From a virus, in the IMG/VR virus record IMGVR_UViG_3300017782_000164, positions 1 through 27,068 of that record: a stretch of DNA of 27,068 bases. One strand, 5' to 3'. The notes under the pieces are model-generated. The model worked only from the letters and a program-made list of their open reading frames with translations, was not told the DNA's origin and searched no databases. Below, one piece after another: positions 1-27,068 of the stretch (its first letter is position 1; every line of letters starts with the position of its first letter). The translations under genes were made by a program, and so were the position numbers.

Positions 1-2700
1 AAAAAAGCAGATGATAAATTTAATATTGAACGTGCTAAAGAAGCTACAAGAAAACAAGACTTTCAAAAACGTGAAGCCGCTAGAAAAAAAGCGGAACAAA
101 ATGAAGATGTTTTACAAGACTTAATTAAGTCATATGAAGAAACTCACTTTGCAGATGAGATAAAAGCTGGTGACGCTAATCCAATTAGCAAAACAGTAAA
201 TGGCAAACTTGTAATAGATTATGAGAAAGCACGTAATGTAGGTAAGACTAGATTGAATGATTTAGCTTTAACTGAAGATGAGATATCTGCATTAGGTTTT
301 GGTGAAGACGGCTATCGTATGGCTATTCTTAATCCCGATAAGATGGATGCTTTAGTTGCAACTGTTGCAGATTTAAAAGAAGCAAAGCCAGAGTTATTTA
401 CTAAAGGTAAGAAAATTGGAATAGAAGAATTATTTGATGCAACTGTTGAAGGAAATCTTGTAGCCTCAAAAGAATTAAACACCGCATTAGATAAGTATGG
501 TCTTAGCATGGATGACTTTATTATCCAAGTTGTTGGCTCTGGAAGTTACTATGGTAAAGGTCTTCAAAAGTTTAAGCAACTAAAAGAGGCTATGCTTAAA
601 GGTAGAATGACACCAGACCAGATAGAGGAAAGACGTTTAAATAATTCCATTAAAAAACAAGATGGTACTTGGCAGAAGTTTTTATCAGGAAGCAAACGAA
701 TTGAAGATATTGTAAGAGGACTTATGGTTTCTCAATTTGCTACTGCCGCACGTAACTTTGAAAGTTTTCTAACTCGTATGCCTATACAGGGGTTAGAAGG
801 AATGTTTGAAGATGTCATATATAAAGTAGCTACTGGTGAATCTGCTAAAGTTATTAAAGGTAAACCTTTTAAAAACAACTTTAGAATGTACGGAGAAATG
901 TTTCGTGACCCAAAAGCTATGGAAGAGTATGCCGATTTTATACTGGATAGACCTGAGTTTGCAGAGCAATTTGACCAGATGTTTAATCAGGTAAATGAAA
1001 TACGTAGAAGTAGGGGACAAGGCACAGGTAAAGGCATGGACCACATGCTTTCTAACGTAGAAGATTTTGTAGACTTTTTGAATACGCCAAACAGGACGCA
1101 AGAATTTATTGCAAGAAGAACAATGTTCTTATCACACTTGGATAGATTAACTCAAAGAGAATACGGATTAGACTTAATAGATACTATTAATAAAGGTGGA
1201 ATGACAGATTTAATAAATGATTCTGTGTCTTTAATCGGAGAAGGAAAACGCTCATTCAAAGAACTACTTAGTGATGCTACAGCAGAATCTATGAACGCTA
1301 CATATGCGGCAGGTCCTAAGTTCCCACCTTTTAAAGCCATACTAAGGGGTTTAAATGCAATTCCCGGCAGTACATTTTTCATACCTTTTCCAAGGTTTAT
1401 GTTTAAATCTATGGAGTATATGTCTGAACTAGTAGCTGGTATGCCGATAGCTGGTGTTAGAAAAATAATGGGTATAGGAGAAGATGGTTTAGTTACATCA
1501 CAAGGTAAATTAACTTATAATGGTGAATTAGCCGCACGTAATTTAGCAGGTCTAACAGCAATAGGCACAGTTTCTCTTGCGGCTGAAGCTGGTTTAATAG
1601 ATGACGATGGTAGAGTTATACTACCTAACGGTAAAGCGTTAGATGTTACGGCACAATTTCCATTAGCACAACTTGCATGGATAGGAGTTGCTCTTAAAAA
1701 AGATGCCAGAGATGAATTTACACAATGGTTTAGTGGTAGAGATTTTGTAAAGTTATTTAGCGGCACTAACTTTAGAAACAACACTGGTCTTGGAGATGTA
1801 ATGGATGATTTATTTCTTCAACTTTCAGGTGAAGCTAAAGTAGGGGCAGCAGAAGCAAGCTCAGAAGCTGCTGGAAAACTTTTAGCTGATATGAGCCTTC
1901 GTGTATTCACACCGTTAAACCAGTTCATAGAATTAGAAAGAAGTCTTGGGTTTAGAGATAGTACATATCGTTCATATGCAAGCGACCCAAACATGACGGT
2001 AGGCGGTTCATTTGCTAAAGGCTTTAAAGAAAAAGTAGCTAGTCGAGGATTTAGTTTAGATGAATATACACCAGAATTTAGAGGACAGCCGGGAACATAT
2101 GCATATAGTCTAGCCAGTTTAACAGGTTTTACAGAAGAAGATAGAGCGCAGGAAAAAGCATATGCTACCAAGCCCGGTGGCAAAGACAGAATAGGTTCTC
2201 TATATAAACTTGTACTTGGTCTTAATATTGTAGAACAAGGTACACCAGAACAAAAGTTCCTGCGTAAATACGGTTATCAAGATTGGGATTTATCAAGTAG
2301 AACAAACATAGGAACAGTTGATAATGCTATCAATGAAACTCTTAGCGGTGCTATACCGGGAGTAGTAAGAAGCATGGAAATGCTTGAACTTAAATATAAG
2401 TCACAAGGTAAAAGTGAAAAGTTCATACGTAATGACATACGTGAAAGAATTAGACAATCAGTTAATGACATAAAACGAAAGATAAATAAGTCAGGACTAA
2501 GGATTTCAGGAGCAGATGACCCTGCTTTCGTGCAAGAGTTATTTAAATTTAGAAACTATAATGTGGAATCTCAACGTGCTATCTTTGAAATATATGAAGA
2601 TACCTATGATAAAACTGCAGACATGACTAATACAAATGACATAAAAAAATTAAATAATATCGGAAAACGACTGAGATATAAAAGACCTATAATAAAATAA
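1..2700 (+). CDS. Large probable virion protein, C-terminal part (5' end outside window)
   Basis: The reading frame is open from base 1 to the TAA at 2698-2700, giving about 899 codons. The TTG at 253 is not a convincing start because the frame continues upstream with a charged, lysine- and glutamate-rich helical stretch, so the gene is truncated by the window edge. I recognise no enzyme motif. The protein is mostly helical and charged. It has a glycine/proline/phenylalanine-rich stretch around bases 1345-1500 and a short hydrophobic patch near 1540-1600, and it ends in a basic tail. Size, + strand orientation and position at the end of the rightward module fit a large internal or injected virion protein of a podovirus, but that is inference from context only. 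Confidence 0.75.
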   Translation, partial: KKADDKFNIERAKEATRKQDFQKREAARKKAEQNEDVLQDLIKSYEETHFADEIKAGDANPISKTVNGKLVIDYEKARNVGKTRLNDLALTEDEISALGFGEDGYRMAILNPDKMDALVATVADLKEAKPELFTKGKKIGIEELFDATVEGNLVASKELNTALDKYGLSMDDFIIQVVGSGSYYGKGLQKFKQLKEAMLKGRMTPDQIEERRLNNSIKKQDGTWQKFLSGSKRIEDIVRGLMVSQFATAARNFESFLTRMPIQGLEGMFEDVIYKVATGESAKVIKGKPFKNNFRMYGEMFRDPKAMEEYADFILDRPEFAEQFDQMFNQVNEIRRSRGQGTGKGMDHMLSNVEDFVDFLNTPNRTQEFIARRTMFLSHLDRLTQREYGLDLIDTINKGGMTDLINDSVSLIGEGKRSFKELLSDATAESMNATYAAGPKFPPFKAILRGLNAIPGSTFFIPFPRFMFKSMEYMSELVAGMPIAGVRKIMGIGEDGLVTSQGKLTYNGELAARNLAGLTAIGTVSLAAEAGLIDDDGRVILPNGKALDVTAQFPLAQLAWIGVALKKDARDEFTQWFSGRDFVKLFSGTNFRNNTGLGDVMDDLFLQLSGEAKVGAAEASSEAAGKLLADMSLRVFTPLNQFIELERSLGFRDSTYRSYASDPNMTVGGSFAKGFKEKVASRGFSLDEYTPEFRGQPGTYAYSLASLTGFTEEDRAQEKAYATKPGGKDRIGSLYKLVLGLNIVEQGTPEQKFLRKYGYQDWDLSSRTNIGTVDNAINETLSGAIPGVVRSMEMLELKYKSQGKSEKFIRNDIRERIRQSVNDIKRKINKSGLRISGADDPAFVQELFKFRNYNVESQRAIFEIYEDTYDKTADMTNTNDIKKLNNIGKRLRYKRPIIK

Positions 2701-2727
2701 AAGGGGCAATTAAGCCCCTTCTTTTTT
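2701..2727 (+). terminator. Rho-independent terminator between convergent gene blocks
   Basis: Directly after the stop of the large + strand gene is a 7-bp stem, AAGGGGC (2701-2707) pairing with GCCCCTT (2714-2720), with a 6-nt loop, then C and six T. On the - strand the same hairpin is followed by TTTTATTTTA, so it may also stop the leftward transcript that ends at 2740. This is one of the clearest regulatory elements in the window. Confidence 0.9.
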
Positions 2728-2739
2728 GTCTAGTTCTTG

Positions 2740-3138
2740 CTACCTATTATCCCCATCACCTTGAATAGCATTGCGTTGTTTCCTATCCTCTAGCTTGTCC
2801 AGATTCTGTACCGCAATAACTGACAGAGGTACGTCCAAGTCTTGTGCAAGTGTAGCACAGTACCATAACACATCCCCTATCTCAAAGGCTATGTCTATCT
2901 TCTTCTGTTCATAGTCTTCTTGATTGTAGCCATCACGTATTAACTTCTTAACCTTGTTGGCTATCTCACCTGCCTCACCTGCTAATCCAAGAGCAGGATA
3001 AGTTATCCTGTATGATTCAGGATAGATTGCATATGACTTTGCTTTCTTTTGATACTCGTTTAATTCCATATTACCATACTTCTCCTTTTGCCATTTAAGC
3101 ATTTCATACTCAAGCCAATTACTCTGCTGATAATCCAT
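2740..3138 (-). CDS. MazG-like nucleotide pyrophosphohydrolase
   Basis: 132 codons from the outermost ATG. The core carries the MazG-type helical metal-binding pattern: GLAGEAGEIANKVKK near residues 51-65 and EIGDVLWYCATLAQDL near 86-101. The acidic residues in these two helices bind Mg in the all-alpha NTP pyrophosphatase superfamily. Such enzymes hydrolyse (d)NTPs to monophosphates; phage versions have been proposed to clean the nucleotide pool or alter (p)ppGpp signalling. The homologous region starts at an internal ATG (3069, MELNEYQKKA), which has AAAAGGAG 12 nt upstream, whereas the outer ATG has no visible ribosome site. The true protein may therefore be 109 aa. It is the last gene of the leftward block and overlaps the GIY-YIG gene by about 20 bp. 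Confidence 0.85.
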   Translation of the reverse strand: MDYQQSNWLEYEMLKWQKEKYGNMELNEYQKKAKSYAIYPESYRITYPALGLAGEAGEIANKVKKLIRDGYNQEDYEQKKIDIAFEIGDVLWYCATLAQDLDVPLSVIAVQNLDKLEDRKQRNAIQGDGDNR

Positions 3139-3655
3139 TTAATAAATCCTTAATCTTAGACCTATCTATTTTAAACCATTCATTGTGCCTATCTTCAGAA
3201 TGTTTTTCAAACAATGCATGTGCCTCTGATTCTGTTTTAACTCTATCTTCAGAATCTATAGTACATAGAACAGTGTAATCTCTTAAAGGAGAACCCGTTT
3301 GGTAGGTGTTGCATCTATTCTTAGCATCAATAGCACTTCCAATCTTGACCCACTCAGGCCAAGCAGGATTAACTATAGCATATACATGTCCAGATTCTAC
3401 TGATTCATATAGCTGTTTTACTAGGCTGTTTATGTCGTTTACTTTTGTGGTGGTGTAAACAATATTCTCAATCTTACCGCCAAGATATAAATAACTGTCT
3501 AAAGACCTGTACTTATCTCCGTAAAATATCATACCTTTTTCATTCATGTGATGACATTTGCCTACAGTTCTCCACTGTCTGCCATCATACTTCATACCGT
3601 CTTCACGTACGTCACCTTTTTTTGGTCTAGTCATCAATTCCATTGTCTCTGTCAT
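3119..3655 (-). CDS. GIY-YIG / T5orf172-type nuclease-domain protein
   Basis: 178 aa. The C-terminal half carries a GIY-YIG-like core: VYAIVNP near residues 91-97, VKIGSA at 103-108, Arg114, and then YQTGSP. It ends with a glutamate helix and NEWF, as in the T5orf172/Bro-associated version of the fold. These domains cut DNA, though many phage copies have no proven activity. The N-terminal 80 residues are of unknown role. Start choice is between the ATG at 3655 and the one four codons later. It overlaps the next upstream gene by 29 bp and sits in the operon tail. It could be a stand-alone homing-type nuclease or a host-DNA-attack enzyme. Confidence 0.75.
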   Translation of the reverse strand: MTETMELMTRPKKGDVREDGMKYDGRQWRTVGKCHHMNEKGMIFYGDKYRSLDSYLYLGGKIENIVYTTTKVNDINSLVKQLYESVESGHVYAIVNPAWPEWVKIGSAIDAKNRCNTYQTGSPLRDYTVLCTIDSEDRVKTESEAHALFEKHSEDRHNEWFKIDRSKIKDLLNGLSAE

Positions 3656-3863
3656 TTTTAGTATCTCCTTCCTTTGTTAGTGAGTTAACTAAAGTATTAG
3701 CAAACGCATTCTCTGCCATTACTAACTGGTCTAAATCAAACCTAGCATCTGCTATTCTCTTTCTTAGTGTCCTTACTTGTGCATACATGTATGCTTCCTT
3801 GTCACCTAAATCAGAGACATCATATTCTTTTCCATCATATGTTATTGTTTGTTTATCTGTCAT
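3627..3863 (-). CDS. Small phage protein resembling DUF6447
   Basis: 78 aa. It starts with a short beta-type segment (TITYDGKEYDVSDL) followed by a long predicted coiled helix (about residues 24-62). This layout matches a small phage family I recall as DUF6447: N-terminal hairpin, then helix with alternating Ala, Leu, Arg and Gln. No function is known to me. The tail is acidic. The ATG directly follows the TAA of the upstream 56-aa gene, suggesting translational coupling. Confidence 0.65.
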   Translation of the reverse strand: MTDKQTITYDGKEYDVSDLGDKEAYMYAQVRTLRKRIADARFDLDQLVMAENAFANTLVNSLTKEGDTKNDRDNGIDD

Positions 3864-3864
3864 T

Positions 3865-4035
3865 TTAAAACCATCCTAACTTTGTACCGTTGTGTATTAT
3901 AATAAAGAAACAAGCTACCAGATGAGTAAGTACCCAAACAGTACGTAGCAAAGCTGCAATATCGCTTTCACTTTCATCATCTGATATCTTGCTCCCGATT
4001 GTTTTAGCCCATACTCGCCATGCTTTACTTCTCAT
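3865..4035 (-). CDS. Small single-pass membrane protein
   Basis: 56 aa, read directly from the - strand (start 4035, TAA at 3865-3867). The first 17 residues are basic and Trp-rich, then an acidic stretch DDESESD, then a clear hydrophobic segment at about residues 33-47 (VWVLTHLVACFFIII), ending LGWF. Topology is likely N-in with one membrane span. Its start overlaps the 3' end of the DUF1127 gene and its stop abuts the start of the next gene. I do not recognise the family. Confidence 0.6.
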   Translation of the reverse strand: MRSKAWRVWAKTIGSKISDDESESDIAALLRTVWVLTHLVACFFIIIHNGTKLGWF

Positions 4036-4216
4036 AGTTCTTTCTTTGTATCTCCGTATAAGCTAGTCTTTCTATCTCGTGTCTATTGACACCTATATCT
4101 TCTAGTTCTCTATCAGATAGACTGTGTAATTGACGTATCACACTTCTAGTCTTACGCCAATCTATAACATATCTTATGAACCTTGTCAAGTAATTTTCTA
4201 GTGCTATTTTTTTCAT
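4025..4216 (-). CDS. DUF1127 (YjiS-like) small regulator-type protein
   Basis: 63 aa from the ATG at 4216, which has CAGGAG 5 nt upstream. An in-frame ATG at 4279 overlaps the RNR stop as ATGA and would add 21 residues. The C-terminal half is the DUF1127 signature: RQLHSLSDRELEDIG at about residues 29-43, followed by an Arg/Glu helix. DUF1127 proteins are small, Arg-rich and very common in alphaproteobacteria. Some bind RNA and affect RNA maturation or phosphate and carbon metabolism there (established for a few cellular members). A phage copy downstream of RNR could retune host RNA turnover; this is inference. Confidence 0.85.
   Translation of the reverse strand: MKKIALENYLTRFIRYVIDWRKTRSVIRQLHSLSDRELEDIGVNRHEIERLAYTEIQRKNYEK
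4161..4189 (-). promoter_or_regulatory. Possible internal sigma70-type promoter
   Basis: On the - strand TTGACA (4184-4189) and TATAGA (4161-4166) are separated by exactly 17 nt. It lies inside the DUF1127 coding sequence and would feed the operon tail (56-aa membrane protein, DUF6447-like, GIY-YIG, MazG-like). It is a good match but within a gene in AT-rich DNA, so chance is possible. Confidence 0.35.
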
Positions 4217-4275
4217 TGTATCTCCTGTTGTATATATGTGTTCTCTTTTGTTTCCTAAATATCCGGGAACGTATT

Positions 4276-6219
4276 TCATGCCGCAGTCAAGTCCACTACT
4301 TCACAGACCCCTGCTGAACATGCTAACTCACGTCCCCCCGATGTGTTATCTTCTTTTTCAAACTCAGGCAACAATGACCAATCAACTGTGTCTGGCATAC
4401 GTGCAAACAACTCTGTGTATTTGTCTTTGTTGATATCCTGATACGGTGCTTGCTGATATGTATGCTCACTGAATGGTAAGAAGCTAATGCCTGATACCTC
4501 ATCAAAGTTTTCATACACCCATGAACCTACATCCATCCACTCATGCTCCTTCACAGAGATAGTGACAGATGGTTTATGCTCACACCAATGTCTCTGATAT
4601 AGTAGCCACAAGTCAAGCTGTTCAATAGCTGTCATACCTGTACGTGTTACTGCACCAGATGGTGACTGCATTGGAAAGCTAAACACTGTAGTGCTATCAG
4701 GCTTCATTACGTCAGGCTCGGCAGGAATACCTTGTGCTACTAAGAACTGTGTTAGTGGGTCTTTGTTGTCACCACGAACAGTGCGTACATAGTAAGGATT
4801 GTGTCTAGCGTGAATGCCTGATGCACTGTCAACTAATTGACTGACTGTACCACTAGGCTTGACACATGTGATAGCGGCAGACTGTTCAATGCCTAGCTGT
4901 TCAGCAAAGATAGCATTTGTTTCTACAGCTACTGACTTTAACTCTTCCAGTAATGCACTGATGTTCATACCATACGTAGCACTCTTACCTGACAGTATCT
5001 GATTGTCCATGATACCAGTAAGTGATACACCAAGTAATCTTTCTTGCTCTGTGTTTGTCTTCCATATCTTACGTAAGTATTTGAAGTCAGTCATTGTAGC
5101 TTGGAATGTACCAAGTATTGTAGCAATGCGTACCTTCTTACGTAGTGATTCCATATTATCAGATGCACGTGCGACTACCTCAGATAAGTTACAGAACTGA
5201 TATGGACGTAAGATAATCTCACTGCATGGGTTACATCCGAAAGCATGACCAGCATCACGTCTACCATTCTTAGATGCCTGTTTAACTGCTGACGCACGAT
5301 TAAAGATACCACGCTCACCAGACTTTGATTCATACAGTGACACCCATTCACGCATGAATGTACCCATCTGTGGCTTCTCTTTGTAGGCAACAGAGTTATT
5401 AGCTAACGCACGTTGTCCTTCATTCTCCCACCACTGACCTGACTTGGCATGTGCCATCTGGTCATCATTAAGATTGGACAAGCTGATAAGTGCTGAACGT
5501 CTAACACCACCCACAACTACAACCTCACCAATCTTACACATGATATCGTGACACTCAATAGGATATAGCCTACGTCCTGATGCACCCTTGAACTTCTCAA
5601 TACAAAACTCAAACAACTCTATCAAGGGTTGAGGTCCTGATGCTCTGCCACCAAATGTCTTTAGCCTTGCACCTGCAGGACGTACCTCTGATACATCAAA
5701 CTTAGGTATCTGACCTGAGTAAAGCATAGCTATAAGTTCTTTCAAAGACTTTGCCCATCCCGGTCTGCTGTCACCTACCTTGATTACTGTATCTGTAGAA
5801 TGAAACTCTTCATTAACTATAGGTAACTTGTCTACATTGCTACGCTCGACAGAGAAGCCTACACCTGTGCCACACATTAAGATGTACATTGTCTCATCAA
5901 ATGCTCTAGGGCTATCTACAGGTACGTAAGAACAGTTGTATCCACCTACGTGGCATCTGTCTAATGCAGGACCTGATGTCATCAAGGCTCTCATGCTTGG
6001 CATCACACGTTGCTCAAGCACTGCTTCCTCTAGTTCAGCACGTAACTTGTCTTCTAGTGTGAAGTTACATGTGTCTTTGAGATGCTTAGTCATATAGTCA
6101 AAGTATCTTGCTACTGTCTCACCCCAATTCTCACGTCTTTGTTCATCTTCCTTCCACCTAGCGTAACGTGATAACGCTATGAAGTTCTGGTAGTCCGTTG
6201 GTAAATAATTACTTATCAT
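4276..6219 (-). CDS. nrdJ: Adenosylcobalamin-dependent (class II) ribonucleotide reductase, monomeric type
   Basis: 647 aa, complete. It reduces ribonucleotides to deoxyribonucleotides using a B12-derived radical. The active-site loop NPCSEI is at residues 330-335, with the thiyl-radical Cys332 and Glu334. The redox pair is Cys96 (in YNCSY) and Cys343 (in QFCNLSEV). The C-terminal thioredoxin-interacting pair is Cys634 and Cys639 in ELACSAGVC. Length and this arrangement match the Lactobacillus-type monomeric triphosphate reductase, not the dimeric NrdJ. The start has GGAG 6 nt upstream. All catalytic cysteines are present, so it should be active. It depends on host cobalamin and oxygen-independent chemistry, as is common in marine phages. 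Confidence 0.95.
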   Translation of the reverse strand: MISNYLPTDYQNFIALSRYARWKEDEQRRENWGETVARYFDYMTKHLKDTCNFTLEDKLRAELEEAVLEQRVMPSMRALMTSGPALDRCHVGGYNCSYVPVDSPRAFDETMYILMCGTGVGFSVERSNVDKLPIVNEEFHSTDTVIKVGDSRPGWAKSLKELIAMLYSGQIPKFDVSEVRPAGARLKTFGGRASGPQPLIELFEFCIEKFKGASGRRLYPIECHDIMCKIGEVVVVGGVRRSALISLSNLNDDQMAHAKSGQWWENEGQRALANNSVAYKEKPQMGTFMREWVSLYESKSGERGIFNRASAVKQASKNGRRDAGHAFGCNPCSEIILRPYQFCNLSEVVARASDNMESLRKKVRIATILGTFQATMTDFKYLRKIWKTNTEQERLLGVSLTGIMDNQILSGKSATYGMNISALLEELKSVAVETNAIFAEQLGIEQSAAITCVKPSGTVSQLVDSASGIHARHNPYYVRTVRGDNKDPLTQFLVAQGIPAEPDVMKPDSTTVFSFPMQSPSGAVTRTGMTAIEQLDLWLLYQRHWCEHKPSVTISVKEHEWMDVGSWVYENFDEVSGISFLPFSEHTYQQAPYQDINKDKYTELFARMPDTVDWSLLPEFEKEDNTSGGRELACSAGVCEVVDLTAA

Positions 6220-6222
6220 GTA

Positions 6223-6381
6223 TTACTCCTGTATTGTCTTTATGTTTCTAATATCTGTACCCCCGACATCGTAGAAGTATTCTTTAATGCCTTCCTCTAT
6301 CTCTTCCGCTACGTTACCGTCAGCAGGTACGGGATACTCTTCGGGGTCTATGTTTATTGTGATATATACTTTAACTCGCAT
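6223..6381 (-). CDS. Small acidic protein of unknown function
   Basis: 52 aa, read from the - strand (ATG 6379-6381, TAA 6223-6225). Predicted beta strand at the N-terminus (MRVKVYITINID), then an acidic stretch with EEIEEGIKEYFYDV, ending NIKTIQE. It overlaps the end of the DUF3310 gene by 11 bp, and its own 3' end supplies the ribosome site (CAGGAG) of the RNR gene. The fold is probably a small alpha/beta unit. I cannot name the family. Coupling suggests it is co-translated with RNR. Confidence 0.65.
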   Translation of the reverse strand: MRVKVYITINIDPEEYPVPADGNVAEEIEEGIKEYFYDVGGTDIRNIKTIQE

Positions 6382-6646
6382 TTGGCTCACGCCCCTCTAG
6401 CTGATTAATACGCATATCAATATATCTCTTTGCTTTATTTAAATCTGTTACTTCATCTGTGTTCTCTTTTGCCCCTGCTCTAGCAACATATTTTATGACA
6501 TTACCCATCCAAAATGGCATGTCGTTCTTCATAATAAAAGTAACAGGTTCTATATTCCAACGCTCATAATGAGGTGGGTTTACGATAACATCTGATTGTG
6601 CCATTGCTTGCTTCATATATTCTTCATGTCTTATCTGGTCATTCAT
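6371..6646 (-). CDS. DUF3310 phage protein
   Basis: 91 aa. The DUF3310 pattern is clear: VNPPHYERWNIEPVTFI from about residue 22, then WMGNVIKYVARAGAK, and a final helix DLNKAKRYIDMRINQLEG. This family is widespread in phages near replication genes and is sometimes labelled nucleotide kinase, but the biochemical role is not firmly established. The start overlaps the stop of the upstream gene at 6646. Placement next to RNR supports a link with nucleotide metabolism. Confidence 0.85.
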   Translation of the reverse strand: MNDQIRHEEYMKQAMAQSDVIVNPPHYERWNIEPVTFIMKNDMPFWMGNVIKYVARAGAKENTDEVTDLNKAKRYIDMRINQLEGREPNAS

Positions 6647-7017
6647 TATGCACTCCCTTTTGTTTTACTGCCAAAGGATAATGTCACAACATTGTCCTTC
6701 CTGTCAAGTACTTTTCCTCTATTTGATTCTGGTTCAAAATCTATCTCAAGTTCTTGGTTATCTACCTCAGTCATAACATAATCATGTGCTATGTTTCGTA
6801 AGTCTGGCGATGTTTCCATCATAGGCACTGTAGCACATACCATTTTAGCAAAGTGTAATAGGCTGTAATAATCATCATCGTGTAATGGATTATCTCTACC
6901 TGCTAGTACAGATATGTTTACATCTCCTGACCATTCGTTTCCATTTAATACTGTAGGTCTTATACAGATAACAACGTCTTCTTTTTCAAGGCTCTCTAAT
7001 ACTTTTTCATCCATCAT
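6646..7017 (-). CDS. Conserved-looking phage protein of unknown function
   Basis: 123 aa, or 122 aa if the second of two adjacent ATGs is used; AAAGGAG lies 6 nt upstream of the first. The sequence has a strand-rich start (EDVVICIRPTVL), an acidic centre (HDDDYYSLLHFAKMV) and a long acidic linker before a final strand (NVVTLSFGSKTKGSA). No catalytic motif is visible. It sits between endonuclease I and DUF3310 in the replication/recombination run. Confidence 0.65.
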   Translation of the reverse strand: MMDEKVLESLEKEDVVICIRPTVLNGNEWSGDVNISVLAGRDNPLHDDDYYSLLHFAKMVCATVPMMETSPDLRNIAHDYVMTEVDNQELEIDFEPESNRGKVLDRKDNVVTLSFGSKTKGSA

Positions 7018-7478
7018 TTATAACTCCTTTTTACTTTTGAACCAGAAAACTTTACAAACTTAGGATGTTTGTTTAACCCTTTTTCTTTAAGCCAATCCTC
7101 TGGTATTATTCTATCATAACATCTAAAACCATATTTATCACACCATTCTCCATAGCTAGACTTAGCACCCTTTCGTAGCTTACGTCTACTGTTTTCAAAT
7201 ACAAATCTTATATCAAGATGGGGATGTTGCTTCTGTATTGCAAGGTGTTTGCGTCTATCTGCCGCAGTGAACATCCCCTTTGTCTCTATAATGATTCCAT
7301 TATCTAACACGAAGTCTGGTGTATAGGTTCTGTAAGCTAAGTCTTCCCATTCAATCTTCATACACTCATATTGAAACTTTACTTTGTGTAGTTTAAGATA
7401 TTCGGATAGCTTAACTTCTAGTCCAGACCTATACCCATACTTACGTGCCGCTTTGAACTGCTTAAAGTTAACTGACAT
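7014..7478 (-). CDS. T7 endonuclease I-like Holliday-junction resolvase
   Basis: 154 aa. A PD-(D/E)XK nuclease: Glu21 in RSGLEVKLSEYL, then YTPDFVL with Asp55, then IIIETKG with Glu65 and Lys67. Positions agree within one residue with the known catalytic set of T7 endonuclease I (E20, D55, E65, K67), and the length is similar. The T7 enzyme resolves branched DNA before packaging and helps degrade host DNA. The C-terminal part is basic (RRKLRKGAK; KVKRSYK), as expected for DNA binding. It overlaps the exonuclease gene by 11 bp, forming a recombination pair. Confidence 0.9.
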   Translation of the reverse strand: MSVNFKQFKAARKYGYRSGLEVKLSEYLKLHKVKFQYECMKIEWEDLAYRTYTPDFVLDNGIIIETKGMFTAADRRKHLAIQKQHPHLDIRFVFENSRRKLRKGAKSSYGEWCDKYGFRCYDRIIPEDWLKEKGLNKHPKFVKFSGSKVKRSYK

Positions 7479-8319
7479 TTAACTCAACATAGTTAGTCAT
7501 CCTTGGTGTCTTAGCTTGTGACTTTACCGCAGGTCTTTCTTGCAGTGTAGGCCAACAGTCGTGACGATAAGAACAGAATCCGCAATGAACATTTAACACT
7601 TTGTTACCTGTAGGCTTGCCACGAAATGTCTCGTCTTCTGCCTCATAACATCTATTAAATTTATTTTCTTCGACTATATTACAAGTCTCCTCTATCTTAG
7701 CCACTTCTGCATCTACGTCTATGCCATCAGCAGGTACATACTTGAAGTCACCAGTAGCTTTGTTCACTACCCACCAACCCCCTGCACGTTTGCCTGATGC
7801 TCTTGCATAACCTGCAAGCTGTGCTATGTAACCAAAGCCATCACCTTCCTTTAAGGTATCAAAAGATTCAAACTTATTATCATATGACCACTTAGATGCA
7901 GACTTTATGTCATCAACAGCACCATCAATAACAATATCATATGTTCCGTCAATGGATATATCATCCAACTTGAGAGTAACTTTATCACTGTCTTCATACT
8001 GTACTCCTGCCTCTTTAAGAAGTCCTTTGAAGACAGCTTCAACGATGTCTCCAATCATCATGTTCATCATAAATGATGTTGGTAGGGGCAGACCAACTTC
8101 AGGCTTGTTCTTATCGTACCATAATTGGCAAGCTGACCTACCAACATTTGACATACGAAGCCTAAAGTTATTACGCTTCTTGCCCCCACCAAACTGACGA
8201 TGCAGTGCTTCTTGTATATCATCTGCAACTTGTTTAATAGTTGCGTCAGACATAGTTGACGTGCCTTTGACAGCATCCGTCATGTATTGATGCACCGCCA
8301 GTTCAGCAGGATGTTTCAT
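7468..8319 (-). CDS. Cas4/RecB-type PD-(D/E)XK exonuclease with probable iron-sulfur cluster
   Basis: 283 aa. Nuclease residues appear in order: Glu94 after the GD at 90-91, the DIKSAS motif with Asp137 and Lys139, and the QLAGYA motif with Gln167. One cysteine lies before the nuclease core (Cys64) and three after it (Cys246, Cys249, Cys255 in CGFCSYRHDC). That split is the hallmark of the 4Fe-4S binding nucleases of the Cas4, AddB and DNA2 group. It probably acts as the phage 5' or 3' exonuclease in recombination and host DNA breakdown. Its ATG overlaps the stop of the ssDNA-binding gene (TAATG), indicating tight co-translation. Confidence 0.85.
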   Translation of the reverse strand: MKHPAELAVHQYMTDAVKGTSTMSDATIKQVADDIQEALHRQFGGGKKRNNFRLRMSNVGRSACQLWYDKNKPEVGLPLPTSFMMNMMIGDIVEAVFKGLLKEAGVQYEDSDKVTLKLDDISIDGTYDIVIDGAVDDIKSASKWSYDNKFESFDTLKEGDGFGYIAQLAGYARASGKRAGGWWVVNKATGDFKYVPADGIDVDAEVAKIEETCNIVEENKFNRCYEAEDETFRGKPTGNKVLNVHCGFCSYRHDCWPTLQERPAVKSQAKTPRMTNYVELNVS

Positions 8320-9221
8320 TAGGCTACCTCTTCGTCTAGTTCAATGTCTACAATACCATCAACAATCAACTCATCGTCTTCGTCATTATGTCGTGATGAC
8401 TTCTCTGAATAAGCATTGATGATATAGTCATTGTAGTTTTCTATCCAAGTCATAAAGTCACCAAATGAATCTTGCTCCTCGCCTGTTATGTCTAATGATT
8501 TAGTCATATCGATAGACACTACAGGTAAGTAGAAGCTGTTACCGTTAGGTAACTTTCTTTCCTCTGTGTTAGCAACCATCATGTGCTGAATAGGCATACG
8601 CTTTTGCTTGGCTAGTTTAGTGAACAATGCACCCACAGTCTTGAAGGCATCACGGTTCTCAATCTCCCAAATGAATGGGATATCTCTTGGTGCTTCTACT
8701 TCATTACCTGAATCATCAACTGCACCTACAAGATTAAGTGTACCTAATACAACACGAACACGTTTAATCTGTCTGATTAACTCTTGTGTCTTCTCAGGTA
8801 GAGACTTCCAATCTGCAATATATCCTGCAGGTTTACCACAGTTAAACCCACCATCATTATCTTTTAAATCTATATTAAGATTGTCAGCCATTACAGTCTT
8901 TACATATCGGTTAGGTGTATCCCCTGAACCTTTCAAGAACTTCTTGTACATGTAACGCTGTACATATGGACGTAGTTCAACGCTCGTTGCATAGTATGTT
9001 GGACCATCTGGTATCTCTACCCGGTATGCTCCACCAGAAACTACTTCCATATTAACTCGCTTACCGTTTACTTCAGCTTCACCCATGATAGGTGAGTGAG
9101 ATATACGTAGACGAGCAAGTGTGCTACTCTGTTTCTTTTGAGTAGTACCTACGTCAGCTATGCCCATTGCTTTAGCCATAGCCGCAAAGTTGTTAGTATC
9201 TATTGTTGTTAATTGTGTCAT
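8319..9221 (-). CDS. Probable phage single-stranded DNA-binding protein
   Basis: 300 aa. No sequence signature is decisive, but the C-terminus is strongly acidic (NDEDDELIV, then DIELDEEVA), as in T7 gp2.5 and bacterial SSB, where the tail contacts polymerase and helicase. The middle has a GGFNCGKP segment and beta-rich stretches compatible with an OB fold. It lies between DNA polymerase and the exonuclease, where podoviruses often place this gene. It has its own strong promoter (9254-9282) and AAAGGAG 8 nt before the ATG, consistent with high dosage. It could be another DNA-binding accessory factor. Confidence 0.6.
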   Translation of the reverse strand: MTQLTTIDTNNFAAMAKAMGIADVGTTQKKQSSTLARLRISHSPIMGEAEVNGKRVNMEVVSGGAYRVEIPDGPTYYATSVELRPYVQRYMYKKFLKGSGDTPNRYVKTVMADNLNIDLKDNDGGFNCGKPAGYIADWKSLPEKTQELIRQIKRVRVVLGTLNLVGAVDDSGNEVEAPRDIPFIWEIENRDAFKTVGALFTKLAKQKRMPIQHMMVANTEERKLPNGNSFYLPVVSIDMTKSLDITGEEQDSFGDFMTWIENYNDYIINAYSEKSSRHNDEDDELIVDGIVDIELDEEVA

Positions 9222-9253
9222 GTTTTATACTCCTTTATTGTGAAAGTCTGATA

Positions 9254-9282
9254 GTTATATCAGGATACATCCTTCGTGTCAA
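9254..9282 (-). promoter_or_regulatory. Near-consensus sigma70 promoter before the ssDNA-binding gene
   Basis: On the - strand TTGACA (9277-9282), a 17-nt spacer, then TATAAC (9254-9259). Predicted start near 9247, 26 nt before the ATG at 9221. The -35 overlaps the last codons of DNA polymerase. It would give the ssDNA-binding protein and downstream recombination genes extra transcription, independent of the early promoter. Confidence 0.7.
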
Positions 9283-11305
9283 GCCAATTATTACCTATTT
9301 TTGCTTCTAATAATAATGGCACATTGAAGTCTATATTCCATCTTAATTTAATTAAGTCTGGTAAGTCTTTGTTAGTCTTGTTTATCACCTCAATAACTCC
9401 TTTCTCTTCGTCTGGGTGAACGTCTATAACAATACTATCATGTACACTATTAACTATGCAAGATTTAAATGTACTTAATAACTTATCTATGTGTAATAAT
9501 GCTAGAGGTACAATGTCTGCTGTAGCAAATGATTGTACAGGATAATTCTTTATCTGTGTAAAGTGTGACACCCTGCCCCTAGCGTTACGCTGTACATCAG
9601 GAAAAGAAAACTCTCTGCCTGATGGTGTAGTAATCTTACGTGTATTCAAAGCCTCTTTAGCCAATCGGGTGTGCCATAGCTTGACCCCTTGGTATTTTTC
9701 TGTGAAGTGTTCATAGTATGCCGCTTCTGCTTTTGTTCTTCCGTAACCTGTTGCACCATACAACGGAGCAAATGTGTGCGCCTTTGCATCCTGTCGAGAT
9801 GTAGGTTGGCCAGCATCACTAATAACTTTGGCGGTATAACTATGCACATCAAATCCTGTAGATACTTCTTCAATTGCAACTCCATCCTGTGATAAATATG
9901 CGGCAGCACGAAACTCTAGCTGTGCGAAGTCAGCCTCAAGTACCTTACCGCCTTCCCATCTTGATACAAATACCTTCTTAACAGGAAATGTACCACCTCG
10001 TGGCATGTTCTGCATGTTGGGGTCTGCCCCACTGAACCTGCCTGTAGATGTACGATGTTGTAGTAGCCGTACATGCAACTTGTTATCTTGTTTAGTGTAG
10101 GTAGATATACCATCCACGAAGGATGATAGATACGTATCTACAGCAGATAGCCTACGTACATCCGACAAGAACTTAACGGCATAGTCCATACCTTTAGACT
10201 TAGCTGATGCTTCAAGCATGGATAAGTTTGTCTTACTTGTACTAAAGCCGTTAGCACTTGCCCATTTAGCTGATGGTGGTTTGAACTTTAACCCTGCTAT
10301 CTCCTGTAGATTAACCAAATTATACCCAAGACTATTACATGCTTTACAACCGTTGGGTCTAGCAAATGGTGTTCCATCTTTCTTTACCTTTCTTACTAAG
10401 CCTGTGCCATTACATTCATTACACTGCTCTGCTCTAGTCTTGTACACACGCTTTGTGCCACTAACTACAATGCTACGGAAGTCTGCGTCATCCATGTATG
10501 GGTCAATAACACTGCCCCAATACGTCTTATCCATAACTTGTCTGCTATATATTACCCAAGACAATTGCTCTGGGCTATTAAGATTGATAGGTGTATCACC
10601 CATTAGAAAGCGTACCTGATTCTGAAGTGAATCTATCAGATTACTTCTTTCCTCTACAAACTCTTGTCTAACTGCTTCTAGCATACGAGTATCTACAGCA
10701 AATCCACGTTGGTATATACGTGATAGACACACAGCTACTTCATTAGTAAGGTTGACAGTATTCTGTAGCTTTGCATCATCCACAGTATTTAACCTATACC
10801 ATAGCCTATTAGCAAGCTGTTGTGTAGCATGTAAGTCATGTGATAGATACTCAGACAACTCATCATGTGGTATGTCACGTGTTGTGTAACCTTTCTTGAA
10901 GTACTCCTTCAAGGTATCTTGCTTCTTAGTATCCAACTCGTATCTTTCAGCACATGCACCCAAAGATAGACTACCATCCTTTTGTCCACGTCTTAGCACA
11001 TACTCAACTAACATGGTATCAAAGACAGCACCATCGTATTTAAAGCCACTCTCCCACAACCATAGCAAGTCGTGTGCGGCATTGTGCATGATAAGTACAG
11101 TAGCTTTGTCTAGCCATTCTTGTACTACAGTATGTCCAAAGTCATCTGCCTCTGCCTCTGCATGGTCAAATGTAACTAGGCGTTCCACACCTGTGTCAGA
11201 TAACATACCTATCATAGTCAATGAATTGTCAGGTTCAAATGGGTCAAGGTGCATCTTACCATCACGATGTGTGACTGTATTTTCTACGTCTAATACTAAC
11301 TTCAT
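9260..11305 (-). CDS. polA: Family A DNA polymerase with DnaJ-type zinc-finger insertion
   Basis: 681 aa from the ATG at 11305, which overlaps the helicase stop as ATGA; an upstream extension in the same frame lies within the helicase gene. The 3'-5' exonuclease domain has Asp6/Glu8 (LVLDVENT), Asn75/Asp79 (HNAAHDL) and Tyr153/Asp157 (YLSHD). Around residues 295-323 two zinc pairs appear, C295-ECNGTG and C320-KACNSLGY, the pattern of a partial DnaJ central domain. Polymerase motif A has Asp459 (LEADFAQLEFR), motif B has Arg504, Lys508, Phe512 and Tyr516, and motif C has His622/Asp623 (VHDS). Phe512 matches Pol I position 762. The inserted finger between exonuclease and polymerase is typical of HMO-2011-type phages. 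Confidence 0.97.
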   Translation of the reverse strand: MKLVLDVENTVTHRDGKMHLDPFEPDNSLTMIGMLSDTGVERLVTFDHAEAEADDFGHTVVQEWLDKATVLIMHNAAHDLLWLWESGFKYDGAVFDTMLVEYVLRRGQKDGSLSLGACAERYELDTKKQDTLKEYFKKGYTTRDIPHDELSEYLSHDLHATQQLANRLWYRLNTVDDAKLQNTVNLTNEVAVCLSRIYQRGFAVDTRMLEAVRQEFVEERSNLIDSLQNQVRFLMGDTPINLNSPEQLSWVIYSRQVMDKTYWGSVIDPYMDDADFRSIVVSGTKRVYKTRAEQCNECNGTGLVRKVKKDGTPFARPNGCKACNSLGYNLVNLQEIAGLKFKPPSAKWASANGFSTSKTNLSMLEASAKSKGMDYAVKFLSDVRRLSAVDTYLSSFVDGISTYTKQDNKLHVRLLQHRTSTGRFSGADPNMQNMPRGGTFPVKKVFVSRWEGGKVLEADFAQLEFRAAAYLSQDGVAIEEVSTGFDVHSYTAKVISDAGQPTSRQDAKAHTFAPLYGATGYGRTKAEAAYYEHFTEKYQGVKLWHTRLAKEALNTRKITTPSGREFSFPDVQRNARGRVSHFTQIKNYPVQSFATADIVPLALLHIDKLLSTFKSCIVNSVHDSIVIDVHPDEEKGVIEVINKTNKDLPDLIKLRWNIDFNVPLLLEAKIGNNWLDTKDVS

Positions 11306-12525
11306 CCTTCGTACCTCGCTGTCATATAGTTTAAGTCTACATTCACCATACCATGCCAACCATTCAGCTTGTTCTTAACTACGTTAAGGTGTCTAAGTGG
11401 GCTGTCCTCATCCTGTCCTTCAACAGATGGTGACTTGCCAATCAGTATCATAAGGTCAGCCTCTGCCGCCTTACCTGTACGTGAGCCTTGCATCATAGAC
11501 TGATTAAGCTGTGACCTACCTTCTGCTTCAGCAGATAGCTGTGACATATAGAACACAGCACAATCGTAAGTCTTTGCAATCTGCCTAGCATAGATAGCAC
11601 AAGCGGCTAGTGCTTGGTCTTCTCTGGCAAAACTACCAGATGCACCAAACTTATCACCCATGTCAAGTACAAGTACATCAGGCTTGTATGCCTTGCATAC
11701 TGATTCAACCCAAGCCATGTCACGACCACCTGCTTCTTTAATCTTGATGTTCTTCATCACAGGTGCATACATAGCTTGTGCCTTACTCATATTATCTCGT
11801 ACCTCACGAGCAGACATACCTGATGCGGCAGTTAGATACCTTGCACCGACACGGTGTGTAGGCTCTTCATTACATAAGATAATACAGTTTGCTCCTTGGT
11901 GTGCGAAGCCATTGGGCGAGGCAATAAGACTAGCATGAAAGGATGTCTTGCCTGTGTTTGGTCTAGCACCTACTTCAATAAGCTGACCGCCACTTACACC
12001 CTCTACTCTACGAGTAAGGCTAGGTATATTGAATGTCCACTTAGCTTCTAACTCTGCTTTAGCCATGAGTGTTTCAATGCTGATGTCATCCCACTCAATG
12101 TTTAAGTTAGGTATGAAATCATCACCATACCTTTCCAGTATATCACGCAATCTTTGTAGCGTATCACTGTCACCATTAATCATATCGAAGCCTAGATTGG
12201 CAACGATATCACCAACTACCTGTTGGAATAGCTTAGATAACACCTCTTGTGCTATGTCACTACCCATAGGCTGTTCCTTTTTAACTGCACTAAACAATGA
12301 ATCATATGCCTGTTTCTGTGCAGTAGTAAGCGTAGGATTATTAGATAGGAACATAGCCTGTACTTCATCAGGTGTTATTGTCCTATTGTATCTATCCATA
12401 GCTGTATCGATTGCTTGTTTAATCTTACGCACGTCCTTACTGAACAAGCGGTCAGGACATTTAGAACCACGATGGTCATCGTAGAAACCTTTGTCCATAA
12501 GACTGCGTATTAAAGATAACTCCAT
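11302..12525 (-). CDS. Replicative DnaB/T7 gp4-like DNA helicase
   Basis: 407 aa. The RecA-type core has Walker A GARPNTGKTSF at residues 186-196 and Walker B VLVLDMGD at 284-291. A conserved Gln329 follows in FYMSQLSAEAEG. Later helical segments carry the Arg and Lys (SRTGKAAEADLMI) expected for DnaB motif 4. The N-terminal 160 residues are helical, as in DnaB-type N domains. It should unwind DNA ahead of the polymerase. The primase is a separate gene just upstream (2-bp gap), so the T7 gp4 primase-helicase is split into two proteins here. Its 3' end overlaps the polymerase start. Confidence 0.95.
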   Translation of the reverse strand: MELSLIRSLMDKGFYDDHRGSKCPDRLFSKDVRKIKQAIDTAMDRYNRTITPDEVQAMFLSNNPTLTTAQKQAYDSLFSAVKKEQPMGSDIAQEVLSKLFQQVVGDIVANLGFDMINGDSDTLQRLRDILERYGDDFIPNLNIEWDDISIETLMAKAELEAKWTFNIPSLTRRVEGVSGGQLIEVGARPNTGKTSFHASLIASPNGFAHQGANCIILCNEEPTHRVGARYLTAASGMSAREVRDNMSKAQAMYAPVMKNIKIKEAGGRDMAWVESVCKAYKPDVLVLDMGDKFGASGSFAREDQALAACAIYARQIAKTYDCAVFYMSQLSAEAEGRSQLNQSMMQGSRTGKAAEADLMILIGKSPSVEGQDEDSPLRHLNVVKNKLNGWHGMVNVDLNYMTARYEG

Positions 12526-12527
12526 TC

Positions 12528-13301
12528 CTATACTCCTATGTTGGTTAAGTTTGTGATGTCTTCAGGGTTACGATATTTAATATCATCTGTCAAGCGTAGG
12601 ATACGAACATCGTTAACGTGTCCACGCAACTCCTTTGCCATGTTGATTGTCTTAGGTAGTGCGTCAGGGTCTAGTGCTATTACTGCCGTTGAGAACTGCG
12701 TAAGAAACACTCGATGGGTTGAAAGGAGAGAAGTACCCATCAAAGCGACCCCGACAAAATTACCTAGTGAACCAACAACACTAGCACTCACGCAGTCCTC
12801 AACAACTACAGCGACATTACCATACCCATAGGTAAAAGGCAAGCCACTTTTTCCATACTTTTTCCATTTAGGTAATCTGTGAGATAAGCTACGACCTGTG
12901 CCATCCACAATCTTACCGTCATATAACACTGGAAAAACTATTCTATCTTCTTTAGCATCATACAATACTTCTTCTCTCATAGAGATTAAATCCCACTGAT
13001 GTAGAAAGTCTAGTGCTTTCTTGCGGTCTTTAATAGGAACTACATACTCAGGCATACGAAACTCTATATCATCTGCCATGCGGTCAGCACCACCAAAGAC
13101 ACTACGAATGTCATCTACAGATAGATGCACTCTCTTACCACCTTTTGTACCACAGGAAACCTTGTAACAGTTCCATACAAGGCTACCCAAGTTGTTAGTG
13201 ACAGTAAATGTATTAAGACCACCACACTCAGGACAATTCATCCTACGTGTAGTACCATTAGGTATATCTATATCACTTATAATGTTATATATATTATTCA
13301 T
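12528..13301 (-). CDS. DNA primase (T7 gp4 N-terminal type)
   Basis: 257 aa. The zinc-binding domain has Cys23, Cys26 (MNCPECG), Cys45 and Cys50 (WNCYKVSCG). The TOPRIM fold follows with the catalytic Glu168 in VAVVVEDC and the DxD pair Asp211/Asp213 in VIALDPDA. It would make RNA primers for lagging-strand synthesis with the helicase encoded directly downstream. There is no helicase domain in this protein, so it is stand-alone. The start has AAGGAGAG about 14 nt upstream, over the spacer from integrase. Confidence 0.92.
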   Translation of the reverse strand: MNNIYNIISDIDIPNGTTRRMNCPECGGLNTFTVTNNLGSLVWNCYKVSCGTKGGKRVHLSVDDIRSVFGGADRMADDIEFRMPEYVVPIKDRKKALDFLHQWDLISMREEVLYDAKEDRIVFPVLYDGKIVDGTGRSLSHRLPKWKKYGKSGLPFTYGYGNVAVVVEDCVSASVVGSLGNFVGVALMGTSLLSTHRVFLTQFSTAVIALDPDALPKTINMAKELRGHVNDVRILRLTDDIKYRNPEDITNLTNIGV

Positions 13302-13328
13302 GTATTATATCACTCTCCTTGTCGGCAG

Positions 13329-14207
13329 TTAAATGCTTTTACCACGTGATTTACGTGCAGTCAAGGCATAATTTGCACTTTCGTAAGTATTTTTCATGTA
13401 TGGTTTAACAGACTGTGGGTTACTGTGTCCTGTAACCGACATGATTTGTGCCATACCGACACCTGCTTCAACCATTTGTGTTGTTCCTGTCCTGCGTAAG
13501 TCCATCAGGCGCAGTTCTTCAGACAGTCCAGCCTCTCGCATGACAAGCCTTGCGGCTTTTGACAGTCTCTGCAAGCTATAAGGATGGTACTCACCCTGTA
13601 CGGGCTTTATACGAGGAGCAACATACTGTTGGAAGCCGAAATCTTCCTGCTGTTGTATCAACATAGAGTGTAAGTCATCCTCAATAGGTAGAGTTACCTC
13701 TGCTCTACGCTTTGACTGCTCAAGATATAGCTTTTTCTCAGGCAAATCTAGGTTATCCCATGTCAATAGCCTCATGTCACCCAATCTCTGACACCATTCG
13801 TATGCCATGTGTACAATCAACCCAAGACTTCGCCACTCAAACTGTGAGTAGGCAGTGTCAAGGAATTGACGCACATCATTCTCTGACCATACAACCTTAC
13901 GTTGAGCAGGTGTTTTACGCTTGACATTAGAGAAAGGATTGACTGTCGCATACTCCATGTCTATTGCATAGCGATACACGATAGATGATACAGTACATAC
14001 GTGGTTGGCGAAGCTAATGCCTCGCTCAACCCACTCCTCGTATGCATGTTTAGCTTCCTTACTCGTGAGTTTATCATACTTGATGTCACCAAATTTGTCA
14101 GTCATTATGCCTAAGAAATACTTATAGTCTGCCTTAGACTTGTCTCTTAACATACTGAAATCATTAGATGAATAATACTTGTCAACTAAATGTTGAACTG
14201 TTTTCAT
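13329..14207 (-). CDS. int: Tyrosine recombinase (phage integrase)
   Basis: 292 aa. An N-terminal SAM-like DNA-binding domain (about residues 1-95) precedes the catalytic domain. Catalytic residues: Arg141 in EWCQRLGDMRLLTW, Lys166, Arg238 in MDLRRTGTTQM, His261 in TGHSNPQ and the nucleophile Tyr270 nine residues later. The first residue of the usual HxxR box is Met235 in place of His. All other catalytic residues are present, so activity is plausible. The gene is embedded between the DUF932-like gene (ATGA overlap) and primase, not beside an intergenic attP, and I see no tRNA-like attachment sequence next to it. It may serve integration or genome resolution. Confidence 0.92.
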   Translation of the reverse strand: MKTVQHLVDKYYSSNDFSMLRDKSKADYKYFLGIMTDKFGDIKYDKLTSKEAKHAYEEWVERGISFANHVCTVSSIVYRYAIDMEYATVNPFSNVKRKTPAQRKVVWSENDVRQFLDTAYSQFEWRSLGLIVHMAYEWCQRLGDMRLLTWDNLDLPEKKLYLEQSKRRAEVTLPIEDDLHSMLIQQQEDFGFQQYVAPRIKPVQGEYHPYSLQRLSKAARLVMREAGLSEELRLMDLRRTGTTQMVEAGVGMAQIMSVTGHSNPQSVKPYMKNTYESANYALTARKSRGKSI

Positions 14208-15037
14208 GCCGCCAACAACTCCTTGAACTGCTTGCTATCTACCCACTGTGTCACCTTCTCTTCACGTTGCCACATGGATACTGCTCTTGTATCACCGCCA
14301 GTGTTACGTAGCTTGAACCCGTTGCGCTCATCAGCATACGTTGCATAGTTTGTGAACGCAGAGTATAATGCCCAAGCATTTTGACCACGCACACTCGCCT
14401 CTTGGTTGTATAACGTAATCATCTTGTCTGCCGTGCGGTCAGACTTGAGAAGAGACTGAAGCATATCCTTAACATCTTGTATAAGAAGTGGCTTATTAGC
14501 CCACTGCTGTAAGGTGGCAGACTGTGAGTAGAAGTCTTGCTTGCTACGCTCTAGCTGTGTAATGAACCTGTCAAGGCTGAAGCCACTAGTGTTCTTGCGT
14601 CTAACCTTGTCATGCTCACCACGTATCTGTCCATTGGTACAGAAGAAATCAATCGCACCGAACAGAACTGTGTTAGAACACGTGCCATCCACACCATGCA
14701 AAGCAATGATACGTTGTGCTATCTCTGTCTCATGCTTTTCTGTGGATATCTTAGCTGTTACATTAGGTAACGTCATGTCCATCATAGCCCATCCATTGTG
14801 ATGTGCATCTTTCCACTTGACTACAGCACCCTCGTACTCATCATCTGTCAAGTGATTCGTGACAGCATCACTCACATCACGAAAGAAATCTCCATGTGAT
14901 GCACATTTAAAGTCTTTACCAACGACAGCAATGTACTTACCTGTGTTCCCATCAATGACATACTTCTTGTCATCTACCTTTGTTGGTTCAAAGATTACAT
15001 CAAAGTCTAAGTTCTCTGGTATCATATCTAATGGCAT
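14204..15037 (-). CDS. DUF932-like phage/plasmid protein
   Basis: 277 aa from the ATG at 15037, chosen because AAAGGAG lies 8 nt upstream; an earlier in-frame ATG would overlap the preceding gene. The region GKYIAVVGKDFKCASHGDFF, followed by a long alpha/beta body with NTVLFGAIDFFCTNGQI, resembles the DUF932/TIGR03299 group found in phages and plasmids. The role is unknown; members often lie near recombination and anti-restriction genes. The match is from pattern recall and moderate. The end overlaps the integrase start. Confidence 0.65.
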   Translation of the reverse strand: MPLDMIPENLDFDVIFEPTKVDDKKYVIDGNTGKYIAVVGKDFKCASHGDFFRDVSDAVTNHLTDDEYEGAVVKWKDAHHNGWAMMDMTLPNVTAKISTEKHETEIAQRIIALHGVDGTCSNTVLFGAIDFFCTNGQIRGEHDKVRRKNTSGFSLDRFITQLERSKQDFYSQSATLQQWANKPLLIQDVKDMLQSLLKSDRTADKMITLYNQEASVRGQNAWALYSAFTNYATYADERNGFKLRNTGGDTRAVSMWQREEKVTQWVDSKQFKELLAA

Positions 15038-15039
15038 AT

Positions 15040-15537
15040 CTATTCTCCTTTCATCCATTGTGGCATATTACGTCCTTTGTTATACCGTGCAAAGCTCATT
15101 TTGTCAACCTTGTAAAAGGCACGATAGGCTTCTATCGGGTATTCTTCGTCTGTCTTACAGTCATCGTGTCCACTAAAGCATTGTGGGTGTGCTGTCACGT
15201 CACCATCTGGTAACAGATTACGTCCTCTGTACAAGGCAATGCTATGCTTACCTGCCCCATGCCACTTGCCATATCTGTAGTGAAACTCGCATAGCATGGC
15301 TGTGTATAGACTGTAAGCCCATCTGTAGTTGGCACGATTCTCCATTGCCCACAACGTACATGGGTGCTTCTGATGTACAGGTTTGTACAAATCATGCTCC
15401 TCTGCATACTCTGGTGCATGATGCCATAGGCTAGTGCATAGCATCTGCGCTTCTTCCAACGGCATCTTCACAATGTGTTGGTCACATAGTGATTTAGCTA
15501 TAGCGTCTACATCTTGTTCTATAAGAAATCTATTCAT
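15040..15537 (-). CDS. Phage protein of CDxHxVKM family, unknown function
   Basis: 165 aa. It begins with a short strand (NRFLIEQD) followed by SLCDQHIVKMPLEEAQMLCT (about 16-35), then HPCTLWAMENRANYRWAY in the middle and a C-terminal EAYRAFYKVDK. This pattern is common in phages. I have seen it labelled as a pyrimidine-dimer glycosylase, but I cannot verify a catalytic residue and do not assert it. Conserved Cys, His and Trp residues suggest an enzyme or metal-binding protein. It is followed within 2 bp by the DUF932-like gene and is embedded in the run of small genes. Confidence 0.7.
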   Translation of the reverse strand: MNRFLIEQDVDAIAKSLCDQHIVKMPLEEAQMLCTSLWHHAPEYAEEHDLYKPVHQKHPCTLWAMENRANYRWAYSLYTAMLCEFHYRYGKWHGAGKHSIALYRGRNLLPDGDVTAHPQCFSGHDDCKTDEEYPIEAYRAFYKVDKMSFARYNKGRNMPQWMKGE

Positions 15538-15640
15538 TTAAATTCTCCTCACAACTACATCCGTATCTATCAAATACTTCCTCACTCCATGTGCAGTCTT
15601 CCTTTAAACCACACTCGCAGTTCTCTTCTTTGTCACTCAT
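15530..15640 (-). CDS. Cysteine-rich 36-aa miniprotein
   Basis: 36 aa. The start at 15640 is chosen because CAGGAG lies 7 nt upstream and the ATGAGTGA overlaps the stop of the gene before it. Five cysteines (CECG, DC, CSC) in a very acidic chain suggest a small metal-binding or disulfide miniprotein. It overlaps the start of the 165-aa gene by 8 bp. The family is unknown. Confidence 0.55.
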   Translation of the reverse strand: MSDKEENCECGLKEDCTWSEEVFDRYGCSCEENLNE

Positions 15641-15803
15641 GCTCATTCTCCTGCATAAACTCATTAAGCGTATCTTCATCCGCATCTTGTGTGTAGAATT
15701 TATACATCTCATCATATGCAAAACGCAATAGTGTTTTCATATCCCAATCATCCACATATTTCATGCAAGCATTGGCTATCTGGTCATCTGTATATCTATT
15801 CAT
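15633..15803 (-). CDS. Small acidic helical phage protein
   Basis: 56 aa. The ATG at 15803 has an almost perfect ribosome site (AGGAGGT, 4 nt spacing), better than the upstream in-frame starts. The chain is two or three acidic helices: DDQIANACMKYVDD, then MKTLLRFAYDEMYKFYTQ, then ADEDTLNEFMQE. Similar small proteins are frequent in marine phages; function unknown to me. Confidence 0.65.
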   Translation of the reverse strand: MNRYTDDQIANACMKYVDDWDMKTLLRFAYDEMYKFYTQDADEDTLNEFMQENEHE

Positions 15804-16077
15804 GCTCACCTCCTGCACCTCTGCCAAGTCCACCAAAGTATTGTGGTCTACGCTTGGCTGTTTGAAATACACCGACAGTAATAAACACTCCTGCCAGTAA
15901 TAGTGTATGTGCTATGGCACTGATGCCAAAGGCAACTATAGAACCTAGTGACATACTAAATATGATACACCACATCCATGCTAATACCTGCATTATCATA
16001 TGCCTTGTGTTGATATCAGGTATGTTAGACAATGGATTCTTTGCATCATCCATAATCATATTATATAACTTTAACAT
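15796..16077 (-). CDS. Two-span membrane protein
   Basis: 93 aa. After a polar N-terminus with IPDINTRHMIMQ, two hydrophobic segments follow at about residues 28-48 (VLAWMWCIIFSMSLGSIVAF) and 52-71 (ISAIAHTLLLAGVFITVGVF). The C-terminus is basic, then Gly-rich. The layout fits a small inner-membrane protein with both ends in the cytoplasm. Holin or anti-holin roles are possible, but it is 1.7 kb from the lysin gene with the methyltransferase between them. The start overlaps the preceding gene by 7 bp. Confidence 0.65.
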   Translation of the reverse strand: MLKLYNMIMDDAKNPLSNIPDINTRHMIMQVLAWMWCIIFSMSLGSIVAFGISAIAHTLLLAGVFITVGVFQTAKRRPQYFGGLGRGAGGEHE

Positions 16078-16226
16078 TCACATATTCCTTTCTTTAATAA
16101 CTCTATCACAACTACGTATGCACCACAAGCAAACACAAACATAATAGCAAAGCGTAACACGTTGTCCATGCTTGGGTCTTGCATCTCATCCTTGTTCATC
16201 CAGAATGTAAGTATCTTTTTAATCAT
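16071..16226 (-). CDS. Small single-pass membrane protein
   Basis: 51 aa, read on the - strand (ATG 16224-16226, TAA 16071-16073), with GGAG 7 nt upstream. An amphipathic N-terminus (MIKKILTFWMNKDEMQ) is followed by a hydrophobic span at about residues 24-39 (FAIMFVFACGAYVVVI) and a short CECterminal tail with two cysteines. The reading frame overlaps both neighbours by 7-8 bp, which supports it being real. Function unknown. Confidence 0.6.
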   Translation of the reverse strand: MIKKILTFWMNKDEMQDPSMDNVLRFAIMFVFACGAYVVVIELLKKGICEC

Positions 16227-16347
16227 TTATTTTCTCCATTAATACACCATGATTGCCATGATGTGCGTGTAACTGTTGTATAACTACCCATCCCATACGT
16301 TTGTATGCTTCTATGTCGTAGTGTGATACGTATTTATATGTTCTCAT
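16219..16347 (-). CDS. Small His/Tyr-rich phage protein
   Basis: 42 aa (ATG 16345-16347, TAA 16219-16221). The sequence YKYVSHYDIEAYKRMGWVVI suggests a beta-alpha start; HAHHGNHG near the middle is a histidine cluster that could bind metal, followed by VLMEKIND. It abuts the preceding stop and overlaps the next ATG by 8 bp. No known family. Confidence 0.55.
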   Translation of the reverse strand: MRTYKYVSHYDIEAYKRMGWVVIQQLHAHHGNHGVLMEKIND

Positions 16348-16698
16348 CTAATCCATCCTTGTTACAAAGTATCCATCAGGTGTAGGCAAACCTATCACAC
16401 CACCTGTATCATAGAAATATACTATTCCATCTGCTGTATTCATATATGCAACAGCTTTCATGTCTTCATTCCATGTACCATCTTCATCTTCCACAACATT
16501 TCTGTATGTACCATCCTCTAAAACTGTACCCTCAAATTTGTACAAGGATAGTCCAAAGTATTTGTTACTCATAAATTCTACAAGATTTGTTTCACCTAGC
16601 ATATTATATTCTTGTACCCAATGAGGTAACAAACCTAAACATTCTCTGATATAATCTTGTGGTAAGTGATTATATTCTTTACTAACTATTAGTGCCAT
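16348..16698 (-). CDS. Hypothetical phage protein, 116 aa
   Basis: 116 aa. Acidic, with aromatic-rich segments: YIRECLGLLPHWVQEYN early, KYFGLSLYKFEGTVLEDG in the centre and VYFYDTGGVIGLPTPDGYFV near the end. The second half looks beta-rich. No motif of a known enzyme. Its ATG overlaps the stop of the methyltransferase by one base, so the two are likely translationally coupled. Confidence 0.65.
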   Translation of the reverse strand: MALIVSKEYNHLPQDYIRECLGLLPHWVQEYNMLGETNLVEFMSNKYFGLSLYKFEGTVLEDGTYRNVVEDEDGTWNEDMKAVAYMNTADGIVYFYDTGGVIGLPTPDGYFVTRMD

Positions 16699-17774
16699 TA
16701 CTTAACTCCTTTCAATATGTGTGCTATCACGTCAACTGTAAAGCCATTGCCTAGCATCTTGTATCGTTGCGTGTTACTTACGTGGTTGGTGTAGTTGTCT
16801 GGTAGTGTCTGCAATCTCTCGCACTCAAGTGGTGTTAGCTTACGCCATTGTAACTCTGATACATCTACTGCCACGTTATCTTTCTGTACTGTGGTCAGAC
16901 TGTTGGTCTTGCCATCTGTACGTACCTCTAGCCGTTGTGTGGTCATACCTGCTACCTTGTGCTTGTGGTCTTGTCTGACACCATCGACTGTGTACCTGCC
17001 TCGCCATGCACCACATAATACTTTAGGTTCTCTGTGTCCACCACCCATCGTAGTTAGTGTGGGTGCTTTGCCTAGTGGGTGATAGACACGCTTGATGCTA
17101 TCGTTACCATTGAGGTCAGCGTCTGCAACATGACACAAGCCATCACTACTAAACACTAACTGTCTGCGATGCTTCTCAAAGTATGACTTTAGATTGCCAC
17201 CCTTGAAGTAGTTGGCATCAAGGCAATGTGCTTTGTCTCTGTCAGTAAACCCATCCTCTAGTATGTCTTGCAACACAATGTCTTTATCCTCTGGTTGTGT
17301 GACATTGGGTATGTTTGTCCAATACAAACGCTGTCGGTTCTGTGCAGACAGAAGCCTACTGTTGATAGCGATAGGTTGTACACCTAGTGCATCAGATATC
17401 ACGTCCTGATACTCTTGTTTCATACGCACATTCTCAAGCAAGAAATACTTGGGCTTGAGTACACGTAGCACCTTGACATACTCCCAGAATAATTTGCTAC
17501 GAGGGTCATCAAAATTTAATTGTTTACCCGCAAATGAAAAGCCCTGACAAGGACTACCCCCAACAAGCAAGTCTATAGGTTCGTTGTGTAGGTGTGAACG
17601 CTTGAGGATGTTGGTTACATCTCCTAGCTGTTCTATATCAGGATAGTTTGCCATTGCTACCTTGATAGCATACTTATCTATCTCTGACGCATAATACTTA
17701 GTAACTGGTATGCCTAGTCTGTCTAAGGCAACACGAGTACAAGCACTCCCATCAAATAAACTTAATACATTCAT
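16698..17774 (-). CDS. DNA (cytosine-5) methyltransferase
   Basis: 358 aa from the ATG at 17774 (GGAG upstream, within the end of the lysin gene). C5-methyltransferase motifs in order: LSLFDGSACTRVAL (SAM-binding motif I, residues 4-17), ASEIDKYA (29-36), GGSPCQGFSFAG with catalytic Cys76, LLENV (112-116), QNRQRLYW (145-152) and the C-terminal MLGNGFTVDVIAHIL. The target-recognition domain lies between about 160 and 310. No restriction enzyme partner is visible, so it is an orphan enzyme. It may protect phage DNA from host restriction or mimic host methylation. Confidence 0.95.
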   Translation of the reverse strand: MNVLSLFDGSACTRVALDRLGIPVTKYYASEIDKYAIKVAMANYPDIEQLGDVTNILKRSHLHNEPIDLLVGGSPCQGFSFAGKQLNFDDPRSKLFWEYVKVLRVLKPKYFLLENVRMKQEYQDVISDALGVQPIAINSRLLSAQNRQRLYWTNIPNVTQPEDKDIVLQDILEDGFTDRDKAHCLDANYFKGGNLKSYFEKHRRQLVFSSDGLCHVADADLNGNDSIKRVYHPLGKAPTLTTMGGGHREPKVLCGAWRGRYTVDGVRQDHKHKVAGMTTQRLEVRTDGKTNSLTTVQKDNVAVDVSELQWRKLTPLECERLQTLPDNYTNHVSNTQRYKMLGNGFTVDVIAHILKGVK

Positions 17775-17775
17775 C

Positions 17776-18201
17776 TCAATACTCCCATCTGTAGAAAACG
17801 TGGTCATCTATTCGTACCACATACTGTTTAGTTTCTGCCCATTCTGGCAGGACGTAGGTAGCATGGTAGTGTGTCGCACCTTCAACAAAGTCATCTAGGT
17901 GTCCAAGCAACACACCCCCTGCCACTAGCTTAGACATCTCCCATGCCTCTGCATCACGTGGCTTGTCACTCTTACCATCACAGTACCATGAGAAGTGACA
18001 CCTATTCCTGATAGGTACGTCAGGCTTCCATGAGTACGTCTGTCCTTGTGTAACTACCTCACACACATCATCAGGATATCGGGTATCATACACTCTGTTC
18101 ATTACGACTTGTGCTACTGCCACCTGTCCAATGAACGATTGATTACGTGCCTCGTGATACACGTTCATGGCAAGGCATACAAATGCTGTTTCAAGTAACA
18201 T
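17776..18201 (-). CDS. SleB-type (Hydrolase_2) cell wall hydrolase, probable endolysin
   Basis: 141 aa. The fold signature of SleB/CwlJ hydrolases is clear: NVYHEARNQSFIGQVAVAQV at about residues 13-32, with Glu17 as the likely catalytic acid. MNRVYD follows, then FSWYCDG and GATHYHATYVLPEW. SleB family enzymes cleave peptidoglycan glycan strands. There is no signal peptide, so it needs a holin to reach the wall. It lies on the - strand inside the replication-side block, next to the methyltransferase, while a holin-like gene is on the + strand at the far end of the window. Confidence 0.9.
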   Translation of the reverse strand: MLLETAFVCLAMNVYHEARNQSFIGQVAVAQVVMNRVYDTRYPDDVCEVVTQGQTYSWKPDVPIRNRCHFSWYCDGKSDKPRDAEAWEMSKLVAGGVLLGHLDDFVEGATHYHATYVLPEWAETKQYVVRIDDHVFYRWEY

Positions 18202-18439
18202 TAATCACACTCCTATAATTTGCTACGGCATTTTTAACTATGGGTGGATACTTACCTAGATAAGTACCTGCTTCTAACATCTCCTTTGATAGCAGATGTT
18301 TGTGTGGATGTTCAAGTGTATCCCAATGCTCTAAGATATTCTTAGCACATTGGTCAAACATTGCGTCACTTATTATCGGGTCATCCTCTACATAGTATGC
18401 GTAGGATGCCATCATGTAACGTGATATTGGGTGGTTCAT
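18191..18439 (-). CDS. LigA Ia-domain-like protein (DNA ligase LigA-related)
   Basis: 82 aa. Residues 9-30, including ASYAYYVEDDPIISDAMFDQ, match the N-terminal Ia domain of NAD-dependent DNA ligase (usual form: YYxxDxPxISDAEYD). In LigA that domain binds the nicotinamide part of NAD. Here it is the whole protein: there is no adenylation Lys motif and no OB or BRCT domain. It could bind NAD or the host LigA, but neither is shown. The start has AAAAGGAG 8 nt upstream. It overlaps the lysin start by 11 bp. Confidence 0.75.
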   Translation of the reverse strand: MNHPISRYMMASYAYYVEDDPIISDAMFDQCAKNILEHWDTLEHPHKHLLSKEMLEAGTYLGKYPPIVKNAVANYRSVINVT

Positions 18440-18633
18440 GTATCATACTCCTTTTTGTGTGGTTGCATATGCTCTCCACACTCCATACATTTACATTGTG
18501 GTTTCGGGTAGATGTCATGGCAATCCACGACATCCACATCATATTCTAACATCCATGAGATGCGGTTAGTGCGAACCCATCCTAACTCGAATACATCCGC
18601 ACTCCCACACTCACTACAAGTCCAGTTACTCAT
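18436..18633 (-). CDS. Small zinc-ribbon protein
   Basis: 65 aa. Two cysteine knuckles: CSEC near residues 5-8 and CKCMEC near 48-53, with an acidic middle (EYDVDVVDCHDIY). The pair of CxxC knuckles fits a zinc ribbon that binds nucleic acid or protein. The ATG overlaps the preceding stop as ATGA. Function unknown. Confidence 0.65.
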   Translation of the reverse strand: MSNWTCSECGSADVFELGWVRTNRISWMLEYDVDVVDCHDIYPKPQCKCMECGEHMQPHKKEYDT

Positions 18634-19010
18634 GCAGTTTTCTTAGACTTGCCTCTGCCATTACGTGCTAGGCTACGAAGGTTATCAATCTTGAACGAGC
18701 CAATCTCAATACCTACATTGTCTCTGTTCTTACGTCTAACAGCCTTGCCTAGTTCACGATGCATATTCTCAAGTATGATACCTGCAATAGCTTGTGTAGT
18801 GTACTGTATGTAACCACCTACCTCTGCCTTTGCTTCACGTGTTGCCTCTAATACCATTCTGTATAGCTTGTATCTGCCTAGCTTTACGCCATGATACTCC
18901 GCATATAAACGCTCCACTTTTGCAAGTTTGTTCTCGACTTCGGGTGATGCAAGCACCTGACCTGTCATACCTGTTGAACGCTTGTGAAATGTGATTGTTT
19001 GAATAGTCAT
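18630..19010 (-). CDS. Basic helical protein of unknown function
   Basis: 126 aa. The ATG at 19010 has AAAGGAGA 8 nt upstream; a longer frame to 19073 runs through the palindromic repeat at 19044-19057 and is not preferred. The sequence is helical with a basic C-terminus (AVRRKNRDN, then RNGRGKSKKTA), suggesting nucleic-acid binding. The palindrome lies 34 bp upstream, making this one of the genes likely controlled by it. No family recognised. Confidence 0.65.
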   Translation of the reverse strand: MTIQTITFHKRSTGMTGQVLASPEVENKLAKVERLYAEYHGVKLGRYKLYRMVLEATREAKAEVGGYIQYTTQAIAGIILENMHRELGKAVRRKNRDNVGIEIGSFKIDNLRSLARNGRGKSKKTA

Positions 19011-19043
19011 AATATAGTCTCCTTTCAAGAGATTAGTTGATTT

Positions 19044-19057
19044 GTCCGACATCGGAC
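19044..19057. repeat. Palindromic repeat, copy 1
   Basis: GTCCGACATCGGAC, followed on the + strand by TTTTT and preceded by TTT. It lies between the stop of the 123-aa gene (19061) and the start of the 126-aa gene (19010), 34 bp before the ATG. On the - strand a TATAAA sits just upstream, so the palindrome would overlap a transcript start. Candidate operator. Confidence 0.85.
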
Positions 19058-19060
19058 TTT

Positions 19061-19432
19061 TTATATTGCCCAAACACTAGGGCGGTCATCACTTCCCATT
19101 GTAATCAATGGTGAAGTAAATACTGGTTCACCTTCACGCATGAAGGTATCATTCTCATATGGATTGTATGTGACTTCTCTAGCCCCATCAAAATAACAGG
19201 CTGTCTTATGTTCGCTGAATACAGGATACGTTCCTGTTACAAAAGCATGAACATTCTTTCTGCCTTCACGTCTGGCACGTGCCTGTCCTGCCTTGTGGAT
19301 GGATAGCTTGCAATCCTTTAAACTTATTTCTGTTATGTGATGTATCACTCTGCCTGTCTTAGCATCTTGTACTGAATACATTTTCTTGTGTAAATTCCAA
19401 TATACACGTACTCTCATTCCTTCTTTAAGCAT
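19061..19432 (-). CDS. Hypothetical protein, 123 aa
   Basis: 123 aa from the ATG at 19432, which has GAGGAGA at 6-12 nt; an upstream GTG in frame is within that ribosome site. The N-terminus is beta-rich (MRVRVYWNLHKKMYSVQDA, TGRVIHHITEISLKD), the middle basic (ARARREGRKNVHAFVTG) and the end polar (MGSDDRPSVWAI). This resembles small phage proteins that lack a named domain. It overlaps the next upstream 47-aa gene by 8 bp. Confidence 0.6.
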   Translation of the reverse strand: MLKEGMRVRVYWNLHKKMYSVQDAKTGRVIHHITEISLKDCKLSIHKAGQARARREGRKNVHAFVTGTYPVFSEHKTACYFDGAREVTYNPYENDTFMREGEPVFTSPLITMGSDDRPSVWAI

Positions 19433-19568
19433 AGTATCTCTCCTCACCTATACGTTGTATCTTTTGCTTTGCCTTACGCATTGCCTGACGTTCACGCTTC
19501 CAATCATCACGCTTTGGCTTGCGTACTTTGGGTTTATTCACTTTCATTTTCTCTAATCGTATCTGCAT
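19425..19568 (-). CDS. Very basic 47-aa miniprotein
   Basis: 47 aa (ATG 19566-19568, TAA 19425-19427). Almost a third of residues are Lys or Arg (NKPKVRKPKRDDWKRERQAM, then RKAKQK). It overlaps both neighbours (35 bp with the gene before, 8 bp with the gene after). It is probably a nucleic-acid-associated peptide. Coding status is supported mainly by the compact overlapping layout. Confidence 0.5.
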   Translation of the reverse strand: MQIRLEKMKVNKPKVRKPKRDDWKRERQAMRKAKQKIQRIGEERYYA

Positions 19569-19677
19569 AACCTTTATCCTTCTTTCGATTGTATTTCTTT
19601 TTATCAGGTACTACCTGTTGCCTTCTACGACTTAATGCCATTGCTTTGGCAACAGGATTAACAGGTCTTACTACCAT
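19534..19677 (-). CDS. Basic 47-aa phage miniprotein
   Basis: 47 aa (ATG 19675-19677, TAA 19534-19536), with CGGAG about 9 nt upstream. Sequence features: MVVRPVNPVAKAMALSRRRQ, then KKKYNRKKDK and an acidic tail. The palindromic repeat copy 2 lies 17-30 bp upstream of the ATG, with a TATAAT just before it on the - strand. Small basic proteins with this start are common in marine phages; role unknown. Confidence 0.6.
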   Translation of the reverse strand: MVVRPVNPVAKAMALSRRRQQVVPDKKKYNRKKDKGYADTIRENESE

Positions 19678-19693
19678 TGTCAAATCTCCGTTT

Positions 19694-19707
19694 GTCCGAC
19701 ATCGGAC
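19694..19707. repeat. Palindromic repeat, copy 2
   Basis: GTCCGACATCGGAC, preceded by TTT and followed by TTTTTAT; flanks are identical to copy 1 over 24 bases. On the - strand it is directly preceded by TATAATAAAAA, so its left edge falls at the predicted transcription start for the 47-aa gene at 19677. No good -35 is visible. Confidence 0.85.
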
Positions 19708-19723
19708 TTTTTATTATATATAA

Positions 19724-19743
19724 AGTGAAAATACACTTTCACT
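19724..19743 (-). terminator. Inverted repeat, possible weak terminator or operator
   Basis: AGTGAAA and TTTCACT pair as a 7-bp stem with a 6-nt loop. On the - strand it follows the 229-aa gene (stop at 19783) and is followed by TTATATATAAT. The AT-rich stem makes a terminator weak; it could instead be a binding site upstream of the -10 of copy 2. The 105-bp gap 19678-19782 holds nothing else. Confidence 0.4.
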
Positions 19744-19782
19744 AATGTTTAAGTGTATTTATCACTAAGATATATATAAGGT

Positions 19783-20472
19783 TTAAGCCATTGCAACTGC
19801 ATCAGCTTTCTTCTTGCCATTGCCATGAGCAGGAAATCCAACGATTGCATCACGTATTCTAGCACATAATCCGCAAGTCTCACATGATACATCATCTTTG
19901 ACGACAGCAGGACATACGACAACTTTTCTGCCTTTCGGTGTAGTTGTATTAGTCATCTGAGTTGAAGGCAAGACTGTCGTTACAGGTGCAATACCAGCAT
20001 CAAATAAGTCATCAGCATGAGCAAGATTATTGCCAGACAAGTTGACAACAAAACCATCACTCACCATCTGCTCAACCACGTTGGCATTATGCTTGTCGTT
20101 GATAACGTCATAGTGTGTATATGTCCAACCACGCTTGCCTTTGTTGGCTTCTGATAGCTGAAAGTTAGCCTTGGCATCAAGTCGCTTGCCATCACCTGCC
20201 AAGTCACCTGCCTGATTATGTCTCCACAATGTATCAGCTTTTAAGTTGGCAATCTTACCGACAAACACTTCCCACGAATCACCACGATTTCCGTCAGTAA
20301 CTTTCTTCCAATGCATCGCAAGCGGTCCTGCATTCGCATAGCAACCGCCTTCGTTGGCATGGTTGAATGGGCATACATCAGGACAGGTGCTTGCTGTCGT
20401 TGTGGATACAGGTATCCTACCCACTTTTTTATTGTTTGATTTCAAGACTAGATGTGCATTGTAATTTTGCAT
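19783..20472 (-). CDS. Cysteine-rich phage/plasmid protein (DUF7227-like)
   Basis: 229 aa. Two cysteine groups frame the protein: TCPDVCPFNHANEGGCYA near residues 29-46, and VVCPAVVKDDVSCETCGLC near 185-203. Between them are GPLAMHWKKV, WRHNQAGDLAG and NLSGNNLAHADDL. I recall this architecture as a broadly spread phage and plasmid family labelled DUF7227. The cysteine spacing suggests a metal or Fe-S site and a possible enzyme, but no reaction is known to me. Upstream are palindromic repeat copy 3 (26 bp before the ATG) and a candidate promoter at 20526-20553. Confidence 0.75.
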   Translation of the reverse strand: MQNYNAHLVLKSNNKKVGRIPVSTTTASTCPDVCPFNHANEGGCYANAGPLAMHWKKVTDGNRGDSWEVFVGKIANLKADTLWRHNQAGDLAGDGKRLDAKANFQLSEANKGKRGWTYTHYDVINDKHNANVVEQMVSDGFVVNLSGNNLAHADDLFDAGIAPVTTVLPSTQMTNTTTPKGRKVVVCPAVVKDDVSCETCGLCARIRDAIVGFPAHGNGKKKADAVAMA

Positions 20473-20497
20473 TTTACACTCCGTTGCAACTTGTTTT

Positions 20498-20511
20498 GTT
20501 CGACATCGGAC
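20498..20511. repeat. Palindromic repeat, copy 3 (one mismatch)
   Basis: GTTCGACATCGGAC, one base different from the consensus, with the usual TTTT after it. It is 26 bp before the ATG of the 229-aa gene and just downstream of a TTGACA-16-TATGCT promoter, so it would lie in the first 25 nt of the transcript or under initiating polymerase. Confidence 0.8.
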
Positions 20512-20525
20512 TTTTCGATTTATTC

Positions 20526-20553
20526 AGCATACACTAAATCAAACCCTTGTCAA
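20526..20553 (-). promoter_or_regulatory. Candidate promoter for the 229-aa gene
   Basis: On the - strand TTGACA (20548-20553), a 16-nt spacer, then TATGCT (20526-20531). The palindromic repeat copy 3 follows at about +5 to +20. This arrangement of promoter then palindrome is the best case for the repeat acting as an operator. Confidence 0.5.
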
Positions 20554-20779
20554 TCATCTTTTGTTTTAACAAAAGTACACGCTTGTGACGCTCTCGTGCT
20601 TCCACATGAGCATCATATACCGCTTGCATCTGGGTTTTCTGTCCAGATACAAAGCATTCAAACTGAGGACGGCTCTCAGGCTCATAAGAGTGAGAGTACG
20701 CTCCAGTGTCCATGCTACGCCATGACGAACCAAGGGGCTTGTGTGTCCCCATATCTATAACTGCACCACGTTTTGCCAT
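20534..20779 (-). CDS. Hypothetical protein, 81 aa
   Basis: 81 aa with CGGAG 8 nt before the ATG. Begins MAKRGAVIDMGTHKPLGSSW, aromatic and polar in the middle (YSHSYEPESRPQFECF) and ends in a basic helix with EARERHKRVLLLKQK. No domain recognised. It is followed by the promoter and repeat for the 229-aa gene. The ribosome site overlaps the end of the membrane protein gene upstream. Confidence 0.6.
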   Translation of the reverse strand: MAKRGAVIDMGTHKPLGSSWRSMDTGAYSHSYEPESRPQFECFVSGQKTQMQAVYDAHVEARERHKRVLLLKQKMIDKGLI

Positions 20780-20782
20780 AAT

Positions 20783-20947
20783 TTATCTCCGATAAAATGT
20801 AAGTAAGAAGCCCATAATTGATAGGCTAAACATAGCCATAGCCAAGTATGAAACCCAATTCAAATCACTAAAAGTGATTGTCCAGATGTAGCCTATGGCA
20901 TACCAGAAGGTAGCCATAAGCAATGTGATGAAACGCTCAATAGTCAT
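20783..20947 (-). CDS. Two-span small membrane protein
   Basis: 54 aa (ATG 20945-20947, TAA 20783-20785). Two hydrophobic segments, about residues 6-25 (FITLLMATFWYAIGYIWTIT) and 32-51 (VSYLAMAMFSLSIMGFLLTF), joined by a short polar turn (FSDLNW), with YRR at the end. The shape fits a holin-like or superinfection-type membrane protein. It lies in the early-side cluster, so a role in host takeover or exclusion is possible. The ribosome site is weak (GGGG). Confidence 0.6.
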   Translation of the reverse strand: MTIERFITLLMATFWYAIGYIWTITFSDLNWVSYLAMAMFSLSIMGFLLTFYRR

Positions 20948-20979
20948 TTTAAACCCCATTTTAACTGTTAGACAGTAGC

Positions 20980-21546
20980 TTATGCTACTGCCTGTTTGTT
21001 TGTGTCCTCATCCTGTAGGATGTTTGAGATTGCTTCAAATGACTTGTTAAAGTCATCGAGAGAGATATTGTTGGCTTCGAGCATTTCAAGCACTGCAACC
21101 GCTACGTCATCAGCTTGCATAGGCTTGCTTGCAGTAGGCTTTTCAGTTTGTCCGACATCGGACTTTTCACCTACGGTGTTTTTAGCCTTCGACTCAACGG
21201 GTGCTTTGTTATCTGCCTTGTATGCTTTCAGCATAGCAGATGTTGAAGTAAAACGAGGCAAATAATCTGTAAGATTATCCCACAATTCGGCAAGTTGTTT
21301 GGCATCGGTACGTCTCTGTTTAGGTACATTCTGGATGCCACAATCCTGTAAACGGTTTTTCTTGATGTTGCCCCCAGCTTCAACTGAAAGCTCAATCAGC
21401 AATTTACCTAATGGTAAGTCAAATTCAGTAATCTGTTTCTTTTCAGCTTTCACGATACGCTTCCAAGCATTGCCCAATGCCTTGCCTTGTGATTCGAGAG
21501 TGTTGATTTCAGCAGAAGTAACTTCGTTAATGTTTGATTTAGTCAT
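20980..21546 (-). CDS. First gene of the leftward block, unknown function
   Basis: 188 aa; ATG 21546 with CGGAG 9 nt upstream and a promoter at 21601-21630. The N-terminal 105 residues are mostly helical (GKALGNAWKRIVKAEKK; IQNVPKQRRTDAKQLAELWDNL). A low-complexity linker (residues about 112-143, Lys, Ala, Glu, Thr, Pro) leads to an acidic helical C-terminus (AVAVLEMLEANNISLDDFN). The linker contains palindromic repeat copy 4 read as Lys128-Gln133. As the first-transcribed gene it is likely an early host-takeover or regulatory protein. I do not recognise a family. Confidence 0.7.
   Translation of the reverse strand: MTKSNINEVTSAEINTLESQGKALGNAWKRIVKAEKKQITEFDLPLGKLLIELSVEAGGNIKKNRLQDCGIQNVPKQRRTDAKQLAELWDNLTDYLPRFTSTSAMLKAYKADNKAPVESKAKNTVGEKSDVGQTEKPTASKPMQADDVAVAVLEMLEANNISLDDFNKSFEAISNILQDEDTNKQAVA
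21150..21163. repeat. Palindromic repeat, copy 4 (inside a gene)
   Basis: GTCCGACATCGGAC with TTTG before and TTTT after, inside the 188-aa gene. On the - strand it spans Lys128 to Gln133 in the linker between two helical parts. Its exact match within coding sequence shows the DNA or RNA element itself is under constraint. Confidence 0.85.
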
Positions 21547-21600
21547 GGTAAATACTCCGTATTTAAAGTTGAAATTGAATCGATTTGAAACCGATGCCCC

Positions 21601-21630
21601 ATCTTAAACCGAAAACGAATTTAGGGTCAA
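21601..21630 (-). promoter_or_regulatory. Leftward promoter for the replication block
   Basis: On the - strand TTGACC (21625-21630), 18-nt spacer, then TAAGAT (21601-21606). Predicted start near 21594, 48 nt before the 188-aa gene. A close sigma70-type match and the only good one in this orientation between the 188-aa gene and the rightward genes. Confidence 0.65.
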
Positions 21631-21785
21631 CAAAAAAATTGGCTGAAACTGTGCGTGATTTCTCCTACGCATAATGCACGGGGAAACAGGCGAGTTTCTG
21701 TGGGTGATGCAATGCGACATGACGGGTGACGGGTAGGTCATGTGTAAGGCATTGTGTGAGGTGTGAGAGCGAGGCATTTTGAGAT

Positions 21786-21799
21786 GTCCGACATCGGAC
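21786..21799. repeat. Palindromic repeat, copy 5
   Basis: GTCCGACATCGGAC followed by TTTTT, preceded by GAT. It is in the control region about 240 bp upstream of the 188-aa gene and 155 bp upstream of its promoter. This copy is not next to an obvious start codon. Confidence 0.85.
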
Positions 21800-21932
21800 T
21801 TTTTCAAGCATGGTCTAAGTAAAGTTTTACACTTTTCAATATTTACAGCTTTACAACGCCTGAAACAATGGCAACTGATACCATAACAGTTATCACATTT
21901 CCGAAAACTGGCAGAAATGCTAGGGTTTTACT

Positions 21933-22030
21933 CGCATAATACCTGCATATCACGCATAATGTAGGCATTACAGGCGCATAAACGCATGACATAGGCGCAT
22001 GACGAGCATGACATGGGGGTACGGGCATGA
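21933..22030. repeat. Iteron-like GCATRA repeat cluster
   Basis: Short direct repeats built on (C)GCAT(A/G)A: CGCATAAT at 21933 and 21953, CGCATAA at 21975, CGCATGAC at 21983 and 21996, GCATGAC at 22006, GCATGA at 22025. An isolated CGCATAAT also occurs at 21668. Spacing is 8-22 bp. The cluster is beside an AT-rich region and a divergent promoter pair. It looks like a protein-binding array, an origin iteron set or an operator. Confidence 0.6.
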
Positions 22031-22046
22031 GCCACCCCGGGGTACG
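22016..22046. repeat. GGGGTACG direct repeat with CCCCGGGG palindrome
   Basis: GGGGTACG occurs at 22016-22023 and 22039-22046, 23 bp apart, and the second copy is part of the palindrome ACCCCGGGGT (22034-22043). It is a sharp GC spike at the boundary between the repeat cluster and the AT-rich stretch. Confidence 0.55.
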
Positions 22047-22057
22047 CTAGATATATA

Positions 22058-22076
22058 TACACAGAAATACACAGAT
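22058..22076. repeat. Tandem ATACACAGA pair
   Basis: ATACACAGA occurs at 22058-22066 and again at 22068-22076, a 10-bp period that puts both copies on the same helix face. It is in the AT-rich half of the control region. Confidence 0.5.
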
Positions 22077-22130
22077 TAGGTAAATCAAGTGTTAACCACA
22101 GTAGCAACTGATGTGTATGAGCATACCTAG

Positions 22131-22184
22131 TATAGAATATTTTTCTACTAACCACACTAATATAGGAATATATTTCTCTTACTA
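22131..22184. repeat. Imperfect direct repeat upstream of the rightward promoter
   Basis: TATAGAATATTTTTCTACTA (22131-22150) recurs in altered form as TATAGGAATATATTTCTCTT followed by ACTA (22161-22184), 30 bp downstream. The second copy ends 11 bp before the -35 of the rightward promoter, where an activator might bind. Confidence 0.4.
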
Positions 22185-22195
22185 CATTTTATGTA

Positions 22196-22224
22196 TTGAC
22201 ACTTCTTGACAAAGCTGGTATAAT
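22196..22224 (+). promoter_or_regulatory. Consensus sigma70 promoter for the rightward genes
   Basis: TTGACA (22196-22201), exactly 17 nt, then TATAAT (22219-22224), preceded by TG one base away (extended -10). All twelve core positions match consensus. Predicted start near 22231 leaves a leader of about 165 nt before the GTG at 22398. A second TTGACA at 22206 has the wrong spacing. It needs no phage factor and is likely recognised early by host polymerase. Confidence 0.88.
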
Positions 22225-22397
22225 TATACATATAAAGTGTTTCAGTTAACTGTTTATATATTTAAATTATATATTCACTTAAATGCTCATTAACTATATT
22301 ATATTTTCTTTGCTAATATCACTTTAACTAAACATTTATAGTGATACTATTTGTAATGAATAAATTTGTGTTATAATAAATTTAAAGGTTGACATTT

Positions 22398-22601
22398 GTG
22401 CGAAAATCAGTAAAACTATACACAGATAATGTACTTCCAGCTTTCTATGAAGCTATTCGTACCAACTCACTTGACCGTCTTCACATACCACATAGCGATG
22501 TGTTCTATGTGCGTAATGCATTGGAGACTAAGTTTTCCCCACGTAAGTTTACTTTAAAAGAAACAGAAGACTATATGCGTTTGGAAGGCTGGGAAGATTA
22601 A
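22398..22601 (+). CDS. First rightward gene, small phage protein
   Basis: 67 aa. The GTG at 22398 is chosen because AAAGG ends 9 nt upstream; a TTG at 22389 in the same frame is too close to that site. The sequence (RKSVKLYTDNVLPAFYEAI, later FSPRKFTLKETEDYM) is a small alpha/beta protein with many Tyr and Phe. No known domain. It is the first gene downstream of the rightward promoter. Confidence 0.7.
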   Translation: MRKSVKLYTDNVLPAFYEAIRTNSLDRLHIPHSDVFYVRNALETKFSPRKFTLKETEDYMRLEGWED

Positions 22602-22602
22602 T

Positions 22603-22794
22603 ATGTTTACAACATTCGTGATGGCATGTTCAATGATGACAGGTCAATGTATAATAGTTGAAGATTCGTATGGACCGTACTCAAAAGAAGTACACTGCGT
22701 AGAACGTGCTGCAGTAATAGTTACAGATGTAGCAGAAGCATTGGGAACACCACACTCGTTTTCATTTAAATGCAAGTTTGATAGAGGCATATAA
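22603..22794 (+). CDS. Small cysteine-containing protein
   Basis: 63 aa, four cysteines (CS, QC, HC, KC). The N-terminus is mildly hydrophobic (MFTTFVMACSMMTG), possibly a signal or membrane anchor; the rest is polar with EDSYGPYSKEVHC. It starts 2 bp after the preceding stop and its end overlaps the next start by one base. Function unknown. Confidence 0.6.
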   Translation: MFTTFVMACSMMTGQCIIVEDSYGPYSKEVHCVERAAVIVTDVAEALGTPHSFSFKCKFDRGI

Positions 22795-23087
22795 TGGCTA
22801 TACCAGAGCGTGTCAAAACAAAAATGAAGGAAGAGGGGCTGTCTGGCGTTAATAAGCCGAAGCGTACTCCTAAACACCCAACTAAGTCTCACTGTGTGAT
22901 GGCTAAAGAAGGTGATACATATAAATTTATTCGTTTTGGACAACAAGGCGTATCAGGTGCTGGTAAAAATCCTACCACAGCGAAGGACAAGGCACGTAAG
23001 AAGTCGTATTATGCTAGACATAATGCACAAGGTAAACCGACCAGCAAGCTAAGTGCTAAGTACTGGTCACATAAAGTGAAATGGTAG
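22794..23087 (+). CDS. Conserved marine-phage basic protein (DUF6321-like)
   Basis: 97 aa. MAIPERVKTKMKEEGLSGVN, then KRTPKHPTKSHCVMAKEG, IRFGQQGVSGAG and SAKYWSHKVKW at the C-terminus. I recall this pattern as a family labelled DUF6321, common in marine phages. It is very basic and may coat or package DNA, which is inference. It starts with a TAATGG overlap after the preceding gene. Confidence 0.7.
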   Translation: MAIPERVKTKMKEEGLSGVNKPKRTPKHPTKSHCVMAKEGDTYKFIRFGQQGVSGAGKNPTTAKDKARKKSYYARHNAQGKPTSKLSAKYWSHKVKW

Positions 23088-23098
23088 GAGAAGAAATA

Positions 23099-23464
23099 AT
23101 GGCTGAGATGTCTCCAAGCAAGGCGTTAGAAATTACACAGAACCCTTCTAAGTATACAGTACAAGAGCGTAAAGATGCTAAGAAAGTTTTAGCTGACTAT
23201 GCTCCTACAGCAGGAGAAGGTGGTAAAGATAGCAGAGGACAGAAGCTAAGTAAAGGCGGTGATGTTACTGTATTATCTATTGGTGTAGGTAAGATGAAGA
23301 AGAAGGATGCCAAGAAACTTGCTAAAGCACAAATGGCTGAAGGTGGCATGGCATATGGTAAGAAACATATGTACGCAGCAGGTGGCAGTGTCACAATGAA
23401 CCCCGGTCTTAAAGCATTGAAAGCTAAAAGCCCAGAAGCATTTAATAAAATCACTGGGAACTAA
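23099..23464 (+). CDS. Glycine/lysine-rich hypothetical protein
   Basis: 121 aa. The ATG at 23099 has AGGAG 8 nt upstream; an earlier ATG at 23081 in the same frame lies within the preceding gene. It contains KMKKKDAKKLAKAQMAEGG and a Gly-rich MYAAGGSVTMNPGLKALKAK. Virion-internal or scaffold-like proteins of marine phages can look like this, but there is no direct evidence. It abuts the next gene with a TAATG overlap. Confidence 0.6.
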   Translation: MAEMSPSKALEITQNPSKYTVQERKDAKKVLADYAPTAGEGGKDSRGQKLSKGGDVTVLSIGVGKMKKKDAKKLAKAQMAEGGMAYGKKHMYAAGGSVTMNPGLKALKAKSPEAFNKITGN

Positions 23465-23988
23465 TGCACCCAATAGAACAAGACATACGTAATTGGTCAC
23501 ATAACTTTCTTGAGATACCAAACGTAAAGTTAAATGGATTACCACCATGCCCATACGCAGCTAAAGCGTGGGCAGATAATAAGGTAATCTTTAGTGTTAA
23601 CACAGGTCTTGAAGGTCTACGTGCAGAGATACAGATATTTGATAGCCATGATTACGACATAGTTGTATGGGCTGACGAAGACATGCCAAGCATGGAATAC
23701 CTAGACGGTTTATGTGACGGTATGAATGAAGCACTAAGCCTAGCAGGTATAGATTTACACCTGATGGTGTTTCATCCAGATTTTGATGCTAGTGATGCCG
23801 GGCTTGACTTTTTAGAAGAAGATGGTATAACTAGTAGTGATTTAGAATACTGCATGGTGTTTGTGCAGCGTTTGTCAGTGTTAGATGATGCTACACTGAG
23901 TTTAGAGAAGTCAGGATACTATAAACATTTTCCTGATGATATACATAAAGCCCTAGTTCTTGATAGAAGGAGATTACGAAATGGCTGA
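23464..23988 (+). CDS. Phage protein with LPPCPYAAKAW motif
   Basis: 174 aa. The motif LNGLPPCPYAAKAWADNKV at about residues 23-41 is a signature I associate with a family frequent in marine phages. It is followed by a beta-rich core (IQIFDSHDYDIVVWADED) and acidic segments to about residue 170. The function is unknown to me. It overlaps the next gene start by 8 bp. Confidence 0.65.
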   Translation: MHPIEQDIRNWSHNFLEIPNVKLNGLPPCPYAAKAWADNKVIFSVNTGLEGLRAEIQIFDSHDYDIVVWADEDMPSMEYLDGLCDGMNEALSLAGIDLHLMVFHPDFDASDAGLDFLEEDGITSSDLEYCMVFVQRLSVLDDATLSLEKSGYYKHFPDDIHKALVLDRRRLRNG

Positions 23989-24220
23989 AAGAAAAAAAGC
24001 AAATAAAGATGAGTTTATGGCAATGGCTAGAAAAATGGGTCTTAGTGTAAGAGAAATTCGTGAGATGCTTGGTCTAACCAATCCAGATAAAGAAGGTGTG
24101 CGTAAACACGCAAAAGGTGGTATGCTTACTCCAGTAACTAAAAAGAAAATGCGTGGCGGTGGCATGGCTAAGATGGCTAAGAAGAAAATGATGCGTGGTG
24201 GCGTAGCTAAGAAGAAGTAA
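23981..24220 (+). CDS. Small basic Gly/Met-rich protein
   Basis: 79 aa from the ATG at 23981 (AAGGAG 8 nt upstream). An N-terminal helical part (EFMAMARKMGLSVREIREML) resembles a helix-turn-helix-like unit. The last 35 residues are a repetitive Lys/Gly/Met tail with MRGGGMAKMAKKKMMRGG. Such tails bind nucleic acid or are packaged with the genome. The next gene overlaps as TAATG. Confidence 0.6.
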   Translation: MAERKKANKDEFMAMARKMGLSVREIREMLGLTNPDKEGVRKHAKGGMLTPVTKKKMRGGGMAKMAKKKMMRGGVAKKK

Positions 24221-24366
24221 TGTCTGACTTAAAGAATATTATATTAGATGCCTACTGGACATTTTTAAGTCATCTATTTCTGAAGACAGCTAGACTACTT
24301 GGCAGGTGGAATATTAAACTGCACAAGTGGTCAGTTATCTGTATTGACAAGGTACGTATTAAGTAA
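24220..24366 (+). CDS. Small amphipathic protein, 48 aa
   Basis: 48 aa (ATG 24220-24222, TAA 24364-24366). Mostly one amphipathic helix with Leu, Phe and Trp on one face (ILDAYWTFLSHLFLKTARLL) and a basic, Trp-bearing tail (RWNIKLHKWSVICI). It starts and ends with TAATG overlaps, so the frame is tightly packed between its neighbours. A membrane-associated role is possible. Confidence 0.55.
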   Translation: MSDLKNIILDAYWTFLSHLFLKTARLLGRWNIKLHKWSVICIDKVRIK

Positions 24367-25115
24367 TGAGTATTACTAGCTATCCACAATTAATGGGCAT
24401 TGGTGGTGGAGTAGGATATTATCCGTACTTCCTGCAAGTGTCACGTGGATTAGTTGATGGGCATAAACGTGTCTTTAAGTTTGGATATAACGGTGTCATA
24501 CAGAATGTAGAAGAGACTATTTGGGATGTAGGCGGTTTGTATGCCTACCCATCTAGTGCTGTAACAATGACAGCTACAAGTAGTGCTGGTGCTTCTGATG
24601 AGAATGTAGAAGTAACCATACAAGGAGTAGACACAAACTATAATGAGTTATCCGAAACTGTCACACTTAATGCTTCAGGTACTGCTACTACCACTGGAAG
24701 TTTTCTTCGGGTTTATCGTGCTTTTGTGTCTAGCAGTAGTGCAAGTAGTGGCAATATCAGCATTACTAATAGTTCTACTACCTATGCTTATATATCTATT
24801 GCTGACCAACAAACCTTGATGGCACTATGGACTGTACCAGCAGGTTATACAGCATATTTGTTTCAAATAGATACTACAGCATTTACAATACAGAATAACA
24901 AAGTTGCTACAATACGTATGTTAACTAGAGAAGTTAATGGTGTATTACGTACTCAGAACAAGTTTGATTTATTTGCAGGTTCGTACCATCAAGATATCAC
25001 TTGCCCACAGCCGATACCTGAGAAAACAGATATTGAGTTTCGTGCAATAGCTGACAGTTCAAATGCTGACTTACGAGTTTCATCTGCATTTGATATTATT
25101 TACATAGAGAACTAA
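24366..25115 (+). CDS. Beta-rich virion structural protein (tail/decoration type)
   Basis: 249 aa. The N-terminus has a Gly-rich MGIGGGVGYYPYF, then QVSRGLVDGHKRVFKFGYNG and ETIWDVGGLYAYPSSA, a pattern I have seen in marine podovirus and cyanophage virion proteins. A long Ser/Thr-rich beta domain follows (ATSSAGASDENVEVTIQG; SSASSGNISITNSS) and a C-terminal beta domain. The fold suggests a virion surface or tail-associated protein. The start overlaps the preceding stop. Confidence 0.7.
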   Translation: MSITSYPQLMGIGGGVGYYPYFLQVSRGLVDGHKRVFKFGYNGVIQNVEETIWDVGGLYAYPSSAVTMTATSSAGASDENVEVTIQGVDTNYNELSETVTLNASGTATTTGSFLRVYRAFVSSSSASSGNISITNSSTTYAYISIADQQTLMALWTVPAGYTAYLFQIDTTAFTIQNNKVATIRMLTREVNGVLRTQNKFDLFAGSYHQDITCPQPIPEKTDIEFRAIADSSNADLRVSSAFDIIYIEN

Positions 25116-25116
25116 T

Positions 25117-25458
25117 ATGGCAGAGACAAAGAACCGTACGGTAGGACTACAGCTTACAACTGCTAATCAAGATATATACACTGTACCTGCTAACTATGAA
25201 GCAGAGATAGATAATATCTACATCAACAATGCTTCAACAAGTAGTGTTACATTTAGTCTAGATTGGTATGATGCACAGAATACGACATTCTATACATTAG
25301 CTGAAACAGTAGAATTGCTACCAAATAGTCTGCTTCAGATAAATGATGACCCACTATGGCTTTTTAAAGGAGATAAATTAAGAGGACTTGCTAGTGCGAA
25401 TAGTGCAGTGACAATCACTGTAAAAGTAAAAGAAACTTATTTACCACAACGGAGTTAA
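25117..25458 (+). CDS. Small beta-sandwich virion protein
   Basis: 113 aa. Alternating polar/hydrophobic strands throughout: VGLQLTTANQDIYTVP, DNIYINNASTSSVTFSLDWY, VELLPNSLLQIND and a closing VTITVKVKETY. The all-beta pattern suits a decoration or tail-tip protein working with the 249-aa protein just upstream, whose stop lies 1 bp before this start. Confidence 0.7.
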   Translation: MAETKNRTVGLQLTTANQDIYTVPANYEAEIDNIYINNASTSSVTFSLDWYDAQNTTFYTLAETVELLPNSLLQINDDPLWLFKGDKLRGLASANSAVTITVKVKETYLPQRS

Positions 25459-25462
25459 GGAG

Positions 25463-25723
25463 ATGGCACGTGTCTCAAAAAAAACCTCACAAACTGCAAA
25501 GAAAAAAAAACCGACTAGAAAGGTTAGCCTTTCGCAAGGCGGTACGCCACAGAGCAAGTCAAGAGTTAACGAAGCTGGTAACTATACTAAGCCCACAATG
25601 AGAAAGAACTTATTTAACAGAATAAAAGCTGGTACTTCTGGTGGGGGTGCTGGTCAATGGTCGGCAAGAAAAGCCCAAATGTTAGCGAAACAATATAAAG
25701 CAAAAGGCGGTGGATACAAGTAA
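25463..25723 (+). CDS. DUF5872-like basic protein
   Basis: 86 aa. It has a Lys-rich N-terminus (KKTSQTAKKKKPTRK) and a C-terminal half KAGTSGGGAGQWSARKAQML with YKAKGGGYK, the conserved pattern I recall as DUF5872. The family is widespread in phages and giant viruses, with a proposed nucleic-acid association. The start has CGGAG 8 nt upstream. Confidence 0.75.
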   Translation: MARVSKKTSQTAKKKKPTRKVSLSQGGTPQSKSRVNEAGNYTKPTMRKNLFNRIKAGTSGGGAGQWSARKAQMLAKQYKAKGGGYK

Positions 25724-25749
25724 ACTGCTACACGTGAAAGGGGAGACAC

Positions 25750-26208
25750 ATGTTAGCAGAATTAGCGGCAGCAAATGCAGCATTCGGTGTTATAAAACAA
25801 GCCGTAATGAACGGAAAAGATTTAGCTAGTGCAGCACATAGTATTGGTGAATACATTGGAATCAAAGAGAAGCTAGAAAAAGAAGGACACAAAAAGAAAA
25901 ACTCATTCTGGTCATCATTTAAAGGCAAGGGTTCAAATGATTTAGATGAGTTTATGGTACTTGAAAAAATAAAAGAACAAGAGCATGAACTTAAACAACT
26001 AATGATGTTATATGGTAGATATCATTTGTGGGATGATTGGCAAAGATTCCAAGCGGAAATGAGAAAGAAAAGACGTGCGGCAGAAGAAAAAGCACGTAAA
26101 AAACGTAAACAAATAATAGAAGGTATATTACTTACTGTACTTATTATTGTAGGATTAGGTGGTTTAGCTTTGGTAGTTTGGTTTGCTTTTTTCTTGAAAG
26201 GTTTATAA
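25750..26208 (+). CDS. Coiled-coil protein with a C-terminal membrane span
   Basis: 152 aa. Residues 1-30 are alanine-rich and helical, the centre (about 70-125) is a charged coiled coil ending in AEMRKKRRAAEEKARKKRK, and residues 126-149 are a transmembrane helix (IIEGILLTVLIIVGLGGLAL). It could be an inner-membrane spanin-like or DNA-ejection protein. GGGGAGA lies 5-11 nt before the ATG. It overlaps the next ATG by 1 bp. Confidence 0.65.
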   Translation: MLAELAAANAAFGVIKQAVMNGKDLASAAHSIGEYIGIKEKLEKEGHKKKNSFWSSFKGKGSNDLDEFMVLEKIKEQEHELKQLMMLYGRYHLWDDWQRFQAEMRKKRRAAEEKARKKRKQIIEGILLTVLIIVGLGGLALVVWFAFFLKGL

Positions 26209-26453
26209 TGGCATTAGCAAAATCACAAAAGAGTTTAAAGTCATGGACAAAGCAAAAGTGGAGAACCAAATCTGGGAAACCATCAGCAGAAACTGGAGAA
26301 AGATACCTTCCTACTTCAGCGATACAGAGCCTGTCATCTGCGGAGTATGCGGCAACATCACGAGCGAAACGCCAAGGAACAAAAAGGGGCAAACAGTTTG
26401 TGAAGCAACCGAAAGCAATTGCAAAGAAAACATCGAAATTTAGGAGAACTTAA
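26208..26453 (+). CDS. Basic phage protein with WRTKSGKPS motif
   Basis: 81 aa. Conserved-looking segments SLKSWTKQKWRTKSGKPSAE, ETGERYLPTSAIQSL and YAATSRAKRQGTKRGK, with a very basic tail. I recognise the shape from marine phages and large DNA viruses but cannot name the function. A strongly basic protein encoded amid virion genes may bind packaged DNA. The ribosome site overlaps the preceding gene. Confidence 0.65.
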   Translation: MALAKSQKSLKSWTKQKWRTKSGKPSAETGERYLPTSAIQSLSSAEYAATSRAKRQGTKRGKQFVKQPKAIAKKTSKFRRT

Positions 26454-26454
26454 A

Positions 26455-26790
26455 ATGACTATAGCAAAAAGACCAACAACAAAAAGAGTAATACCAACTA
26501 GGAATGCTATACCTGCAACATTAGTATCTTCAACTAAACCTAATCAACGTAAAGTCGATAGAATAAATAAAAAAATAAGGTCTAGTAAACTTGGACAAAA
26601 ACTGCAAAAAGTTAGCGGAAAGGCTAGAAAATTAGCAAGTAAAATACCTACTCTTAAAGACCCAGCAAAAAGACAAAAAGCTACACAAAGATTAGAAAGA
26701 GTAAACCAAGGAAGAGATAAAAGAAGTAAAAAAGCAATTAATAGATTTGCTAAAAAAATGGCACAAAGTAGAAGGCAAAGGTCAATATAA
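26455..26790 (+). CDS. Very basic helical protein
   Basis: 111 aa from the ATG at 26455 (GGAG 8 nt upstream). Almost a third of the residues are Lys or Arg throughout, with a helical centre (GQKLQKVSGKARKLASKI) and a C-terminal AKKMAQSRRQRSI. It is likely a nucleic-acid-binding or internal virion protein. No family recognised. Confidence 0.6.
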   Translation: MTIAKRPTTKRVIPTRNAIPATLVSSTKPNQRKVDRINKKIRSSKLGQKLQKVSGKARKLASKIPTLKDPAKRQKATQRLERVNQGRDKRSKKAINRFAKKMAQSRRQRSI

Positions 26791-26792
26791 AA

Positions 26793-27068
26793 TTGTTTAA
26801 TTTATTAATAGGACCTGTAGCAGATTTAGCTGGTACATGGTTAAGTGGTAAAGTAGAAGAGAAGAAAGCACAGTCAGCTACTAAGGTAGCCAAGGCACAA
26901 GCTGAAGCTGTAGTAATGCAGAAGAAAGCTACAGGTGAAATTGATTGGGATTTGGAGATGGCTAAAGGTAGTCAGTCTTCGTGGAAAGATGAGTGGCTTA
27001 CTATTCTATTTAGTATTCCATTAATCTTAGCATTCATACCGGGAATGGAAGAGGTAGTATCAAATGGT
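26793..27068 (+). CDS. Holin-like protein, 5' part (runs off window)
   Basis: 92 codons visible from a TTG at 26793 (AAAGG 11 nt upstream). N-terminus LFNLLIGPVADLAGTWLSGK, a charged helical middle (EKKAQSATKVAKAQAEAVVM), then SSWKDEWLTILFSIPLILAF as the first membrane segment. This order matches the GTA_holin_3TM group: N-terminal amphipathic unit, helical hairpin, then two or three spans. It would let the lysin (encoded on the other strand at 17776-18201) reach the wall. The remaining spans lie beyond the window. Confidence 0.7.
   Translation, partial: MFNLLIGPVADLAGTWLSGKVEEKKAQSATKVAKAQAEAVVMQKKATGEIDWDLEMAKGSQSSWKDEWLTILFSIPLILAFIPGMEEVVSNG

Follow-up and report, generated by a model that had tools for sequence, protein, structure and literature searches.

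Palindromes dispersed along the early operon of an HMO-2011-type marine phage are probable operators of a phage-encoded regulator

Introduction

The operators of lambda CI and Cro are short, phage-specific palindromes with independently varying half-sites, which are clustered at two promoters. In the lambda N/nut system, the first gene of the early operon encodes the protein, and its small hairpin site lies in the same transcripts, with the two forming phage-specific pairs. Cluster A mycobacteriophages (L5, Bxb1) display many short identical stoperators, mostly in short gaps between early genes but in some cases at promoters; their sequences are genome-specific and matched by a cognate phage protein of ~180 aa, and the sites mainly face one way with respect to transcription (PMC6550527, PMC9283540). 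The SAS/ESAS elements of Cluster K phages are inverted repeats upstream of the translation starts of some non-structural genes, with a consensus that varies by subcluster, and the paper describing them leaves open what, if anything, binds SAS (PMC3203893). HMO-2011-type phages are reported to be a dominant and widespread group in the ocean (PMC9038755); the principal comparative study of the group nowhere mentions promoters, repressors or palindromes. Here, we describe five palindromes in a phage of this type that are, on balance, probably operators for a phage-encoded sequence-specific regulator, namely the 188-aa product of the first leftward early gene.

Results

The palindromes and their genomic setting

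The window, a contig of 27,068 bases constituting the complete record, is, judged by its sequence, an HMO-2011-type marine phage. It is syntenic with such phages, its DNA polymerase is 78% identical to that of HMO-2011 over the entire length, and it has the gene set that marks the type, in which a DNA polymerase carrying a DnaJ-type zinc domain is accompanied, in a conserved order, by primase, helicase, endonuclease and ribonucleotide reductase. The HMO-2011-type phages studied here are integrase-bearing.

Scanning this contig recovered five copies of a 14-bp motif on the + strand (Table 1), spaced by 650, 804, 652 and 636 bp, with the copy at 20498 (GTTCGACATCGGAC) showing a single mismatch. 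The outer arms are exact inverted repeats of 5 bp and the central CA is not self-complementary, making the motif a 12/14 palindrome. Allowing up to three mismatches yields 10 matches, each of the five sites being read on both strands, whereas shuffles yield a mean of 0.62 and none of 100 reaches 10; no further copy is found in the whole contig, in agreement with the count in the initial annotation. The arrangement that it had described is likewise borne out: on the + strand, TTTG precedes copies 1–4 and TTTT follows all five; copies 1–3 lie 16–34 bp before minus-strand start codons (19010, 19677 and 20472); copy 4 is inside a gene and copy 5 in the leader; and TATAAT- and TTGACA/TATGCT-like sites (10/12 each) are seen upstream of copies 2 and 3, respectively. 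Overall, the promoter scan of the window shows no excess of promoters over shuffles.

Table 1. Coordinates of the putative operators and neighboring features in the window
Feature	Position	Strand	Remarks
Putative operator, copy 5	21786..21799	-	Sense GTCCGATGTCGGAC; leader, ~240 bp upstream of first early gene
Putative operator, copy 4	21150..21163	-	Within 188-aa candidate regulator gene; encodes linker peptide S-D-V-G-Q
Putative operator, copy 3	20498..20511	-	One mismatch, sense GTCCGATGTCGAAC; just downstream of TTGACA-16-TATGCT promoter-like site
Putative operator, copy 2	19694..19707	-	Just downstream of GTGAAA-18-TATAAT; 16 bp before start codon
Putative operator, copy 1	19044..19057	-	33 bp before start codon 19010
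Proposed operator-binding regulator, 188 aa	20980..21546	-	First gene of leftward early operon
Early gene after copy 3, DUF7227	19783..20472	-	Pfam PF23872, E 5e-84
Small early gene after copy 2	19534..19677	-	Weak DUF7230 match
Early gene after copy 1, family unknown	18630..19010	-	
Weak promoter-like site between copy 5 and candidate regulator gene	21601..21630	-	TTGACC-18-TAAGAT, 9/12; alone no better than chance
Promoter-like site upstream of copy 3	20526..20553	-	TTGACA-16-TATGCT, 10/12
Promoter-like site upstream of copy 2	19713..19742	-	GTGAAA-18-TATAAT, 10/12
Perfect sigma-70 consensus promoter of divergent rightward operon	22196..22224	+	Rightward operon without operators
Conserved 70-aa first gene of rightward operon	22389..22601	+	Motif-independent anchor for finding relatives

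Conservation and placement of the sites in relatives

A lack of conservation in related phages had been named in the initial annotation as speaking against a function; comparison reveals the opposite. The relatives carry sites of the form GTCC[R]NNNN[Y]GGAC, usually 3–7 copies per locus and a median of 679 bp apart. In loci picked with the 70-aa anchor, without using the motif, the sites hardly occur outside the initial ~5 kb of the leftward early operon, with 90 in 257 kb of left arm and 3 in 536 kb of right arm. All five sites of HMO-2011 itself fall within 53879-1927, an interval that spans the circular origin. A copy inside the gene at the place of copy 4 recurs in 63 of 80 non-redundant loci, and most relatives have a leader copy upstream of the first gene. 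Near-invariant palindromes placed hundreds of bp apart and indifferent to gene context, coding sequence included, recall the layout of parS or nucleoid-occlusion sites and could be structural DNA sites for partition, replication or packaging that are read by the 188-aa protein. We consider this distinctly improbable: the sites are confined to one early operon and frequently lie just upstream of a Shine-Dalgarno sequence, no ParA or ParB was recognized among the scanned proteins, and the site spacings display no helical phasing (R=0.05).

The stem and T run had been proposed to act as a small terminator of antisense transcripts, and copies 1, 2, 3 and 5, i.e., those outside the candidate regulator gene, fit a terminator consensus on the + strand. 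Comparison refutes this as a general function: among 357 sites from 80 related loci, a T4 run comes after the palindrome in only 5 when the antisense strand is read, four of them in this window, and in none on the sense strand; moreover, the stems of other classes are AT-rich and the covariation of protein residues with the sites (see below) is left unexplained, making such terminators extremely improbable. The companion argument that the mismatch of copy 3 becomes a G-U wobble in the antisense RNA finds no comparative support either, as the arms are near-invariant (334 exact versus 3 one-mismatch copies) and copy 3 is one of those three.

With respect to genes, 156/288 distinct sites lie directly before a Shine-Dalgarno sequence, and the distance from palindrome start to ATG peaks at 33–36 nt. 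The suggestion that the palindrome sits near +1 holds for a minority: a strong -35/-10 is found just upstream in 13% of start-proximal sites versus 2% of controls, and many relatives have a GTGAAA/TATACT module ahead of a site, similar to that of copy 2. It does not extend to most sites, which are without an adjoining promoter, many being located within genes or after stop codons. Placement ahead of many early-gene starts, with -10-like sequences directly upstream in a subset, would also suit activator or middle-promoter elements through which the 188-aa protein turns on early cistrons. However, where a promoter is recognizable the palindrome is at or after +1, a position from which bound proteins usually repress, and the many promoterless sites inside genes or after stop codons fit such elements poorly; hence, positive regulation appears improbable.

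The 188-aa protein and its covariation with the sites

The 188-aa gene is common to 29 of 31 multi-copy loci. In the loci found independently of the motif, GTCC-type sites are present with this gene and absent without it. The isolates CRP-2, CRP-603, CRP-207, CRP-3, CRP-235 and HTVC033P have neither. Some relatives without the gene instead carry different palindromes at similar spacing together with different first-gene proteins, each such class pairing its own palindrome with a first-gene protein of ~200–276 aa.

The 188-aa protein has no match among the Pfam or PHROGs families. Its predicted structure (mean pLDDT 78) comprises an all-helical N-terminal domain, a low-confidence linker at ~118–138 and C-terminal helices. 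A Foldseek search of this model against the PDB returned nothing with E below 1, and VIA-align gave no Z above 3.6, with two LEAFY DNA-binding domains (Z 3.2 and 2.8) within noise; homology thus does not support DNA binding, as there is neither a family nor a confident PDB fold match. The best viral fold match is a 205-aa protein, probably HMO-2011 gp74. The distant-homology search of viral contigs used a subclade alignment of the 188-aa protein as query. Among 84,980 bacterial species genomes there is no relative and, from that side, no sign of lysogeny; the 70-aa anchor has five distant relatives in metagenome-assembled bins. We read the 188-aa protein as a new family.

The protein also covaries with the sites. 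Residue 103 predicts palindrome base pair 5, T going with A-T and S/K with G-C, in 72 of 77 genomes (T in 42/45 A-type and S/K in 30/32 G-type genomes). On the tree there are 16 switches, and all nine well-supported independent pairs are concordant (sign p=0.004). Of the loci outside the set from which the rule was formed, 36/39 fit it. The rule is broken by L143/L192, where T103 goes with G-type sites, and by L261/L263/L270, which combine S103 and A-type sites. Over all genomes, the most informative residues are 103, 107 and 110, on the same face of a single predicted helix, while columns 110 and 73 are ranked equal to or above 103 when only the new loci are considered. In locus L141, altered outer bases (CCCCAAC..GTTGGGG) accompany an alteration of the DKRRR motif to DSQRR. 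Pairs 5 and 10 change jointly within genomes and hybrids are few; hybrid sites (GTCCGACGTTGGAC) are seen in one clade with S103, a state expected of a specificity switch in progress. In L154 and L187 the half-sites vary independently, which is typical of dimer-bound DNA. The earlier proposal of an operator for a phage regulator is thereby strongly supported, with the 188-aa product as its likely regulator.

DNA operator versus RNA hairpin

The sites could instead act in the transcript: the sense RNA would form a GUCCG-AUGU-CGGAC hairpin with a stem of 5 bp and a loop of 4 nt, to which the 188-aa protein would bind, and the element would be a signal for antitermination (as in nut/boxB), stability or translation. 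Most copies pair in the sense transcript and the hairpin is predicted to be stable (-7.7 kcal/mol with flanks). Further, the center is oriented relative to transcription to a greater degree than expected of a symmetric DNA site, with 156 ATGT versus 47 ACAT when the in-gene copy is excluded, and 25 loci are uniform in orientation versus 5.8 expected. Coding-strand C-to-T mutation does not account for this bias in the sister classes that prefer a central C, G or A. An RNA element would also accommodate the G-C to A-U covariation of pairs 5/10 within genomes, the hybrids that are more often G-U than A-C (16 vs 3 in raw counts, representing far fewer independent events), the frequent position just before a Shine-Dalgarno sequence and, as with lambda N, a protein encoded first in the operon. 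Against it, copy 3 breaks the sense stem (-0.8 kcal/mol), all three arm mismatches are non-wobble in sense, several sister-class sites do not pair, since T-T or A-A mismatches interrupt the presumed stem in half of the L154 sites and mismatches occur in L187/L160 too, and for the TTCCCTAGGGAA class folding is not better than that of shuffled sequences. The boxA CGCTCTTA, with one mismatch allowed, gives 9 matches where 14.7 are expected by chance, and none of these lies immediately upstream of a site; no Rfam match was found in 18000-23000. We therefore regard an RNA element as unlikely.

Discussion

Genome comparison shows that the sites are conserved, are confined to the early operon, co-occur with the protein and covary with it; from this we infer binding to DNA rather than RNA, dimerization, repression rather than activation, and a block to elongation. 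Under the favored operator reading, a dimer most likely occupies each 14-bp site, with one GTCCRAY half-site per subunit; helix 102–113, bearing residues 103, 107 and 110, would contact the inner base pairs, and the outer ones would be contacted by the Arg-rich beginning of helix 76–87. Because some sites fall at internal early promoters and others shortly before ribosome-binding sites or within coding regions, the protein, once bound, would repress promoters and also hinder polymerase during elongation over the first ~3–5 kb. The outcome could be a self-limiting brake or shut-off of the early genes, including its own site-bearing gene, or, if these integrase-bearing phages form lysogens, the protein might be an immunity repressor.

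A candidate regulator, its putative operators and three candidate specificity residues can be named, and what was an anonymous hypothetical gene becomes a switch that can be tested. The sister loci offer a natural series of apparently co-evolving protein–operator pairs, with one lineage apparently mid-switch, which is relevant to the question of how immunity or regulatory specificity shifts in phages. A more ambitious reading, possible though doubtful, is an undescribed mode of early-gene control in dominant marine phages, in which a family of unrecognized fold, with a recognition helix readable from comparative genomics, uses oriented, near-invariant palindromes to act on elongation or RNA, the module being swapped for non-homologous ones in sister phages.

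In relation to known systems, SAS/ESAS resemble these sites as inverted repeats before translation starts with a sequence that differs between relatives; here, however, sites also occur within genes and a cognate protein can be proposed. The 13-bp SAS consensus GGGATAGGAGCCC gives no match with up to two mismatches. As in lambda N/nut, a first-gene protein goes with a hairpin-forming site in the same early transcripts; unlike there, several sites per operon extend into coding sequence, no boxA is nearby, sister classes have non-pairing variants, and the protein, at 188 aa and with a predicted folded structure, is no short Arg-rich peptide. The lambda operators share short palindromes, independently varying half-sites and a specificity differing among related phages, whereas the present sites are dispersed along the operon with nearly invariant arms, and no lambda-type HTH family was matched. 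Like Cluster A stoperators, multiple near-identical sites (five here) lie at promoters or in short gaps, many of them start-proximal in relatives, and mostly in one orientation to transcription; their sequences likewise differ between genomes together with a proposed cognate phage protein of comparable size. They differ in being 14-bp inverted repeats with exact 5-bp arms rather than asymmetric 13-bp sites bound by a monomer, in their lower number (3–7) within the first ~5 kb of one operon, and in going with a first-early-gene protein without a described family in the libraries searched. The Cluster A protein represses initiation and blocks elongation, and the candidate regulator may repress as well; the array probably represents dispersed operators read by the phage's own early regulator, a repressor or elongation brake comparable to that acting at the L5 stoperators.

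Phage identity and gene neighborhood

Judged from its gene content, the window is a fragment of an HMO-2011-type podovirus. Its DNA polymerase is 78% identical over the whole length to that of Puniceispirillum phage HMO-2011, and the order integrase, primase, helicase, endonuclease and ribonucleotide reductase is common to the window and the HMO-2011 type. Members of subgroups I and III of this type have integrases, and integration has been demonstrated for CRP-3 of subgroup III (PMC9038755).

Features of the window and palindromes of sister loci
Feature	Position or locus	Strand	Remarks
Palindrome copies 1–5	19044, 19694, 20498, 21150, 21786
82-aa protein	18191–18439	-	NAD-dependent DNA ligase match (PF22745, E 2e-8)
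Mycobacteriophage L5 gp82 homologue	19061–19447	-	PF25735, E 3e-32
188-aa gene	20980–21546	-	first gene of leftward operon
Conserved element	21868–21892		sense AACTGTTATGGTATCAGTTGCC; AACTG..CAGTT inverted repeat
Shared ORF	21928–22155	-	apparently spurious
Conserved block	22050–22105		TACACAGAAATACACAGATTAGGTAAATCAAGTGTTAACCACAG; control region
Rightward-operon promoter, TTGACA-17-TATAAT	22196–22224	+	perfect sigma-70 consensus, at start of divergent operon
Sister palindrome GTGTTAAATAACAC	L154
Sister palindrome TGTAACGSCGTTACA	L156, L150
Sister palindrome GTAATCRSTGATTAC	L160, L187
Sister palindrome TGTCACTSAGTGACA	L178
Sister palindrome TTCCCTAGGGAA	L145, L147

Of 62 loci, 52 have a TTGACA-16/18-TATAAT match. 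The element AACTGTTATGGTATCAGTTGCC is found by pattern in 36 of the 62 loci with sufficient left flank, about 520–560 bp left of the 70-aa gene that opens the rightward operon, and may be an origin, an att site or an element of an early promoter. The block TACACAGAAATACACAGATTAGGTAAATCAAGTGTTAACCACAG, with its pattern in 40 of 62 loci, is possibly a replication origin and probably accounts for the shared minus-strand ORF. The L5 gp82 homologue falls in the operator-bearing region of this phage, which has alphaproteobacterial phages as relatives; the ligase match of the 82-aa protein covers the N-terminal NAD-binding part alone.

A conserved palindrome array along the early operon

The five palindromes of the initial annotation are all present at the positions it gives, with no further copy across the 27,068-base record, and its placement of three ahead of start codons, one within a gene and one in the control region holds for copies 1–3, copy 4 (in an ORF, encoding S-D-V-G-Q) and copy 5 (leftward-operon leader). 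All lie within the first 3 kb of this operon, adjoining the control region and the divergent rightward operon, and copies 1–4 read AAAA-GTCCGATGTCGGAC-AAA on the coding (minus) strand. Allowing up to 3 mismatches, we observed 10 matches against a mean of 0.62 in shuffles, with 0 of 100 shuffles reaching 10.

The proposed motif scan of related phages recovered the bare 14-mer in viral contigs, many with 3–6 copies at similar spacing. HMO-2011 displays a version, GTCCGACAGCGGAC / GTCCGCTGTCGGAC, five times (53879, 54808, 61, 1262 and 1927) and nowhere else in its circular genome, and CRP-345 and CRP-1 have GTCCAACGTTGGAC-type copies, mostly within the early operon. Additional sites with A-T at base pair 5 occur beyond the early array at 7079 and 14469 of CRP-345 and 6868 of CRP-1, those at 7079 and 6868 within each phage's integrase gene (GTCCAAGGTTGGAC). 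Isolates were scanned over their first 50 kb, a few kb short of the full genome, except for HMO-2011 and CRP-345; six more distant ones had no copies in that span.

Using the conserved 70-aa gene beyond the control region as an anchor, we fetched 80 loci, a selection independent of the motif; GTCC-N6-GGAC occurs 90 times in 257 kb on the leftward-operon side versus 3 times in 536 kb on the rightward side. Combining the sets gave 80 non-redundant loci and 357 sites, spaced at a median of 679 bp; in 63 loci the in-gene copy falls at a matching point within the 188-aa gene. Among distinct sites, 156/288 precede a Shine-Dalgarno sequence and ATG, and the distance between the start of the palindrome and the ATG peaks sharply at 33–36 nt. 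Almost no variation is seen in the eight outer bases (334 exact versus 3 one-mismatch copies, including copy 3 of the window).

Covariation of the 188-aa protein with the operator

The 188-aa ORF, first of its operon, is the commonest gene among multi-copy contigs (29/31 loci), and in the anchor-selected set GTCC-type sites are present with it and absent without it. One locus, L141, has the gene without GTCC sites and CCCCAAC..GTTGGGG in their place, the altered outer operator bases coming together with an altered start of helix 76–87 (DSQRR for DKRRR).

At base pair 5 the palindrome has either G-C (G-type) or A-T (A-type). Residue 103 in the first 39 proteins is T in 11/11 A-type and S or K in 26/28 G-type genomes. 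A second set of loci, fetched by the 188-aa protein after this rule was formed, supplied 39 new typed genomes, of which 36 fit; the three misfits come from a single clade with operators that are partly hybrids (GTCCGACGTTGGAC), consistent with an operator switch under way. On a tree built without column 103, operator type changes 16 times, and the residue changes concordantly in nine well-supported independent pairs (sign test, p=0.004). Over 77 genomes, columns 103, 107 and 110 are most informative and share one face of predicted helix 102–113, with column 130, the operator's own codon, also high; the new set by itself is unbalanced (34 A-type against 5 G-type genomes), and there 103 is equalled or outranked by columns 110 and 73. 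Direct recognition of the operator by the 188-aa protein would be the simplest explanation known to us for this covariation; a second, tightly linked factor could conceivably lie behind it.

A search of 84,980 species genomes turned up no relative of the protein. Its model has a structural match in Arthrobacter phage SilentRX (BFVD A0A8F3ECR4, Foldseek probability 0.72), a hint that actinophages may also have members of the family.

Sister modules

Where the 188-aa gene is missing, several loci have other, unrelated palindromes at similar spacing, each with its own first-gene protein of about 200–276 aa at the same genomic place. By BLAST, the proteins of L160, L187, L154 and L178 are related to one another, and those of L156/L150 and L145/L147 have no detectable relationship; the c187 profile comparisons with L154 and L178 were left out as circular. 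L181 combines palindrome GTTCGACAGTCGAAC with a divergent relative of the 188-aa protein. Other loci have neither a detectable palindrome array nor a first-gene protein of these kinds.

DNA or RNA as the target

A sense-strand RNA hairpin is a possible working form of the palindrome, with a predicted energy of -7.7 kcal/mol, joint changes of base pairs 5/10 and a center oriented with transcription (ATGT 156 versus ACAT 47, in-gene copy excluded). However, the sense stem is disrupted in copy 3 and in the two other copies with an arm mismatch, and the TTCCCTAGGGAA class is no more stably folded than its shuffles. In 4/8 sites of L154 and several of L187/L160, a change in one half-site breaks the pairing of the stem, a pattern predicted for DNA bound by a dimer. 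We favor DNA as the likely target. ATAT centers are absent among 319 sites with ATGT, ACGT and ACAT centers, which fits our inference that at least one half-site must be GTCCRAC.

A proposed self-limiting early regulator and comparable known systems

In the best-supported model, the regulator would be made early and, presumably as a dimer, occupy the array along its own operon. Internal promoters would be repressed where a site lies at or just past +1 (copies 2 and 3 of the window), and elsewhere along the operon the bound regulator would obstruct elongation, so that early expression would be self-limiting. The regulator might also confer immunity: the integrases of subgroups I and III and the integration of CRP-3 leave room for this, but the species genomes searched held no relative of the protein.

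Nearest to the proposed system in working principle are the Cluster A stoperators, which likewise comprise many genome-specific, oriented sites with a cognate protein of ~180 aa (PMC6550527, PMC9283540); unlike them, the window palindrome is not an asymmetric site. Cluster K SAS/ESAS are similarly inverted repeats placed near starts (PMC3203893), and the SAS consensus is absent here. Given the stoperator-like principle, yet with neither site asymmetry nor that consensus, we would file the array by analogy under dispersed phage operators, a known kind, read by a putative regulator of an undescribed protein family.
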